Position numbers and translations under genes: made by a program
Shown: positions 1-64,000 of the stretch, in pieces
Layout: the number at the start of each line of letters is the position of its first letter
Numbering within the stretch: the stretch's first letter is position 1
Assembly: GCF_002197845.1 (NCBI RefSeq)
Contig: NZ_NIDE01000014.1
Span: forward strand, 1,054,001-1,118,000
Reading direction: 5' to 3'
DNA: 64,000 bases
Origin: Fimbriiglobus ruber
GTDB taxonomy: Bacteria; Planctomycetota; Planctomycetia; Gemmatales; Gemmataceae
The notes under the pieces: generated by a model
Seen by the model: the letters and a program-made list of their open reading frames with translations, nothing else
Told to the model about the DNA's origin: nothing
Databases searched by the model: none

Positions 1-97
1 TGTTATCAGGGGTTAGTCGAGTAATGTAATCGCGGGAGGCGCGCGATTCGACTGCCTGAGGCAACTTGTGCGTGACAAACAAGACGGGCTTCGTCAT
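1..97 (-). CDS. D-2-hydroxyacid dehydrogenase, N-terminal part (gene runs off the window)
   Basis: Only the first 32 codons lie in the window; the gene continues past base 1 on the minus strand. The peptide begins MTKPVLFVTHKLPQAVESRA and continues with RDYITRLTPDN, resembling the first beta-alpha unit of glyoxylate/hydroxypyruvate or D-lactate-type NAD(P)-dependent 2-hydroxyacid dehydrogenases. An AGGAGA Shine-Dalgarno sits about 6 bases before the ATG, which fixes the start. It follows the decarboxylase gene by 86 bases on the same strand, so the two could be co-transcribed. The family call rests on a short N-terminus; the catalytic part is not visible. Confidence 0.6.
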   Translation of the reverse strand, partial: MTKPVLFVTHKLPQAVESRASRDYITRLTPDN

Positions 98-183
98 GTG
101 ATCTCTCCTGTAGAAGCGCTGGCGCCCCGTTTTCGCTTTTCGTCATCTTCGCCGATCGCAGACCGGCGATTGTCGGATACCCC

Positions 184-1842
184 CTAAACATCGGCGTACA
201 GGGCCTCAAGACGCTTGTTTGCCGCGACAAGTCCCGCCGGGTAGTCCGTCCTGCCTCCGACGACCTCGATGTAGCACGCCGAATCGCCCTTGTCGGCTCT
301 AGCCAGTGCGGCGTCGAGTTCACCGAGCGTGCTGACTTTCGCGGTGAACCAACCCCGGCAGCCCAGGGCGGCAGGCAGCGTGTGATAATTCCAGGGGGCG
401 AGGTCGTTGTAGACCCAATTCGGATCTGCCTCGAGCGCCCTCTCGACCATGTACCCGTCGTTGTTGAGGACAAAGATGATCGGCTTGAGCCCGTAACGTC
501 CCATAGTCCCGATGGCGGTCGCGGTCATCTGGTGCGAACCCTCTCCAGTGAAGAGGACGGTTCGTCGCGAGGAATCCGCGAGGGCGATTCCCAGCGTCGC
601 CCCGGTGGCCCAGCCGATCGAACCCCACAGCGGCGCGCTCTGCGTCTCCGCGCCGTCGGGAAGTGGAAGCGGGTAGATACCTGAGCTTGAGCTGCCGCTC
701 TCCAGGACGATCCGATCCATCGGCTTGATAAAGTCTCGGTATCGGGGATACAGGGCCGCCGCAGTGATCGGGTCGCCCGGCTTGCCGCCTGGTTTCGCGG
801 GAGCCTGCCTGTGCGGCGCTGAGTATCCAAAGTTCTTGGGCGCCGCTTTGGCCAGCATCTCAAAGACGTCGCCCATCCGGACGGGATTGTAAATTCGGTC
901 GCCAATCCGGACGTAATCGACCTCGATGGTAATTAGCTTCTCGGACGAGAGCCGGCTCGAGTAAGCGGCCGTGTTGATCTCGTTGAAGTTGACCCCGCCG
1001 GCGTCAATAACCAGGTCGGCGGCCTCGATTGCCTCAAGCACGCTGGGGGACGATCCGGCACCGGAATAGGTTCCGACGAACTGGGGGTGCGTCTCGGAGA
1101 GGACACCCTTCTCCATCGGCGTCACGGCGAACGGGCAGCCGAGTGACTCGATCAACGCCTGTAAGCTTCGTTGGAGCTTGAACCGAGAGATTGTGCAGGC
1201 GGGGAGTACGGCTACGGATCGGGCGGCTTGAATCCGTTCGGTGATTGCTTGGACGGCCTTGGCCAGGTCGGGACCGCTGGCGGGCTTCGGATAGGGGGTG
1301 GGGGCCGAGGCGGTGACTGGCGTAATTGCAAAGTCGGACGCGGCGAGGATGTAGGCGGGCCGGCACTCCGCCCTCGCCGTGGCGATCAACCGTTCCATCT
1401 CGTGGACGCAGTTGTCGGGGGTGATCACGGCCGAGACGCACGCCGCCTGCGCCGAAATGTTCGCGAAGTTCTGAAACACCCCGTCGCCCAGCGTGTGGTG
1501 AATAATCTTGCCGACCCGCTGGTTGCGCATCGTGGGCATGCCGACGACATGGAATACACACGACCGCTCGGCCCGGGCTCCCATCACGCCGTTGAGTGCG
1601 GACAACTCGCCGACGGCGTACGTCGTCATCAGCATCGAGCAACCGCGCACGCGTGCGTACCCATCGGCCGCATAGGCCGCGTCCAGTTCGTTCGAGCAAC
1701 CAACCCAGCGAATCGTCTTGCTCCGGGCAACGGCATCGTTGAGCTTGAACGCAAAATCCCCCGCTACGCCGAAGCAGTCGGTAATCCCCTCACGCGCGAG
1801 CCGTTGGACGATGTAATCCGCAACTGTTGGTTGATTGCTCAT
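184..1842 (-). CDS. Thiamine-diphosphate decarboxylase, pyruvate/indolepyruvate decarboxylase family
   Basis: A 552-residue ThDP-dependent 2-oxo acid decarboxylase, the usual length for the pyruvate/indolepyruvate decarboxylase group. Visible marks are GVAGDF near residue 26, the cofactor-activating Glu in NELDAAYAADGYAR, the paired histidines in KIIHHTLGDG that typify this group, and a C-terminal ThDP/Mg motif starting GEGSHQMT and ending LNNDGY. The ATG at 1842 is chosen over an ORF start 28 codons upstream because GGAGG lies 6 bases before it and the protein then begins MSNQPTVADYIV, the normal N-terminus. Substrate (pyruvate, phenylpyruvate or indolepyruvate) cannot be told. The downstream 2-hydroxyacid dehydrogenase suggests 2-oxo acid metabolism; that link is inference. 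Confidence 0.88.
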   Translation of the reverse strand: MSNQPTVADYIVQRLAREGITDCFGVAGDFAFKLNDAVARSKTIRWVGCSNELDAAYAADGYARVRGCSMLMTTYAVGELSALNGVMGARAERSCVFHVVGMPTMRNQRVGKIIHHTLGDGVFQNFANISAQAACVSAVITPDNCVHEMERLIATARAECRPAYILAASDFAITPVTASAPTPYPKPASGPDLAKAVQAITERIQAARSVAVLPACTISRFKLQRSLQALIESLGCPFAVTPMEKGVLSETHPQFVGTYSGAGSSPSVLEAIEAADLVIDAGGVNFNEINTAAYSSRLSSEKLITIEVDYVRIGDRIYNPVRMGDVFEMLAKAAPKNFGYSAPHRQAPAKPGGKPGDPITAAALYPRYRDFIKPMDRIVLESGSSSSGIYPLPLPDGAETQSAPLWGSIGWATGATLGIALADSSRRTVLFTGEGSHQMTATAIGTMGRYGLKPIIFVLNNDGYMVERALEADPNWVYNDLAPWNYHTLPAALGCRGWFTAKVSTLGELDAALARADKGDSACYIEVVGGRTDYPAGLVAANKRLEALYADV

Positions 1843-2240
1843 CGGATCCTCCGGAAAGAATTCGCCAGGGTTGCCGCGGCGAAAGAACCAGGGCCCACCA
1901 GGTCTGTCCGTCATCTCTCGACACATAACTCAAGCGCCCGTTCACCCCAGAAGCCCTCTATCTGTTGAGGGCTGGCCAGGTCACAAGATACTCTTGCCAC
2001 GCACCAAAGAAGCACCCCTCCGGCTGCGACCAAGATCGCCAAAAGGAATACAATCCCGTTCGGGGATCGCCCTCCAAACCACACGCGAGCAGGGATGGAC
2101 TGGACCGCCAGGTCGCGAGTGTCGGGCGCGGCGTCCCGCCTCTTCGTCCCCCTTCTCCGCCATTAGGATAGGCGTGGGGGCATTTCACCCGGTATCGGCA
2201 TTCCGGGCCTCCCTTTCGTCACGCTCCGACCGGGGTTGTC
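1843..2240. other. Intergenic region between divergent decarboxylase and sigma-factor genes
   Basis: About 400 bases separating two divergently read genes, so both promoters should lie here. No credible coding region, RNA gene or convincing -35/-10 pair was recognised. Short ORFs here lack a ribosome binding site and look like chance frames. Confidence 0.5.
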
Positions 2241-2858
2241 ATGGAAGCGGAAAACACCACCGTCGTCGTCCAGCGCTACCTGGACGAATGGCCGACGCCG
2301 ACCGACGATTCCGCCACCGAGCAGGTCGTGCGCGCCCTGCTAGATCGGTCGGTCCGCCGCTTGCATGGGCTCTGTGTTTCCTTCCTCTACAAAAGCTACC
2401 CGCGGTTAACCCGTCCGCCGCTGAACCTCCAGGCCGACGAACTTCTCGGCGCCGTGGTCGAGCGGTTGCTCAAGGCGCTGCGTGAGACTCGTCCGACGAG
2501 TACGCGGCAGTTCTTCGGGCTGGCCAGTCGGCACATGCGCTGGGAGCTGAACGAAATGGCCCGCCGCTTAGATAATCAGCCTGCTATCGAGGACTTGCAC
2601 GACGAGTCAATGCCCGCCCCGGCGAGCAGCGGCTCCGGCCTCACCCCGGGCGCCCACCGTATCTTGGAGGCAATCGAACAGCTTCCGGAGGGCGAGCGCG
2701 AGGCGTTCGAGTTGGTGCGCATTCAGGGAATGTCTCAGGCCGAGGCCGCCGGAGTGCTGGGCGTTTCCGCCGCGACGGTAAACCGTCGCGTGAGCCGGGG
2801 TCTGCAACTTCTGGCCGACGCGCTGGCCGACTTGTACCCGGACGATTCAGTGGGATGA
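2241..2858 (+). CDS. ECF-type RNA polymerase sigma factor
   Basis: A 205-residue extracytoplasmic-function-like sigma factor. The N-terminal half carries the region-2-like helices (around LQADELLGAVVERLLKAL), and the C-terminal 60 residues form a clear region 4 helix-turn-helix: LPEGEREAFELV, then GMSQAEAAGVLGVSAATVNR. It lies 55 bases ahead of a membrane Ser/Thr kinase on the same strand, an arrangement common in planctomycetes, where the kinase may relay a signal to its partner sigma factor. No zinc-finger anti-sigma gene is adjacent, which fits kinase-based control. The start follows weak Shine-Dalgarno sequence, so the exact first codon is less certain than the family. Confidence 0.85.
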   Translation: MEAENTTVVVQRYLDEWPTPTDDSATEQVVRALLDRSVRRLHGLCVSFLYKSYPRLTRPPLNLQADELLGAVVERLLKALRETRPTSTRQFFGLASRHMRWELNEMARRLDNQPAIEDLHDESMPAPASSGSGLTPGAHRILEAIEQLPEGEREAFELVRIQGMSQAEAAGVLGVSAATVNRRVSRGLQLLADALADLYPDDSVG

Positions 2859-2893
2859 GGGATGAAGCGATGGAAATGGGCTCATCCCTCATC
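2854..2893 (+). terminator. Hairpin across the sigma stop codon and the sigma-kinase gap
   Basis: A 12-base perfect inverted repeat (GATGAGGGATGA and its complement) with a 16-base loop. It covers the sigma factor stop codon and ends 20 bases before the kinase ATG. There is no long T-run, so it may act as an attenuator or RNA-stability element rather than a full terminator. Confidence 0.45.
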
Positions 2894-2913
2894 TTTCATC
2901 GTTGAGGCTTCCG

Positions 2914-5847
2914 ATGACCGACGACCCGCGAGTCTCGCAACTGCTCGACGAGTTGCTCGCCTCGAACGCCACGCCCGAGGCAGTCTGCAAGCCATATCCG
3001 GAACTGTTGCCCGAAATCCATAAGAGATGGCGCCGAATACGCCGCCTTTGCGCCGATCTGGACACCCTCTTCCCCTCCCACGATGAGGCGCCCCCACAGA
3101 CGGAGGGGATCAACCTACCGCAGATCCCCGGCTACGAGGTTGAGGCGGTGCTGGGCCACGGCGGGATGGGGGTCGTGTACCGGGCGCGGCACCTCGCCCT
3201 CAAGCGCACCGTCGCCCTCAAGATGCTCGCCGCCGGCCACTCCCATCCAGCCCAGCGGGCGCGCTTCAAGGCGGAAGCCGAGGCCGTCGCACGCCTGCAG
3301 CACCCGAACATCGTCCAGATTCACGAAATCGGCGACGCTGGCGGGCGGCCGTTTATCGCCCTGGAATTTGTCGAGGGCGGCTCACTGGCAAACCGACTGG
3401 CCGGCCGACCCCTGCCGGCGCACGATGCGGCTCGCCTTGTGGGGGCGCTGGCCGAGGCCATGCACCTGGCCCACAGTCGTAATCTCGTGCACCGCGATCT
3501 CAAGCCGGGCAACATCCTCCTCACCAACTTCCCCGGCACCCCGGTCGGTATGTGCCAGCCGAAGGTGGCGGACTTCGGCCTCGCCCGGCAGCTGGACACC
3601 GACTCCGGCCAAACGTTTGACGGCCTGGTGCTGGGGACGCCCAGCTACATGGCCCCGGAGCAGGCCGAGGGCCACGCCTACGCAGCCGGACCAGCGGCGG
3701 ACGTGTACGCCCTGGGCGCCATCCTCTACGAGTGCCTAACGGGCCGGCCGCCGTTCAAGGGGGTGAACTCGCGAGAAACCCTGATACTGGTCCGTACCCA
3801 GGAGCCGGTCGTACCCTCCACCGTCAACCGCAAGACGCCCCGCGACCTGGAAACAATCTGCCTGAAGTGCTTGCATAAGAAACCGGAACAGCGCTATGCC
3901 AGCGCCCGGGAGTTGGCCGACGACCTGGGGCGCTTCGTCCGAGACGAGCCGGTGACGGCACGGCCGGTCGGATTGACTGAGCGTGTGGTCAAGTGGACCC
4001 GGCGGCACCGATCGCTCGCCGCGTTCCTTGCCGTCGGCGTACTGCTCCTGAACGTCCTCGCCGGCATCGGCGTATGGGTCTTCTCCGAACGGTCTGCGTT
4101 GAAGCGGACCGTGACCGAAGACTTCGACCAGGTCGTTCTCGCGCAGAAGGAGAGGAAGTGGGATCAGGCCCGTACGGCGCTGGAGCGGGCGAAGGCCCGG
4201 CTCGGCGGCGAGGGGCCGCCGGAACTTCGCCGGCGTGTGGACCAACTGGAGCGGGAGCTAGCGCTGGTCGGGACGTTGGAAGACATCCTTCTCGCCCGCC
4301 AGGAGTCGGGATTGGCAGACGGACGGGCTCAGCGGACGGCCGCGCGTTACGAGGCGGCACTCCGGGAGGCGGGACTCTTCAACGGTCCCGAGAACCCTGC
4401 CCTCATCGCGGCGCGGATTCGGGGCACGGGGCTCGCGGCGCCCGTCCTGGCCGCCCTGGACGACTGGGCGCACGACTGGGCGGGGCACGACGACAGCCGC
4501 CAGGACTGGCTGTTGGAGATCGCTCGGCTTGTGGACGATGACCCGGCGAGTCGACCGATTCGCGATACGAAGTTGTGGGAGAACAAGGCCGCCCTCCAAG
4601 AGTTCGCCCGGTCGGCGCCGCTCGCGAACCAGTCCGTCCCCTTCCTGATATTCCTGGCGCGGAAGCTGGAATGCCACGGCGGCGACGCCATGGCCTTCCT
4701 CAAGCGAATGCAACAGGCGCACGTCAACAGTTACCTTGCGAACGCTACATTGGCGACTTCGTTGCTCGTGAGGGACAACGCCGCGGAATCCCTCCGTTTC
4801 TTCCAGGCCGCGGCCGCGCTCCAACCAGACCGGGCCGGTTTGCGGCACAATTTAGGCGTGGCTTTAGGCCGCCTCGGCAGGTGGGATGAGGCCATCGTTG
4901 AACTGGAGGAGGCGAGGCGCCTGGTCCCGGACTCGGCGCATTACAGCACGGATATCGGCCGGGCACTGAACAACATCAAGCGGCCGAACGAGGCCGAGCG
5001 CCATTTCCGAGGGGTACTCGAGAGCCACCCCACGTATCCTCCGTGTCTGACGGGCCTCGCTTATAGCCTTTTTCAACAAGGCCGACACGAAGAGGCGTTC
5101 AAATTCTACCGGCAAGCGATCGTCGCGGCTCCGGACTTCGCGGACGCTCATCGACAACTGAAAGAACGCTACATGCTCCTTGGCCGCTGGGAAGAGGGAC
5201 GGCAAGCCTGGCAGCAATGGCTGGCATGCAACCCCCCGATTATGCACGTCTGGGAAGGGCACGCTCAATTCTGGCTGAACGCGAGTCCTACGGATCATCC
5301 GGCCTGGGACGGGTACGCCGAACTCTGCCTATACCTAGGCAACGAGGCCGAATACCGGCGTGCCCGCACGGGACTACTCGAGCGATTCGCGAAAACGACC
5401 GACCCCCAGATCGCCGAGCGCACCGGCCGGGCCTGTCTACTCCTGCCCGCCTCGGAGGACGAGTTAAAACAGGCCACCGCCTTGGTCGATCGCGCCTCGA
5501 CAGCGGACACTGCAAAGTATGGTTGGGCCATGCCGTATTTCCGCTTCGCCAAAGCCCTGGCCGAGTACCGTGCCGGCAATCTGGGGAGCGCCCTCGCTCT
5601 GCTGGACGGGGACGTACTACGAATACTCGGGCCGGCTCCGCACCTTTTGCTCGCGATGGTTCAACACCGACTCGGAAAAAAGGATGCCGCGCGAGAGAGC
5701 CTGCGCAAAGCGATTGCCGCTTACGACTGGGATGTGAAGAAAGCGACGAATCGCGAAGCTTGGATGTACCACCTGCTGCGACGCGAGGCCGAGGCCACGG
5801 TGCTGCCGAAGTTACCGGTCTTGCTCACAGGGAAGGATCAGATGTGA
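2914..5847 (+). CDS. Transmembrane serine/threonine protein kinase with C-terminal TPR region
   Basis: A 977-residue Hanks-type kinase. The kinase domain spans about residues 74-340: glycine loop GHGGMG (81-86), ATP-binding Lys in VALKML (about 103), catalytic HRDLKPGN (193-200), DFG (220-222) and GTPSYMAPEQ (241-250). One membrane helix follows (about 368-390, FLAVGVLLLNVLAGIGVWVF). The rest is helical and contains TPR-like repeats around residues 610-760 (for example LGVALGRLGRWDEAIVELEE). The kinase is therefore cytoplasmic with a large exported or periplasmic TPR region. The ATG at 2914 is preferred to one 4 codons upstream because GAGG lies about 8 bases before it. It probably works with the ECF sigma factor just upstream; its target is unknown. 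Confidence 0.92.
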   Translation: MTDDPRVSQLLDELLASNATPEAVCKPYPELLPEIHKRWRRIRRLCADLDTLFPSHDEAPPQTEGINLPQIPGYEVEAVLGHGGMGVVYRARHLALKRTVALKMLAAGHSHPAQRARFKAEAEAVARLQHPNIVQIHEIGDAGGRPFIALEFVEGGSLANRLAGRPLPAHDAARLVGALAEAMHLAHSRNLVHRDLKPGNILLTNFPGTPVGMCQPKVADFGLARQLDTDSGQTFDGLVLGTPSYMAPEQAEGHAYAAGPAADVYALGAILYECLTGRPPFKGVNSRETLILVRTQEPVVPSTVNRKTPRDLETICLKCLHKKPEQRYASARELADDLGRFVRDEPVTARPVGLTERVVKWTRRHRSLAAFLAVGVLLLNVLAGIGVWVFSERSALKRTVTEDFDQVVLAQKERKWDQARTALERAKARLGGEGPPELRRRVDQLERELALVGTLEDILLARQESGLADGRAQRTAARYEAALREAGLFNGPENPALIAARIRGTGLAAPVLAALDDWAHDWAGHDDSRQDWLLEIARLVDDDPASRPIRDTKLWENKAALQEFARSAPLANQSVPFLIFLARKLECHGGDAMAFLKRMQQAHVNSYLANATLATSLLVRDNAAESLRFFQAAAALQPDRAGLRHNLGVALGRLGRWDEAIVELEEARRLVPDSAHYSTDIGRALNNIKRPNEAERHFRGVLESHPTYPPCLTGLAYSLFQQGRHEEAFKFYRQAIVAAPDFADAHRQLKERYMLLGRWEEGRQAWQQWLACNPPIMHVWEGHAQFWLNASPTDHPAWDGYAELCLYLGNEAEYRRARTGLLERFAKTTDPQIAERTGRACLLLPASEDELKQATALVDRASTADTAKYGWAMPYFRFAKALAEYRAGNLGSALALLDGDVLRILGPAPHLLLAMVQHRLGKKDAARESLRKAIAAYDWDVKKATNREAWMYHLLRREAEATVLPKLPVLLTGKDQM

Positions 5848-5900
5848 TGCACTGACGATTAGCTCCAGGGGTCTTGGTCCCCTGTTTGCGCACGCTCGTC

Positions 5901-6507
5901 TCATCCACCACGCCGGGGGCGTCCGCACAACCACGCCAAGTCGTCCTCGGTCACCGGACTGACCGGACGGCCCGATACGAACCGCAACATCATCCACCCT
6001 CGTCGGCACGCAATAGCCCATAGCACGACAACACTTTCGGATCGGGATCATCCTTGGGTACCGCTCGCTCCACGGTGTGCAAGGGCGTGTCCTCGTCACT
6101 CCACGCACGCAACGCCGGCAACGCCAATCGACTCCACCACGTCTCATCCCGGTAGACAAGTACCCACTCCGGATGCATGGCCGCCAGCGCGATCAGCCGG
6201 TCCCGTGCCTTTTTCTTTCGCGCGTACGCGGGGTCGGGGCTGGTCATCCACTGCTTGGCCCGCTTCCACCCGTGGCCCAAGGGCTGGACCGCCTGCCGAA
6301 CGACTTCACGAGACAATCGTCGTGGGGGCAATCCTTGCTCGAAGATGACGTCGGCCAACAGGTCCAACGTCCAGGTTCTCCGGGGCTTGGCGAAACGTCG
6401 GGGGTCTGGTGGAGGATGCCCTTGAGCGCCTCTCGGCTCCGACGTCCGGCCCGAAACTTCCGACGCTCGACGGCGGTGAGTACTCGGGCGTACAGAGGTG
6501 GTTTCAT
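5901..6507 (-). pseudogene. IS630-family transposase remnant, shortened and frameshifted
   Basis: Pieces of one IS630-type transposase appear in at least three frames. The start MKPPLYARVLTAVERRKF (from 6507) leads to ALKGILHQTP. A frame change then gives RRFAKPRRTWTLDLLADVIF and MHPEWVLVYRDETWWSRL, which holds the first catalytic Asp region. A second change near 6000 gives LRFVSGRPVSPVTEDDLAWL, and translation ends at 5901. The helix-turn-helix region between FRAGRRSREA and ALKGIL is mostly missing, and the C-terminal DDE part with its last Glu is absent. No terminal repeats were found. It is a dead fragment whose outer borders are uncertain. Confidence 0.72.
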
Positions 6508-6602
6508 GACCCGTTATTCGGGCCAACCACCTCCCGGACAAGAAACCGATTGAAACTGCACGATCGTGCCTTTTTGCCACGGGTGCCGTCTCGGCGCGCG
6601 GT

Positions 6603-6608
6603 TATAAT
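6603..6608 (+). promoter_or_regulatory. Possible -10 box of the short pseudopilin gene
   Basis: A consensus TATAAT about 49 bases before the ATG at 6657. No well-spaced -35 hexamer is visible; TTGCCA at 6574 is 23 bases away. It is a candidate only. Confidence 0.35.
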
Positions 6609-6656
6609 CGGGTGTTCGCCCGCCCGCCTGCCCGCGCTCGAACGTCCCGGTGCTAG

Positions 6657-7457
6657 ATGCGCAGTTCCGCCCGCCGCGGGTTCACATTGATCGAACTCCT
6701 CGTCGTGATCGCGATCATCGCGATCCTTATCGGGCTGACGCTGCCCGCTATCCAGAAAGTCCGGTCGGCGGCCAAGCGGACGGCCGACCAGAACAACCTC
6801 AAGCAACTCGGGATCGCGGTCCAGAACTACGCCAGCGCGAACGACGGGACGCTGCCACCCCTACGAACCCGGGAGAACGGCCTGGACCGGTGGTGGTTCG
6901 GGTCGTGCGACCCGGCCGCCCCCGAGCCGATCGTCGTCGACCCGACCGGCGGCCACATCATGCCGTACATGGAGAACAACCAGGCCGCCCTCCAGGTGCC
7001 GGCGCAGGCGCCCGGGAAGGTTTGGCTGACGTTTTACGGCTCGACCGGCGGCTACGGGTACAACTTCACATACCTGGCTCCGACGACGATCACGACCGCG
7101 GGCGTGCCCGTCTGGACGCCGGTCAAGCTTCCGACCGTCCAGAGTACGAGCCAGACGATCACCTTCGTCGACGCCGTGGCGACCGACACCGGCACCCCGC
7201 CGCCGGTCCTGGGGACGACGCCGTTCATGCGCGAGGTCGGGTTCGTGTACCCGCCGTCGGTCCAGAACCCGGGCGTCCACTTCCGCCTCGACGGAAAGAT
7301 CTCGAACGTCCTCTTCCTCGACGGTCACGTCGTCGCCTGGACCGACCCGACGCGGAACCCGCCGCTGGCGTCCGACCCGCCCGCACTCGTGCAACTCCGC
7401 AACGCCGAAAACATCTACGACATCGGCTCGACCGACGAGTTGTGGGACCGGCAATAA
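6657..7457 (+). CDS. DUF1559-type pseudopilin-like protein (short form)
   Basis: A 266-residue protein beginning [18 protein letters not shown]: a short basic leader, the prepilin peptidase site after Gly, and a hydrophobic helix with Glu at +5, as in type II secretion or type IV pseudopilins. The C-terminal part has [14 protein letters not shown], corresponding to the H-X-DG signature of DUF1559 proteins. It is shorter than the three 340-355 residue paralogues in this window and lacks their KVREA-ARSKCSNNLKQ form, having [17 protein letters not shown] instead. No lipoprotein gene follows, unlike the other three. It is probably assembled in or at the cell envelope; the biological role of the family is not known. 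Confidence 0.85.
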
Positions 7458-7485
7458 GAACACGTCACGGGTTCGCCTTACCGGA

Positions 7486-7533
7486 AACAGCGGGCGGGCG
7501 ATCGCGGTACCGCGATCACCCGCCCGCTGTTTC
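7486..7533 (+). terminator. Strong hairpin downstream of the pseudopilin gene
   Basis: A 22-base inverted repeat with one mismatch around a GTAC centre, ending in TTT. It lies 28 bases after the pseudopilin stop and is placed to end that transcript; the convergent gene at 7703 could also use it. Confidence 0.7.
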
Positions 7534-7702
7534 AGACGGTATCCCGCCAACGTTAAACGCCGGACGGGGGCCATCCAATATTCGGAATACGGCGAGGTCA
7601 TTTTCGCCGCAGGTTCGGGTGCATCTCGACGGCGTATCGGCGGAAGATCTCGACGAACTCAATAGGCTGTAGATTGCAGCCCTGTTGTCGTTTCATCGTG
7701 TC

Positions 7703-8587
7703 CTACTTCATGCGTAGGTTCACGATTCTCGCATTTTTTTCGGCCAGCCGCAGGATTTCGCCCCGCATCTCGGGTGCCGGCAGGTGGGCCGTTTGGCTGT
7801 GGCCGGGCAAGACCCACTCGAAGCGGTAGTTCGCTAACCGCCGCACCGATTCGATTTGCTCCGGCCACGAGTGCCAACAATATCGTTCCAACGCCGCAAG
7901 GTGCTGCTCGCTTCGGTCCCAATCCAGGTGGTCGCCCGCGAACAGGAAGCGGTCCTGAAACAGCAGGACGCAGTGGCCTTGCGTGTGGCCGGGCGTCGAT
8001 ATGGCGAGGAAGCCGGGTGCCAATGCCCACGGCCCGTCGCCGTCCAGCACCACCTCCGCATCCGGCTGCGACAGCAGTTCATTCTGGTGGATGATGCGGC
8101 GGGCGTGAAAGTGGCTGGCATACCGTTCGGCATCGGCCACGTCGTCCCGGTGGGTCAGGAAAATGTGGGTGACGCCGCCCAACGCTTCCAACCGCTGCAC
8201 GAGCGGAGCGACGAACTTCGGCGAATCGATCAGCCAGTTGCCGTCCGGGTGTCGAATGAAATAGCTGTTGCCGCCATACGACTTCGGCGAATTGTACCCG
8301 CAGTAATAGACCGGCTCCTCGACGACGAGCGGGAAGTCCCGCATCACGGCCTTCACGTCGTCGTCGCCGAGGTCACCGATGGAACCCGTCGGGCATGCTA
8401 ACAGCGCGCGCAACGCCACTCGCCGGTCGGCCCCGGCGGTGGGTTGGGCCTTTACAAAGGATGTGGTTTCGGCTTCACTAAAGACCTGCGGGGCGATCTG
8501 GCGGCAGGTGTCGCAGTTAATGCAGGTCGAGTCCACGAAGAAGTCGCCGGGAATGTTCTCGGGCACTCGCTTCTTGGGGTTAGCCAC
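7703..8587 (-). CDS. Ferredoxin-like domain fused to a metallo-beta-lactamase-fold hydrolase
   Basis: A 294-residue two-domain protein. Residues about 15-75 look like a [4Fe-4S] ferredoxin: CINCDTCRQIAP and then LLACPTGSI. Residues about 95-285 form a metallo-beta-lactamase fold with IFLTHRDDVADAE in place of the canonical HxHxDH, then STPGHTQGHCVLL, FAGDHLDWD and VLPGHSQT. The metal site therefore keeps its later ligands, but the first motif is modified (THRDD). The fusion suggests an electron-transfer or redox-linked hydrolase rather than a beta-lactamase; substrate unknown. The ATG at 8587 is followed by a plausible soluble N-terminus with no signal peptide. It is read convergently with the pseudopilin gene. 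Confidence 0.85.
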   Translation of the reverse strand: MANPKKRVPENIPGDFFVDSTCINCDTCRQIAPQVFSEAETTSFVKAQPTAGADRRVALRALLACPTGSIGDLGDDDVKAVMRDFPLVVEEPVYYCGYNSPKSYGGNSYFIRHPDGNWLIDSPKFVAPLVQRLEALGGVTHIFLTHRDDVADAERYASHFHARRIIHQNELLSQPDAEVVLDGDGPWALAPGFLAISTPGHTQGHCVLLFQDRFLFAGDHLDWDRSEQHLAALERYCWHSWPEQIESVRRLANYRFEWVLPGHSQTAHLPAPEMRGEILRLAEKNARIVNLRMK

Positions 8588-8668
8588 GGCTCGACCTCTT
8601 TCCCTGCATTGGAATCCGCAACCGATCCTATCTAACAGGTTTTGACAAAACGTTTTGGAACGTCGACA

Positions 8669-9823
8669 TTACTTCATGGCGGCTTTCTTGTACTGTTCCA
8701 GCCGTTCTTTGATTTCCTTGTCCTTTTCGAGCGGCGTGCCGACCCCGAGTTTCACCGCCCGCTCCTGCGTCTCCAGGGCCTTCGCCGGATCGCCGTTCTC
8801 GAAGTAGGCCTTGGCGAGGGTGTCGGCAATTTCCGGGCGCTTCTCTTCCGCGAGTTGATCGGCCCGTTGGGCGGCCCGGAGGGCCATCTTCAGGATCCGC
8901 TTGTCGGCGTCCTCGGCCGGCTTTTCGACGATCGTCCAGGCGATGAAATTCAACGCTGCCACGTTGTCCTTGAACGCCCCGTCGATCATTTGGTTGCCGT
9001 ACTCCAGAACCTGGGTGGCGTCTTTTTGTTGGAAGAGCACGCGGAATTTCAGCGGCGCGAGTTGCTCCTCCAGTTCGGGCGTGTCCTTGATCGCCTCATC
9101 GAGTGCGGTCAGGATCGCCTTGGGGTCCTTGGACTGCTGGGCTTTGATGAGCTTGGTCCGGACCGCCGCCAACGCCACTTTCACGGCCTGCTGCTTCCGG
9201 GCCGCGGCGATCGCGGCCTTCATGTCCCACTTCCCCTCGACGATTTGGGCGAGCGGCTTGTCCATCTCCATCGGGTGACCGATCCAGGCGATCACGCCGT
9301 CGCCGTCGATGATAAACGCCGTCGGAATACCGTCCTGGTCGGCCGCCTTCATCCAGTTCTTGGCCATCTTCCCGCCGTCTTCCTCACTCTTCTCGTCTTT
9401 CTCGTCTTTCTCTTCTTTCGCGTCCTTTTTCTCGTCTTTCCCGTCCCCCTTGTCCTTCTTGACCGGGATGGCGACGTCGCTGGCCACGCGGTAGTCCATC
9501 TTCTCGCCCATCGACTCGACGAACGGCTTGATCTTCGACGGGTCGCGTTCCCACACGCTGACGCCGATCATCACCGCGTCCTTGTACTTCTTCTGGAGTG
9601 CGGTGAGGTGCGGGATGCTGGTCCGGCACGGGCCGCACCAGGTCGCCCAGAACTCGACCACGTAGGTCTTGCCCTTCTCGAACCCGGCGACCTTTTCGCC
9701 CTTGACGAATTCCTTCACCTCCAACTTCGGGGCCGGGTCGCCGACCCCCAACCCTTCCGCCGACACTCGCCCGACGAACCCCAGCACCATCAGCACTGCC
9801 AGCCCGATTCCGCGCCGACTCAT
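8669..9823 (-). CDS. Secreted TlpA-like thioredoxin-fold protein with charged insert
   Basis: A 384-residue protein with a signal peptide (MSRRGIGLAVLMVLGFVGRV, cleavage near SAEG). It is followed by an AhpC/TlpA-type thioredoxin domain with the redox pair in FWATWCGPCRTSIP. Between the strands, around residues 121-150, sits a Lys/Glu/Asp-only insert (KKDKGDGKDEKKDAKEEKDE and more), then the fold resumes at GIPTAFIIDGDG. The C-terminal 170 residues are helical and TPR-like. The ATG at 9823 is chosen because GGGAGGG lies about 8 bases upstream and the signal peptide starts there, although the open frame extends further. It probably reduces or isomerises disulfides of exported proteins. Confidence 0.86.
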   Translation of the reverse strand: MSRRGIGLAVLMVLGFVGRVSAEGLGVGDPAPKLEVKEFVKGEKVAGFEKGKTYVVEFWATWCGPCRTSIPHLTALQKKYKDAVMIGVSVWERDPSKIKPFVESMGEKMDYRVASDVAIPVKKDKGDGKDEKKDAKEEKDEKDEKSEEDGGKMAKNWMKAADQDGIPTAFIIDGDGVIAWIGHPMEMDKPLAQIVEGKWDMKAAIAAARKQQAVKVALAAVRTKLIKAQQSKDPKAILTALDEAIKDTPELEEQLAPLKFRVLFQQKDATQVLEYGNQMIDGAFKDNVAALNFIAWTIVEKPAEDADKRILKMALRAAQRADQLAEEKRPEIADTLAKAYFENGDPAKALETQERAVKLGVGTPLEKDKEIKERLEQYKKAAMK

Positions 9824-10049
9824 GGCGTTTCCCTCCCCCGGAATGCCCCGTGAATGCCACGGGGACGATTGGTAGAATAGACTTTCCAACGACCAAAACC
9901 CAACAAAAAGGCTCTGCAGCCATCGGCCTTCTGGCCCCCCCGTCGGGGCGCGGAGGTGCGGTAGCAAACATGCGCCGACCCACTCGACCGGCTCCCGTCG
10001 GGCGTGGTAAAATGGCAACAGGTCCACAAGTCTCATTCGTCCGCACGTC

Positions 10050-10430
10050 ATGACCAGCTTCGTCGAATTCCACGGGTTCGGGTTCTGGTGCCGCAACGCG
10101 ATCCTCGCCGACTGGCTGGACGCGCTGACGACGACCGCCGCACTCCAAGCCGCCGAGTGGCCGTGGTTGACCAAGGCGGGGTTCTACTGGGCGGCCGTGC
10201 GTAGCGGGGTGAAGTCCCAGCGCATGACCCTGTACCTCGACGCGGACGCCAACACGCCGGAGAAACAGATCCAGTGCGAGGAATTGTTCGAGATCGTCTC
10301 GGCCCTCCCCCTCGCCCCGCCGGTTCGCCGGTGTGCCCTCCTGTGTCTGGCTCTAATTCGTGGGGAAATCACCGGCACGCGGAACCGGTCCATCGACCTG
10401 TGGGCGAGCGGGGAATGGGACGAGACGTGA
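10050..10430 (+). CDS. Hypothetical protein, 126 residues
   Basis: The product begins MTSFVEFHGFGFWCRNAILA. No known domain was recognised. It is rich in Trp and Leu, acidic at the C-terminus, with no signal peptide or membrane helix. It is flanked by a divergent thioredoxin gene and a convergent gene starting 7 bases past its stop, which leaves it as a plausible stand-alone gene. Composition and codon use match its neighbours. Confidence 0.6.
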   Translation: MTSFVEFHGFGFWCRNAILADWLDALTTTAALQAAEWPWLTKAGFYWAAVRSGVKSQRMTLYLDADANTPEKQIQCEELFEIVSALPLAPPVRRCALLCLALIRGEITGTRNRSIDLWASGEWDET

Positions 10431-10437
10431 GGCCCAC

Positions 10438-10677
10438 TCACACCACCCGCGCCGCAAACCCCTCGCCCGCGCGGACCACGACCGGCGCCGGCAAATCGAC
10501 CCACCCCCCCTCGCCGACCACCGCCTCCGCGAGCGGCGCCCCGAGTTCGTCGCCCGGGGTGAGCCACGTCAGCACGACCCGCCGTCCCGGGGCCGGGCCG
10601 TCGAGATGAATCCGCCCGATGATCCGGTCGTCCGCGAATCGAAACGTGAAAAAGGGGTCTTCGTAAAGCGGGATCAT
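10438..10677 (-). CDS. Small hypothetical protein translationally coupled to the upstream gene
   Basis: A 79-residue product starting MIPLYEDPFFTFRFADDRII. Its ATG overlaps the TGA of the preceding membrane protein gene as ATGA, so the two are almost certainly co-translated. Strand-rich, acidic, without membrane segment or known motif. It may be a partner of the upstream protein, but no function can be given. Confidence 0.6.
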   Translation of the reverse strand: MIPLYEDPFFTFRFADDRIIGRIHLDGPAPGRRVVLTWLTPGDELGAPLAEAVVGEGGWVDLPAPVVVRAGEGFAARVV

Positions 10678-11627
10678 GTAGTACTCGCAGGCACGGCAGG
10701 TGCGCTTTTGGCCTCGGCTCGCCCGGCGACGATCCGGCGGGCCGCGTCGACCAGCGCGGTGCGGTCAGGCGCGACCGGCTCGCCCGCGAACTTCGTGGCG
10801 TCGCAACAGTCGAGTATCTGCTTGAGTTCTTCGACTGCATCCGCGGGCCACACCGTCTCTGTTCCCAGTGCGGCGGCCAGCTCGGTCGTGGTCAACTTCG
10901 TGGCCGCGGTGCCGGTGTCTTGCTCGACGAAGGTACGGAGGGCGGCGCTCAGTCGGTCCGCGAATTCGGCGGGCGGAACCGCGTCGTCCGCGAGGGCGTC
11001 GAACGCGGCTATCGCCCGCTGGACAGGAGTGAGCCACTTTCGCCGGTGGCGGCGGGCGATGCGCCAGCCGATCGCCCCGATCACGATTGCGATCGCGATT
11101 CCGCCGACGATCCGGACCGCCCAGTCCCGTAGGGACGCGCCGGCCGGCGGAACGGGCGGGAGTTCCTCGATGCCCGTGGGCGGTCGCGCGTCAGCCAGGC
11201 TGGCGTCTTTGATCCCGGTCACGACCCGCACGTCCATTCCCGCCCACGCGGGCATCTTCGGCTCCGGGTCGGTGCCGGCCAGGACGCGAAATGGCACGAA
11301 CGCGAGCCGCACGGCGTCGCCCGGCACATAGGGGTCGGCCCGGTACTCCTGCGTCCACTGCTGTTTGCCGCCAGCCACATCCGTGACGACTACCGGACCC
11401 AGCGGGCGCACCCGCCAGAGTGCGGCCGCGGTGTCGTCCAACACTTCGTTCGGGACGTCCACCCGCAACGGGGCGTCACCCTCAATCGTGAGCCGAACGC
11501 GGACCGGCTCGGAGAGGCGAACCGTCGTCCGGTCGGGGACGGCCGTCGCCTTCACGTCCGCCGCTCGGGCAATCCCGGGCACGAACAAACAAAGGAAGCC
11601 GAGGATTGCCGGCCGGTGTTTCCGCAT
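10674..11627 (-). CDS. Membrane-anchored BatD-like protein of unknown function
   Basis: A 317-residue protein with a signal peptide (MRKHRPAILGFLCLFVPGIA, then RAADV). A beta-rich exported region of about 150 residues follows, with VKATAVPDRTTVRLSEPVRV near its start. Then comes one membrane helix (WAVRIVGGIAIAIVIGAIGW) and a cytoplasmic helical tail of about 110 residues. This order (immunoglobulin-like exported part, single helix, helical tail) resembles BatD/DUF4381-type proteins from aerotolerance operons, but no BatA/B partner is nearby, so the resemblance is only architectural. The start is placed at the signal peptide; no strong Shine-Dalgarno is visible. It overlaps the next small gene by 4 bases. 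Confidence 0.6.
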   Translation of the reverse strand: MRKHRPAILGFLCLFVPGIARAADVKATAVPDRTTVRLSEPVRVRLTIEGDAPLRVDVPNEVLDDTAAALWRVRPLGPVVVTDVAGGKQQWTQEYRADPYVPGDAVRLAFVPFRVLAGTDPEPKMPAWAGMDVRVVTGIKDASLADARPPTGIEELPPVPPAGASLRDWAVRIVGGIAIAIVIGAIGWRIARRHRRKWLTPVQRAIAAFDALADDAVPPAEFADRLSAALRTFVEQDTGTAATKLTTTELAAALGTETVWPADAVEELKQILDCCDATKFAGEPVAPDRTALVDAARRIVAGRAEAKSAPAVPASTT

Positions 11628-11685
11628 GTCTGTTCTGATCTCTGATCCGCGTTGATCGGCTTGTATCTGCGGCGAAGAATTCACT

Positions 11686-13101
11686 CTACTTACCGGGATT
11701 CGCGGCCTTTCGGAGTTGCTCGGCGGTCACGGGCGTACCCGGCCGCGGGCTCTTGACCGTGAGCGGCAGGTCGTCGCCGAAGTGCGTTTGGAGAGCCGCC
11801 ATTCGCTTCAACAGCCCCGCCACGCGGTCCGCCTGATCGGGCTTTTCAGCCAGATTCTTGGTCTCGTCCGGATCGGTTTGCAGGTCGAAGAGTTGGGTGA
11901 CGTTCACGGCCGGGTAGCGGATCAGTTTCCATCGCTCGTCGCGGACCGCCCGCTGTTTGCCGAGGTACGCGAGGAGCAGTTCCTGCCGGGCCGCCTTCGC
12001 GCGGCCTTCCAGCACGGGGCGGAAGCTTTTCCCGTCGACGGCCGCCGGCACCTTCGCGCCGACCAGGTCGCACACGGTCGGGTAAATGTCGAACAGGTAA
12101 ACGAGGGCGTCACTCCGCCCGTGCGGGATGCCGGGGCCGGCGAACACGAGCGGACACTTCATGCTGTGGTCGTACAGGTTCTGCTTGCCGAGCAGGCCGT
12201 GGCTGCCGATCGCGATGCCCTGGTCGGCGGAGAACAGAATCAGCGTGTTGTCTAGCTGACCCAGGTCTTTCAGGGACTGGATCAGCCGGCCGATGTGGTG
12301 GTCGAGGCCGGTGATCGTCGCGTAGTATTCGTGGTGCGTCCGGCGGACATCCGCCTGGGTCCGCGGCCAGGGGAGGAGTTGTTCGTCGCGGACGACCAGC
12401 TCGCCGTTGTCGAACGGGTGGAGCGGCAGGTAATTCTTCGGCAGCGGCAGTTTGGCCGGGTCGTACTGGTCCATGTATGTCTTGGCCGCCACCCGCGGGT
12501 CGTGCGGGTTGCCGAAGGCGAGGTACATGAACACCGGCCGGGCGTCCGCTTTCCCCTGCTTCTCTTTGAGGAACGCGATCGCGTCGTTGACGATTTCCCG
12601 CCCGGGCTCGCCGCTCTGCCGTTCCGCGTCGTCGTTTTTCAGATACTTGTTGACCTCGAACTTCGCCTGAATCAGCGGGGCGGTGTTGCCGTTTTTGCCG
12701 TGATGGTACGTCAGATATCCGGCGTCCTTCATACTGAGCGGGAAGTTCGGCCCGGCCCCCGGCGACAGCGCACCTTTCCGCGCGGGCGGCGCACCCGGTG
12801 GGGTGTAATCCCGCCACCGGAAATAGGCATTCCCACTGAGGAGCATATTCCGGCTGGGGGAACAGACCGCGGGCGAGTTACCGCCGAAACAATAGGCGTT
12901 CCGCATCGCGAACCCGCGGTTCACGAGGGCGTCCAGGTTCGGCGTCTTGACCACCGGGTTGCCAAGGGCGGCGATCGAGTCCGCCCGCATGTCGTCGGCG
13001 AAGAGGAACAACACATTCGGCCGGACCGGGAGCGGGTCGGCGGCGCGGCCGGTTCCGACCACGGCAACTAGGAGGAGAGCGGAACAGACGATGGCGCGCA
13101 T
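11686..13101 (-). CDS. Secreted sulfatase (arylsulfatase A family)
   Basis: A 471-residue sulfatase with a signal peptide (MRAIVCSALLLVAVVGTGRA). NVLFLFADDMRAD gives the metal-binding aspartates. The signature CSPSRNMLLSG carries the Cys that is converted to formylglycine by the sulfatase-modifying enzyme. GNPHDPR and LFSADQGIAIGSHGLLGKQ hold further metal and active-site residues. Planctomycetes carry many such enzymes for sulfated polysaccharides; the substrate here is unknown. The start at the signal peptide is preferred over an in-frame extension of 50 codons that has no signal features. It sits 58 bases before the BatD-like gene on the same strand. Confidence 0.92.
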   Translation of the reverse strand: MRAIVCSALLLVAVVGTGRAADPLPVRPNVLFLFADDMRADSIAALGNPVVKTPNLDALVNRGFAMRNAYCFGGNSPAVCSPSRNMLLSGNAYFRWRDYTPPGAPPARKGALSPGAGPNFPLSMKDAGYLTYHHGKNGNTAPLIQAKFEVNKYLKNDDAERQSGEPGREIVNDAIAFLKEKQGKADARPVFMYLAFGNPHDPRVAAKTYMDQYDPAKLPLPKNYLPLHPFDNGELVVRDEQLLPWPRTQADVRRTHHEYYATITGLDHHIGRLIQSLKDLGQLDNTLILFSADQGIAIGSHGLLGKQNLYDHSMKCPLVFAGPGIPHGRSDALVYLFDIYPTVCDLVGAKVPAAVDGKSFRPVLEGRAKAARQELLLAYLGKQRAVRDERWKLIRYPAVNVTQLFDLQTDPDETKNLAEKPDQADRVAGLLKRMAALQTHFGDDLPLTVKSPRPGTPVTAEQLRKAANPGK

Positions 13102-13209
13102 GCGGGTTCTCGGAGCGTCAGAAGTCGACCGTCCGCCGAGGATACACGCGGGGGAACGCGGATCAAGAGATTTCGAATGCCGCGTGCGAGCGTACCAGTC
13201 AAAACGACA

Positions 13210-13233
13210 ACGCCCGGGAGCGGTCCCGGGCGT
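13210..13233 (-). terminator. Rho-independent terminator of the first Gly/Tyr-rich gene
   Basis: A perfect 10-base stem (ACGCCCGGGA) with a 4-base loop lies 31 bases past the stop of the 13265-14008 gene. On the minus strand it is followed by TGTCGTTTT. Confidence 0.75.
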
Positions 13234-13264
13234 CGTGGCGTTTCGGATCAAGCTGATCGGAACG

Positions 13265-14008
13265 TTACTTCGAGTCGCCGTAGGCCGGGTATTGGTTCAG
13301 AATCCGCGTGCGGACGGGGATCGAAATCTTGATGTCTTTCGAATCGTCGAGCGGCGCGATCTTCGGGGCCGGCGCGGTCGGCTTGTCCGGGGTCGGCAGC
13401 GGCACCGGGTTCGCCGGGCCGCCGTCGTACTGGAACGGGCCGGTCGGGACCGGAGCCGCCGGGCTCGGGGTTACCGTGCCGTCCGGGTTGACTTGCACCG
13501 GCGCCGGGCCGGCTTCCGGCTGAACAACGCCCTGCACGACGCCCTGCACGACGCCCTGGGGCGGGTAGTACGACGCCCCCCCGGCGACTTGCGGGGAGCC
13601 GTAAACGACGCCCGGGCTACCGCCGTAGTAGCCGCCGCCACCATACCCGCCTCCGCCGTACCCACCACCATAGCCGCCATACCCGCCACCGTAGCCGCCG
13701 TACCCACCATAACCGCCGTACCCACCGCCGAGGCCGTAGCCTAGGCCATACCCCACCCCAAGGCCAACGCCGAGTCCGACGCCGCCGTAGTAGCCACCAC
13801 CATAGCCGCCGCCGTAGTGGGCACCGCCGTAGTGGGCAACGCCCCCGCCGTAGTGGGCGCCACCCCCGCCGTAGTGGGCGCCGCCACCACCGGCGTGCCC
13901 ACCGCCACCACCATGGCCACCACCGCCGCCACCACCGTGGGCATACGCGCTGCCCCCGAACGCCACACCGGCGCTCAGTACGGCTGCGGTACAAAGTTGC
14001 CGAATCAT
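13265..14008 (-). CDS. Secreted Gly/Tyr/His-rich repeat protein, paralogue A
   Basis: A 247-residue exported protein: signal peptide MIRQLCTAAVLSAGVAFGGS, then His/Gly runs, GGGAHYGGG repeats and GYGG/YGGYGG repeats up to about residue 135. The C-terminal 110 residues are not repetitive and end in APLDDSKDIKISIPVRTR and a short tail. A second gene just upstream encodes a protein of the same design with the same type of C-terminus. GAGGG lies about 8 bases before the ATG. Gly/Tyr-rich repeats are typical of adhesive or structural surface proteins. A role in the cell envelope is inference; no enzyme domain is seen. Confidence 0.75.
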   Translation of the reverse strand: MIRQLCTAAVLSAGVAFGGSAYAHGGGGGGGHGGGGGHAGGGGAHYGGGGAHYGGGVAHYGGAHYGGGYGGGYYGGVGLGVGLGVGYGLGYGLGGGYGGYGGYGGYGGGYGGYGGGYGGGGYGGGGYYGGSPGVVYGSPQVAGGASYYPPQGVVQGVVQGVVQPEAGPAPVQVNPDGTVTPSPAAPVPTGPFQYDGGPANPVPLPTPDKPTAPAPKIAPLDDSKDIKISIPVRTRILNQYPAYGDSK

Positions 14009-14186
14009 GGTTGTTCCCTCGCTGATGCCCTTACCGATTTATGAATCGAGATGGCTCAGGTTCCGCGGGGCCATCTTGCTACATTCTACCCCTCTGGTAA
14101 GGCGGGTAAAACAAGATAATGGCAACAATTTACGGCGACTAAACAACCTCCCCATCCTGGCCTACGCGGGGAACCAAAAAATGAGA

Positions 14187-14212
14187 ACGCCCGGGGGTTA
14201 CTCCCCGGGCGT
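14187..14212 (-). terminator. Rho-independent terminator of the second Gly/Tyr-rich gene
   Basis: A perfect 10-base stem (ACGCCCGGGG) with a 6-base loop. On the minus strand it is followed by TCTCATTTTTT. It lies 25 bases past the stop of the 14238-15065 gene. Its stem is nearly the same as that of the paralogue's terminator. Confidence 0.85.
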
Positions 14213-14237
14213 CGAAGTCTGCACCAATAAACGATTG

Positions 14238-15065
14238 TTACTTGACGCCATAAGCGGCGTATTTGAAGCCCTTCTTGACGACGGGCACGGAAATTTTCAC
14301 TTCCTTGGTGTCGTCGACCGGGTCGATTTTCGCGGGCGGAGTAGCCGCCAGCTGCGTGGGTTCGGAGCGCACGTCCGGAACCGTCACTTTGGCACCGGGT
14401 TCCGCCGCGCCGAGGTCAATGGCTACGACCGGGGCGATCGAAACCGGCGAAGCGGGCGTGCCCGCGACCGAGCAGATCCCGGCTGAGTAGCCGACCGGGG
14501 AGACGACCGAGCTGTAGTAGCCGCCGTAGCCACCACCGTATCCGCCGTACCCACCGCCGTAGCCCCCATACCCGCCGTACCCATAACGGCCGTAGCCGCC
14601 ATAGCCACCGTACCCGCCGTAGTACCAGGGGTTGTACAGACCGTAGCCCAAGCCGAAACCGAGGCCGTAGCCCAAGCCGTAGCCGAAGCCGCCGTATCCG
14701 TACCCGCGGTAGCCGTAGCCGCCCCAACCGTACCCGCGGTAGCCGCCCCAGCCACCGTAGCCGTACCCGCGGTAGCCACCATACCCACCGTAGCCGCCGT
14801 GGAAACCACCGTAGCCGCCGCCGTGGAATCCGCCGCCGCCGTGCCCACCGCCACCGTGCCCACCGCCGCCGTGGAGGAGTTCGGTGTCGCCTTTCGTACT
14901 CGGATCGTTGTCCTTGGCGGCGGTCGATTCGACGGCCCCCGCGAACCCGCCGGTGCCGGGTTTAAACCGGCCGAGCGGGATTGTTTCATCGTCGGCCGCG
15001 GCGGCCCGGCCGCCGAACCCGACGCCCGCGGCAATGACGGCCGCGGTCCACATGAATCGTAACAT
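14238..15065 (-). CDS. Secreted Gly/Tyr-rich repeat protein, paralogue B
   Basis: A 275-residue exported protein. The signal peptide is MLRFMWTAAVIAAGVGFGGR, then AAAADDETIP. A linker follows, then HGGGGHGGGG and a long GYGGYRGYGYGG-type region to about residue 190. The C-terminal 85 residues are ordinary and end in KIDPVDDTKEVKISVPVVKK. That tail matches the end of paralogue A (I-x-P-hydrophobic-DD-x-K-x-x-KIS-x-PV), so the C-terminus is the conserved module while the repeat region varies. GGGGAGG lies before the ATG. Both genes are monocistronic with their own terminators. A structural or adhesive surface role is likely but unproven. Confidence 0.75.
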   Translation of the reverse strand: MLRFMWTAAVIAAGVGFGGRAAAADDETIPLGRFKPGTGGFAGAVESTAAKDNDPSTKGDTELLHGGGGHGGGGHGGGGFHGGGYGGFHGGYGGYGGYRGYGYGGWGGYRGYGWGGYGYRGYGYGGFGYGLGYGLGFGLGYGLYNPWYYGGYGGYGGYGRYGYGGYGGYGGGYGGYGGGYGGYYSSVVSPVGYSAGICSVAGTPASPVSIAPVVAIDLGAAEPGAKVTVPDVRSEPTQLAATPPAKIDPVDDTKEVKISVPVVKKGFKYAAYGVK

Positions 15066-15282
15066 TTTAATGCCTCCCCCGACTTCGGGTGATGCGTTCG
15101 CCCGTCAGAACCAGATGGCTATGTCCGCTGAGACGCCACCTCCACCTCAATTCTACTCTATCAGGGCCGGGTTTGTCACGCCGAAGCCGAAGTCGGAGGT
15201 CGGTCAGTCCGCGCCGAGCCGGCAGGCTTGCCCGAGGAGGAAGCCGGTGCGTAGCCCGGCGCGCGAGGCGGGGTGAATCCGC

Positions 15283-15525
15283 TTACTTTTTCGCGAGGCG
15301 GGACGCGACGGCGAGTTGGATCTCGCGCTCGTCGGGGAATTCACCGGTCTCGAGTTTCGAGTAAACCAGCTCGCCGTTAATGGCAACTTCAAAACAGCCG
15401 CCGCCGGCGGGGATGAGTTTGAAGGCGGTGATCTTTTGCTTGAACGCGGTCAACAGGCGGGCCGCCAAACTGACGGCGTTGGGCTCGTACCCTCACTGGC
15501 TGCAATACTTCAGCTCGATCTGCAC
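15283..15525 (-). CDS. SelW/Rdx-family protein with in-frame TGA (candidate selenoprotein)
   Basis: Reading from a GTG at 15525 (GGGAG 7 bases upstream) gives VQIELKYCSQ, TGA at 15495-15493, then GYEPNAVSLAARLLTAFKQK and on to GGGCFEVAINGELVYSKLET, ending LAKK: 80 residues in all. With the TGA read as selenocysteine the N-terminus is KYCSQUGY, the C-x-x-U redox motif of the SelW/Rdx thioredoxin-like family after its first strand. The length is right for the family. A small RNA hairpin begins 15 bases after the TGA. If TGA is a stop, only ten residues are made. The alternative is a Cys-to-stop mutation (TGC or TGT to TGA) in an ordinary C-x-x-C Rdx protein. No selenocysteine machinery lies in this window. 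Confidence 0.72.
15461..15477 (-). promoter_or_regulatory. Possible bacterial SECIS-like hairpin downstream of the TGA
   Basis: On the minus strand GCCGUC pairs with GGCGGC (five Watson-Crick pairs and one G-U) around the loop AGUUU, which begins 22 bases after the TGA. CAAC/GUUG just outside could extend the stem with a bulge. A short stem-loop inside the coding region just 3' of the UGA, with a G early in the apical loop, is what bacterial selenocysteine insertion needs. The hairpin could also be chance in GC-rich DNA. Confidence 0.45.
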
Positions 15526-15592
15526 GCGATCTCCCGTGAATGACGTGCCGGCCCGAGGGCCGACGCGACCCGCGACGACCGGCGCCGCTATT

Positions 15593-16387
15593 CTAGCCGC
15601 GGCAAATAGCGTCGGGAGACACGCGGTCCGATGCGGCTCGCGCTAAATGGTGGGTGGTGGCCTTTAAAAACGGCTTCAACGTCGGGGTCGTGAACACGTA
15701 AACATACGCGACACCTGGGTGAGCCGGGTCGCGATCGACCTGGGCGAAGCAGAGGCTCCCCTCGGCCGTCTGAAGCGACTTCAGGTTGCGTAAGTTGAAC
15801 TGCGTGTCACGCAGGATGTAGACCTTGACCCAGTCCTGCCGGCCGTTGGCGGCCGGGGCGTCGAACCGGACGACGGGCACGTCGCGGCCCTGGAACGGTT
15901 CGGTCCCCCGGTCGCGGAACAAGCGGTAGTCGAAATCCAACGGCAGGTGCGGTGGGAGCGATTGCGACGAGAGCCACAGGGCGACCTCGTTCTCGGGTGC
16001 GTCCATCGCGTTTTCGTTATTCTTCACAAATTCTGTGGCGTCAGGGGCCGGCAGGAAGAACTTCAGGTAGCCGCCGTAGCCGAGCGCACCCGTCGCCATG
16101 ACGGAAGCCGCAAAAGCGAGTCTGAAGCCGACCGTCCGGCGCAGACGGGCGGCCTGCCCAGTGCGCGCGGACGCAACTAAGCGGTCGCGGAGGCCGACCG
16201 GGACAGGGACCGCTTTCATCGCGGACGCGACGGCGGTGTCGAAGGCCGCGTCGCGACTGGCCAAGGCGGCGCAAGCGGGGCACGCGGCACAGTGGCGGGC
16301 GAGGGCGGCGGCGTCTTCGGGCGCGAGTTCGGCCGGACCGCCGGGGCGGCGGAACGCGAGCAACGATCGCGCGGTTTCACAGTTCAT
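15593..16387 (-). CDS. Anti-sigma factor with zinc-finger-like N-terminus
   Basis: A 264-residue membrane protein. The N-terminus has the anti-sigma zinc-finger pattern: C near residue 3, then ARHCAACPACAAL (H-x2-C-x2-C spacing). One membrane helix (FAASVMATGALGYGGYLKFF, about residues 90-110) is followed by an exported C-terminal domain of about 150 residues. It overlaps the end of the sigma factor gene at 16377 by 11 bases, so the two are translationally coupled. The pair would hold the sigma factor at the membrane until a stress signal releases it. The signal is unknown. Confidence 0.85.
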   Translation of the reverse strand: MNCETARSLLAFRRPGGPAELAPEDAAALARHCAACPACAALASRDAAFDTAVASAMKAVPVPVGLRDRLVASARTGQAARLRRTVGFRLAFAASVMATGALGYGGYLKFFLPAPDATEFVKNNENAMDAPENEVALWLSSQSLPPHLPLDFDYRLFRDRGTEPFQGRDVPVVRFDAPAANGRQDWVKVYILRDTQFNLRNLKSLQTAEGSLCFAQVDRDPAHPGVAYVYVFTTPTLKPFLKATTHHLARAASDRVSPDAICRG

Positions 16388-16928
16388 GGGTGGCCCTCCG
16401 GGGGGCGTCGTCCGGGGAGTTCGTCGTCGGGTCCGGCCGCGGGGCGAGGCGGGTTCGCAGGAACGCCTTCGCCCGGGCCAACCGGGACATCACGGTTCCG
16501 ATGGGCAGGTCCATCTGGTCCGCGATGTCGCGATAACTGAAATCCTCGAAATAAAACAAGATCAATGGCGTGCGGAATGACTCGTCGAGGTCATTCAACG
16601 CTTCCTGAAGTTTCGCCGGGTCCACCTCGGACTCGGCGGGCGCGGAACTATCCTCGGGCACATCGCCGATCGCGTCCAGGGACACGAACCGGTGGCGCCG
16701 CTGGTCGCGAACGCGGTGCAGGTACACGTTCCGCAAAATCTGGAACAACCATCCTTTAGCACGGTCCCGGTCGCGAAGCTGGGACAACCGCGCGATGGCT
16801 TTCGCGAACGCTTCCTGCGTCAAATCTTCGGCATCGGCCACCGTCCCGGTTAAGCGGTAAGCGTACCGGTAGAGCGATTCGTAGTGGGCGTCGATGAGGT
16901 GTCGGGCGCCGGTCTCGGCTCGCGCCAT
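16377..16928 (-). CDS. ECF sigma factor (RpoE-like)
   Basis: A 183-residue sigma-70 family ECF factor. Region 2 is seen at YESLYRYAYRLTGTVADAED, followed by LTQEAFAKAIARLSQL. Region 4 is at DLDESFRTPLILFYFEDFSY, followed by RDIADQMDLPIGTVMSRLAR. The start MARAETGARHLIDAHY gives the usual length. It is the first gene of a two-gene unit with its overlapping anti-sigma factor. Autoregulation from the upstream 400-base region is likely, but no promoter could be assigned. Confidence 0.92.
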   Translation of the reverse strand: MARAETGARHLIDAHYESLYRYAYRLTGTVADAEDLTQEAFAKAIARLSQLRDRDRAKGWLFQILRNVYLHRVRDQRRHRFVSLDAIGDVPEDSSAPAESEVDPAKLQEALNDLDESFRTPLILFYFEDFSYRDIADQMDLPIGTVMSRLARAKAFLRTRLAPRPDPTTNSPDDAPRRATHEL

Positions 16929-17342
16929 ACCGCTGATCCCTTCCTGCTATTCAAGAACCCGGTACGCGAGTTTTATTCCCGTGTGCCGCAAAATATTAGA
17001 GCGCCGGCAAACGCGGCACAGGTTGCACCCTGTTTAGGCAGGCCGTGCCGCGGGCTCGCACAAAGCCCGAAGGTGTGACGTTAGGTAATTCCCTAAAATC
17101 GGGAAAGAATTTTTTCCGGGAATATTCTCCCGCCTTGTGTATCTATGAGCATGAAGGCCGCTGGAGCCCGATTGGCGGGAAGAATTTTACTGCTCAACCT
17201 CTGGACGACTGGATTGTTGAGCCGTAACCCAAAGAGCGGTTAGGAGCGATTGGAAACGGGCAGCGCGTTTCAACGTGTGGCAAGTTCTCCAACGTTCGAT
17301 TTCGGGTTTGTTTTGCCCCTTTTTTCACCGAAGGAGTTTCCC
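16929..17342. other. Intergenic region between ECF sigma and small lipoprotein genes
   Basis: Some 414 bases with divergent genes on both sides. A short inverted repeat TTCCC-7-GGGAA is present at 17089-17105, in an AT-richer patch ending near 17140. No gene is recognised. The promoters of both flanking genes should lie here. Confidence 0.45.
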
Positions 17343-17459
17343 ATGAAGAAGATCGTTGCCCTCGCTCTCGTTTGCGCCCTGGCCGTTGTTGCGGTCGGCT
17401 GTGGTGGCACCACCAGCAGCAGCACCACGACCAAGACCGTTTCGACCTCCACCAAGTAA
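17343..17459 (+). CDS. Very small lipoprotein, Ser/Thr-rich
   Basis: A 38-residue product: MKKIVALALVCALAVVAVGC is a complete lipoprotein signal peptide with the lipobox Cys at residue 20, leaving a mature peptide of 19 residues made of Gly, Thr, Ser and Lys. AAGGAG lies 7 bases upstream and a perfect 18-base terminator hairpin follows 14 bases after the stop, so this is a real, independently transcribed gene. Such tiny lipoproteins have no assigned function; with no folded domain it may modify or space the envelope. Confidence 0.8.
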   Translation: MKKIVALALVCALAVVAVGCGGTTSSSTTTKTVSTSTK

Positions 17460-17473
17460 ATTGGTTGGTCTGA

Positions 17474-17513
17474 TACGACGAGCCGGCCGGGTTGTCCCGG
17501 CCGGCTCGTCGTA
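17474..17513 (+). terminator. Strong terminator after the small lipoprotein gene
   Basis: A perfect 18-base stem starting TACGACGAGCC with a TTGT loop, followed by TTTC. It separates the two small lipoprotein genes. Confidence 0.85.
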
Positions 17514-17531
17514 TTTCTGGAGGGCGTGACG

Positions 17532-17678
17532 ATGATTCGCCGGGTGGCTTGTTACGTGGCGACCGCGATTCTGATTTCCGGTCTGGCCGGTTGTGGCGGG
17601 GGTAAAGCGGACCGCGGCATAAACAAAGACGCCGACCGGCCGAAGTCGCCGGGGGCGGCCGTCAGCTCGCGAAGCTGA
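17532..17678 (+). CDS. Second small lipoprotein
   Basis: A 48-residue product starting MIRRVACYVATAILISGLAG with the lipobox Cys at residue 21 (SGLAGC), then a charged Lys/Asp/Arg/Pro tail of 27 residues. GGAGG lies about 9 bases before the ATG at 17532. It starts 18 bases past the terminator of the preceding small lipoprotein, so it needs read-through or its own promoter. No domain recognised. Confidence 0.6.
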   Translation: MIRRVACYVATAILISGLAGCGGGKADRGINKDADRPKSPGAAVSSRS

Positions 17679-18178
17679 TACTCGCGCCTGTGAGACGGTC
17701 CGATCCCCGAAACATCGCTCGGTTCTTTTCTTTCCCCGGGGATACGACGGTCGGAGTGGGCGTGTGTGTCAAGTGGGAGAGCCGGCCGGGGTCACACTCC
17801 CCGGCTACACGGCCGCAGCTTGACACTGAGTACGCTTGACCTGGGGCGTTGTAGCCCCGGGATCTGTGACCCACCCGTGGGAAGACCGGCAACGGGAGGA
17901 ACGCGACCTCACCGCGGTCGAGAAGGTGTGCCCGTGTCGGGTCCGGGGTTCGGGTCCGCATCGGGGAGTTCCTGGTCTCAACTCGAACCACGACGATCGC
18001 GAAAAGTACGGCCCGATCCGTGGTAATGCCTTGGAAAGGGCTCGCGCGTCTTGGGGAAAGAGTGGCGTCTCAAGAGAGCATCTCGGTGACGGCCGGTCGA
18101 CTATTCCAACATAAGCGGCAATGACGGCAGCTCGCTCGGCACCCGCCGAAGGGCACGATTTGCCGGCGTGTACGGCGG
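17679..18178. other. Intergenic stretch with an imperfect inverted repeat
   Basis: About 500 bases. GTGTCAAG at 17766 pairs with CTTGACAC at 17819-17826, with GGCCGGGG/CCCCGG pairing inside, so a structured RNA or transposon-end relic is possible. The rest shows no convincing gene. Confidence 0.4.
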
Positions 18179-18510
18179 TTATTTAACGTGCTGGGTGTTC
18201 GTGAAGAAATCAACCAGGCTCTGGGGCGCGTTGGGGCCGAGACACACCTTGAGGATCCCTTCCGCCTCCGCAGCCTCGGACGCGCTGCGGGGAAAGAGGT
18301 CCTTTTCATACGCGATGAGCGCGGCTTCAACGTCACCGGGGTGGGCGGCGATGGCCTTCCCGAGTTCGGCGCCGTCGTACATTGCGAGGTTGGCCCCTTC
18401 GCCAGACGGGATCATCAGGTGCGCCGCATCGCCAAGCAGCGTCACCCGGGTACGCGAGTCCATCTGTGTTCGACCGGGAGCGCATGAATAGGGCGAGGCA
18501 CAGGGTTAGT
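18179..18510 (-). pseudogene. C-terminal part of an IS-split flavin monooxygenase
   Basis: This is the downstream piece of the gene whose start lies at 21012. Joined across the IS and one copy of its target repeat, the reading continues NPVPRPIHALPVEHRWTRVP and then, after a one-base shift, VTLLGDAAHLMIPSGEGANL, ending HVK at 18179. LLGDAAHLM is the second FAD-binding motif of TetX-like monooxygenases. The shift falls at CCCGGGTGACG, where one more G would restore the frame. The gene is thus broken twice: by the IS and by a possible base loss. Confidence 0.8.
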
Positions 18511-18549
18511 CTAGGCTGATCGGAAGTCGGTCTTTTGAGGTGCGAGGGT

Positions 18550-20114
18550 TCATCCCGGATTTGGTTCGCCGTTAGTCGTGCATGGGCCCGGATTCACGAA
18601 TCGGCGACGGAGCCATTGCACGGTTTTCCCGAAGGTTCGGGCGGCCCAGTTGTTCACGGCTTTCTCCGGGACGCGATCGATCTCGGCCCGCATCTGCTCC
18701 GGCGTCACCTCCCCCAGCAATGCGCCCAGACCGGCACTCAATACCGTCAGGCCGCTCTGGGATTGGTCCCGGGACAGCCGCTTCTGGACTCCGAACGCGG
18801 ATTCCAACACGTCCGTCGATCCGACCAGGCGTTCCCCGACCGGCAACCCACGGCCGTACCGCCCCACGTACGCCCGCAACCGATTCCGCAAGGCCGCGGT
18901 CGTCGGGTGGTCGCTGACGCCCAACCGGTCCCACGTGTCGTCGAGCGCGGCTTCGCCCCGGGTGAACAGTCCGTCCACCCGCACCTGATCCAGCATCGCG
19001 CGGACGAGGTCGTGCTGCTCGCCCCACGCCTGCACGGCGTTCGCGTACTCCGACACCCAGGCGTAATGCCGGACCACGTCGGCGTCCGGGGCCGCATCCC
19101 GTAACCTCCGCAGCACGAGCCGGCCGAAGCGGACGAACGTCCCGGCGCTCAGGAACCGCGCCTTGTTGCGCAGCTTGGGGGCCAGCAGATGCGCCGCACG
19201 GGTCTGGCGGATGGTCGCGGCCGTCTCGGTCATCCGCCGGGTGAACGCGGCCCACTGGGGGTCGTTCGCCCAGTAGTACTTCAGCAGGTTGGCCGCATGG
19301 TGGGCGGCATCCGGGACGGACACCGTCTGCGGATGCTGGTCCCGGAAGCGGTCGATCCCCCGTTGCAAATCCGACCCGCCGTCGGCCACGATCTGGTGGG
19401 GCACCCCGGTCCGGGCGACGGCCACCTCCAACGCGTCGGCCACCCGCTCCTGGTTCGACGTCGCCATCGGCACCATCGCGACGAGGTGGAGGTCGGCGAG
19501 TTGCAGGGGGCGGACGCCGAACGGGACGTGGTCGAGCGGTACCCCGACGATGACGAACAGCTTGGTCGCGCCGATTGGCAGCGTGTGGTCGATCAACCAC
19601 ACCCAGCGGTGGTCGTGGGACAGCGGTCGGGTCAGGTGGGCGTAGCCCAACCGCAGGACCCACGCGCGAACGGTGGTGGCGGAGGGGGTCCGATCGGGGG
19701 TCCGGTCGGTGTCACCCGCGGTCGCGAAGACGGCGAGAGCGGCCGCCGTCCCGCGGAACGACAAGCCGGCCTGCCGCACTAACGTTACGGCGAGGGCGAT
19801 GACCGCGACGTCGTACTGCCCACCCCGGGGCCGGTCCTGTTTTTTTGAGGCGCCGGCGGTGGGCCCGCCGGTGGTTCCGAAGTCGGGCGGCGGGCGGCGG
19901 CGAGTTGCTGCTCGAGCTGGGTGACGCGCTCCTGGAGTTGCTCGGCCCGCGCCCGGTGTCCGGCGCGGGAGGCCTCCAGATCGCGGACGCGAATGGTCAG
20001 GGCTTTCCGCTCGGCCTTGCGGGCGGTCGCTTTCGCCTTCCAGGCGTCCCGCGAGCGGACCAGTTTGGGGATCAGAATCCGGGGTGGGGTATGGAATGCC
20101 GTTGCGGTCGCCAT
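18550..20114 (-). CDS. DDE transposase made by -1 ribosomal frameshifting (orfA/orfB)
   Basis: The first frame starts MATATAFHTPPRILIPKLVR at 20114 (GAGG just upstream). It encodes a basic coiled coil (RKAERKALTIRVRDLEASRA and following heptads) and reads into a Pro-rich stretch. At 19845-19839 the minus strand reads A AAA AAC in the zero frame. A -1 shift there joins it to a second frame beginning KKQDRPRGGQYDVAVIALAV and running to 18550. The second frame holds candidate catalytic residues in WLIDHT, VADGGSDLQRG and STDVLESAFG. The fusion of roughly 520 residues is the likely active transposase, with the short product as a possible regulator. Confidence 0.82.
19839..19845 (-). promoter_or_regulatory. 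-1 frameshift slippery heptamer A AAA AAC
   Basis: The heptamer is in the correct phase (codons CAA AAA AAC) and the two overlapping transposase frames differ by -1 exactly as expected. No downstream pseudoknot was worked out, but GC-rich sequence follows at once. Confidence 0.75.
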
Positions 20115-20204
20115 GCCCGCCTCGTGCCCGACCAACGGGAAACAATTCCCGGAAGTAGAACCGCAAGAATAATCCACGACAAGCCCAACTTCCGATCAGC
20201 CTAG

Positions 20205-21012
20205 GGTTAGTCTCCCCGTTGGTGATGAGCGCTGTCAGCTCCGGAGCCCAGCCGTCGAATTCTTTGGCGACGCAGGCCAAGGCAGCCGCCGGGTCGGAGA
20301 AGTCGATGCCGTCAATCCAGTCCTTTGGCTTGTTCAACTCCACGTACGTGTGCAGCACGCCATTGGGCTCACGGTGCGCGACAATACCTTTTCCCGGCGC
20401 TAGCGCATACAGCGCGCCACCGCCAACCGCTTCCGCGCTCGCCTTGTGACGGGTGTCGCCGTCAAACAGGTACGTCTCAATGAATGAGGTGCCGACGTAT
20501 ACCGGTTTCGCCGCGGAAAGAAGTGGACGAACTCTCGACCAGGCGCCGTCGGCACCCACGAGGAGGTCGGTAGTCACCGTCGAGCCGTCAGCAAAGGTCA
20601 ACACGTGCCGTCCGCCGCCGAGCGGAGACACCGCTGTGAGTTTGTGCCCCCAGCTGACCGTGCCGACAGGAAGTGAGTCGAGCAGAATCCGGCGAAGGTC
20701 TCCCCGGGGTACCTCGGGTCGACCGCCTGTGCCGTCGTCGGGCTCATCAAGCAGGACGTTGGCGTCCTTGTCGAGTACCCGCGATGCCTGACCGCCAGCG
20801 TGGATGATCTCGAGGAACTTATCGAAGAGCCCCGCCGCCTTGAGCGCGAGCTGCCCGTTGTGTTCGTGGATATCGAGCATGCCCCCCTGCGCTCGCGCGT
20901 TCGCCGAGGCTTCCGCTTCGTAGACCGTCGCTGCGATACCGTGAACGTGGAGGACGCGGGCAAGTGTCAGACCGCCGAGCCCGGCACCGATGATCGCGAC
21001 TGGCGTATTCAT
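20205..21012 (-). pseudogene. TetX-like FAD-dependent monooxygenase, N-terminal part (split by IS)
   Basis: It starts MNTPVAIIGAGLGGLTLARV with the FAD Rossmann motif GxGxxG, and continues through PRGDLRRILLDSLP and LLVGADGAWSRVRPLL. It is interrupted after LTALITNGETNP, where the IS begins. The ATG at 21012 has AAGGA just upstream. The intact enzyme would be about 380-400 residues, close to TetX-like and related aromatic hydroxylases. Its C-terminus is at 18179-18510. It is divergent from an AraC regulator that probably once controlled it. As it stands it would make a truncated, inactive protein. Confidence 0.88.
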
Positions 21013-21206
21013 CCTGATTCCTTCGTGGTTGCGGGCCGCCACCGGAACTCCGCGGACAGCCCTGGAACGTCATTCCATCGACCACGACCGACGCCGGGGA
21101 CCGTCCTGGTGGGTTGGACGATACATTGTTTTCTCCTTGACCGCATTAGGAGGTTCTGCCAACTTGTATCGAAATCCGGCCAGGGGCGTTCAAGGCGTTT
21201 TTCGGG

Positions 21207-22040
21207 ATGCTTCTCGTGCCGATGCACAAAAACAATGACGACCTCGTCGATCCTGACTTGGTACCTCGGCCGGTGATGGCATTGGGCCTAACCATCGTGG
21301 CCGGTGCCGACGGGATGGAGTTGGTCGCCCACCACCACCGCAAGGCCCAGCTGATCTACATGGCGCGTGGCGTGTTGACGTGCGAGGTGTCGCAGGGTTT
21401 GTGGATCGTCCCGCCGCAGTGCGCCGTCTGGATCCCCGGCGGCACACGGCACAGCGTCAAAGGTGTCGGGGCCATCGATGTCTACAGCCTGTTTGTGGAA
21501 CCGGCCTCCGCCCCGACCTTGCCGGACGCCTGCTGCACCGTTTCCGTCTCGCCCCTTCTGCGCGAACTCCTCCTTCGATGTGCCAGGTTTCCCACCCTGT
21601 ACCCCGTCAAAGGAGCGGAATCGCGTCTCGTGACGGTGTTGCTCGATGAACTTGCCGCCGCGCCAGTGGAAAAGCTGCATCTCCCGATGCCTTCGGATGG
21701 CGGCCTGCGGAAGATTGCAGACGGGATGACAGCCGACCCGGCCGACCGCGCGACGGTGCATGAGTGGGCGGAGCGCATCGGGGTCAGCGAGCGGACCCTC
21801 CGCCGGCTCGTGCCTCGGGAGACCGGCATGAGTTTCGGCCGCTGGCGGCAGCAGCTTCATATCATCTTGGCCCTGCAATGGCTCTCCCAGGGAGCATCCG
21901 TTCAATCGGTTGCGACCGACCTGGGTTATGAAAGCGCGAGCAGTTTCGTACTCATGTTCCGCAAAGCATTGGGCGCCTCCCCCGCTCGGTACATGACCCA
22001 GAGGCTCGCGGGAGCGCCGCCCACTGCTTCGGAGGCGTAA
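21207..22040 (+). CDS. AraC-family transcriptional regulator with cupin N-terminus
   Basis: A 277-residue regulator. The N-terminal half has cupin features (VAHHHRKAQLIYMARGVLTC, then VWIPGGTRHSV), as in effector-binding AraC proteins. The last 100 residues hold the double helix-turn-helix: VHEWAERIGVSERTLRRLV, then SVQSVATDLGYESASSFVLM and FRKALGASPARYM. An alternative ATG lies 5 codons downstream (MHKNNDD). It is divergent from the disrupted monooxygenase with a 195-base gap, the usual arrangement for a regulator and its target. Confidence 0.9.
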   Translation: MLLVPMHKNNDDLVDPDLVPRPVMALGLTIVAGADGMELVAHHHRKAQLIYMARGVLTCEVSQGLWIVPPQCAVWIPGGTRHSVKGVGAIDVYSLFVEPASAPTLPDACCTVSVSPLLRELLLRCARFPTLYPVKGAESRLVTVLLDELAAAPVEKLHLPMPSDGGLRKIADGMTADPADRATVHEWAERIGVSERTLRRLVPRETGMSFGRWRQQLHIILALQWLSQGASVQSVATDLGYESASSFVLMFRKALGASPARYMTQRLAGAPPTASEA

Positions 22041-22918
22041 CATCGTTCCTGTGGCTGCGGGGCGCTTCGTCGGGACGGAATGGAGAGGGAAGCGGAGCGT
22101 CCTGTGAGGCGGGGATGGGGATCTGGTTCCGTCCCCGGACACTACCGTGGAGGGCGTGTCCGAAGAGTTCGGCGAACTTCCGGAGCCGCGCAACCGCCTG
22201 GTTCCGTCCCCGGCTTTCGAGAGTAACGAGCAATTCATCGGTGGTCCTGGGCGGATTGCGAAGCCCTTCCCGCTGGCGTTTGACAGCACCGCAGACCAGC
22301 CCTGCACCACGTCCGCAGCGCTTGCAGCGGAGGTGAGCAATCAACTCATAAAGGGGTCGCCACATAAAGGGGCACAGGTATACGCTTATACGCTAAGAAT
22401 GACTCGACGGAAACATTCCGATTCCGGGAGTGGAAGACCTGTCGGGACCGTTCTTCGGCCTCGCTTCTGGGGAACGTCTCGTTCGGTCGATCCGAGTACA
22501 CGACCGCGCAGAAACCCGCCCGGCCCGCGCGTGCAAGTCGATGCCTGTTGACGAAACGCGGTCCACTGAGCTGACCACTTTGCCGTGGAGTGATGTCCTG
22601 GTCCGCCCACTGTCAGAAAACACGCTGCAAGGCGCAAAAAGCGCAAAAACCCCCCTCGGGCCAGGTTTCGAGACCCCGCCGGTCCTCTTCCCGTCACGAC
22701 GGGCGGTCGGCCCCGGGTCCCGTCCCACCGGTGTCCGGGGTTAGTCTGAGGTCGCGGGGGCGGTTCGATCCGCTCGGGGATCCGCGGGTCCGGACCGCGT
22801 CGGCCGGTCACGGCCCCGGTCCGGACGGGAGAGAACGATCCCGAATGTTCTCCGACCGCGATTCCCGGGAACTTATCTTTCGGCCGATCCTAAGCATCAT
22901 CGGGCCGGAATTGATTGC
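22041..22918. other. Long non-coding or degenerate stretch
   Basis: About 880 bases between AraC and TetR genes. The phrase CTGGTTCCGTCCCCGG occurs twice (near 22123 and 22198). A minus-strand frame from 22365 begins MWRPLYELIAHLRCKRCGRG, with a Cys-x2-Cys that may be a decayed zinc-ribbon protein, but it runs into the AraC gene and has no good start. Other frames look like chance. The region is probably gene debris. Confidence 0.4.
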
Positions 22919-23557
22919 TCAGGCGTAAGGCGTGCCTGCCATTGCAGCTTTCAGGCCGATGGTTCCCTGGTCAACAAGGGCGAGAAAGGCGGCTTTCGCT
23001 TTCTTTGTATCTCGACTCTGTCGAAAGGTCCGGTGAGCCTGGATAAAGGCCACGGTCCATGTCGCCAGGAGCAGACCGGCCGCCAGATGGGCGGCGGGAT
23101 CGGTAGGTTCTCGCCCCACGCACTCGGATAGCGCCATTGTTGCGACTTGCGCGATCTCGTCCCGTATCGCCCTGGCCCGAGCCTTGAGGGTTTCGCTCCC
23201 CTCGATCGTCTCGATGAAGCCTTGGCTCCTGGCAGAAAATTCCACATAAGGGCTCTGTTCCGCAACCAACCGATGAGCGAGCAGACGTAGCGTCTCGATC
23301 GGAGGGACGCGGGGATCGCGCTGCCGCAAAACTTCGCGCAGGATCTCGCGTCCCTCCTCGTCGCGATCGAAGAACATGTCCTCCTTGCGAGGAAAGTGGT
23401 TGAAGACCGTCATCCGTCCGACATCGGCGGCTGCCGCAATCTCGTCCACCGTCACATGATCGAAGCCCCGCTCGAAGAAGAGGCGCGTGGCGGCATCGGA
23501 GATGCCTTGTCGTGTGGCGAGTCGCTTACGGGATCGGCGGTCGGATGGCATTGACAT
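22919..23557 (-). CDS. TetR-family repressor, divergent to flavin monooxygenase
   Basis: A 212-residue TetR regulator starting MSMPSDRRSRKRLATRQGIS. The DNA-binding domain is clear: AATRLFFERGFDHVTVDEIA, then AAADVGRMTVFNHFPRKEDM. The C-terminal ligand domain is all-helical with no obvious relatives. The open frame extends 17 codons further, but that would translate the operator, so 23557 (or the Met two codons on, 23551) is chosen. It is divergent from a monooxygenase gene with two palindromes between them, so it most likely represses that gene and itself and is released by the enzyme's substrate. Confidence 0.9.
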   Translation of the reverse strand: MSMPSDRRSRKRLATRQGISDAATRLFFERGFDHVTVDEIAAAADVGRMTVFNHFPRKEDMFFDRDEEGREILREVLRQRDPRVPPIETLRLLAHRLVAEQSPYVEFSARSQGFIETIEGSETLKARARAIRDEIAQVATMALSECVGREPTDPAAHLAAGLLLATWTVAFIQAHRTFRQSRDTKKAKAAFLALVDQGTIGLKAAMAGTPYA

Positions 23558-23607
23558 GTTGCCATTGATAGCATATTTTATGTACCGAGTACACTGTACT
23601 GAGTACA
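23551..23607 (+). promoter_or_regulatory. Sigma-70-like promoter with two tandem palindromic operators
   Basis: TTGACA (23551-23556), a 17-base spacer and TATTTT (23574-23579) form a near-ideal promoter for the monooxygenase. Immediately after lie TGTACCGAGTACA (23581-23593) and TGTACTGAGTACA (23595-23607), 13-bp palindromes repeated every 14 bp; the second is perfect, the first has one mismatch. Their position over the transcription start is typical of TetR operators. Confidence 0.8.
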
Positions 23608-23614
23608 CATTGGG

Positions 23615-25159
23615 ATGCAGTACATGGAAAAGCCCGTTGATGTCGTGGTGGTGGGAGCCGGACCGGTCGGAATGCTGACCGCCATCGAGCTGACTTTGGG
23701 CGGGGTGCGCGTCCTCGTGCTGGAGCGGCTGGCAGAGCCGAGCATAGTCGCGAAGGCATTGGGGATCGGGCCGCTTGGAATCGAAGCATTACAGCGACGC
23801 GGGATGGGCGCGGCCATCGCCGCCGCGGAGGAGCGCATCTTCGCGGTGATGAAAAAGGCCACTGAGCAGAACGGACCATCCGCGCGTGGTCAAGGCTCCA
23901 AGTTCAGCGGCCATTTCGGCGGCCTGACGCTGATCCGAAAGGACGCGCAGAGAGAGCCGGACCGGTGTGGCCGCCCGGTGGACCAGCAGGCCGTCGAAGC
24001 CATGCTGGCCGAACGCTCGATTTCCCTGGGGATCGAGGTTCATCGCGAGTGTGACGTCACCAATTTCGTTCACCAGAAAGATGGCGTCGACGTCGAGTGG
24101 ACGTCGCCGACAGGCGATGGCCGCATCCGCTGCCCCTACCTTGTTGGTTGCGACGGCGGGCGCAGCCCCATCCGGAAAATGGCCGGCTTCGCGTTCCCTG
24201 GCACAGATTCAACCATGACGATGTACAACACCGTCGTCGAGATCGACCATCCGCGGCGGCTGTTGCCCAGTGGCTGGCGTCGCACATCCGGTGGCGTGTT
24301 CTCCTATGGGTTTCTTCCCAATCGGTTGGTCATGCTGGACTTCAGCGGTCCGCCGGAAGATCGGCTGGCGCCGGTCACACGCGAGGAGATCGAAGCCGTG
24401 CTGCGCCGTGTGAGCGGCGAGGACGTTCGCGTGACATCGCTCGAAAACGGCAGCCGATGGACGGACAATACGCGGCTTGTCGATACCTACCGCCGAGGCA
24501 GAGTGCTGCTCGCCGGGGATGCGGCGCACGTCCATTCGCCGTTCGGTGGTCAGGGCATGAGCCTCGGGCTCACGGACGCTGCGAACCTCGGCTGGAAGCT
24601 CGCCGCAGTCATTCGCGGCGAGATGCCCGAAAGCCTGCTCGACACCTACACGGCCGAGCGGCGACCCGTCGCCGAAGCCGTGATGGCAAACACCCTCGCC
24701 CAGGCCGCCATCATGCGGCCCGACCCACAATCAGGCGCGATGCGAGACCTCCTGGCGAAGCTGCTGGATTTCGACGACGTTAACCGCTTCATCGGCGAGA
24801 CGATGACCGGCCTTTCCACCCGTTACGATTTTTCTTCGGAACGGGACGACGTCGGACGGCTGATCGGCGATAGGCCGATCAGCCAGGGAGATGGCAAAGG
24901 TTCCCTCTACGACCTCATGCAGGATGGTATGGGCGTTCTTCTGGACGCCTCCGAGGGCAAGGCTTCCAGGCTCGTTGCGGCCACCACGCAGCGGATCCGT
25001 TGCGTCGCCGTCGATACAGGGCCTACGATGCTGATCCGTCCCGATGCCTGCGTTGCTTGGGCCGGTGAGGAGAACAGCACAGACGGATTGGAGGAAGCGC
25101 TCCGCCGCTGGTTCAACCCAGCACTTGATGACGGCTCTTTGGTGCGATCCGAACAGTGA
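23615..25159 (+). CDS. FAD-dependent aromatic monooxygenase
   Basis: A 514-residue class A flavoprotein hydroxylase. VDVVVVGAGPVGMLTAIEL binds the ADP part of FAD near the N-terminus. LVGCDGGRSPIRK is the DG motif. RVLLAGDAAHVHSPFGGQGM, followed by SLGLTDAANLGWKL, is the second FAD motif. The C-terminal 120 residues correspond to the thioredoxin-like tail of phenol- or rifampicin-type hydroxylases. The start could also be the Met three codons on. Control by the divergent TetR gene is strongly suggested by the operators. The substrate may be an aromatic compound or an antibiotic; sequence alone does not decide. Confidence 0.9.
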   Translation: MQYMEKPVDVVVVGAGPVGMLTAIELTLGGVRVLVLERLAEPSIVAKALGIGPLGIEALQRRGMGAAIAAAEERIFAVMKKATEQNGPSARGQGSKFSGHFGGLTLIRKDAQREPDRCGRPVDQQAVEAMLAERSISLGIEVHRECDVTNFVHQKDGVDVEWTSPTGDGRIRCPYLVGCDGGRSPIRKMAGFAFPGTDSTMTMYNTVVEIDHPRRLLPSGWRRTSGGVFSYGFLPNRLVMLDFSGPPEDRLAPVTREEIEAVLRRVSGEDVRVTSLENGSRWTDNTRLVDTYRRGRVLLAGDAAHVHSPFGGQGMSLGLTDAANLGWKLAAVIRGEMPESLLDTYTAERRPVAEAVMANTLAQAAIMRPDPQSGAMRDLLAKLLDFDDVNRFIGETMTGLSTRYDFSSERDDVGRLIGDRPISQGDGKGSLYDLMQDGMGVLLDASEGKASRLVAATTQRIRCVAVDTGPTMLIRPDACVAWAGEENSTDGLEEALRRWFNPALDDGSLVRSEQ

Positions 25160-25372
25160 TCATTTCTGTCGCAGCCCGAGCCACTCTCTTCGGTCAACAC
25201 CGGAGCCTTCAATCTCGGTAACGCCGTAGGGCGCCTCTTGAGGCGCAAGGTTCCGCGTTCGATAAAGCCTGAATCGAGGCGAGACCGCCTCGGGGATATT
25301 CCCTGACCAGCTATGCGGGCCGACGACGGTTGACAATCTCTTTTTGGGCCGGCGGAAATACCACGGAGCACC

Positions 25373-25975
25373 TTACCAGGCCTCCGCTTCGGCCCGGAGG
25401 CGCTGCACCTCCTCGCGGAGACGAGTCAGCACTCTGCACTTGGCGACGTACACCGCACCGGGGGTCATCTTGAGTTCCAGCCCCACGTCCTGCGCGGGTC
25501 GGTCATCGACCGCGGTTTTCCAGAACGCCTGCCAGATCGACGAACGAAACACGTGTTTCACTCGGTCCATCGCCTTGGCGGCGAGCTGGCGCTGGTACTC
25601 GATGTCCCAATCGGAATCAGGTTCCGCCTCTCGGTCGGGGACGGGGGTAATCGGGAAACGGCTGTCGCCGGTCCGGCGCGGACGATTCTTCTGGGCCGAG
25701 AGAAAGTTGCAAATCTTGTCGCGGGTGACAGTGAACAGCCAGCCGCGGAAGGTTCCGTGTTTGGAGTCGTACTCCATCGTTTCGGCGTTGCGTGCCACGC
25801 TCCGCAAGACCTCTTGCATCAGGTCTGCGGCATCGGCGTCCCCGAGCCCCCGCTTTCGGGCGAACCCGTAGACGACGGGGCCATAGAGCCGCACAAACTC
25901 TCGCCAGGCATCGGCGTCAGTATCGTCTTTGATACGAGTAAGCAAGGTTATCCGAGTCAATGGGGTTTTCACCAT
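25373..25975 (-). CDS. ECF sigma factor, planctomycete type
   Basis: A 200-residue sigma-70 family protein starting MVKTPLTRITLLTRIKDDTD. Region 2 is DADAWREFVRLYGPVVYGFA, then ADAADLMQEVLRSVARNAET and GTFRGWLFTVTRDKICNFLS. Region 4 ends with LELKMTPGAVYVAKCRVLTR. The Met at 25975 is preferred to the one five codons earlier because planctomycete ECF proteins begin with this T-x-x-LLxR-I/L-x-D pattern. No anti-sigma or kinase gene is adjacent; it stands alone between the monooxygenase and the SDR gene. Confidence 0.88.
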   Translation of the reverse strand: MVKTPLTRITLLTRIKDDTDADAWREFVRLYGPVVYGFARKRGLGDADAADLMQEVLRSVARNAETMEYDSKHGTFRGWLFTVTRDKICNFLSAQKNRPRRTGDSRFPITPVPDREAEPDSDWDIEYQRQLAAKAMDRVKHVFRSSIWQAFWKTAVDDRPAQDVGLELKMTPGAVYVAKCRVLTRLREEVQRLRAEAEAW

Positions 25976-25999
25976 GAGCTTAGCCTCCACGCACTCATT

Positions 26000-26896
26000 T
26001 CAGGCTTCGAAGTATCGCATTTGTTCGAGATCGTCGATCATCCCGGCTTTCTGCGTCGGGCGCCAACCCAACCGCTGTTGCGTTAGCGCGCTCGACGCCG
26101 GCATGTCCATCCCGGCGAAGAACCCGAGCCAGCCAAAATGCCCGGCGGCCTCCTCGGGCGACTTCGAGACGACCGGAATCTTCAAGCCCCGCCCGATCGC
26201 CTCCGCGATCTCTCGGGCCGAAACGCCCTCCTCGGCGACGGCGTGATACCTCGCCCGGGCCGTTCCCTTCTCCAGCGCCAGCCTGTAGAGGGGCGCGGCA
26301 TCGAGTACGTGAACCGCGGGCCAGCGGTTTTTTCCCTCGCCGATGTAAGCCGAGACGCCCTTCTCGCGGGCGACGGCGATCGAATAGGTGACGAGGCCTT
26401 GCTTGAGAGTGTTATGCACCTGCGGCAGGCGCACCACGGACACGTTCACGCCACGCGCGGCGACCGCCTCTGCCGCGAATTCCGAGGCCGCACGGGGGTT
26501 CGGGTGGTTGGGATCGAAGTGGTCTTCGGTCGCGGGTTGACCCGGTCCTGCGTTCCCCATCCCAGTCCCGGAGGTGATGACCAGGGGGCGGTCGGAGCCG
26601 GCGAGCGCGTCGCCGAGCGCGTCGATGGCTCGCCTGTCTGCCTCGCAGACCTCCTGGAACCTTGAGAAGTCGTGGATGAAGGCGGTGTGGATCACACCAT
26701 CCGCCCCGGCCGCCCCGGTGCGAAGACTCTCCAGATCTTCGAGATCCCCGCGATGCACCTCGGCACCGGCGGCCCTGAGAGACCGGGCTCCCGCATCCGA
26801 CCGCGCCAGTCCGAGGACCCGATGGCCCGCGCCGATCAGCTCCTGCACAATTGCGGAGCCGACAAATCCGGTAGCACCTGTTACGAAAATACGCAC
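26000..26896 (-). CDS. Atypical SDR / NAD(P)-dependent epimerase-like protein
   Basis: About 298 residues from a GTG at 26896 (GGGAG upstream; protein VRIFVTGATGFVGSAIVQEL), or 309 from the ATG at 26929. The TGATGFVG dinucleotide motif is at the very N-terminus, followed by LGLARSD and GDLEDLESL, as in NAD(P)-binding SDRs of the extended/atypical group. No clear YxxxK catalytic pair is seen, so it may be a reductase-like or NmrA-type member rather than a true epimerase. It is divergent from a TetR gene with paired palindromes in the gap. Confidence 0.85.
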   Translation of the reverse strand: MRIFVTGATGFVGSAIVQELIGAGHRVLGLARSDAGARSLRAAGAEVHRGDLEDLESLRTGAAGADGVIHTAFIHDFSRFQEVCEADRRAIDALGDALAGSDRPLVITSGTGMGNAGPGQPATEDHFDPNHPNPRAASEFAAEAVAARGVNVSVVRLPQVHNTLKQGLVTYSIAVAREKGVSAYIGEGKNRWPAVHVLDAAPLYRLALEKGTARARYHAVAEEGVSAREIAEAIGRGLKIPVVSKSPEEAAGHFGWLGFFAGMDMPASSALTQQRLGWRPTQKAGMIDDLEQMRYFEA

Positions 26897-26982
26897 GGCG
26901 ATATCTCCCGCAGTGTTTCGTATCCTCATGGCACGGGGCTTTTTGGGGCCCGATGTTGCAGAGGCTTCGTGAGCCTGCTAAA

Positions 26983-27028
26983 ACGGAGACGGGCTCCGTA
27001 TTGCAATATTACCGGAGACACCCTCCGT
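26983..27028. promoter_or_regulatory. Two palindromic operator-like sites between SDR and TetR genes
   Basis: ACGGAG-ACGGG-CTCCGT at 26983-26999 is perfect. CCGGAG-ACACC-CTCCGT at 27012-27028 has one mismatch. Both have 6-base arms and a 5-base centre, with centres 29 bp apart. The second ends 20 bases before the TetR ATG. This suits a TetR protein repressing both divergent genes. Confidence 0.7.
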
Positions 27029-27047
27029 TTTCAAGGGTTTTATTTCG

Positions 27048-27644
27048 ATGGCCGCGAAACGTTCACAACCCGCCGGGCGAAAGCCGCGTGCCGACGCGCA
27101 GCGGAATCGCGATCGCATTTTGGGTGTGGCGAAGGAGGCGTTCACTCGGTCGGGGGCGGAAACGAGCCTTGACGACATTGCCAGAGAGGCCGGTGTGGGG
27201 CCGGGAACTTTGTATCGTCACTTTCCTACGCGTGAGGAGCTTTTGGAGGCCGTTTATCGGAGTGAGGTTGAAAAGCTGGCCGCGGCCGAGCGGAAGTTCG
27301 CTCAAGAGGTGCCGCCGATTGAAGCCTTGCGGGCTTGGATGTTGTTATTCGTCGACTACATCGCCGCGAAGAAGATCATTGCTCCCGTCCTGAATTCACT
27401 GGTCGGAGATCCGAAGAAAGTGTTCGAAGCATCCCACGCCCAGATTTGGGACGCGATTCGTGCTTTGGTCGGGCGCGCGATCAAGAGCGGCGACATTCGC
27501 GAGGACCTGGACCCGCTCGACCTGCTCCGAGCCCTCATTGGCGTGGCCAACGTGGCGACCAGCCCGGACTGGCAGCAGAGCGCCCGGCGATTAGTGGATA
27601 TTCTCATCACCGGATCACGACCTATTAACAGTACAGCGCAGTAA
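27048..27644 (+). CDS. TetR-family repressor with C-terminus rewritten by an IS
   Basis: A 198-residue TetR protein. The DNA-binding part is QRNRDRILGVAKEAFTRSGA, then LDDIAREAGVGPGTLYRHFP. The C-terminal domain ends ARRLVDILITGSRP, and the last six residues (INSTAQ) and the stop codon are read from the left inverted repeat of the IS701-type element that starts at 27625. The original end was therefore lost, probably by only a few residues, and the protein may still fold. It is divergent from the SDR gene, its likely target. Confidence 0.88.
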   Translation: MAAKRSQPAGRKPRADAQRNRDRILGVAKEAFTRSGAETSLDDIAREAGVGPGTLYRHFPTREELLEAVYRSEVEKLAAAERKFAQEVPPIEALRAWMLLFVDYIAAKKIIAPVLNSLVGDPKKVFEASHAQIWDAIRALVGRAIKSGDIREDLDPLDLLRALIGVANVATSPDWQQSARRLVDILITGSRPINSTAQ

Positions 27645-29002
27645 TTTAATAGGATGGGAGGGAAGGATTTAGAAGGAATCACATGACCGAGCAGGAAATC
27701 GTGGGCGTCGGCCCGGCGTTCGCCCGGTATCTGGGCCGGTATCGGGACGTGTTCCGGCAGGACCGCACGGCCGCCCACTTCGACACGTATTGTCGGGGCC
27801 TGTTATCCGACCTGCCGCGGAAATCGATCGAACCGATCGCGTTGGCGAGCGGGACGACGGTCCGTACCCTCCAGTTGTTCGTGACGACCTCGGTGTGGTC
27901 GTACGACGAGGCCCGGACGCGGTTGCACCGATTCGTGGCCGATACGCTGGCCGATCTCCCGACCGATCCCGTCGGAACGGTCGGGGTGATCGACGAGACG
28001 AGCAGCCGGAAGTGGGGGGATCACACTCCGGGCGTCCAACGGCAGTACCTGGGGTGTGTGGGCAAGGTCGACAATGGGATCGTGACCGTCCACGTGGGGG
28101 TCACCCACGGCACCTTTCGCACCCTGTTGGACGCCGACCTGTTCCTACCCGAGTCGTGGGACGTGGACCGCGCGCGGTGTCAGGCGGCCGGCATCCCGGA
28201 CACCGTCCGGCACCACCCGAAGTGGCGGCTGGCCCTCGACCAACTCCTCCGGGCGAACACGAACGGGATCACGTTCGACGGGCTGACGTTCGACGAAGGG
28301 TACGGGGCAGCCGTCCCGCTCCTGACCGTGTTGGGCGTGATGGGACAGCGGTTCGTAGGTGAAATCCCGACGAATTTCGCCGTCCGGGACGCGGCCGGGG
28401 GCCCCTCCCGGCGGGCCGACGAGCGGTTGACCGGGGGTCACGCCGAGCGGGGGCGAGTGTACCGGTTGACCCGCCAGACGACCCGCCCGTCGGTCTGGCG
28501 GGTGGCCACCGCCATCGTCTGGGTGGCCGACCGCAAGCACACCCTGGTCGTCGCCCGGAACGACGCGACCGCGGAGATCAAGTACTTCCTGACGAATGCC
28601 ACGGCCGAGCCGGTGGCTCGGATTCTCGCCGTCGCCTTCCGCCGGTGGACGGTCGAGCATCTATTCCGGGTCGCCAAACAGGAAGTCGGACTGATGCACG
28701 ACGAGGGGCGGGATTACACGGGGCTGATGCGGCACCTGACCCTGGCCGTGGTCGTCCTCGGATTCGTCGCCGCCCACACGGAGCGGCTCCGGGGGGAAAA
28801 ACCCAGACGTGACGATGGAGCAGGTGTGCCGGGCGCTCAACGTCCGGTGCGCGATCCTGTTCCGGCGGCGACGGGGAACCGGGGCCACCCAACATACCAG
28901 CGACGTAATTCAATACCACCAGCGGCGAAACAAGCAAGCCACCCGATCTCATAAGAAGCAGCGGCACAAACGTGTTACGTAAAATACGCGCTGTACTGTT
29001 AA
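27625..29002 (+). mobile_element. IS701-type insertion sequence
   Basis: Inverted ends: TTAACAGTACAGCGC at 27625-27639 and its exact complement at 28988-29002. One transposase gene lies inside. No matching target duplication is seen in the flanks (CCTA on the left, ATAG on the right), so the element may be old or one flank has changed. It truncates the preceding TetR gene. Confidence 0.82.
27683..28982 (+). pseudogene. IS701-family transposase with a C-terminal frameshift
   Basis: The first 375 codons encode an IS701/DDE_5-type transposase: VGVIDETSSRKWGDHTPGVQ holds the first Asp, GLTFDEGYG a second, and AFRRWTVEHLFRVAKQEVGL the Glu region. After HTERLRGE the frame leaves the expected sequence at a run of six G and five A (near 28795-28805). 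The family-like ending instead lies in another frame: NPDVTMEQVCRALNVRCAIL, then ATRSHKKQRHKRVT, stopping at 28982. As written, the open frame ends at 28954 with an unrelated tail. Either the element is dead, the run was misread, or an unusual frameshift is used. Confidence 0.8.
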
Positions 29003-29178
29003 ATAGGGCGGCGCAATTCCACCCAAAGCGCAAATGACTACGAACGGTGCGAATGTCGTCGGTCGGCGGCGGCAGGTCCGCTGAGCCCGCTACCGGTGTT
29101 CGATTCGCCAAATACCCTCGCCGCGGCATATCATGATAAGATTCTTACCGATTCGACCGCGATACTGAACCCAGAGGG

Positions 29179-29559
29179 GTGCCCGTGCTGATCCTGACCC
29201 CGGCCGCCGAATGGCAACAACTCCGCTTCGCCCTGCGGGCCGGCCGCCCGGTGTACGGGAGCGAACTGCGACTCGTCCCGACGAGTAAAACCAAAGACGG
29301 GGTGTTCCTCACCGACCTCGTCCTCCGCGGGTTGATGGAAGCCGTCGCCGAGGCGCCGGGGAACCCGTGGGCGTCGACGTACCGGCTCACGCCGGTCGGC
29401 CGGTACGCGTGCGAGTACGGCGAATACGATTTCGACACCGAGACCAGTACGTGCCGGTTGCCCGTGGGCGTCGAGGCCAAGAGTGTCGGCGCCACCGGTC
29501 GGTTGGACGGCACGCCGAAAGTGCTCCCGGTCCCGACCGCGCACAAGAAGCGAGGCTGA
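29179..29559 (+). CDS. Hypothetical protein, 126 residues, GTG start
   Basis: The product begins with GTG (read VPVLILTPAAEWQQLRFALR) after GAGGGG. It contains LTDLVLRGLMEAVAEAP and a strand-rich middle (YACEYGEYDFDTETSTC), with a Lys-rich end. No known domain. It lies 60 bases ahead of the NHL-repeat gene on the same strand. Its composition fits a native gene. Confidence 0.55.
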   Translation: MPVLILTPAAEWQQLRFALRAGRPVYGSELRLVPTSKTKDGVFLTDLVLRGLMEAVAEAPGNPWASTYRLTPVGRYACEYGEYDFDTETSTCRLPVGVEAKSVGATGRLDGTPKVLPVPTAHKKRG

Positions 29560-29621
29560 CCGGGCGCCGATGACCTGGGCGGCGGCGTTTCGCCCGAGAT
29601 TTTCTTGCCCACTTCCGGGGG

Positions 29622-30548
29622 ATGAGAATGTCCCGCGCCCGGGCGCGATGGCTCATGGTTGTGTGGCTGGCCTCCTCCGCGGCGGGGTGGCCCGGCGAGT
29701 GCCGCGCGGGGGAGTTCCCCGACTACCGGCCGGTCGCGGGTTGGCCGCAGCTGCCGCCGACTATCACACTCGGCCCGGTGTCGGCCGTGGCGACCGACGC
29801 GAAGGATCGGGTGTACGTCGCCCACCGCGGCCCGAAGCCCGTCCTCGTGTTCGACCGCGACGGCACGTTCCTCCGGCCCTGGGGCGATGATCACATCCGC
29901 ACCGCGCACGGGCTGCGGGTCGACCCGGCGGGCAACGTGTGGCTGACCGACATCGGCAGCCATCTGGTGATGAAGTTCGACCCCGCGGGGAAGTTGCTCC
30001 TGTCGCTCGGACGGAAGGGCAAAGCGGGCGACAAGCCCGACGAGTTCGACCAACCGACCGACGTGGCGGTGACCCCGGCCGGCGATTTCTACGTCACGGA
30101 CGGGTACGGGAATTCCCGGGTACTGAAGTTCGACCGCACGGGGAAACTAATCCGGCAGTGGGGGACGGAAGGTCAGGGCGAGGGCGAGTTCGACCTGCCG
30201 CACGCGATTTGCCTGGACGCCAAGGGCCGGGTTTACGTCGGCGACCGCGAGAACAACCGGGTGCAGGTGTTCGACGCCGACGGCAAGTTCCTCGCCCAGT
30301 GGCGGGAGAGCGGCGCCCCCTACGGGCTATTTCTCGCGGGTGATCGGTTGTTCGTGGCCGACGGCCGGGCGGGCTGGATCCGGGTTCTCGGACCGGATGG
30401 GAAGTTGCTCGGTCGCTGGGGCGAGCCGGGCGCCGCAGCGGGACGGGGCCCGATGCCGCACATGCTGTGCGTCGACTCCCACGGCGACGTCTACGTCGCC
30501 GCAGTCACTGGCAAGCGAATTCAGAAGTTCGTCGCCGTGAAGAAGTGA
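29622..30548 (+). CDS. Secreted NHL-repeat beta-propeller protein
   Basis: A 308-residue protein with an N-terminal signal peptide (RARWLMVVWLASSAAGWPGE) and six NHL-type blades, such as GLRVDPAGNVWLTDIGSHLV, ICLDAKGRVYVGDRENNRVQ and DVYVAAVTGKRIQKF. These resemble the beta-propeller of peptidyl-glycine alpha-amidating lyase and many planctomycete extracellular proteins. No lyase metal site was assigned. It is probably a binding or scaffolding protein outside the cytoplasm. An in-frame Met two codons on is an alternative start. Confidence 0.85.
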   Translation: MRMSRARARWLMVVWLASSAAGWPGECRAGEFPDYRPVAGWPQLPPTITLGPVSAVATDAKDRVYVAHRGPKPVLVFDRDGTFLRPWGDDHIRTAHGLRVDPAGNVWLTDIGSHLVMKFDPAGKLLLSLGRKGKAGDKPDEFDQPTDVAVTPAGDFYVTDGYGNSRVLKFDRTGKLIRQWGTEGQGEGEFDLPHAICLDAKGRVYVGDRENNRVQVFDADGKFLAQWRESGAPYGLFLAGDRLFVADGRAGWIRVLGPDGKLLGRWGEPGAAAGRGPMPHMLCVDSHGDVYVAAVTGKRIQKFVAVKK

Positions 30549-30613
30549 GCCTCGTTTTGGACGGCCGGTCTCTTATTTTCAGGCCCGCTCATCGTTTGCA
30601 CCGACCGCGCGAA

Positions 30614-31624
30614 TCACTTCCCGTCCGCAATGTCTGTTACCCACGTAGCGGCGGTGAGCGGCCGGGGGTTATTCAGTCCGCCGCCGATGACCACGAGCCG
30701 GCCGCCGATGATGGCCGCGGACGGAGCGAGTACCTTCTCGGGAAGTTCGCCGACGACGCGCCACGTATCCGCCTTGGGATCGTATTCGAGCAAGTCGCCC
30801 ACGACATTCCGCGGCGGTTCGGAACTGTTGCACCGCCCGCCGACGATCAGGATTCGGCCCGCGCGGATGATCGTACTCGACTCGAAATGGCTGCGGCCGT
30901 CCGGCAGGCGGGCGATCGCGCTCCACGTCTTCGTCGCGGGATCGAACCGGTGGCACGAGGGCACGTCGATTTGGGTTTTGTCGTGCCCGTGATCGCCGCC
31001 CAAGGCATAGATTTTGCCATCCAGCACCGCCGCGCTCACGTGCCCGCGAGGGTCGGGCAAATCCGCCTCCCGCGCCCATTCCTTGCCCCCGTCGAGCGAC
31101 AAACTCCAGTGGTCACCGGCGTTCGTGTCGCGATCGGTCTTGTAGCCCCCGAAATAATGCAACCGGCGGCCGACCACCGTCAGGCCGCCACCCGCGCGTC
31201 GTTCCGGCAGCGGCGGCCCGGCGGCCCACGTGTCAGCGGCGAGGTCGTATTTCCACACCTCCGCGGTGACCGGGCCGGGGTGCTTTCCTTTGAATCCGCC
31301 CGCGAACCAGATGATTTTCCCGTCGACGGCCGGGTTGAGGTGGGTGAGCCCTGCCGGCATGTCTTTCTTCCGCGCCCAGGTGTCGGTCGCCGGGTCGTAG
31401 ACGTCCACCCGGTTCGACGCCCCCAGGTCGTCGGTGAAGCCGCCGAAGAGGTACATCTTGCCGTCGACGACGGCGGTCGGAGACTCGACCCGGGCGAACG
31501 GCGACGGCGTTCCCTTCCGCCACTGGAGGGCGAGCCGGGCGTCAGCTTTCCCGCCCGGGGGATCATCGGCTCGGGCGAGCGTGGGGATGTTCAAGGCGAC
31601 GACGGCGAGCAGGGTACGGAACAT
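30614..31624 (-). CDS. Secreted Kelch-repeat protein
   Basis: A 336-residue exported protein: signal peptide MFRTLLAVVALNIPTLARAD, then six Kelch units. They show the usual doubled Gly and spaced Tyr/Trp, for example VDGKMYLFGGFTDDLGASNR, GKIYALGGDHGHDKT and AAIIGGRLVVIGGGLNN. Kelch units fold into a beta-propeller that binds sugars or proteins. The frame is open a further 111 codons upstream, but that part has no signal features, so the start is set at the signal peptide. It is convergent with the NHL-repeat gene. Confidence 0.85.
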   Translation of the reverse strand: MFRTLLAVVALNIPTLARADDPPGGKADARLALQWRKGTPSPFARVESPTAVVDGKMYLFGGFTDDLGASNRVDVYDPATDTWARKKDMPAGLTHLNPAVDGKIIWFAGGFKGKHPGPVTAEVWKYDLAADTWAAGPPLPERRAGGGLTVVGRRLHYFGGYKTDRDTNAGDHWSLSLDGGKEWAREADLPDPRGHVSAAVLDGKIYALGGDHGHDKTQIDVPSCHRFDPATKTWSAIARLPDGRSHFESSTIIRAGRILIVGGRCNSSEPPRNVVGDLLEYDPKADTWRVVGELPEKVLAPSAAIIGGRLVVIGGGLNNPRPLTAATWVTDIADGK

Positions 31625-31698
31625 GGAAGAGGTTCCCCGGGGAGTAACGGCCCGTTCGGAACGGACGGGTGGGGGTGATTGTACCCGCCGGGCAACAG

Positions 31699-32454
31699 TC
31701 ATCCGAGGTCGGCCAGGAACGCCGCGGGCACCCCTGCTTCGACGAGTGCCCGGGCCAGATTGACCCACGGTCCGGAGCGATCGAGAATCGCGGAATCGGC
31801 GGTCACAACGGCGTCTCCGGGTTGCGACAGGAGCCGGTCCGGGTCCGGTACGACCTCGGCGGTCCACCCCGGATTCACCGCCCGGATCATCGCGGCGAGC
31901 CGGCCGCTGTTGGACACCGGCGCGTCCAGCAGCCAGAGGCACGGCCCGGCACCCCATTCCGCGAGCCAGCGGGTCGCCAGTTCCAGCGCGGGCAGCGTCT
32001 CCTCGACCCGCCGGTACGTCCCGTGGACGCTCGCCAGATCCCGGAAGCAGCCGTCCCGGCCGCCGAGTACGACCCCGCCGCCGAGCGCCGATTCCAGCGT
32101 CAGGATCAGGTTGAACCCGTCGATCCGGAGCGATCGACCCCGGAGCGCACCAGGATCGATCCGGCGCGACCGGCGATCCGCGAGGGCGGCGTCAGAACAA
32201 GCCGAGCGGAGGACGGCGACGCGCTGGCGCTCGACCAGCCGATACCGATCCCCGACCAACTTCACGGCCGACGGTTCGCCGTAGCCCCGCGACATGAGCC
32301 AGGAGAGGTCGGACACCGCGGCCACGAGATCGGGGCGGGCCTCGGCGCCGAAATAGGCCGCGTCTTGTGGGCCGGGCCCGCGGTGTTTGCGGCCGTCGGG
32401 CACGTGTTCGCTCCGAAGAGATGGCGGTGGTTGCGCGAGCGCGGGAGTTGTCAC
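31699..32454 (-). CDS. DUF434-family protein
   Basis: A 251-residue cytoplasmic protein beginning with GTG (GGGGA upstream). The middle has LRIDGFNLILTLESALGGGV, followed by LGGRDGCFRDLASVHGTYR, the characteristic stretch of DUF434/DUF5616 proteins found across archaea and bacteria. The second half has LWLLDAPVSNSGRLA and AVVTADSAILDR, resembling a PIN/NYN-like nuclease fold with conserved aspartates. The family function is not established; nuclease activity is inference from the Asp pattern. Confidence 0.8.
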   Translation of the reverse strand: MTTPALAQPPPSLRSEHVPDGRKHRGPGPQDAAYFGAEARPDLVAAVSDLSWLMSRGYGEPSAVKLVGDRYRLVERQRVAVLRSACSDAALADRRSRRIDPGALRGRSLRIDGFNLILTLESALGGGVVLGGRDGCFRDLASVHGTYRRVEETLPALELATRWLAEWGAGPCLWLLDAPVSNSGRLAAMIRAVNPGWTAEVVPDPDRLLSQPGDAVVTADSAILDRSGPWVNLARALVEAGVPAAFLADLG

Positions 32455-32582
32455 ACCAATCCCCGGGCACCTGATTCCATCTTACTGCCATTGAATGACC
32501 AGGAGATTCGGTGGGCTCACCGTCGCCGTCTACAATGGCGGCAGGTCCGCACAGCCTCGCCCCTAACGAGCCGGAGTAACCG

Positions 32583-33434
32583 ATGACCGACCGGACCCTG
32601 ACGATCGACGGCGTGCGGGTTCCGCAGTTCCTGTACGGGACGGCCTGGAAGGAAGACGAGACCGAGCGCCTCACCGCGCTCGCCCTGCGGCAAGGGTTCC
32701 GCGGCGTCGACACCGCCAACCAGCGGAAACACTACCACGAAGCCGGCGTCGGCAAAGCCATTAACGAAGCGATTGCCAGTAGAAGCGTTGCCCGGAGCGA
32801 CCTGTTCCTGCAAACTAAATTCACCTTCCGGCGCGGGCAAGATCACCGCTTGCCGTATGACCCGGACGCCCCGATTTCGGCCCAAGTCGAACAGTCGATC
32901 GCGAGTTCGCTCCAGCACCTCGGGACCGATGCCGTCGACTCCTTCGTCTTGCATGGTCCCACCATGTCGGAGGGGCTAACCAAGGCTGACTGGGAAGCCT
33001 GGCGGGCGATGGAAGTGATCCACGAGGGCGGCCGCGCGCGTCTCCTCGGGGTGAGCAACGTCAACCTCGGCCAGCTCAAGGCTTTTTGCGACGGTGCCCG
33101 CGTCCGCCCACGATTCGTCCAGAACCGATGCTACGCCGTCCTGGGTTGGGACCGCGAGGTCCGCGCCTACTGTGCCGCGAACGGCATCCACTACCAGGGC
33201 TTCTCCCTGCTCACCGCGAACCGCCAGGTGCTGGCGCATCCGGAAGTTGCCCGGATGGCCGAGCGCCACGGCCGGGCGGCCAGCCAAATCGTGTTTCGGT
33301 TCGCATTGGAAGTTGGGATGATTCCATTGACGGGGACCACCGACGCCGCCCACATGCAGGCGGATCTCGACGCATTCAACTTTCGGCTGGATCCCGAGGA
33401 GGTCAGACGAATCGAAGGTCTCGTAACCCGGTAG
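32583..33434 (+). CDS. Aldo/keto reductase
   Basis: A 283-residue NADPH-dependent reductase of the aldo/keto reductase superfamily. GVDTANQ holds the catalytic Asp, HYHEAGVGKA the Tyr, FLQTKFTF the Lys and SFVLHGPT the His of the tetrad. GVSNVNLGQLKAF and the C-terminal MIPLTGTTDAAHMQADLDAF region fit NADPH binding. The start MTDRTLTIDGVRVPQFLYGT has GGAG about 7 bases upstream. The substrate is unknown. It is convergent with the RraA-like gene. Confidence 0.92.
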   Translation: MTDRTLTIDGVRVPQFLYGTAWKEDETERLTALALRQGFRGVDTANQRKHYHEAGVGKAINEAIASRSVARSDLFLQTKFTFRRGQDHRLPYDPDAPISAQVEQSIASSLQHLGTDAVDSFVLHGPTMSEGLTKADWEAWRAMEVIHEGGRARLLGVSNVNLGQLKAFCDGARVRPRFVQNRCYAVLGWDREVRAYCAANGIHYQGFSLLTANRQVLAHPEVARMAERHGRAASQIVFRFALEVGMIPLTGTTDAAHMQADLDAFNFRLDPEEVRRIEGLVTR

Positions 33435-33481
33435 TTGAGTGCGGATGTGTTGGAAGGTTGGAACCCTGCCGACCGCGTTGC

Positions 33482-34165
33482 TCATAAGACGCCGTAGCGA
33501 TCGTAGACCTCGCGCAGAGTCTTGCCGGCTTTCAATTCTCTTCGGGAATGCGATTCCTGATCGGACTTGTGACACGCCCGGTCGACCACCTGGGTGAGAA
33601 CGGCCCGCGGGATCACGGCAATGCCGTCGAAATCCGCGAAGACCGTGTCGCCAGGTTGCACGAGTACGTCGCCACAGCGGACCGGGACGTCGTAAGCCAT
33701 TACGCGGCCGCGGCCCATCGAGTCCAACGGGCGGATGCCGGTGTAGTAGACCGGGAAGCCGAGGTCGATGATTTTGAGGCAGTCGCGGATCTGGCTGTCG
33801 CAAACGCAGCCTGTGGCTCCGCGGCACTGCGCGGCCGTCGACATCAGCTCACCCCAGGGTGCGTTTGTTCCCGCGAAATCGGTGGAGTGGACGACCACGT
33901 CGCTGGGGCGGAGGGCGTCGATCGCCTCGATTTCCAGCCCGTAAGGGTTGTCTTCGTCGGCGTAGTCGGCTTCCATCCAACGGATCGTCCGGGCGCGGCC
34001 GATGAAGCCACAGCGCTCGCGGTCGGGCAGCAGCGGGCGGAGGCGGTGGTGCATTGCCTGGTGGCGGTAGCCGAGGGAATCGAGGACGTCGCACACGACG
34101 GCCACGTAGGCGTGGGTTCGCAGCCGTTGCCACAATGCAGATTCCGCCGACGCCTCATCACTCAT
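33482..34165 (-). CDS. RraA-family protein (HMG/CHA aldolase-like)
   Basis: A 227-residue RraA-type protein starting MSDEASAESALWQRLRTHAY. The family core is seen in VCDVLDSLGYRHQAM, FAGTNAPWGELMSTAAQCRG, GCVCDSQIRDC and PGDTVFADFDGIAVIP. Members include 4-hydroxy-4-methyl-2-oxoglutarate aldolases and oxaloacetate decarboxylases. The G-x-x-x-D/R site (ATGCVCDSQIRD) is present. It starts one base after the end of a broken DUF1501 gene and belongs to the GntR-M20 operon, so a catabolic aldolase role is likely. An in-frame Met 15 codons earlier lies inside the DUF1501 remnant. Confidence 0.88.
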   Translation of the reverse strand: MSDEASAESALWQRLRTHAYVAVVCDVLDSLGYRHQAMHHRLRPLLPDRERCGFIGRARTIRWMEADYADEDNPYGLEIEAIDALRPSDVVVHSTDFAGTNAPWGELMSTAAQCRGATGCVCDSQIRDCLKIIDLGFPVYYTGIRPLDSMGRGRVMAYDVPVRCGDVLVQPGDTVFADFDGIAVIPRAVLTQVVDRACHKSDQESHSRRELKAGKTLREVYDRYGVL

Positions 34166-34166
34166 A

Positions 34167-34487
34167 TCAATCCCCGGGTCGAACGCGGTCGCTTTGTTTG
34201 CAAAACTCATCGGACAGTGACGACTTGCCGGCGTACTCGTTCAGTTCCGGTTTCGGGTCCCAGCTTTCCAGGTGTGACACGCCGCCGCACAGGAAGATCC
34301 AGATGACGTTCTTTGCCTTCGCCGGGTGGTGCGGTCCGCTCTCGGTGCCGACCTTCGGGTCGGCCGCCGTGGCAACGCCGTCTTGGAACAACATCGCCCC
34401 GAGGGCCAGTCCGGTGAACCCGAGGCCCGTGTCGGCGAGGAACGAGCGGCGGGTCACGCCGCGGCAACGACCGTGCGGCCGGCTCAT
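34167..34487 (-). pseudogene. DUF1501 protein, N-terminal remnant
   Basis: Starts MSRPHGRCRGVTRRSFLADT with a twin-arginine-type signal (RRSFL), then LGFTGLALGAMLF and AKNVIWIFLCGGVSHLESWD. These are the standard opening of planctomycete DUF1501 (sulfatase-like) proteins, which are normally above 400 residues. After PELNEYAGKS the family sequence is lost and the frame stops at 106 residues. The bulk of the gene is deleted and the RraA gene now follows. Its ATG overlaps the M20 peptidase stop (ATGA), so the remnant is still translated in the operon. Confidence 0.8.
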
Positions 34488-35695
34488 GCTTCGCCTCCGG
34501 AAGGCAAGGGGCAGTACATCGTCGCGACCAGCGCGTACAGCCGGGCGACGCGGACCAGGTCGCCCACGTTCACCCACTCGGCCGTCGTGTGCGCGCCGCC
34601 GGCCGTCGGGCCGTGGGTGACCGCCGGGACGCCGGCCCCGCACCAGAACGAGTTGCCGTCGTCCACGAACGGCTTGCCGCCAATAGGCAGGCGCTCGCCG
34701 ATCAGCGTCGCGTAAGCAGATTGGAAGACGGTGACGAAGGGGTCGGCAGTGTCCAGGCGGAAGGCATCGCGCATCAGCCGTGTCTCGACGTCGATCGTGG
34801 TTCCCGTCGAAGTGGCGAGGTCGGTACACAGGGTCCGGAACTGGCGGTCCGCGTCGGCGAACCGCGTCCCCGGTAACCAGCGGCGGGTGCCTTCCAGCCG
34901 ACACGTCTGCGGGTATTCGTTGTAGATCGAGCCGCTCTGGATGAGGCCGACGTAGGCACTGGCGGCGCCGGCGAAGGGGTCCGACTCCGTGCCCAGTTCG
35001 GCGTCGAGGCGGCCCAGCCGGGCCACGAGCTCCGCCCCCGCCGCGATGACGCTCGGCTCGTCCGGCCGGTAGACCTCGTGGACGGGCGGGCCGGGTCGCC
35101 GGATCGTCGCGGCCCAGGTGAACCCGCCGCGGCCGATCACCGGCAGCGTGGCGTTGAAGTATTCCGGGATCAGCACGGCGCTGCCAACGTGCCCGTCGGC
35201 GACCAGACGGTCGAGCTGGGAACCGTCGCCCCAGGGGGATTCGTGCAGGTCGTGCGCGGTGAGCAGGATCGACCCGCCCGCGAGCCCGCCCGCGTCCCGC
35301 ACCGCCCGCACTGCTTCGACGGCCGCGGCAATCCCCCCTTTCATGTCTGCGGATCCGCTCCCCGTCAGCACGTCGCCCGACACCTTCGGGGCGACGAACG
35401 GGAGGTGAACGGTGTCGAGATGGCCGTTGAACTGGAGGGTGCGACCCGGGCGGCCCGACGACAGGCGGGCCACGACGGCCGGCGCCGCCGGGTGCCCGGC
35501 CGTTGGGCGCTCCACCGCGAATCCGTCTTCGGTCAGGATGGCGGCGAGTTCGTCCGCGGCGGCCCCGGCGCTGCCCGTCGGGCTGGGCCGCGCGATCAAC
35601 CGGACGGCCGTGTCCAACAGCCGCTGTGTGTTGACCGCGGCGCACACGGCGGGCACGGGATGTACGCTACCCCGACGGGCCTCAGTTCTCATCAA
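34484..35695 (-). CDS. M20-family metallopeptidase / amidohydrolase (ArgE/DapE type)
   Basis: A 403-residue co-catalytic zinc hydrolase. FNGHLDTVHLP and GSGSADMKGGIAAAV are the first metal-binding motifs. LLTAHDLHESPWGDG takes the place of the usual catalytic Glu-Glu motif. GPTAGGAHTTAEWVNV near the end carries the last His. The usual EE pair reads H-E here, so catalysis may be altered. It overlaps the end of the GntR gene by 14 bases and its own stop overlaps the next ATG, so it sits in one operon. N-acyl amino acid or dipeptide substrates are typical for the family. Confidence 0.87.
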   Translation of the reverse strand: MMRTEARRGSVHPVPAVCAAVNTQRLLDTAVRLIARPSPTGSAGAAADELAAILTEDGFAVERPTAGHPAAPAVVARLSSGRPGRTLQFNGHLDTVHLPFVAPKVSGDVLTGSGSADMKGGIAAAVEAVRAVRDAGGLAGGSILLTAHDLHESPWGDGSQLDRLVADGHVGSAVLIPEYFNATLPVIGRGGFTWAATIRRPGPPVHEVYRPDEPSVIAAGAELVARLGRLDAELGTESDPFAGAASAYVGLIQSGSIYNEYPQTCRLEGTRRWLPGTRFADADRQFRTLCTDLATSTGTTIDVETRLMRDAFRLDTADPFVTVFQSAYATLIGERLPIGGKPFVDDGNSFWCGAGVPAVTHGPTAGGAHTTAEWVNVGDLVRVARLYALVATMYCPLPSGGEA

Positions 35696-36317
35696 TGTGT
35701 TGCTCCAGGGCTTTCACGGCGGCGGCCTTCGGCCCCTTCCGGAAGGCGGCCAACAACTCGGCGTGGTGCCCGTGCAGGCGGAGCAGGTCGTTCCGCGCGT
35801 CGTGTTCGCGGACCGTCTCCCAGAAGTGCGCCCGCAACCGGGTCACGATCGTCTGCCAGATGGCGAACAGATCGGGCGACCCGGCCTTCTCCAGAACGTA
35901 GCGGTGAAATTCGAGGTCGAGTTGCGGCAGCAGTTGCCACTCCCGCTGCCGGCAGGCCCGCTCCATGCGGAACAGCACGTCGTCCCAGAACCGGAAGTCG
36001 TCCGGCCCGAGGGCGTCGAAGATTTGCTTGAAGGCGTAGACCTCCAGCGTCCGGCGGATGGGCAGGATGAGGTCGCGGATCGGCTCGGGGGCCGGCGGGG
36101 CCACGGTCACGCCGCAGTTCTGCTTGGTGACGAACAGCCCCTCACTGGTGAGCTGGGAGAGCGCTTCCCGGATCGGCCCGCGGCTCACGCCGAACCGGTC
36201 TGCCAGGGCCGCCTCGGACACCCGCTCCCCGGCCGGCAGGCGGCCGGCGAACACGTCTTCTCGAAGCCGGTCGGTGATTTGTTCCCGCGTACTCAAAACA
36301 CCACGAGATGTGGCCAT
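35682..36317 (-). CDS. GntR-family (FadR/FCD) transcriptional regulator
   Basis: A 211-residue regulator starting MATSRGVLSTREQITDRLRE. The winged helix is VSEAALADRFGVSRGPIREA, then LSQLTSEGLFVTKQNCGVTV. The C-terminal FCD domain keeps its metal-binding pattern (DLEFHRYVLEKAGSP, then RLHGHHAELLAAF). Such proteins sense organic acids, sugars or amino acid derivatives. It is the first gene of the GntR-M20-(DUF1501)-RraA operon and has a matching operator in its own promoter region. Confidence 0.9.
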   Translation of the reverse strand: MATSRGVLSTREQITDRLREDVFAGRLPAGERVSEAALADRFGVSRGPIREALSQLTSEGLFVTKQNCGVTVAPPAPEPIRDLILPIRRTLEVYAFKQIFDALGPDDFRFWDDVLFRMERACRQREWQLLPQLDLEFHRYVLEKAGSPDLFAIWQTIVTRLRAHFWETVREHDARNDLLRLHGHHAELLAAFRKGPKAAAVKALEQHIDEN

Positions 36318-36362
36318 ATCGGCGTGTCTCCGATTTTTTTCAAAAGACCTGTTGACTACGAT

Positions 36363-36374
36363 ATTGTCGACCAT
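36363..36374. promoter_or_regulatory. GntR/FCD-type operator
   Basis: ATTGTCGACCAT contains TTGTCGACCA, which fits the FCD-subfamily consensus TNGTNNACNA. A related half-site ATTGTCAAC follows at 36379. It lies about 50 bases upstream of the GntR ATG, consistent with autoregulation. Confidence 0.55.
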
Positions 36375-36552
36375 GTAGATTGTCAACACTTGATGGCAAG
36401 TCTCCCGGCCATTTCATTTTTATCTCGTTTAGGGGAGGACTCGTTGTTCCGGTTGTGCCCATTTACCGTTTAGACACTCGCAATTTGTCAATAACGGTCC
36501 TCTCACGTCGGCTGTGATTCATATTCCGTTCTTCTCATTCGAGGCGAGTCCC

Positions 36553-37536
36553 ATGACCCGGCTTATTAATCGGTCACGCTCGGGGTTCACACTCATCGAA
36601 CTCCTCGTCGTGATTGCCATCATCGCCATCCTGATCGGCCTGCTGCTGCCGGCCGTCCAGAAAGTCCGCGAGGCCGGCGCCCGGGCCAAGTGCGCCAACA
36701 ACCTCAAGCAGATCGGGCTGGCCATCCACGGCTACCACGACGCGAACAACAAACTGCCGGCGAGCCAGTACGGCGACTACAGCGACCCGACGGCCTTCGG
36801 CGGGCCCCACTTCAACTCTCAATCATGGAGCTTCCTCGCGTTCATCCTGCCGTATCTGGAGCAGCAGAACGTCTACACCACCGGGAACATCCCCACGGCG
36901 ACCATCGCCACGAGTAGCGCGACCGGGCAAGCGATCCCGACCTACCTCTGCCCGAGCGATCAGATGTCCCAGCTCAGAACCTTCTCCGAGCTATCCCGAT
37001 ATTCCCAGGTGACCACCCTCGTCGGGTTGACCAATTACAAAGGCGTCCTCGGGAGCAATTTCAACTACGGCGACTACGCCAACGCCAACCCCGCTTTCCT
37101 GTACAACGGCGACGGGTTCTGGGGCGCCAACGGCCTCTTCTCGCTCGACGTGTGGAAGGCCCCGATCACGATCGTCGCCATCACGGACGGCACGAGCAAC
37201 ACGTTCATGGTCGGCGAAGACATTTGGACCCCGAACTACGCCAACGGCCAGCAGCCGGGCAACGGGTTCGCGTGGGCCCACGCGGTCGAGGCCACGCTCA
37301 CCTGCGCGATGCCGCCGAACAACCTGACGCACCCGAACGGCACCCCGATCGACACGACCAGCACGAACGCCTCCGAATGGGGCAGCTACCACGGCTTCAA
37401 ATCCAAGCACATCGGCGGCGTGCAGTTCGTGTACGCGGACGGGTCGGTCCACTTCGTCAGCAACGCGGTCCCCCTCAGTACCTACCGGGCCCTGGCCAGC
37501 TACAAGGGTGGCGAAGTCCTCGTCGACGCGCCCTGA
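36553..37536 (+). CDS. DUF1559-type pseudopilin-like protein
   Basis: A 327-residue protein with the class III signal [18 protein letters not shown], then the conserved [20 protein letters not shown] and HGYHDANNKLPAS. The C-terminus has HIGGVQFVYADGSVHFVSNA, the H-X-DG region of DUF1559. GAGG sits before the ATG at 36553; the ORF start 13 codons earlier is rejected because the leader would be too long. A lipoprotein gene follows after 31 bases. The family is expanded in planctomycetes; its job is unknown, though secretion-linked surface assembly is assumed from the prepilin signal. Confidence 0.9.
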   Translation: MTRLINRSRSGFTLIELLVVIAIIAILIGLLLPAVQKVREAGARAKCANNLKQIGLAIHGYHDANNKLPASQYGDYSDPTAFGGPHFNSQSWSFLAFILPYLEQQNVYTTGNIPTATIATSSATGQAIPTYLCPSDQMSQLRTFSELSRYSQVTTLVGLTNYKGVLGSNFNYGDYANANPAFLYNGDGFWGANGLFSLDVWKAPITIVAITDGTSNTFMVGEDIWTPNYANGQQPGNGFAWAHAVEATLTCAMPPNNLTHPNGTPIDTTSTNASEWGSYHGFKSKHIGGVQFVYADGSVHFVSNAVPLSTYRALASYKGGEVLVDAP

Positions 37537-37567
37537 TTCATTCGCTCTCTTTTCGAGGAACGAACTC

Positions 37568-37999
37568 ATGTGTGGTTTGAGGGCGGTACGAAACCGCGTC
37601 CTGGCAGCTCTGGTCGTTGGTGTTGTCGCCGGCTGCGGGACGGGCGACGGCGAGACGCTCGCGCCCGTGAGCGGGGTCATCACGGCCAACGGCAAGCCGG
37701 TCCCGAGCGGCACCATGACGCTGTACCCCGAGGCGGCGAAGGGCAACGCGAGCCAGCACCAACCGAACGGCGTGATTGACGCCAACGGGCGCTACGAAAT
37801 GTACGTGCCGGGCAGCAAAAAAGGCGCTCCGCCCGGGTGGTATAAGGTCGTCGTCTACGCGGTCGACGATCCCCAACCCGGCAAGCCGAACAAGTATTTC
37901 GTCCACAAAAAGTACACCGACGTCGCCACGACGCCGTTGTTGATAGAGGTCGTCGAGAAGCCCGAGCCGGGGCGGTACGACTTGAAGCTGGATCGGTAG
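37568..37999 (+). CDS. Small lipoprotein with carboxypeptidase-regulatory-like fold
   Basis: A 143-residue lipoprotein: MCGLRAVRNRVLAALVVGVV with lipobox VAGC (Cys about residue 23). A beta-sandwich-like domain follows with LAPVSGVITANGKPVPSGTM and GRYEMYVPGSKKGAPPGWYK. The last pieces match lipoproteins paired with DUF1559 genes elsewhere in this window. It lies directly behind the pseudopilin gene and is probably co-transcribed with it. Confidence 0.85.
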   Translation: MCGLRAVRNRVLAALVVGVVAGCGTGDGETLAPVSGVITANGKPVPSGTMTLYPEAAKGNASQHQPNGVIDANGRYEMYVPGSKKGAPPGWYKVVVYAVDDPQPGKPNKYFVHKKYTDVATTPLLIEVVEKPEPGRYDLKLDR

Positions 38000-38004
38000 G
38001 CCCC

Positions 38005-38062
38005 GTTGGAGTCCTGGCTTCAGCCGGTTCGGGCGCACACCGGCTTGAAGCCGGGACTCCAA
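38005..38062. repeat. Long imperfect hairpin after the lipoprotein gene
   Basis: GTTGGAGTCC... pairs with ...GGACTCCAAC over about 24 bases with two mismatches and a 10-base loop. It lies between the lipoprotein stop and the next gene on the same strand and may act as a terminator or be a REP-like repeat. Confidence 0.6.
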
Positions 38063-38109
38063 CGCCGAGCCCTTATTAACAGTGTAATAGACCCCGGAGA
38101 CGGCACGCG

Positions 38110-39222
38110 ATGAAGATCACGCAGGTCGAGGCGATCGTGCTGCGGCTGCCACAGGTGAACGTGGCGGCCGACGGCACGCAAGACACGTGCCTGATCCGCG
38201 TCGACACCGACGCCGGGATTAGCGGGTGGGGCGAATCGGACTCGTGCCCGACGGCGGTGAAGGCCGTGGTCGACGCCCCGCTGTCGCACTCGAACTGCTC
38301 CGGGCTCGCCCGCGTGCTGGTCGGCCTCGACCCGCTGGCCATCGAGGTCTGCAACCACCGGATGCGCACGGCGGCGAACTACTACTCCGGCGGCGGGTTG
38401 GCCGTCCACGCCATGGCCGGCATCGACATGGCCCTGTGGGACATCGCCGGCAAGGCGCTTGGTAAGCCGGTCTACCAACTCCTCGGCGGCCCCTTCCAGA
38501 CGCGGATGCGGGCGTATTCGAGCGTGCTGTTCGGCGACACACCCGCCGCCACTTACGAGGCCGCCCGGCGGTGGGCGGACCGCGGGTTCACGGCCGTCAA
38601 GTTCGGCTGGGGGCCGATGGGCCGGGCGGAGGCGACCGATGTCGCCCTGGTGCGGGAAGCCCGCCGCGGGTTGGGCGAATCGCCGGACTTGCTCGTCGAC
38701 GCCGGCGAGTGCTTCGACGCCCGCACCGCCATCCGGCGGGCCAGCCAGTTCCTGGAGTATCGCCCGTACTGGCTCGAAGAGATGCTCCACCCCGACGACC
38801 TGGCGGGCTACCGCAAGCTCGCGGCCGTCAGTCCGACGCCCGTCGCGGCCGGGGAGACGGCCGCCCGGCTGGACGAATACCTGCGGATGCTCGACGAGGG
38901 CGACCTCGACTGGATTCAGCCCGACCCCTCGCGGTGCGGGATCTCGACAATGATCGCGGTCGGTCGGGCCGCCCTCGCCCGGCACAAGCGCGTTTGCAAC
39001 CACACGTTCAAGAGTGGCATCACGATCGCGGCCAGCCTGCACGTCATGGCCGCGCTGCCCGGCACGGATCTGGTGGAGTTCTGCATGGCCGACTCGCCGC
39101 TACGGCACGACCTGACCCGCGAGCGATTCGAAGTGGTGGACGGGTACACCAGCGTGTCCGACCGGCCCGGCCTCGGCGTGACGGTGAACCTCGATACGAT
39201 CGCCAAGTTCCGGGTGGCTTAA
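38110..39222 (+). CDS. Enolase-superfamily enzyme (mandelate racemase / muconate lactonizing type)
   Basis: A 370-residue enzyme with the MR/MLE two-domain pattern: an N-terminal capping domain, then the barrel. FTAVKFGWGP holds the Lys of the K-x-x/K-x-K base region. LLVDAGECFDART, LEEMLHP and VAAGETAARL supply the three metal-binding acidic residues. RVCNHTFKSG supplies a late His. Dehydration or racemization of sugar acids is the commonest activity in this group. It follows the pseudopilin-lipoprotein pair, separated by a hairpin, so co-regulation is uncertain. Confidence 0.88.
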   Translation: MKITQVEAIVLRLPQVNVAADGTQDTCLIRVDTDAGISGWGESDSCPTAVKAVVDAPLSHSNCSGLARVLVGLDPLAIEVCNHRMRTAANYYSGGGLAVHAMAGIDMALWDIAGKALGKPVYQLLGGPFQTRMRAYSSVLFGDTPAATYEAARRWADRGFTAVKFGWGPMGRAEATDVALVREARRGLGESPDLLVDAGECFDARTAIRRASQFLEYRPYWLEEMLHPDDLAGYRKLAAVSPTPVAAGETAARLDEYLRMLDEGDLDWIQPDPSRCGISTMIAVGRAALARHKRVCNHTFKSGITIAASLHVMAALPGTDLVEFCMADSPLRHDLTRERFEVVDGYTSVSDRPGLGVTVNLDTIAKFRVA

Positions 39223-39240
39223 ATGGGCACGACAGTCTTT

Positions 39241-39329
39241 GCGCAAATTTGGAGTGCGGCGCTTTACCGCCGCTTTGGTTTTTTTAAAAAGCAAAAGCGG
39301 CGGTAAAGCGCCGCACTCCAAATTTGCGC
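39241..39329. repeat. Perfect 36-bp inverted repeat (hairpin) with 17-base loop
   Basis: The arms 39241-39276 and 39294-39329 are exact complements; each holds GGAGTGCGGCGCTTTACC. The loop contains a T7 run. It sits between the enolase-family gene and hemC. Such long perfect arms are more like a mobile palindromic repeat than a simple terminator, though it would stop transcription in both directions. Confidence 0.85.
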
Positions 39330-39399
39330 TAAAGCGGTATTCCCGGCCCACGGGTGCGGTCCCGTGGGCATTTTCGTTTGCGCTGCTACCATCTCTCCC

Positions 39400-40316
39400 A
39401 TGAGCACTACGTCTCCCTTCCGGCTCGGCACCCGCGGCAGCCCGCTCGCGCTCTGGCAGGCGAACCACGTCGCCGACCGGCTACGGCCGGTGGTCGCGCC
39501 GCGGGCCGTCGAACTTGTTCTGATCGAAACCCACGGCGACCGCGATCAGGCGACCGCGCTCGCGGCGATGGGCGGGTTCGGCGTCTTCACCAAAGCGATC
39601 CAGCAGGCTCTCCTCGACGACCGGGCGGACGTCGCCGTCCATTCGCTCAAGGACTTGCCCACCATCCCGACCGACGGCCTCGTCCTCGCGGCCGTCCCCC
39701 CCGCGGCCCGACCGGGGACGCCCTCGTATCCCGGAAGTACATGCACTTTGACGACCTGCCCCGCGGCGCGGTGGTCGGGACGAGCAGCCTGCGTCGCCGG
39801 GCGCAACTCGCCAACCGCCGGCCGGACCTGACCCTCCGCGATCTCCGCGGCAACGTCGACACCCGCCTCCGCAAGCTCGACGACGAAAACCTCGACGCCA
39901 TCGTACTCGCCGAAGCCGGCCTCGTGCGGCTCGGGCTCGCGAACCGGATCACCGAACTACTCGACCCGACCTGGATGCTGCCGGCTGTCGGCCAGGGGGC
40001 GATCGGCCTGGAGTGCCGGGAGGACGACGAGACGAGCCGCGAGGCGGTCCGCATGTTGACCGATCAGTCGACGTGGCAACGTGTGCTGGCCGAGCGGGCA
40101 ATGCTGGCCGCGCTCGGCGGCGGCTGCCTGGTGCCGATCGGGACCACGTCGACGGTGGAAGACGGCGTCCTGACGATCCGCGGAGCCGTGCTGACGCCGG
40201 ACGGCCAGCGGCGCGTCGTCGCCACCCACCGCGGCCTCGCCGACGCGCCGCTGGCCGTCGGACAGGAACTCGCGGCCATGCTGCTCGACGAGGGCGCGGC
40301 TGAATTGTTGGCGTAA
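39400..40316 (+). pseudogene. hemC: Porphobilinogen deaminase (hydroxymethylbilane synthase), frameshifted
   Basis: The first frame reads MSTTSPFRLGTRGSPLALWQ and on through VAVHSLKDLPTIPTDGLVLA. It loses the family sequence after AAVPP and reads on to 39831. The rest lies in another frame: SRKYMHFDDLPRGAVVGTSS, LRDLRGNVDTRLRKLD and AALGGGCLVPIGTTS, the last with the Cys that binds the dipyrromethane cofactor. The shift is at a run of seven C (near 39696-39702), where eight C would restore one continuous protein of about 305 residues. HemC makes hydroxymethylbilane in haem synthesis and is normally essential. A sequence error or a very recent mutation is therefore likelier than true loss. Confidence 0.85.
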
Positions 40317-40322
40317 AACAAT

Positions 40323-40470
40323 TAGCCACAGAGGTCACAGAGATCACAGAGGGAAAACCAGGAAGAAGAGAGATAAGCATTCCTTCTCTCTCTCGGATCG
40401 ACATACTTATTTTCCCTCTGTCCTGCTTTCCCTCGTTTTCCTCTGTGTCCTCTGTGATCTCTGTGGCTAA
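40323..40470. repeat. Imperfect inverted repeat of the GCCACAGAG type
   Basis: TTAGCCACAGAGGTCACAGA at 40323 and TCTGTGATCTCTGTGGCTAA near 40451-40470 form inverted arms, with internal CACAGAG copies and a purine/pyrimidine-rich centre. The region is non-coding. It probably folds into a long hairpin between the converging hemC and CoA-transferase genes. Similar CACAGAG-rich repeats are known as intergenic families in other bacteria; identity with any named family is not shown. Confidence 0.6.
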
Positions 40471-40513
40471 ATATTCTTTGGATTTGCTTTCTCTCTTCCT
40501 CTCTCCTCTGTCG

Positions 40514-42061
40514 CTAAATTCCTTCGTGGGGCGCGAAGGCCCGCGGATTCATCGGTCGCACATCTCCGATCCGCGGACGGAAGGCCATCCGGCCCAGCAC
40601 GTCTGTTTCCAGGTCGACGCCGGCCGCGACTTCGATCAGTTCGATTCCGTCGTCGGCCAGGCGAAAGACCGCGCGCTCGGTCACGTACAGCACGCGCTGG
40701 CCCTTTTCCCGGGCGTGGGCGGCGCTGAACGACACCTGGGCCACACGGTCCACGAACTTCGGCACCCGGCCCTCGGTCTGAATATGCAGCCCGCGTGGGC
40801 CGACAGCCACGTCCAACCCGCCGGACGTGAACGTACCGCAGAAGACGAGCCGGCGGGCGTTTTGGCTGATGTTCACGAACCCGCCCACGCCCGCCAACCG
40901 GTCACCGAACTGCGACACGTTCACGTTCCCGTCTCGGTCGACCTCGGCCGCCCCGAGCGCGGCGAAATCGAGCCCGCCGCCGTCGTAAAAGTCGAACTGC
41001 GCGGGCGAGTCGATGACCGCCCGGGGGTACGCGGCCGCCCCGAAGCTGAGCCCGCCGGCCGGCATCCCGCCGATCGGACCGCTCTCGACCGTGAGCGTGA
41101 CGGCCGCCAGCAGTCCCCGCTCGGCCGCGACGCGGGCCACGCCCTCCGGCAGCCCGATGCCGAGGTTCGCGATGTCGCCGGGGCGGAGTTCGTCGCACGC
41201 CCGGGCCGCGATCACCCGCCGCGGGCCGGCCGCGAGCGCCGGCGCCGGGGGTGGTCCGCCGACCGGCTCGGGCGAGAAGTATGCCGGGTTGTCCACCTCC
41301 GCGAACGTCTGGTCGTGTTCCCCCTCCCCAGCGACGACGACGTGGTCGACCAGAATCCCGGGCACCCGCACCGCCTGGGGCGGGGCCGGTTGGTCGAGCA
41401 GTCGGCGGACCTGGGCGACGACGAACCCGCCGCTGTTCCGGGCCGCCTGGGCCATCGGCAGCACCTCGCCGATCACCGCTTCGCCGTCGGTCACGATGTT
41501 CCCGTAGGGGTCGGCGGCCGTCCCACGGATGAACGCGACGTGGATCGGGAACGCGCGGTAAAAGAGCCACGTCCGGCCGGCCAGTTCGACGCGCTCGACG
41601 AGCGGTTCGACGGCCGCGGCGTTCAGCCGGCCGCCGCCGTGGGCGGGATCGACGAACGTGCCGAGGCCGACGTGGGTGACGCACCCGGGCCGCCCAGCCG
41701 CGATGTCGCGGAAGAGCTGGCAGATCACGCCTTGCGGCAGGTTGTACGCCTCGATCTGCCCGCCCAGGGCGAGCCGGCCGATCCGCGGGACGAGCCCCCA
41801 GTGCCCGCCGACCACCCGCCGGAGCAACCCGGCGTGGCCGAGGTGGTTGAGCCCGCGGTCCTTCCCGTCGCCCTGACCGGCCGCGTACACGAGGCACAGG
41901 TCGCGGGGCCGGCCGGTGTGGAGGAACCGCCGTTCGAGGGCGGCCGTGAGCGATTCCGGATGGGCCGCGCCGACGAACCCGCCGCAAGCGACGGTGTGGC
42001 CGTCCGCGACGCGCTCGACGGCCGCGTCCGCCGTGCAGAGAAGTTGTTCGATGCGGTTCAT
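40514..42061 (-). CDS. Family I CoA-transferase (propionate/acetate CoA-transferase type)
   Basis: A 515-residue single-chain CoA-transferase with fused alpha and beta halves. [20 protein letters not shown] opens the first half. [20 protein letters not shown] and [13 protein letters not shown] form the beta half, with the active-site Glu in VESGPIGG that carries the CoA thioester. The start [20 protein letters not shown] gives the normal length; an extension of 38 codons is rejected. Related enzymes (YdiF, propionate CoA-transferase) move CoA between short-chain acids. Confidence 0.9.
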
Positions 42062-42128
42062 ACGAATTTTTAAATACGGTCGACGCGTTGGGCGTCCCGA
42101 TAGTTCCGATATCCCGTCAAAAAAATCA

Positions 42129-42157
42129 TTGACCGGGTCCGGCCAGCGTGATACAAC
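42129..42157 (+). promoter_or_regulatory. Possible promoter of the second pseudopilin pair
   Basis: TTGACC, exactly 17 bases, then TACAAC. It points at the pseudopilin gene 135 bases downstream. Moderate matches only. Confidence 0.35.
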
Positions 42158-42292
42158 CCAGTCAGTTATATTCAAGTAAGTACGTCGCGTTTTCCGTCGG
42201 CCTCTTCTTACTCGCAGCCGACGTTTGAGCCGGACGTATTCTCAAATGGGAAAGCCGGCTGGTCTCAATTTCTCATTGTTAGGAGCTCGTTT

Positions 42293-43360
<1,068 letters not shown>

Positions 43361-43386
43361 AACCGCGGTGGCGGTCGCTCCCAGTT

Positions 43387-43408
43387 GGCCCGACCTTGAG
43401 GTCGGGCC
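43387..43408 (+). terminator. Short hairpin between pseudopilin and lipoprotein genes
   Basis: A perfect 9-base stem (GGCCCGACC) with a TTGA loop, followed by GCTTTCGTT. Its position inside a two-gene unit suggests partial termination (attenuation), giving more pseudopilin than lipoprotein. Confidence 0.6.
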
Positions 43409-43452
43409 GCTTTCGTTCCACACTGCTCCCCCTGCATTAAGGGATTCTCCCC

Positions 43453-43872
43453 ATGACCCGTCCGAGTTTCTGTCTATTTGCCGGCCTGCTCGGTTTTTTG
43501 TTCCTCGGCTGCGGTCCCAGTAAACCGAAAGAACAAACACGGGCACAAGTGTCCGGGGCGATTACGCTCGACAAACAGCCGCTCAAAACTGGCAAGATCA
43601 CTTTCGAACCGGGTGATGGGACGCCACCCGCAACCCTGGATATTCTCGACGGCAAGTACGAAGGGCGTGTTCCCTTGGGCAAGAATTCGGTTCGAATTAA
43701 TTCCTTCATCAAGACGTCTATGAAAGAAAAAATGAAGATGGAGGGTCCGGGCTACGATACGCCGGTCGAGGAGAATATGCTCCCCCCGCGTTACAACTTG
43801 AAGAGCGAGATCAGCCGGGAAGTCGTCTCGGACGGTACGAACGTCTTCAACTTTGACCTGGAGAAGAAGTAA
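43453..43872 (+). CDS. Small lipoprotein paired with the pseudopilin
   Basis: A 139-residue lipoprotein: MTRPSFCLFAGLLGFLFLGC places the lipid-linked Cys at residue 20. Then comes a Lys-rich linker and a beta-rich domain with QVSGAITLDKQPLKTGKITF and YEGRVPLGKNSVRIN. The opening (V-SG-x-I-x-x-x-x-x-P-L/V) is the same as in the lipoprotein at 37568. It sits behind a hairpin 93 bases after the pseudopilin stop. Confidence 0.85.
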   Translation: MTRPSFCLFAGLLGFLFLGCGPSKPKEQTRAQVSGAITLDKQPLKTGKITFEPGDGTPPATLDILDGKYEGRVPLGKNSVRINSFIKTSMKEKMKMEGPGYDTPVEENMLPPRYNLKSEISREVVSDGTNVFNFDLEKK

Positions 43873-44338
43873 CGTGTGCCTTCGGGCACCCCGGCCACGG
43901 GCGTGCCCGAAATTCACGGCCCGGAAGGCTGTGCCATGAGGGCGTCGAGTCATGGCGCCTGCGAGCATTTATTGCGCTGAAACCCTCGTTTTAGCCCGGC
44001 GCGTATCTGCAACTGCCGAGCCTTGGCCGACGTGGGGCATTTTTTGCATTTATTGCGCTGAAACCCCTGTTTTGGGACCGGCGGGTCGCGACTCCGTTTG
44101 ACACGACCAATTAACCTTTCAAATTCAGGCGATCCAGGGACGAAAGTTCCGGTATCGCTTGCGTTCGGCGTGACGGCGGAAGAACTGACGCAACGGTGCT
44201 TCGCGAATGGCGGGACCGATTCGCGGTCATTTGACACGTCGGCCGGACGCACCTCGGCCACTGCACCCGCCGGTATTCATACATTTTTCCGTAGCCCCGG
44301 GCGGCCGATCGTCGCCGGGCGTCTCGCGGGAACCTCTC
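43873..44338. other. Non-coding region with a direct repeat
   Basis: GCATTTATTGCGCTGAAACCC occurs at 43965-43985 and again at 44046-44066, 81 bases apart, each followed by a similar CGTTTT or TGTTTT segment. No gene is recognised. Frames here (for example GFQRNKC twice on the minus strand) come from the repeat itself. Confidence 0.6.
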
Positions 44339-45754
44339 ATGGCCCGGTTTTTCAAATACAAGTCCGTCGCCGACCTCGCGGCCGAAAACGCCCGGCTCGG
44401 CATCGACCTCCGCTTTTCGGACGACTTCTCGCCCCTCGCCGCGCCTGCCACGGTCGGCCCGCAAACGGTTGGCAACCGCTGGTGCATTCACCCGATGGAA
44501 GGCTGCGACGGGGAACCGGACGGGTCGCCGGGCGAGTTGACGTTCCGCCGTTACCAGCGGTTTGGCGGCGGCGGCGCGAAGGTGGTCTGGGGCGAGGCTT
44601 GCGCCGTCACCGACGACGGCCGCGCCAACCCACGGCAGCTCTGGCTCATGGACAAGAACAAGCCGGCCTACGCGCGGCTGGTGGCCGAGTGTCGGGCCGC
44701 CCACCGGGCCGAGAACGGCGACGACGCCGACCTGCTCTTCGGCCTGCAACTCACGCACAGCGGCCGGTACAGCTACCGACGCCCCGTGATCGCCGCCCTC
44801 GACCCGCTCCTCGACCCGCGGACCGTCGCCGACAAGTCCACCGGGGCGACCGTCGGCTCCGACTACCCGCTCGTCACCGACGACGAACTCAAGCGGTTCG
44901 TGGACGACTACGCCCGAACCGCGAAGCTGGCGGCCGAGGTCGGCTTCGACTTCGTGGACGTGAAACAGTGTCACCGATACCTGCTCAACGAATTGCTCGG
45001 TGCCCGTTCGCGACCCGGCCTGTATGGCGGCGACTACGAGAACCGCACCCGACTCGCCCGCGAGATCTTCCAGGCGATCCGCGCCGCGGCCCCGGGCCTG
45101 ATCCTCGCCACCCGGCTCAACGGCTACGACGGCATCCCCTTCCACAAGGAGCCCGACGGGGCGGGCGCGCCGGACGCGCACACGGGCGCGGCCGTCAACG
45201 GCTGGGGCCTGTCCGCGGCCGACCCGCTCGTTCCGGACTTGGCCGAGCCGATCCGCTGGGTCGGCGACATGCAGCGGCTCGGCGTGCGGCTCGTCAACAT
45301 CGCCCTGGGTAACCCCTACGCCCAGCCCCACTTCGGCCGCCCGTTCGAGTATCCGCCGCCGGACGGGTACGAGTCGCCGGAACACCCGCTCGTCGGCGTC
45401 GATCGACACTTCCGCATCGCGGCCGCGATCCAGGCCGCCTACCCGGACCTGCCGATCGTCGGAACGGGGTACAGTTATCTGCAAGAGTTCCTACCCCACG
45501 CCGGGGCGGCGAACGTCCGCGACGGCCGCGTCACCTTCGTCGGCGTCGGCCGCGGCGCCCTCGCGCAGCCCGACTGGGTCCGGCAACTCCGCGCCCACGG
45601 CCGCCTGGACCGGACGCGGGTCTGTCGCACGTTCAGTTACTGCACGGCCCTGATGCGGGCGAAGAACCACCCGTTCGGCCAATACCCGACCGGCTGCCCG
45701 CCGTTCGACAAGGAAGCGTATGGGGCGGTGTGGAAGGAAGTGCGGGGGGAGTGA
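44339..45754 (+). CDS. NADH:flavin oxidoreductase (Old Yellow Enzyme-like)
   Basis: A 471-residue OYE-type flavoprotein: VGNRWCIHPMEGCDGEPDGS, then GGAKVVWGEACAVTDDGRAN, LLFGLQLTHSGRYS and GFDFVDVKQCHRYLLNELLG are the FMN and substrate loops. The region FRIAAAIQAAYPDLPIVGTG and the following GRVTFVGVGRGALAQPDWV bind the FMN phosphate. The tail has several Cys (RVCRTFSYCTALM, then PTGCPPFD), which could be a modified Fe-S site like those of dienoyl-CoA reductases, but the normal spacing is not present. The start at 44339 begins MARFFKYKSVADLAAENARL; upstream open frame is discarded as unlike the family. Confidence 0.88.
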   Translation: MARFFKYKSVADLAAENARLGIDLRFSDDFSPLAAPATVGPQTVGNRWCIHPMEGCDGEPDGSPGELTFRRYQRFGGGGAKVVWGEACAVTDDGRANPRQLWLMDKNKPAYARLVAECRAAHRAENGDDADLLFGLQLTHSGRYSYRRPVIAALDPLLDPRTVADKSTGATVGSDYPLVTDDELKRFVDDYARTAKLAAEVGFDFVDVKQCHRYLLNELLGARSRPGLYGGDYENRTRLAREIFQAIRAAAPGLILATRLNGYDGIPFHKEPDGAGAPDAHTGAAVNGWGLSAADPLVPDLAEPIRWVGDMQRLGVRLVNIALGNPYAQPHFGRPFEYPPPDGYESPEHPLVGVDRHFRIAAAIQAAYPDLPIVGTGYSYLQEFLPHAGAANVRDGRVTFVGVGRGALAQPDWVRQLRAHGRLDRTRVCRTFSYCTALMRAKNHPFGQYPTGCPPFDKEAYGAVWKEVRGE

Positions 45755-45840
45755 AGAAGCGAGATACTATTTTATATTTGCCAGATCCTGATACTGTGCC
45801 CGGAACGCGGCGACGGCTTGCAAGATAGCGCCGCGCCGCC

Positions 45841-46464
45841 TTACCGCCCCTTCGGCCAATAGATCTGGTGAATGTCGGCGCCCTTCGCGGCGTCGTACAG
45901 GCGGGCCTCGACGCCCCACGGCACGTCCGGCGCCACGTCCGCGTACATTTCCTTCCGCCCGGTCGCTTTGACGTGTTCCTGGAATTCGCGGTCGAGATCG
46001 TCCACGGAAACTGTTTTGCCGTCGATCCGGATGACGGGCTTGCCGCCCTCTTCGACGCGCACCGTGACTTTGAACGCGCGATCTTTGATGTCTTCCATCT
46101 TGATCGTCTTGTTGGCAGTCTTCCCTTCCTTGTCGGGTTCCGGCGGGAGTTCGATCGCGCGGCGGAGGGTGGCGTAGGTGGCGGTCAGGATGAAGAAGAT
46201 GAGCAGCACGAGCGCGACGTCGATGAGCGGGTTCATGTCGAGCCGGGTTTCGTCCGGCGGCTCGTTGCTCGGCTGCTCCATCTCCGCCATCGTTTCCGCG
46301 AAGAGCGGGTGGTCCTCGATCGCCGACCACCCGGCGTCGGTCGGCCCGCGGACCTCGTCGGTCGCCTCCCAGTCGCCATCGCGGATGCCTTCAAGCACCC
46401 GCTGGGCGGACGCGACCTCGACGGCGTGCGGGGAACCTTCGTGTCGGACGCGCCAGGTACTCAT
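45841..46464 (-). CDS. ExbD/TolR-like protein with N-terminal GYF-like domain
   Basis: A 207-residue protein. Residues 1-65 (MSTWRVRHEGSPHAVEVASA, then GWSAIEDHPLFAE) form a small GYF_2-like domain, unusual for this family. Then comes RLDMNPLIDVALVLLIFFIL, the single membrane helix with the proton-relay Asp, and a periplasmic tail with FKVTVRVEEGGKPVIRIDGK. It is the last gene of the cluster, separated from its upstream partner by a 331-bp mobile-like element. ExbD works with ExbB to harness proton motive force for envelope work. Confidence 0.85.
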   Translation of the reverse strand: MSTWRVRHEGSPHAVEVASAQRVLEGIRDGDWEATDEVRGPTDAGWSAIEDHPLFAETMAEMEQPSNEPPDETRLDMNPLIDVALVLLIFFILTATYATLRRAIELPPEPDKEGKTANKTIKMEDIKDRAFKVTVRVEEGGKPVIRIDGKTVSVDDLDREFQEHVKATGRKEMYADVAPDVPWGVEARLYDAAKGADIHQIYWPKGR

Positions 46465-46525
46465 GGGATGCGCCTGTATAAGTCGTCAGGTCATCAAGTC
46501 TAGAAGCATCTGTCTTGCCGTTTTC

Positions 46526-46856
46526 CCGCCCCTCCGGGGCGGCCTAACGTAGACCCGGGCGGGAGCCCGGGGACACCGGGCCTGGACTCGGAGCACATCT
46601 AACCCCTGCCGCCGGGGAACGGGGAGTCAGCCCCCGGCGTCCCCGGGCTCCCGCCCTCGTTGTACCCCACAAGTCTGCAACGTCTTTCGTAACAAGATGT
46701 TGCGGAAACGGCATTCGGAAGGCCCAAATCCGCTTCGCCGTTTGGAAAACGCTTGTTTTCCAGGCCATTCGGAAGGGGCATTTTCGCTGCTTCCGACTTA
46801 TGGGGTACAACGAGGGCTCCCGCCCGGGTCTACGTTAGGCCGCCCCGGAGGGGCGG
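46526..46856. mobile_element. 331-bp MITE-like element with 43-bp perfect terminal inverted repeats
   Basis: The arms 46526-46568 and 46814-46856 are exact complements; each contains GGCCTAACGTAGACCCGGGC. Inside, CGTTGTACCCCA and TGGGGTACAACG form a second inverted pair. There is no transposase. The element sits between two exbD-type genes. Its design (long perfect ends, small size, no gene) fits a miniature transposable element or a large REP-type repeat. Confidence 0.82.
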
Positions 46857-46875
46857 AAGAGCGATCGGCGTGCCT

Positions 46876-47595
46876 TTACTTCTTCTCGTTCACTTCCGCG
46901 CCGTAGAACGCGATCTGGTCCTTCGACTTCCGCTTGTCTAATTCCCGGGCGATGTCGCGGACCCAACTGCGGTCCAGTTCCTTGTGGCAGGCGATCCGCA
47001 CCTCGGGCGGCTTCTGGACCTCCTTGAGCCGGGCGTCGAGCCGCCGGAGGACGTCCTCGGGGGTCACGAGGTTGTTGTCTTCGGGGGCCAGCGACTCGCC
47101 GATCCGCAGCGCGAAGTACGTCTCCCCGCTCGCCCGCTTGTCGATCAGGATCGTGAACGCGTCGGCGTCCTTGCTTAGCTCGGACGCATTCTTCATGTCC
47201 GGCACTTCCACCGGCGATAGGGCGGACACGGCCGCCGTCATCATGAAGAAGATCAGCAGCACCAGGCTGATGTCGATCAGCGGGATCATGTCGACGTCGT
47301 CGTCGTCGTCCTCTGCCCGCGACTTGTACTGGACGTCCATCTCGACCGCCTGAAGCTGCTCATACGTGTCGCCGGGTTGCGGGGGCGGGTCGGCCGCGCG
47401 GAAGAGGAAATCGGCGATCCGCGGGTGGTCGCCGGCGCGGAGCCACGGCGCGTTGGCGACGGTCGCGGGGCGGACCTTGTCGTCGGGCGACACCCGGCCC
47501 TGCTCGGCCCACGACGTCACCACGCCGTAGGGGACGCCGCGGTAAACCGTGTCGGCGGCCAGAAACCAGACGTCGTAACTCTCGCCCCGGGCCAT
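46876..47595 (-). CDS. ExbD/TolR-like protein with N-terminal GYF-like domain
   Basis: A 239-residue protein. Residues 1-75 form an extra domain (YDVWFLAADTVYRGVPYGVV, then TSWAEQGRVSPDDKVRP), similar to the one in the downstream exbD. The membrane part is DVDMIPLIDISLVLLIFFMM with the functional Asp. The periplasmic tail has PPEVRIACHKELDRSW. It starts 34 bases after the ExbB-like gene stop, so both are read together. Two ExbD types for one ExbB is common in planctomycetes; the added N-terminal domains are less so. Confidence 0.88.
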   Translation of the reverse strand: MARGESYDVWFLAADTVYRGVPYGVVTSWAEQGRVSPDDKVRPATVANAPWLRAGDHPRIADFLFRAADPPPQPGDTYEQLQAVEMDVQYKSRAEDDDDDVDMIPLIDISLVLLIFFMMTAAVSALSPVEVPDMKNASELSKDADAFTILIDKRASGETYFALRIGESLAPEDNNLVTPEDVLRRLDARLKEVQKPPEVRIACHKELDRSWVRDIARELDKRKSKDQIAFYGAEVNEKK

Positions 47596-47628
47596 GTGCG
47601 GTACCTGCGGTGGGAGAACAAGGGGCCG

Positions 47629-48324
47629 TCAGTTCCGCTCGACTCGGGCGATCGGTGGGGCGACCGGCGGGGCCACCCGCCCGGCGGCTTCGGACTGGGA
47701 CTTGGTGTTCTGCACCAGCACGATCAGCTTCTGTGCGGACGCCTTCATTTTCAGCTCGAACCGGTGAATCCAGTCTTTGAAAAGGACGTGGAAGAAGACG
47801 AGCGGGATGGCCGTCATCAGCCCCATCGCGGTCGCGAACAGGGCGAGGCCGATCGACCCGGCGTACCCGGCCATGCCCTTCGGGTTGTTGCTCTGGGCCG
47901 ACATCGCGTTGAACGTGTTGATCATCGAGATGACGGTCCCGAGCAGGCCGACCATCGTGGAGATTTTGGCGATGGCCAGGATCGGGGCGAGCAGGAAGTT
48001 GAGCCGCGGGACGATCTCCAGTTCCATCGCGCTGGCCATGCTCCGCCGCATCGCCGCCACCCCCTGCTCGGCCGCTTCGAGCCCGGCCACGAACAGCACG
48101 CTCGGGATCAGCCCCTTCTCCTCCCGGCAGAGGGCGACGGCCGCCTTGACGCCCTTCCGCTTCAGGTTCTCCTGAATGTCCGGCATCAACTCGTCGAGGT
48201 TCGACTTCGCGGACATGTTGAGCAGGAATCGCCACGAGACCAGGGCGAACGCGGCGAGCGACATGAGCGTCATCGGGGCCGCGAAGTACCACTCGTTGAC
48301 GAAAAAGTTGGTAAGCGCTTGCAT
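47629..48324 (-). CDS. ExbB/TolQ/MotA-type proton channel protein
   Basis: A 231-residue three-helix membrane protein. FAAPMTLMSLAAFALVSWRF is the first helix. ISTMVGLLGTVISMINTFNA carries the typical GLLGTV motif. GLALFATAMGLMTAIPLVFF is the third helix with the conserved Thr-x-x-x-Gly pattern. Between the first two is a long cytoplasmic loop. It is the first gene of the ExbB-ExbD-ExbD group and with them forms an energy-transducing envelope complex; no TonB gene is nearby. Confidence 0.9.
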   Translation of the reverse strand: MQALTNFFVNEWYFAAPMTLMSLAAFALVSWRFLLNMSAKSNLDELMPDIQENLKRKGVKAAVALCREEKGLIPSVLFVAGLEAAEQGVAAMRRSMASAMELEIVPRLNFLLAPILAIAKISTMVGLLGTVISMINTFNAMSAQSNNPKGMAGYAGSIGLALFATAMGLMTAIPLVFFHVLFKDWIHRFELKMKASAQKLIVLVQNTKSQSEAAGRVAPPVAPPIARVERN

Positions 48325-48603
48325 ACAGTGCTGCCCGTGGCGGGTGGGAGGTGGTCCCAGGCGACAATACTTACATACATTAGGTCAACGCGCGAACAAA
48401 GGACCGCGTGAGCGACAAACCGGGCGGCCCCGCTCTCGATCAAGTGGTGAACCGGAAAAATCGGTCTACCCGTCGCGTGCCAACGCCGTCGCCGGCGACC
48501 CGGATACAATCCGATATAGGGCGGCCCGGGACAGTGATCCTACGAGCCGGCGACGATGGGGCGAGACCCGCGGCCATACCCCAAGGATGTGGGAGCAGAC
48601 GAT

Positions 48604-49323
48604 ATGCCCGGTCGGTTCACCGGATTCGGGGCGGATTCTTACGCCTTCCTCCGCGGGCTCGCCGAGAGCCAGAGCCGGGACTGGTTCCAGCGCAACCGGG
48701 AGACTTACGAGACCCACCTACGCGGCCCGCTGGGCGACCTGGTGGAACACGTCGCGGCTGTTTACAAGAAAAAGAAAATCCCCCTGATCGGCACCCGGGA
48801 AAAATCGCTGTTTCGTATCTACCGCAATTTGCGGTTCTCCAAGGACAAGACGCCGTACAAGACGTTCGTCAGCGCCATCTGGTCGCGGGACGGCGGGCGG
48901 GGCAGCGACGGCATCATTTACGTCCACATCGACCCGGCCGGGTCGTTCCTCGCGGCCGGGCACTACCAGTCCGAACCGCCCGTACTGGCCGCGCTCCGCG
49001 GGGCGATTCGCGACAATCCGGCCGGATTCCGCAAGATGATCGCTGCGTTAGCGAAGAAAGACTTGGTGATGAAGCGGGACGATGTCGCGTCCCGCGTCCC
49101 CCGCGGGTTCGAGGACGTTGAGGCGGACGACCTGAAGGACGCGCTCAAACTCAAGTCGTTCATCGTCAGCCGCCCGGTCGACGAAGACGAGGTTCGGACG
49201 CCCGATTTCGTCGACACGGTCCTCACGTTTACAACCGACGTCATGCCTTTGCTGAAGTTCGGCTGGACCGCGACCGCCGACCTGACCCCCACGACGCCCC
49301 CGGACGGACCGGCCGATGATTGA
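48604..49323 (+). CDS. DUF2461-family protein
   Basis: A 239-residue cytoplasmic protein starting MPGRFTGFGADSYAFLRGLA (GGGAG about 9 bases upstream). Visible family features are WFQRNRETYE, FRIYRNLRFSKDKTPYKTFV, IYVHIDPAGSFLAAGHYQSE and PRGFEDVEADDL. DUF2461 has no assigned role, though it often neighbours membrane transport or lipid genes. Its stop overlaps the next ATG by 8 bases, so it is coupled to the ABC transporter ATPase gene. Confidence 0.88.
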   Translation: MPGRFTGFGADSYAFLRGLAESQSRDWFQRNRETYETHLRGPLGDLVEHVAAVYKKKKIPLIGTREKSLFRIYRNLRFSKDKTPYKTFVSAIWSRDGGRGSDGIIYVHIDPAGSFLAAGHYQSEPPVLAALRGAIRDNPAGFRKMIAALAKKDLVMKRDDVASRVPRGFEDVEADDLKDALKLKSFIVSRPVDEDEVRTPDFVDTVLTFTTDVMPLLKFGWTATADLTPTTPPDGPADD

Positions 49324-50005
49324 ACTGATCGACGCGACCAAGACCTACGAACAAGGGCGGCGCGTCGTGAACGCGGTCCGCGGGGTCACGCTCGGCGTGA
49401 CCGGCGGGGAGTTCGTGACCATCATGGGGCCGTCCGGGTCCGGGAAGTCGACGCTCATGCACCTCATGGGCGCCCTCGACACGCCCACCACCGGCCGGGC
49501 CGTCTTCCAGGGGCAAGACCTCCAAACCATGACCGACACGCAACGGTCGCTCCTCCGCCGCACGCGGATCGGCTTCGTCTTCCAGGCGTTCAACCTGCTG
49601 CCGACGCTCACGGCCGCGGAAAACGTCGCGCTGCCGCTCTTACTCGGCGGAACGCCCCGCAAGGACGCGATCAATCGCGCGTGCGGGTGCCTGGAACGGG
49701 TCGGACTGGTCCACCGGGCCGAACACTTCCCGGAGGAGATGTCGGGCGGCGAAATGCAACGGGTGGCCGTCGCCCGGGCGCTTATCGCCGACCCGGACGC
49801 CGTCTTGTGCGACGAGCCGACGGGAAATCTGGACACGGCGAACAGCCGCGAAATCCTCACCCTTTTGGCCGGCCTGCCGGAACCGGGCCGCCGGGCCGTC
49901 GTCGTAGTTACGCACGACCCCACGGCCGCCGGGTACGGCACCCGCCTCGTCAAAATCCGCGACGGCCTGGTGGAGGCCGACGAACCCGTGCGGCGGGCGG
50001 GTTGA
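49316..50005 (+). CDS. ABC transporter ATP-binding protein (LolD/MacB type)
   Basis: A 229-residue ATPase: Walker A GPSGSGKSTLM, Q-loop FVFQAFNLLPTLTAAENV, signature MSGGEMQRVAVARALI and Walker B AVLCDEPTGNLD, followed by the switch His in VVVTHDPTAA. This is the LolD/MacB/FtsE-like family that pairs with FtsX-domain permeases. It overlaps the DUF2461 gene and precedes such a permease by 210 bases. Confidence 0.93.
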   Translation: MIELIDATKTYEQGRRVVNAVRGVTLGVTGGEFVTIMGPSGSGKSTLMHLMGALDTPTTGRAVFQGQDLQTMTDTQRSLLRRTRIGFVFQAFNLLPTLTAAENVALPLLLGGTPRKDAINRACGCLERVGLVHRAEHFPEEMSGGEMQRVAVARALIADPDAVLCDEPTGNLDTANSREILTLLAGLPEPGRRAVVVVTHDPTAAGYGTRLVKIRDGLVEADEPVRRAG

Positions 50006-50155
50006 AGATCGAGCGAAGTGTCTGGTGGGACAACGTGCTTGCCTGCCCAAGAGACCGCCGGGACGGCGGCCCCACCATATTCAGCAAAATTGACGGACAA
50101 AGTCGTCCGACTCGGCTGACGGTCCGTTTTCAAACGGGCTGGACGTCCGACCTTG

Positions 50156-50161
50156 TATAAT
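50156..50161 (+). promoter_or_regulatory. Possible -10 box for the FtsX-type permease
   Basis: TATAAT within CTTGTATAATTT, 54 bases before the permease ATG. No well-spaced -35 is seen. It would let the permease be transcribed apart from the ATPase gene. Confidence 0.35.
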
Positions 50162-50214
50162 TTACAAGTCACTCCCGCAGTTCTCACCGGACCCAGGACG
50201 CCCCCGCGGAACGC

Positions 50215-52893
50215 ATGATGCCTCCACTGTACCGACTCCTGAGTCTCCGCTATCTCGTTCACCGGTGGGACCGCGCCGCGCTGATCGTCGCGAGTATCGC
50301 GATCGGGGTCGCCACGCTCGTTTCTTCCCGCATCTTAAATCAGTGCCTCGAAACCGCAGCTTCCCAAACGACGACCCCGCTCGGTGGTAGCGACCTGTAC
50401 GTCTCCAACGGCGAACTCGGCGTCCTGCGAACGGTCGCCGACGACATCCGGGCGGCCCAGATACCCGGCGTGAAGTCGGTCCAGCCACTGGTCGTCGAGC
50501 GGGTGTACGTGGCCGGCGGTGACAACCGGGCAGCCGTGCTGGTCGGGGCCGAGTTGTCGCTGCACGTCCTCGACAGCGACAACCCGTTTAAAGCCAGGTT
50601 CGTCCGGACTTTGGAGAACAACTGGACCACCGCCCGGCTCGCTCTGACGCGCCGGCTGGTGGTACTGAGCAAGGCACTGTTCGACGACTGGACCACCCGG
50701 AGGACCGGGCCGGAAGACCCGTTCGTGGTCAAGTACGGGACGCGCGAGGTCGAATGCCTGCCGATCGGGTACATCGAGTACGAAGACGGGTCGCCGATGG
50801 CCGCGCTCGGGCGGAACGTGGTCGGGATGGAGATCGGGCAGGCCGCCCGGTTCGTCCGCCCCGGCCCGCCCCCGGCCGCCGCGGCGCTGGTCGGCGGGTC
50901 GGCGTCCGAGGCAGCGTGGGACACCTTCGCGCCGATCCGGGTGAACCGGATCGACATCGTGCTGGAACCGGGTGCCGACGCCATTGCGGCCCAGCTAGCC
51001 GTCCGCGCGGTGACCGCGGACCGGGCGATCGTGAAGACCCCGTCCGCCCAGGGGCAGTCGACCCAGGAGATCGTCAGCGGCCTCCAGATCGGCTTCGCCC
51101 TCTGCTCGGCCGGCGCGATGATCGTCGGCCTGTTCCTCGTTTATAACGCGCTGTCGGTGACGGTGGCCGAGCGGCGGCACGACATCGGCATCCTGCGGTC
51201 GCTCGGGGCGACGCGGTGGCAGATCGTCTGGCTGTTCGGGTCGATGGCCCTGGTTCTCGGCTTGCTCGGGGCGGCGTGTGGGGTGCCGGTCGGCATCGTG
51301 ATGGCCCGGACGATCCTCGGCCAGTTCCGCGAGGAACTCGGCGCGATGTTCGTGAACCCCTCGGCCGACCCCGCCTGGCCGACCCTGGCGACGCTCGTGC
51401 TAGCGGTCCTGGCCGGGGTGGCGACGGCCGTGTTCGCGGCCCTCATCCCGGCCGTCCAGGCGGCGACGCAAGACCCGGCCGACGCGGTCCGCCGGGTACC
51501 CGGCGTGGCCGGCGGCGTATGGAAGCTGGCCCACCGGGCGGCGTGCAGCGCGCTGATCGCCGGCGGCGTCGCCATGATCCTGACCCGGCACGACCTGCCG
51601 CCGCGGGTCGGCTCGTTCGGCGGGCTGATGTTCGCCCTCGTGGGGTTGCTCCTGGCCGCCCCGATCATCGTCAGCCTGCTCGTCCGGTTCACGCACCCGC
51701 TCCTCCGCCGAGTCCTCCCGATCGAGGCCCGGCTCGCGGCCGACAACATGATCCGGTCGCCCGGGCGGACCGGCGTGGTGATCGGCGCGCTGGCGGCCGG
51801 CGTCGCGGTGATGGTCCAGACGGCCGGGGTCGGCCGGAGTAACGAGGAGCCGGTCGTCCGCTGGCTCGACGAGGTGATTCAAGCCGACCGGTTCGTGTTC
51901 GCCGGGAACCTGACCGAAGCCGCCAGCTCGCAGACGCCGATGGACTCTCACGTCCGCGAGGAGTTGGCCCGTCTGCCGGGAGTCGAGGGGGTAGTGGGGA
52001 TTCGCTACATCCGCCCCGAGTACAACGGGACGGTCGTATTCATGGTGGCGATCGACGCACTGTCGTATGCCGAGGAGACGGTCAAGCGCGTTCCCGGCAA
52101 CAAGGAAGGGCTGGCCAAGCTGCACGCCCTGCCACGGGGCAACGTGATCCTCGTGTCGGAGAACTTCGCCCTCAAACACGGCATCAAGCCCGGGGACACG
52201 GTCACGCTGCCCGGCCCGCGGGGGCCGGTCGCGCTCACGGTTCTGGACACGATTCGCGACTACTCGTGGACCCGCGGGACGATCTTCATCGACCGCGCCG
52301 TGTACGCGGCCCTCTTCCAGGACTACCTCGTGGACGTGTTCCACGTCTACCTGTCCGCCGGCGCCGGCGGGGCGGCTGGCGAGAGTACGGCCGGCGGCGA
52401 CGCGGTCGCGACCTTCGCGGCCAACCGCGGCCTGAACGTGCAGGACCGCCCGACGCTGCGGCGGTTCCTGGCGGAACTCATCAACCGCGTCTACACGCTG
52501 GCGTTCCTTCAGCAGATCGTGGTCGGCGTGGTGGCCGCGCTGGGCGTGGTGACGGCCCTGCTCATCTCGGTCCTCCAGCGGAAGCGCGAACTCGGCCTGT
52601 TACTCGCGGTCGGGGCGACCCCGGGACAGGTGGTCCGCACGGTACTGGCCGAGGCGGTGTTGATGGGCGCGTTCGGCACGGTCCTGGGCGTGCTGTTCGG
52701 CCTGCCGATGGAGTGGTACATCCTGCGGGTGGTGCTGGTCGAGGAGTCCGGCTTCGTCTTCGACCTGATCGTCCCGTGGCGGCAGGGGATCGGCATCGCC
52801 GTCGGCGCCGTGGCGGTTGCCACGTTGGCTGGGTTACTGCCAGCGCTGCACGCGATCCGCACGCGGATCACGGACGCGATCGCGTATGAGTAA
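50215..52893 (+). CDS. ABC transporter permease with two FtsX domains
   Basis: An 892-residue membrane protein. The first helix is AALIVASIAIGVATLVSSRI, followed by an exported MacB-like periplasmic domain with VKSVQPLVVERVYVAGGDNR. The first FtsX core is at MIVGLFLVYNALSVTVAERR, then HDIGILRSLGATRWQIVWLF. A middle pair of helices is followed by a second exported domain (SYAEETVKRVPGNKEGLAKL). A second FtsX core ends the protein, at VVGVVAALGVVTALLISVLQ, then RKRELGLLLAVGATPGQVVR. Duplicated FtsX domains suggest it works as one chain with the ATPase at 49316. Likely cargo: lipoproteins, lipids or a secreted factor. Confidence 0.92.
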   Translation: MMPPLYRLLSLRYLVHRWDRAALIVASIAIGVATLVSSRILNQCLETAASQTTTPLGGSDLYVSNGELGVLRTVADDIRAAQIPGVKSVQPLVVERVYVAGGDNRAAVLVGAELSLHVLDSDNPFKARFVRTLENNWTTARLALTRRLVVLSKALFDDWTTRRTGPEDPFVVKYGTREVECLPIGYIEYEDGSPMAALGRNVVGMEIGQAARFVRPGPPPAAAALVGGSASEAAWDTFAPIRVNRIDIVLEPGADAIAAQLAVRAVTADRAIVKTPSAQGQSTQEIVSGLQIGFALCSAGAMIVGLFLVYNALSVTVAERRHDIGILRSLGATRWQIVWLFGSMALVLGLLGAACGVPVGIVMARTILGQFREELGAMFVNPSADPAWPTLATLVLAVLAGVATAVFAALIPAVQAATQDPADAVRRVPGVAGGVWKLAHRAACSALIAGGVAMILTRHDLPPRVGSFGGLMFALVGLLLAAPIIVSLLVRFTHPLLRRVLPIEARLAADNMIRSPGRTGVVIGALAAGVAVMVQTAGVGRSNEEPVVRWLDEVIQADRFVFAGNLTEAASSQTPMDSHVREELARLPGVEGVVGIRYIRPEYNGTVVFMVAIDALSYAEETVKRVPGNKEGLAKLHALPRGNVILVSENFALKHGIKPGDTVTLPGPRGPVALTVLDTIRDYSWTRGTIFIDRAVYAALFQDYLVDVFHVYLSAGAGGAAGESTAGGDAVATFAANRGLNVQDRPTLRRFLAELINRVYTLAFLQQIVVGVVAALGVVTALLISVLQRKRELGLLLAVGATPGQVVRTVLAEAVLMGAFGTVLGVLFGLPMEWYILRVVLVEESGFVFDLIVPWRQGIGIAVGAVAVATLAGLLPALHAIRTRITDAIAYE

Positions 52894-53265
52894 CGGGGAC
52901 GGAGTCGGGGCGAGTTCAAATCCCGTCGCCCCGACTTGAAACAACAACAGCTCTTCGCCGACCTTCAGCGGCGAGTTGTTTCTCGTTTGGCGCCCAAGCG
53001 TTACGCTCGATTTGCAGCGCGGTCAATCCGGTTCAGCGCGCCAGCAGAATTCGGCGCGGCGGCGCGATGAGCGCCTGCAACTGATTTCATGACAGTAGCT
53101 TGCGGCGTTCAAATCCAGTCGCCATCTTCGCAGCAATTGACTGATTCCGATGAACGGCAGTCGCGCGCTGGGGGTACGCCTGAGAACGCGAGTCGGCGTG
53201 TCGGACCGCGCCACCTCTTGGCGTCAGGGAACGAAAGAAAGCCGTGAGGCTACTGGGCTTGCCAC
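52894..53265. other. Intergenic region with hairpin after the permease gene
   Basis: About 370 bases between convergent genes. A 10-base stem (GTCGGGGCGA) at 52904-52935 lies 11 bases past the permease stop and probably terminates it. The remainder shows no gene. Confidence 0.55.
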
Positions 53266-54534
53266 TCACTCGTCTTTGATAGTCATAAGCTCATCGAGGA
53301 GTTCCTGGTCGTTGTTGCTGATGCGGAGGATGTGCTGTTGATCCTCTTTGGACAAGGTGCTGCCGTGTTGTAGCAGGATACGGAGCGTGCCCAACTGCCA
53401 ACTGTGAATTGCGTATCCTACCGCGTTGAATTCGTAGAAGGTCTCGTTGGCGGCATCAGGATTGCGCGCCAGTGCCTGACGCGTCCCTTCCTCGTCGCCG
53501 CAGGCCACGTAGCAACACAGGTGCGCATTGGCCCCGTGGTCGATCAAGTACTGAATCAGTTCGTCGCCGCATTCCTGCGACGTGCGGTGCAGTGCCGCTG
53601 TGCCAACGGCATCAGACCGATTGACATCGGCCCCGCGCTCGACCAGGAGCTTGATCGCCGCGAAGCGGTTGTTGCGGGCGGCGTGGAACAGGGCGGTTCT
53701 CCCCCGATCGTCTGGATTGTCAATCAGACTGCCGTCCCGATCAAGGAGGGCCTCGATCAGGCCGGTCCGCCCCATCGCTGCGGTCTGGAACAGATCGACC
53801 TGTGCGTTGCGGTCGAGCAGTAGTTGAATGATCGCTTCGGCTGGTTCGGACTTCCACGGCCCGGCGTGACTGGCTCCCATTAGAGCGGTCCCGCCACGGA
53901 TATCGAGCGCGTTCACGTCGGAATGGTAGCGGAGGAGAACTTCGACGACATCGAAGTACCCCGCCATCGCCGCATAGTGCAAAGCGGTCATGCCGTTCCG
54001 GGTTGTGGCCCGTGCCAAATCAGGATTTCGCTTCAGCAGAATGTCGGCATCGGTCGCCTTTCCGAGATAGGCGCAGGCGAAAATATCGACCACGGCTCCG
54101 TGCTCCAGCAGAAAGTCGATTGCCCGCCGGTTGCGATAAAGCGCCGCGGTGTAAAGCGGCGGAAGACGCGACTCGTCCAACTGATTGACCGATTCCGGGT
54201 CTTGAGCGACCGCCGCGTGCATGGCCTGCACGTCGTCCTTGGCCGCCAGCTCGTGCATGTTCGTTGCCGGCTGCGAAAGCGACTCGACGTGCTTCTTCAG
54301 TTTCGGCCAACTGTCAAAGCCCAACTCCCGCGCAATCACGAGTTGTGCATCCGCGAGGGCAACACCGACAGCTGCGATTTCGGCCTGCGTTAGCCCGGAA
54401 AAGCGCGGATGAGTTTGTCCGATCCGGTGGATGGCGTTTGGATCGCCTTCTCGGCAGGCCCGGCGGAGGTTTTTGGCCCGGTTTCGCAACTGGCGCAGAT
54501 TGACGTCGGGGGGAAGCTGGCGGGAGTGGGACAT
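53266..54534 (-). CDS. Ankyrin-repeat protein
   Basis: A 422-residue soluble protein. The first 95 residues are a helical leader (LRQLRNRAKNLRRACREGDP, then GFDSWPKLKKHVESL) typical of bacterial ankyrin proteins. Then come about eight ankyrin units, such as LPPLYTAALYRNRRAIDFLL, GMTALHYAAMAGYFDVVEVL, GRTALFHAARNNRFAAIKLL and GTAALHRTSQECGDELIQYL. AAGGAG before the ATG fixes the start. Protein binding is assumed; the partner is unknown. Confidence 0.9.
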   Translation of the reverse strand: MSHSRQLPPDVNLRQLRNRAKNLRRACREGDPNAIHRIGQTHPRFSGLTQAEIAAVGVALADAQLVIARELGFDSWPKLKKHVESLSQPATNMHELAAKDDVQAMHAAVAQDPESVNQLDESRLPPLYTAALYRNRRAIDFLLEHGAVVDIFACAYLGKATDADILLKRNPDLARATTRNGMTALHYAAMAGYFDVVEVLLRYHSDVNALDIRGGTALMGASHAGPWKSEPAEAIIQLLLDRNAQVDLFQTAAMGRTGLIEALLDRDGSLIDNPDDRGRTALFHAARNNRFAAIKLLVERGADVNRSDAVGTAALHRTSQECGDELIQYLIDHGANAHLCCYVACGDEEGTRQALARNPDAANETFYEFNAVGYAIHSWQLGTLRILLQHGSTLSKEDQQHILRISNNDQELLDELMTIKDE

Positions 54535-54718
54535 GACGAACTCCTTTCAAAGTTGCCCGGTGTCCGCACATCAGGCTGAAAGAAGTTCGTTTGACGCAGA
54601 TTGTAAGCGAAGGTGGCCTCAGGCCTTTCCGCGGACCGGCAGCGTCCAGAACGCTCTAGCCGATATTACGCGAATCTCGTTGTTTGTTCAACGGCCCGGG
54701 CAGGCGATTGTCACGCCC

Positions 54719-56244
54719 CATTAGAAATGTCCGGGGTTTGGCCCCAATAGAAATGTCCTCCCCCCGGGACATATTTCCACTCATCATAGACGTTTTCGCC
54801 AAGGATGATTTGGAGCTGGACGGTACGATCGCTTCGGGTTATCTACCTCCTCGCCGCCGGAAGGATAGGGCTCCGCAGGAGTGCGACCCGAGCGTCCGGC
54901 AGTCGGCTGCATGCCCGCGGGACGGGAGTCCTTGACCGGCTCCCGTCCCGTCGTCTCCGCACTGGCATCGGCCGCTGATGCGCTAAACTCCGGGGGTTTG
55001 GGGGCAGAGCCCCCAAGGCTGCCCCCCACGGTGATCTCCTGGTACGGCAAATGACGCTTCCCGAACCGAATGTGCAGCGTCCCATCCAGTCTCTGCTCAA
55101 TCACCACCCGGCCGCCACGCTCTCCCGGGTACGCTGGCGGCAACAATTGGTAGAACGTATTCGCGAAACGCACCACGTAGTCGTTGCTCACCACCCGCTC
55201 GCTCTGAATCGACAGGATCGACGCCAGCTTGTGATCTCGACCCAACGGTCGATGGGCATCGTTTGGCTGACGCGCCGGCTTGGCGAACCGCTTGTTGTGG
55301 TCGGGAAGGAGTTTCGCCAACAACGCGTTGGCGTCCTCGCAGGTCGTGACCTTGGCCAACCGCAGTTCCTTGACCCACCGATCCTGAGCCGTGCCAAACG
55401 AACGCTCGACACGTCCCTTCGCCTGGGGACTGTGCGCCCGAATCAACTCTATGGCCAGTTCGCCGAGCGCTCGGCCAAACTGCGTTTGCGCGTCGGGATC
55501 GGCGAGCGGACGTCCCTTCTCGTGCGGCTCGAAGATGCTGTGTCGATCCGTGTAAACCGCCAGCGGTCGGCCGTATTTCCGCAGCCAGACCCCCAACAAA
55601 TCCAGGTGCGATTCCACGCTCCCATGCCGGTAAAACTTCGCTTCGACGCGGCTGGTGGCGTCATCGATCATGGTGATCAGAACGATCGTCTCGCCGCGAC
55701 CCTCCAGCCACTCATGCACCGAGGCGTCCATCTGCACCAACTCGCCCAAACAAGCCCGTCGCGGCCGACGACTGCGATGCGGGTCACGGCGACGTTGGCG
55801 TTCCCACAAGCCCTCGGCCAGCAACCAGCGACGCAGCGTTTCGACGCCCACCTTCAACCCTTCTTCCGCCAACTTCTCGCACGCGAAGGTGGGGCCGAAG
55901 TCGCGGTAACGCTGGCGGTACGCCGCCAGCACCTGCGTTCGCAGCTTGGCTTCCAGGCAGCGATTCGACGGCTGACCTCGAAGGCCATGCACCAGGGCGC
56001 TGTCACCCTGGGTCTTCAGTTTGCCCTTCAGTCGCCGGACCTGACGCGCGCTCAACTTCAACAAACCAGCGGCTTCCGTAACCGTCCGATCTCCCGATAC
56101 CACCGCCTTCAGAATCGCCAAAACGTCACGCTCGCGCTGACTCATGGCTAGAATGCCCCAATCTTGTAGCTCGGTAGACATACGTCCTCCTTGGCATGAA
56201 CAAGGAGGACATTTCTAACGAGTTAAGGCCGGACATTTCTAATG
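54719..56244 (-). mobile_element. Insertion sequence with rve-type transposase and doubled end motifs
   Basis: The outer ends are CATTAGAAATGTCCGG at 54719-54734 and its complement at 56229-56244. Each end carries a second AGAAATGTCC copy about 25 bases inside (54749 and 56207), as in elements whose transposase binds repeated sites. One transposase gene fills the middle. The flanks share ACGGCCCGGGCAGGCGAT, near 54691 on the left and 56254 on the right, though not directly at the ends. The element looks intact. Confidence 0.85.
54784..56181 (-). CDS. Transposase with helix-turn-helix and integrase (rve) core, ISNCY-like
   Basis: A 465-residue transposase. The N-terminal helix-turn-helix is TVTEAAGLLKLSARQVRRLK. 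The RNase H-like core shows LVQMDASVHEWLEG (first Asp), AVYTDRHSIFEPHEKG (second Asp) and QAKGRVERSFGTAQDRW (Glu). A basic C-terminal domain follows (VVSNDYVVRFANTFYQLLPP), then a low-complexity tail. AAGGAGG lies 5 bases before the ATG at 56181. This layout is that of the mixed ISNCY group; assignment is by feature, not by search. Confidence 0.88.
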   Translation of the reverse strand: MSTELQDWGILAMSQRERDVLAILKAVVSGDRTVTEAAGLLKLSARQVRRLKGKLKTQGDSALVHGLRGQPSNRCLEAKLRTQVLAAYRQRYRDFGPTFACEKLAEEGLKVGVETLRRWLLAEGLWERQRRRDPHRSRRPRRACLGELVQMDASVHEWLEGRGETIVLITMIDDATSRVEAKFYRHGSVESHLDLLGVWLRKYGRPLAVYTDRHSIFEPHEKGRPLADPDAQTQFGRALGELAIELIRAHSPQAKGRVERSFGTAQDRWVKELRLAKVTTCEDANALLAKLLPDHNKRFAKPARQPNDAHRPLGRDHKLASILSIQSERVVSNDYVVRFANTFYQLLPPAYPGERGGRVVIEQRLDGTLHIRFGKRHLPYQEITVGGSLGGSAPKPPEFSASAADASAETTGREPVKDSRPAGMQPTAGRSGRTPAEPYPSGGEEVDNPKRSYRPAPNHPWRKRL

Positions 56245-56405
56245 TGTTTCAACACGGCCCGGGCAGGCGATGCAGGCGATGGGCCTGGACGGCAACCTCA
56301 TAATCGTCCGAGGCAATGCTTGGGAAGTGAACGCATGCCTATTCTGGGAAAGGCTTTCCGCCATCCAGCCGCCGACGCAAGTGGCATTCCCAATCTTGGA
56401 CGCCA

Positions 56406-56441
56406 GCGATAAAAAATTCGATAGCCGTCTTGTCGCCCCGA
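56406..56441. repeat. Dispersed repeat copy 1 (AAAAAATTCGATAGCCGTC type)
   Basis: GCGATAAAAAATTCGATAGC then CGTCTTGTCGCCCCGA. It is near-identical to copy 2 at 57322 and related to copy 3 at 59434. The surrounding gap 56245-56498 has no gene. Confidence 0.6.
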
Positions 56442-56498
56442 CTGTTTTCCAAAACCAGCCCTTTGGCGTGGTCGCCGAAGGGCTTTCTCATTGAGGGA

Positions 56499-57085
56499 TT
56501 ATGGTCGTGAGGTTTCGGGAAATGTGACCCCGGAATAGACATCACCGAGTGCAATTCGCGCCGGGATACTGGTGAATGCCAGCGTGTCGGTCAACTCGAC
56601 GAACGAGACTAACGCCCACGAGCCATCCGCCTGTCGCACGTACCGTTCGCACACCGCTTCGTCCTGAGCCACCAGCACGTATTCGATCAGAGTTGGGATT
56701 TTTTGATAGTTGCGAAATTTGGCCCCGCGATCAGACTCTTCCGTGGACGGAGACAATACCTCGATAATCGCCGTTGGGTTGGTCAGACTGTCCTCGTCCA
56801 GTGGATCGAACTTGCCTTCCCCGCAAAGAACAACGATGTCCGGGTATGTGTAGAGTTCAGTCGCTTCGACCTTGACCCGTTGATCGCTGGAATAGGTCCG
56901 GCAGGGCCCACCTTTGAGCCGCGCGAACAACTCACCTATCAGGTTTTCTTTTACGCGGTTGTGAGCGGGCTGGCTCCCGCCATGGCGAACATTTCGCCCC
57001 GGAAGAATTCGCTTTTGAACTCGGCGCGTCGCTCGATTTCCAGATATTCACTGGGAGTTAACTTTCGCTTCGGAACCGCGCTCAT
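56499..57085 (-). pseudogene. Uma2-family endonuclease-like gene, frameshifted
   Basis: The first frame starts MSAVPKRKLTPSEYLEIERR and ends MFAMAGASPLTTA at a stop. The rest continues in another frame as AHNRVKENLIGELFARLKGG, then TYPDIVVLCGEGKF and AIIEVLSPSTEESDRGAKFR. PDIVV and EVLSPST are the PD-(D/E)xK-like nuclease motifs of Uma2/DUF820 proteins. One extra C in AGCCCGCTCAC would join both halves into a normal protein of about 195 residues. Uma2 proteins are abundant in planctomycetes; their substrate is unknown. Confidence 0.85.
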
Positions 57086-57482
57086 GACAAGACTCCTTCG
57101 CGAGACGAAGTCGACCGCCGGGATTGCGTGCCGTGCAAACGCGATCCGACCGAGGTTATTTTACATGGGTACACGGTCGACACCGAGTGATGGAGTTGCG
57201 CGAATCCGCGCGGCGGACAGTCCCGAAGCGGCGAGTGGCGAGCTTCGCCACTTTGCTTACTCGCTATCCGGTTCCCGGATGAGAAACCGCCGCAGCCCGG
57301 CTTCCCAACCACGGACCCCCGGCGATAAAAAGTTCAATAGCCGTCCTGTCGTCCCGATCGCAGCGGGATGAATTGAACTCGCTATTTCCATGATGCGAAT
57401 CTCGCATGGTCCACTATCTCAGTCAATCGTTAACGCAAGAAATGGTCGTCGCCGTTATTTGTATCGGGCACGATATTTAATA
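57086..57482. other. Non-coding region containing repeat copy 2
   Basis: About 400 bases. The segment 57322-57357 (GCGATAAAAAGTTCAATAGC, then CGTCCTGTCGTCCCGA) matches copy 1 at 30 or more of 36 positions. The rest shows no gene; it becomes AT-rich near 57440-57480, just past the lipoprotein stop. Confidence 0.55.
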
Positions 57483-57902
57483 TTATTTAGTTAGTTCGAA
57501 AGCGGGCAGGTTGTTGATTTCCGTTTTGATCGAGGCACTCAACAAGGGACGTTTCGGGTCGGCGTAGCGGCCCTTGAGTTTGTCTGCCCCATGCTGGGGT
57601 CGGCCCTTGCTCTGGCCGGTGACCGGCTTCCATTCGATCACGATATCGTACTCGCCGGGAGGTGCGCCCTTGCCCAAGGAGCCGCAGACGATCTCAAATG
57701 ACCCGTCGTCCTGCACGACGCCCATAATCATGTGTTCGTTCATGGGGTCGCCCCCTTGGCGGTGAAAGAAGATGGTAGCACCCGATGCCGGGGCGCCGTT
57801 GTACATCACCTTGCCCGAAACCGGATAGAGGGTGTTCTTGCTGCCACACGAGGCGCAAGCCAGTGACAGCACCGCCGTCAGGAAGAAATTAACCTTCTTC
57901 AC
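57483..57902 (-). CDS. Small lipoprotein paired with the pseudopilin, GTG start
   Basis: A 139-residue lipoprotein. The GTG at 57902 (protein VKKVNFFLTAVLSLACASCG) is preferred because GAGGA lies just upstream; an ATG 5 codons earlier lacks a Shine-Dalgarno. A lipid-linked Cys is probably one of the two in LACASC. The body has LYPVSGKVMYNGAPASGATI and GAPPGEYDIVIEWKPV, like the lipoproteins at 37568 and 43453. It follows the pseudopilin gene by 116 bases. Confidence 0.83.
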   Translation of the reverse strand: MKKVNFFLTAVLSLACASCGSKNTLYPVSGKVMYNGAPASGATIFFHRQGGDPMNEHMIMGVVQDDGSFEIVCGSLGKGAPPGEYDIVIEWKPVTGQSKGRPQHGADKLKGRYADPKRPLLSASIKTEINNLPAFELTK

Positions 57903-58018
57903 ACCAGGATTCCTCATAAAACGATTTGTGTATTCAACCTCGGGCCGGACCCGATGGCCGGCCCGAAGGCGTCGTACTGACATCCTCATCGACGTATTGA
58001 ATCAGTAATCGAACGAGA

Positions 58019-59047
58019 TCACTTCGCCCCGGCCCGACTGAGCAAGGCCCCCATCTGGTTAATGGTCAGCCCGTTCTTTACGAATCGCACCGAGCCGTCA
58101 CCGAAGAGGACGTTACTTCCTCCCGTGTGGAAGGCGAAGATTTCGCTGTCATTGCTGCACCCATTTGCGCACGAGTAGGGTGCGGGTGGGATACCGAGGA
58201 AGCCACCGCCGGCGGCGATCCCGGACCCGCTGGGGTCGGCACCATTTGTGGCGTTGTAGTTGAGCGGATCGGCCCACCCCCCGCCACCCTGTGGGGCAGG
58301 TCCGTTCGGGCCGGCGGTGTAACTGCCCGCCGACGTCACCAGCCCCTTGCTCCCGTACCAGCCCGGCCGCCCCGCGTCCTCAACGATCATGATCGTGTTC
58401 GACGTGCCGTCCGTAATGGCGGTGACGCGCACGGGGCCATCGGGGGGCTGACAGATGATGGACGCGCCGGCGTTGATGCTGATCCCGGGAACGCCTACGT
58501 CCAGTCCCGCGTCGGGGCAGTAGTCGGTACGCCCAAATGTGAGGCCGGAAGGGTACGTCACACTGACTCCGAAATTGCCGAAGCTTCTTCCCAACTCTGC
58601 CGAGTAATCCACCGCGGGCTGACCCGGAGACGACGGACACAGAAACGATTTTATGGCCGTCGAATAGGCCGGGTTATTAGGCGGCATATTCACCGGATTG
58701 AGGGCCGCCTTGGTGGTGTCGATTTGCTGGCAGACGTTGTTTTGCTCCATATAAGGTAGTATCAGGACGAACGCCGAAACGCCGTAGGTGCCCGTACCGC
58801 TCGGGGCCGCCGGGTCGGCGGCGGGCAAGAGTTTGTAGGCGGTGGGAAAGCTGCCGTTGACACCTTCGTAGTTGAACAGGGCCAAGCCGATCTGCTTCAG
58901 GTTGTTTCCGCAGCTCATCCGGGCCGCCGCTTCCCGGACCTTCTGCACGGCGGGCAGCAACAACCCGATCAGGATCGCGATGATTGCGATGACGACCAGG
59001 AGTTCGATCAGCGTGAAGCCAATCCGAAGTGAACTTGTCTTGTGCAT
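58019..59047 (-). CDS. DUF1559-type pseudopilin-like protein
   Basis: A 342-residue protein: [20 protein letters not shown] signal, then [20 protein letters not shown] and [17 protein letters not shown]. The H-X-DG end is [20 protein letters not shown]. It has the same order as the other two long paralogues and the same kind of downstream lipoprotein gene. A 16-bp palindrome lies 55 bases upstream of its ATG. Confidence 0.92.
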
Positions 59048-59669
59048 TCCAAACTCTTGACGAATGAAGTAGCTGAGGCGTACCTTTTAGGTTAGCGTAA
59101 ACTAATCGAGTTATTAGTCAAGGCTAATAACTCGATTAGCCCCATCACTGTCAGAAATCTTGGACGGAAAATGGTAGCGACCTGCTGCGCGTGACGCCTT
59201 TCGTCAGATCGATCGCAAACTCCGAATCTGCTGAGACTTCTGCCTCGGATTATGTCGGAGAGAAGTCGTCGAATGCCCCCTTCTAACCCCGGACAGAAAA
59301 AGTTCATGCTCGTGAGGCGGCAGAGGTGGAAGGGCGTAAACATCCCGTCGCAATGGCCGCCCCCCCCGCGACGAGCGCGGGAGTGAACATTCCGCCGAAA
59401 TGGCACTCATCGCATCTCTGCCGCCTCACGAGCCAAAAGTTCACTAGCCGTCCCATCATCACGAAACGAGAAGAGGCTGTTCACCAAAGAAGCATGGTGA
59501 ATGTCCGCTTTTGCTCTTGTTACGCGATCAGATTCTCGCGTGAGGCTTCAGCGATCGAGCCCCACATATCAGGAACGCTTCGGTGGGTCGGGCGAAGCCC
59601 GCGGGCTGGCAACCGCGACCAGTCGGAACTTCCGCTTGAAATATTCCAAAATAGGAATATAATCTCCAC
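59048..59669. other. Intergenic region rich in inverted and dispersed repeats
   Basis: About 620 bases between divergent genes. It holds a 16-bp palindrome (59102-59139), an inverted pair CTCGTGAGGCGGCAGAG (from about 59309) and CTCTGCCGCCTCACGAG (about 59415), and repeat copy 3 (AAAAGTTCACTAGCCGTCCC at 59434). No gene is recognised. The promoters of the pseudopilin and ArsR genes should lie here. Confidence 0.6.
59102..59139. promoter_or_regulatory. Perfect 16-bp palindrome upstream of the third pseudopilin gene
   Basis: CTAATCGAGTTATTAG, a 6-base gap and its exact complement. AT-rich for this genome. It could be an operator or a hairpin in the 5' leader of the pseudopilin transcript. Confidence 0.55.
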
Positions 59670-60020
59670 ATGCCACGCGTCCCTGCCACGTCCGACGTCT
59701 ACAACGCCATCGCCGACCCGCGACGGCGACAGATCATCGACCTCCTTTCCCGGCAACGCGGACTCGCCGTGGGGGCGATCGTCCTGGCGCTGGGGCTCGC
59801 GCAACCGGCCGTTTCGAAGCACCTGGGCGTCCTCCGGGAGGCCGGCATCGTGACCGTCAAGAAACTCGGCCAGAGCCGCGTGTACGACCTGAATCTTGAC
59901 CAGTTGCGGACCATTCAGGATTGGGTCCGAACGCTCGAACAGCACTGGGAAGGCCAGCTCGACCGCATCCGCGCCCGGGCCGAGCAGCGCGCCTCCCGTC
60001 CCTCCAGTACGCCCGAGTGA
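59670..60020 (+). CDS. ArsR-family transcriptional regulator
   Basis: A 116-residue winged-helix repressor: VYNAIADPRRRQIIDLLSRQ, then GLAQPAVSKHLGVLREAGIV and GQSRVYDLNLDQL. No metal-binding Cys cluster is seen, so it belongs to the non-metal group that often controls SRPBCC (AHSA1) genes. Such an SRPBCC gene follows 23 bases downstream. AT-rich sequence with AGGAATATAATC upstream could hold its promoter. Confidence 0.92.
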   Translation: MPRVPATSDVYNAIADPRRRQIIDLLSRQRGLAVGAIVLALGLAQPAVSKHLGVLREAGIVTVKKLGQSRVYDLNLDQLRTIQDWVRTLEQHWEGQLDRIRARAEQRASRPSSTPE

Positions 60021-60043
60021 GCAACCCTCACGAAAGGAACCTC

Positions 60044-60502
60044 ATGACCACCGGTACTTCGAGCCCGCAGCCGATCGAAACCCTCGAGATCCTCAAGGCG
60101 ATCGACATCGCCGCGCCGATCGACATCGCCTTCGAGGCGGTCCTCGAAGAATTCGGCCCGGAAGCGCAAATGATGGACGGGACCGCCATGCCCTTCAAGC
60201 TGGAAGCCTGGCCGGGCGGGCGATGGTTTCGCGATCTGGGAAACAATTCGGGGCACCTGTGGGGGCACGTCCAGGTGATCAAGCCGCCGACTTTGCTCGA
60301 GATTTGCGGGCCGATGATGATGTCCTACCCCGCAATGAACCATCTCCAATATCGCCTGGTCGCCCAGGGGAGCGGCACCCGCCTGACCTTCTCGCACCGC
60401 GGCGTGGGCTCGATTACACCCCAGCACCGCGAAGGCATGCCCAAGGGGTGGGGGCACTGGATCGACAAGGTTCGCGACCGCGCCGAACGGAAGGCGAAGT
60501 AG
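60044..60502 (+). CDS. SRPBCC (AHSA1-like) domain protein
   Basis: A 152-residue START-like domain protein beginning MTTGTSSPQPIETLEILKAI. IAAPIDIAFEAVLEEFG and LEAWPGGRWFRDLGNNSGHL are the usual first strands, and GSGTRLTFSHRGVG closes the cavity. AAAGGAA lies before the ATG. These proteins bind small hydrophobic ligands. It is coupled with the ArsR gene upstream and a DUF899 gene downstream. Confidence 0.88.
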   Translation: MTTGTSSPQPIETLEILKAIDIAAPIDIAFEAVLEEFGPEAQMMDGTAMPFKLEAWPGGRWFRDLGNNSGHLWGHVQVIKPPTLLEICGPMMMSYPAMNHLQYRLVAQGSGTRLTFSHRGVGSITPQHREGMPKGWGHWIDKVRDRAERKAK

Positions 60503-60561
60503 CAAAAAAGTGGCGGCCGTGCGCTCGCATCAATCAACACTTTTATAAGGATACGTCTTTC

Positions 60562-61329
60562 ATGAATCCCGCCGCTATGCTCGATCACGAGGTGGTTTCA
60601 AAAGAACAATGGCTACGGGCCCACGGCGATTTCTTGGCCGAAGAAAAGGAGCTAACGAGGCGGAGTGACGAACTCAGTCGCCGGCGTCGCGAGCTTCCCT
60701 GGACTCGTGTCGAGAAGGATTATGTCTTTACGGGCCCGCAGGGCACCGCGAGCCTTGCGGACCTCTTCGACGGGCGGAGCCAACTCGCTACGTATCACTT
60801 CATGTTCGGCCCCGATTGGGTTGAAGGTTGCCCGAGCTGCTCGTTCGTCACGGATCACCTGGACGGGGTGATCGACCATCTCAAGGCCCGGGACGTCACG
60901 CTGGTACTCGTCTCCCGCGCGCCGCAAGAAAAGCTCGCGGTATTCAAGAAGTGGATGGGCTGGCGGACGCCGTGGTTCTCGTCCGGCGGCTGCGAATTCA
61001 ACCAGGATTTCGCCGTGTCGTTCAGCGCGGCGGAAGTCGCCGGCGGCGCGAAGGCGTACAACTTCGGCACCATTGCCCCCTACGGCGAAGAGAATCCGGG
61101 GCTCAGCTTCTTCTACAAAGACCCGGGCGGCGCGATCCTTCACACCTATTCGACGTACACCCGCGGCCTGGAGGTGCTGTTGGGCGCCTACGCGGTCCTT
61201 GACCGGGCGCCGAAAGGACGCGACGAAGCGAACCTGCCCTGGCCGATGGCTTGGGTGCGCTATCACGACAAGTACGAGCCGACGACGCAAGGGGCTGAAT
61301 CATGCTGCCACAACAAGACCAGCCAGTGA
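60562..61329 (+). CDS. DUF899 thioredoxin-like protein
   Basis: A 255-residue cytoplasmic protein. RSDELSRRRRELPWTRVEKD and LATYHFMFGPDWVEGCPSCS are the DUF899 marks; CPSC is the redox pair of a thioredoxin-like fold. Later parts are GWRTPWFSSGGCEFNQDF and GLSFFYKDPGGAILHTYSTY. The tail ends SCCHNKTSQ, with extra Cys and His. It is the third gene of the ArsR operon and its end overlaps the next gene by 28 bases. Function of the family is not known. Confidence 0.88.
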   Translation: MNPAAMLDHEVVSKEQWLRAHGDFLAEEKELTRRSDELSRRRRELPWTRVEKDYVFTGPQGTASLADLFDGRSQLATYHFMFGPDWVEGCPSCSFVTDHLDGVIDHLKARDVTLVLVSRAPQEKLAVFKKWMGWRTPWFSSGGCEFNQDFAVSFSAAEVAGGAKAYNFGTIAPYGEENPGLSFFYKDPGGAILHTYSTYTRGLEVLLGAYAVLDRAPKGRDEANLPWPMAWVRYHDKYEPTTQGAESCCHNKTSQ

Positions 61330-61592
61330 CCGACCGATGCTGCCACGGCGGCGCTTCGCAGTCGTCGGCTCCGACGCGGCGGGGCTGGGAGGTGGCGGCC
61401 GGCGTGGTGTCGATCGGCGTGTGGGCGTTCCTGCCCAAGTGCCCGATTTGCCTGGCGGCGCACCTGGCCCTTTGGACCGGCCTGGGACTTTCGTTAACGG
61501 AGGCGACGTACCTCCGCTGGGCGCTATTGATCTTGAGCGGCGTCTTGCTGCTCGGGATCGTTGCGAGACGAATAGTGCGGCGAGAGCGTTAG
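61302..61592 (+). CDS. Small membrane protein with CPIC motif
   Basis: A 96-residue protein: an N-terminal Cys/His cluster (TDRCCHGG), then two membrane helices, VAAGVVSIGVWAFLPKCPIC and ALLILSGVLLLGIVARRIVR. The CPIC in the first helix end suggests metal binding or redox exchange, as in MerC/MerT-like proteins, but length and order differ. It overlaps the DUF899 gene and ends inside a hairpin, so it is the last gene of the operon. Confidence 0.7.
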   Translation: MLPQQDQPVTDRCCHGGASQSSAPTRRGWEVAAGVVSIGVWAFLPKCPICLAAHLALWTGLGLSLTEATYLRWALLILSGVLLLGIVARRIVRRER

Positions 61593-61640
61593 CCAGGACA
61601 CATCGGTCGATCAAACCGATGCGTCCTGGCTAACGCTCTC
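61582..61640 (+). terminator. 25-bp hairpin ending the ArsR operon
   Basis: GAGAGCGTTAGCCAGGACAC... pairs with ...GTCCTGGCTAACGCTCTC over 25 bases with one mismatch and a 9-base loop. It covers the stop codon of the last gene. It may also be a mobile palindromic repeat, as its size exceeds a simple terminator. Confidence 0.7.
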
Positions 61641-61736
61641 AGACGGGCAACACATCGCTGTGCCAGGCGGACGTGCGTCAGTCCGATAAAAATTTGCTGT
61701 CGTCTATCCGCCGCCGCAAGTCGACGGCCTAACCTA

Positions 61737-63296
61737 CTACGGCCCGGACTTTCTGGGTGGCATCATACCCGGGTCCGTTACGTTGACTTTATCGCACGCG
61801 TGAAGCCACACCAGTTGCCGGCTCACTTCCTTGGCAAAGTCGCTGTCAGTGATTTGATCGGGCGCTATGCCGCGCATCTCGCGATCGTTAAGCATACCGC
61901 GGAGGCTTACGATGGCCCCGGGGGCTTGAATGAGCAACGTATCATGACGCGCCCGCGCCGCGAGACCCGCCAGGGATCGGACCGGCTGATCCGCCGCGAG
62001 AAAAACGTCAATGTTGGCCCGGATCAGTTCTGCGCCTGGAGAGCCCCGGTGAAAAGCCTGAAGGGGCACGCGAATTTTGCCGGGACTGACTTCCAGCGAG
62101 GGGGTTACCGAAGGTTCCGAATCAGGATACGGTTTGCGTTTGCCCTGCTCTTCCGTGAATGAGCGCCGCCGCACGGCGAGCCACCATAGATAATGCACGC
62201 CGTCGGCTTCGGCGCTGGCCAGCGCGGCCCGGCTGCCGTCCTGATCGACACGGGCAGTGTCCCCCTGATCGGCCACGTCGAGTATCGTCACTTGCAGGTT
62301 CAAACGGCGCCGTTTGGGGGGATGCTTCTTCAGGTATTCGGCCGTCCCCCGCACGGAGGAAACGACATAAAACATATCGTCCGGGCCCCGCTGCAAGTCG
62401 TGAACGGCAAACAGTAGTCCGTCTGCTTCCCCTCGTGCCAGGGCCTTGTCCAACGGAAACCGCTCTTCGAGAGCCCGGTCGGTATTGATGACGCGCCCGC
62501 CGGTCGGGAGGGCGACCGCAAGTTTCTCCGCCGGGATCGGCACGTCGTAGGCGACGGAAACCTCGCGGCCGGCCGGCCAGCGGCCGTCCACCTGCCGCTG
62601 TTCTTCGAGGTACACAATTCGTTCGTCCGCATCGATCAGGACGACGAGCCGTGGCGGGTGCGGGTCGGGGACCAACTCCGAGCCGTTGTCTTTGACCACC
62701 TGTGGAGCCGGTGGGATGACGACGAACCCGCGGCAAGAACGGCCGTCGATTTCGCGGTCGTGTTCGGGAGCGCGGCGGCGAACACTGCCCGCTGGCGCGT
62801 CGCCGAATTGTAACGAACCAATGATCATGCTCACCCCGTCGCGGCTGGCCCGGCGGGCAATCACCAGTTCACTCTCCTTCGTTCCCGGATGCCACGCCCA
62901 CTGCTGCCGGCCGTCGTCCAGGATTACCTCATCGCGCGACTCGGCGCGGAAGCCCCGGCCGCGCTCGTACCAGATCTCGCCCCTTTGACGGCCGCCCCTG
63001 TCGTCGAGCTTGGAAGTCACGATGTGCGCGGTGCGCGACTTCTCCAGCGACTGCTTCATCTGGGCCTGGAGCGTCGTCGGGGCTCCCAGACCGAACAGCC
63101 ACGCCGTGCCGGCGGCCGCGGCCAGCACCGCGGCCGTTGCGAGCAGGGAGACGGCCCGGCGACGCAGCCACGAGGCCCGCCGCGGCGGGGGAACTAACCC
63201 GGATTCGATCCGCGCCATAACGGCGTCGGCAACGGAAGGGACGGGCCAATCCGTACCGAGTTGGCGGAGTTGCTCTTCAAGTTCTTGCGGAGTCAC
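61737..63296 (-). CDS. Membrane protein coupled to an ECF sigma factor (putative anti-sigma)
   Basis: A 519-residue protein. A short cytoplasmic start (MTPQELEEQLRQLGTDWPVP) is followed by one membrane helix (LLATAAVLAAAAGTAWLFGL, about residues 50-70). A large exported part follows, beginning LQAQMKQSLEKSRTAHIVTS and containing VPIPAEKLAVALPTGGRVIN. There is no zinc-finger anti-sigma motif. The ATG overlaps the sigma factor stop (ATGA), so the two are coupled and an anti-sigma or signal-sensing role is likely. Confidence 0.75.
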   Translation of the reverse strand: MTPQELEEQLRQLGTDWPVPSVADAVMARIESGLVPPPRRASWLRRRAVSLLATAAVLAAAAGTAWLFGLGAPTTLQAQMKQSLEKSRTAHIVTSKLDDRGGRQRGEIWYERGRGFRAESRDEVILDDGRQQWAWHPGTKESELVIARRASRDGVSMIIGSLQFGDAPAGSVRRRAPEHDREIDGRSCRGFVVIPPAPQVVKDNGSELVPDPHPPRLVVLIDADERIVYLEEQRQVDGRWPAGREVSVAYDVPIPAEKLAVALPTGGRVINTDRALEERFPLDKALARGEADGLLFAVHDLQRGPDDMFYVVSSVRGTAEYLKKHPPKRRRLNLQVTILDVADQGDTARVDQDGSRAALASAEADGVHYLWWLAVRRRSFTEEQGKRKPYPDSEPSVTPSLEVSPGKIRVPLQAFHRGSPGAELIRANIDVFLAADQPVRSLAGLAARARHDTLLIQAPGAIVSLRGMLNDREMRGIAPDQITDSDFAKEVSRQLVWLHACDKVNVTDPGMMPPRKSGP

Positions 63297-63847
63297 GGGT
63301 TTACCTCTCGAAACATCGACCGGAGTCGTTCGATCGCCCGGGATAACTGCTTGGTCACGGTCCCGACCGGCCGCCCCGTGAGCCGGGCTACCTCGGCAAC
63401 CGGATAGTCTTCCAAGAAGCGCAGCGTGACAACGAGGCGCTCGTGCTCGGGTAGGCGTCCAATTGCCAGCAGCAATTCGTCGGATTCCGTGGCCAAAAGG
63501 GCGTCGGCTCTGCCCACTGCGAGATCACTTGTTGAACCCAGCGAATGGACTTTGCCACGCCGCCGAGCCAACCGCAGGGCTTCGCACCGGGTGATGCGCA
63601 GGAGCCAAAGGCCGAAGTGATCCGGCGTGCGCAACTGCCCGAGTCGGCGATAGGCTTCAACGAAGGCGTTCTGCGTCGCGTCTTGGGTGGCGTGATAATC
63701 GCGAAGGATCTTCCATGCCGTTGCCCAGACGGCACGCTCGTACCGGCCCAGCAACTCGGCAAACGCGGGTTGTTCGCCGCCAAGGATCGCAGCAATCAAC
63801 TCGTCGTTCGTCCGCATCTCGACGGCCCTTCGCCCGCTCACGTCCAT
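63293..63847 (-). CDS. ECF sigma factor
   Basis: A 184-residue sigma factor (174 if the Met at 63817, MRTNDELIAAILGGEQPAFA, is used). Region 2 is YHATQDATQNAFVEAYRRLG, then FGLWLLRITRCEALRLARRR. Region 4 is LPEHERLVVTLRFLEDYPVA, then RLTGRPVGTVTKQLSRAIER. It is the first gene of a coupled pair with the membrane protein at 61737. The 150 bases to the right end of the window show no further gene. Confidence 0.9.
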   Translation of the reverse strand: MDVSGRRAVEMRTNDELIAAILGGEQPAFAELLGRYERAVWATAWKILRDYHATQDATQNAFVEAYRRLGQLRTPDHFGLWLLRITRCEALRLARRRGKVHSLGSTSDLAVGRADALLATESDELLLAIGRLPEHERLVVTLRFLEDYPVAEVARLTGRPVGTVTKQLSRAIERLRSMFREVNP

Positions 63848-64000
63848 CCACTACCTTCTAAAGAGGCGATCGCGGAGACTTTTGCGACATCGAAATCAAC
63901 GACTTGATAAGACGCCTTGTGAACGGATCGTCTTCGGGGCATTTCAGCGACAAGAGTCGAGTCGTCAAGCCGGTAGTTCAAACCGACGGTATTAAAGATT

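Follow-up and report, generated by a model that had tools for sequence, protein, structure and literature searches.

The locus raises a simple question: does a TGA codon lying in frame within a short gene of the SelW/Rdx family end translation, or does it encode selenocysteine? The window, that is, the whole stretch of 64,000 nucleotides analysed here, contains the following features of this gene.

15283..15525, minus strand: selW-like (Rdx) coding sequence, 80 aa with the predicted Sec11 (translation with the TGA read through; Pfam Rdx and TIGR02174)
15525–15523, minus strand: GTG start codon of selW (sequence)
15531..15535, minus strand: GGGAG, likely ribosome-binding site, 5 bases from the GTG (by eye)
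15502..15504, minus strand: TGC codon of Cys8 in the CxxU motif (sequence; Cys is encoded here by 85 of the 88 family loci)
15493..15495, minus strand: in-frame TGA, predicted Sec11 (sequence; the codon is shared by 86 of the 88 family loci)
15477-15472, minus strand: first arm of the hairpin, GCCGUC
15471-15467, minus strand: loop of the hairpin, AGUUU
15466-15461, minus strand: second arm of the hairpin, GGCGGC
15461..15477, minus strand: the whole hairpin GCCGUC-AGUUU-GGCGGC, predicted bacterial SECIS (covariation, synonymous-codon test, Sec versus non-Sec homologues, bSECIS rules)
15285–15283, minus strand: TAA stop codon of selW (sequence)

With the TGA read through, the frame translates as MQIELKYCSQ, TGA, GYEPN, GYEPNAVSLAARLLTAFKQ... 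and ends at the TAA. The product passes the cut-off of Pfam Rdx (PF10262; 1.9e-20, 73.3 bits against a cut-off of 22.6) and that of NCBIfam TIGR02174, CXXU_selWTH (67.3 bits against 34.2). The score with NF041051, SelTWH_Campy, is 75.5 and lies below the cut-off of 88, hence we do not claim membership of that subgroup. Translation of the plus strand at 15283-15525 yields no Rdx/SelW protein. Thus the initial annotation, which proposed an 80-residue GTG-started SelW/Rdx frame with a ribosome-binding site and gave no strand, holds for the minus strand. It also holds in placing the TGA at the redox position of C-x-x-C/U, with Cys8 first and TGA11 in the Sec/Cys column of the family. Its further suggestion, that the gene encodes a selenoprotein, is supported by the selenocysteine genes of the genome, by the conservation of the TGA and by the hairpin, all of which are described below. 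Judging from the comparative sequence evidence, we have hardly any doubt that this is a SelW/Rdx gene whose UGA at 15495-15493 is recoded as selenocysteine, giving a CxxU active site.

The conservation of the TGA is best seen among relatives. A selW match was found in 75 of 95 genomes of the same bacterial family, the genome of the window included. The table of matches has 89 rows, from which 88 loci were read (the window locus among them), because two rows of one genome (G087) are pieces of a single frameshifted gene. At the Sec column 86 of these 88 loci have TGA, one has Gly GGT (L076 in G005) and one has Cys TGC (L093, which is a second copy in G047). The Cys8 column is TGC or TGT in 85 loci and TGA in the remaining three. 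The second set that was read, 108 loci mainly from planctomycetes, shares part of its genes with the family set and repeats the window locus; here the Sec column is TGA in 95, Cys in 6, Gly in 6 and Ala in 1, so that Gly equals Cys in frequency among the non-Sec forms. In the phylum sample, among the matches listed, 11 rows have no stop, and all 11 proved to be Cys, Gly or Ala. The relatives therefore show the Sec/Cys pairing that would be expected of the family, and not an unrelated residue in place of the TGA, a finding that the initial annotation would have taken as a refutation.

One may argue that the TGA is an ordinary stop codon, and that the gene either starts at a TTG past it, as a 61-residue Rdx fragment, or is a pseudogene. 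Indeed, the table 11 list of open reading frames contains such a TTG-started ORF of 61 aa in the selW frame (15283-15468), and one family homologue, that of G087, is frameshifted. However, 87 of the 88 family loci have a start codon (ATG in 78, GTG in 8, TTG in 1) at a distance of exactly ten codons upstream of the Sec column, and the residues between the two are conserved. Moreover, the codons neighbouring the Sec column vary while the TGA stays in 86 of 88, and the RNA hairpin downstream is under selection. In our opinion, an ordinary stop is very improbable. Another possibility is that the TGA is a sequencing error for TGC or TGT. A single base separates TGC from TGA, and Cys forms do exist (6 of 108 loci in the second set, 1 of 88 in the family set). 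But with TGA in 86 of 88 family loci, dozens of assemblies would have to contain one and the same error, which is not a credible assumption, and the window gene has the inner pairs of the SECIS stem, which are absent from 12 of 15 Cys, Gly or Ala forms. We regard such an error as the least probable of all the explanations considered.

Selenocysteine also requires a machinery, and the initial annotation proposed to search for selA, selB, selC and selD. All four are present in the genome of the window (G000; 12.36 Mb in 20 contigs, 97% complete), and the lack of such machinery that would have refuted the initial annotation is not observed. The match to selA has an E-value of 6.8e-167. For selB, the main piece scores 330.9 bits, or 362.6 once another piece from that frame is added, against a cut-off of 242. 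The tRNA-Sec has the anticodon TCA and scores 70.7 bits, ARAGORN agrees, and the four matches that rank below it are ordinary tRNA-Ser. The selD match (1.1e-107) is the Cys form, CAGCASKLP. Among the 95 family genomes, a selA match is found in 88 and is over the cut-off in 85; selA is without a match in four genomes whose SelW has TGA (G039, G069, G077, G082), and its match is weak in three others with TGA (G013, G030, G032).

We also compared the distribution of both genes in a phylum sample of 392 genomes, taking SelW in any form at E 1e-4 and selA at E 1e-40. SelW occurs in 142 and selA in 246; both are present in 129 genomes, SelW only in 13, selA only in 117 and neither in 133. The co-occurrence has a p of 5.7e-20, a value that ignores shared ancestry, and we take it as supporting evidence only because the genomes do share ancestry. 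Of the 13 genomes with SelW and no selA match, one (G098) has the Cys form, and the other 12, among the matches listed, have TGA; four of these (G144, G155, G176, G358) are at least 90% complete. These 12 genomes count against a perfect link between SelW and selA, unless selA was missed. Incomplete assemblies may explain genomes of this kind, in the family as well as in the phylum sample.

It is also conceivable that an altered genetic code or a suppressor tRNA makes UGA stand for Trp or Cys and not for selenocysteine; that a frame stays open when read with a different code does not in itself prove selenocysteine. Against this stands the complete set of sel genes with a UCA tRNA-Sec. Further, TGA is the first terminal stop met in 45 of 86 family homologues, hence the codon does not generally encode an amino acid in them. 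The conserved hairpin past the internal TGA, and the fact that the column is the known Sec/Cys column of the family, speak for selenocysteine as well. We would give decoding as Trp or Cys as little credence as an ordinary stop.

The hairpin deserves a separate discussion. Its stem begins 15 bases after the TGA, and 21 bases lie between the TGA and the loop. Published rules for a bacterial SECIS (PMC13188914) give a loop of 3-9 nt, a stem of 4-16 bp, a G within the first two loop positions, a distance of 16-37 nt from the UGA and an energy of at most -7.5 kcal/mol. The hairpin agrees with each of these quoted rules: its loop has 5 nt with G second and then U, its stem has 6 bp, its distance is 21 nt, and the energy of a 27-mer is -10.4 kcal/mol. 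Folding of the single sequence gives a z of -1.32 for the 27-mer, with 21 of 200 shuffles as stable, and -0.52 for a 50-mer, with 59 of 200 shuffles as stable, so that the hairpin alone is not exceptional. Since it is unproven by such folding, comparative tests were used. Likewise, a scan of the 64-kb window with Rfam found no family at the gathering score, and the SECIS was therefore judged by alignment.

The covariation test was made on 76 distinct sequences with 500 shuffles. Paired cells amount to 83.3%, cells changed on both sides number 44 (12.5 in shuffles) and the covariation score is 0.295 (0.146 in shuffles); none of the 500 shuffles reaches any of these three values. Six pairs have both sides changed (4.2 in shuffles; 3 of 500 reach that), and the further pair types, 15 versus 12.6 with 46 of 500 shuffles reaching that, are weak support. 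If the partner is slid by 1-3 columns, pairing falls to 13.5–46.6%. Of the 76 sequences, 39 leave the outer pair 18–36 open, 30 the outer pair 19–35 and 16 the outer pair 20–34, hence the conserved core consists of four to five pairs.

The coding sequence itself carries a similar message. In a synonymous-codon test, 43% of 70 sequences have a hairpin that ranks among the most stable 5% (p<=0.05), a share that is 5–8% at the three control places; the selW sequence of the window taken alone gives p 0.117, which is not significant. Among the 86 TGA loci, 76 encode Ser in the loop, always by AGT, and 10 encode Gly, always by GGT, while AGT makes up 19 of 271 Ser codons elsewhere in the same genes. 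When the distinct homologues of both sets are pooled, 115 of the 132 with TGA retain all four inner pairs and 119 of the 132 have a loop that fits RGUYU, versus 3 of 15 and 1 of 15 among those that lack TGA. The loop of the E. coli fdhF hairpin is GGUCU. In our opinion, these sequence comparisons show that the predicted hairpin is under selection at the RNA level across the relatives. It goes beyond chance because the relatives keep the start place, the TGA column and a covarying stem. The stem-loop that the initial annotation regarded as fitting for a bacterial SECIS thus stands, on the published rules, the covariation, the AGT constraint and the contrast of Sec with non-Sec forms.

Nine distinct TGA-type genes that lack some of the inner pairs (L112, L114, L115, L116, L121, L127, L128, L137, L191) have the loop AGCCT. 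By eye, a shifted hairpin closer to the TGA can be drawn in them, CAGGC or CGGGC-CGUGA-GCCUG, and this may be an alternative SECIS register. Separately, 15 loci with GYR past the Sec position (L094, L095, L097-L109) represent a second, divergent SelW type, YCTSUGYR..., and these also have a TGA and a hairpin with the loop AGUUU.

In G005, the gene (L076) has Gly GGT in place of Sec, with GGGS in place of GGGC, and selA is present in that genome. The loop AGUUU is kept, but the SECIS stem is decayed, with 3 of the 4 inner pairs and 3 of 6 pairs overall remaining. To judge from its sequence, this Gly form looks like a recent loss of Sec.

Three family loci have TGA at both active-site codons (L056 in G066, L070 in G037, L072 in G036), and these genomes appear, as far as sequence can tell, to encode a UxxU SelW. 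In the review tables of PMC9312934 and PMC13188914 the SELENOW-like motif is given only as CxxU. In the UxxU forms, the first UGA would be 30 nt from the SECIS loop, within the published range. Between G036 and G037 the gene has 32 base differences (16 synonymous and 10 non-synonymous codons), and both TGAs are kept. The case of G066 is more complicated. Its locus L056 is identical to L044 from the Sec TGA to the stop, four codons differ before the TGA (two of them synonymously), and further upstream the two sequences are unlike. Either recombination or a chimera in one of the two assemblies accounts for this pattern, and the UxxU case for G066 is therefore weaker. Two other loci, L179 and L189, also have TGA at both positions; they lie on contigs equal in length to those of G066 and G036. 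A search for further UxxU forms in the phylum and class samples gave none among the matches listed: the other rows with two TGAs, and several rows with another stop, all have Cys first. The rows read for this purpose include that of G297 (L129).

How would the protein be made, and what might it do? We infer that the product is a thioredoxin-fold oxidoreductase of the SelW/Rdx family, whose CxxU would be completed by co-translational insertion of Sec at the UGA. Sec would be made on tRNA-Sec(UCA) by SelA, with selenophosphate supplied by SelD, and SelB, bound to the hairpin that lies within the coding sequence 15 bases past the UGA, would bring the Sec-tRNA to the ribosome. The finished protein probably performs selenol/thiol redox chemistry via Cys8 and Sec11.

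The neighbourhood of the gene offers some leads in this respect. Two genes on the same strand precede selW.

15593..16387, minus strand: anti-sigma-like gene with H-x3-C-x2-C, 67 bases upstream of the selW start (DUF3379 at 32.9, below the Pfam cut-off of 33.2)
16377..16928, minus strand: ECF-type sigma factor, overlapping the anti-sigma-like gene (Sigma70_r2 1.6e-16, Sigma70_r4_2 1e-13)

For comparison we used the 86 TGA loci with at least 1900 bases, of which 65 are distinct; the sequence extends 1500 bases upstream in only 54 of these and at least 1300 bases downstream in 62. Several of the biggest clusters of neighbours were set aside, as their coordinates look antisense to, or overlapping with, selW or its neighbours. 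In 10 of the 65 loci, the window included, selW is immediately preceded by homologues of both sigma and anti-sigma. The anti-sigma homologue is beside selW in 11 of 65, and H-x3-C-x2-C is found in 10 of these 11, the exception being short at its start. A selD homologue is located directly downstream of selW in 18 of 65, and no locus among the 65 combines sigma/anti-sigma upstream with selD downstream. One selD homologue was tested and confirmed (L046; TIGR00476, 7.4e-101). The start of SelD was sought in five loci and found in three (L046, L042, L090), each with an in-frame TGA, CAGUAGK. On the other side of the window gene, at 13265-14008 and 14238-15065 on the minus strand, there are two adjacent genes for glycine/tyrosine-rich proteins with similar C-terminal tails, KISIPV and KISVPV; the product of 14238-15065 has no Pfam match.

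Zinc anti-sigma factors with H-x3-C-x2-C sense thiol oxidation. Because the H-x3-C-x2-C of the anti-sigma-like protein resembles that of zinc anti-sigma factors, one can speculate that SelW is a selenium-dependent redox partner of the upstream ECF sigma/anti-sigma pair, either resetting its thiols or being the main output of the pair. We consider this rather improbable.

An AlphaFold2 model of the product, built with Cys replacing Sec, has a pLDDT of 88.9, with a strand at 2-8 and a helix at 14-28, and the C-x-x-U (Cys8, TGA11) sits at the first strand-helix turn of this predicted structure. Its best matches in the PDB by Foldseek are the bacterial SelW-related proteins 2fa8, 2obk, 3dex and 2p0g, with TMq of 0.82-0.91; for 2fa8_D the E-value is 2.1e-8 and TMq 0.87, and the predicted fold is thioredoxin-like, as in solved SelW.

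As to novelty, bacterial SelW-like CxxU selenoproteins are already known and have been in print since at least 2005. In the Sargasso Sea set no other family was as abundant (PMC1088965), and in the GOS survey they were, together with SelD, the most widespread (PMC2398784); they have been described in complete bacterial genomes, where Sec-using bacteria have few Cys homologues of them or none at all (PMC1794560), and the scarcity of Cys homologues here is in line with that account. SELENOW-like CxxU proteins are listed in review tables (PMC9312934, PMC13188914), and the biological functions of the selenoprotein group that includes them are described as largely uncharacterised (PMC13188914). For planctomycetes, PMC4807772 lists selenoprotein candidates for the red-alga isolates P1 and P2; the word SelW is absent from its main text. 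A report of the SelW-like family in Gemmataceae was not found in the literature covered, supplements and most subscription journals being outside that coverage.

Plain ORF finding with table 11 truncates selW, and it is plausible that standard gene callers would, as the initial annotation says, start the gene past the TGA. Comparison settles the presence of a conserved SelW-type selenoprotein in a large-genome planctomycete and in most sampled members of its family. The gene also illustrates clearly how an in-frame SECIS is constrained at the codon level, with Ser AGT fixed at the loop. Within the family, apparent UxxU forms can be set beside Cys copies and beside the gene of G005, where Sec seems to have been lost, and the sigma/anti-sigma and selD neighbours are testable leads on the role of bacterial SelW.

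In comparison with known systems, the window gene shares fold and family with 2fa8, 2obk, 3dex and 2p0g, but the two aligned chains, of 2fa8 and 3dex, have CxxC and no Sec, whereas the product here would have CxxU. The thioredoxin-like fold is common also to mammalian SelW (mouse SelW 2npb, TMq 0.77, identity 28%), and mammalian selenoprotein W has CxxU as well (PMC8508763). The eukaryotic SECIS, however, is located in the 3' UTR (PMC1088965), while that of selW is predicted inside the coding sequence. With the bacterial SelW-like selenoproteins described in the papers cited above, the gene shares the family, the CxxU motif and a bacterial SECIS with G in the apical loop. It differs from them, as far as those accounts go, in its occurrence in Gemmataceae, which they do not name, in loops that are mostly RGUYU, and in adjoining an ECF sigma/anti-sigma pair. 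Finally, the full gene set for Sec insertion has been reported for Gemmata obscuriglobus and Isosphaera pallida (PMC4807772), and the genome studied here has the same set.
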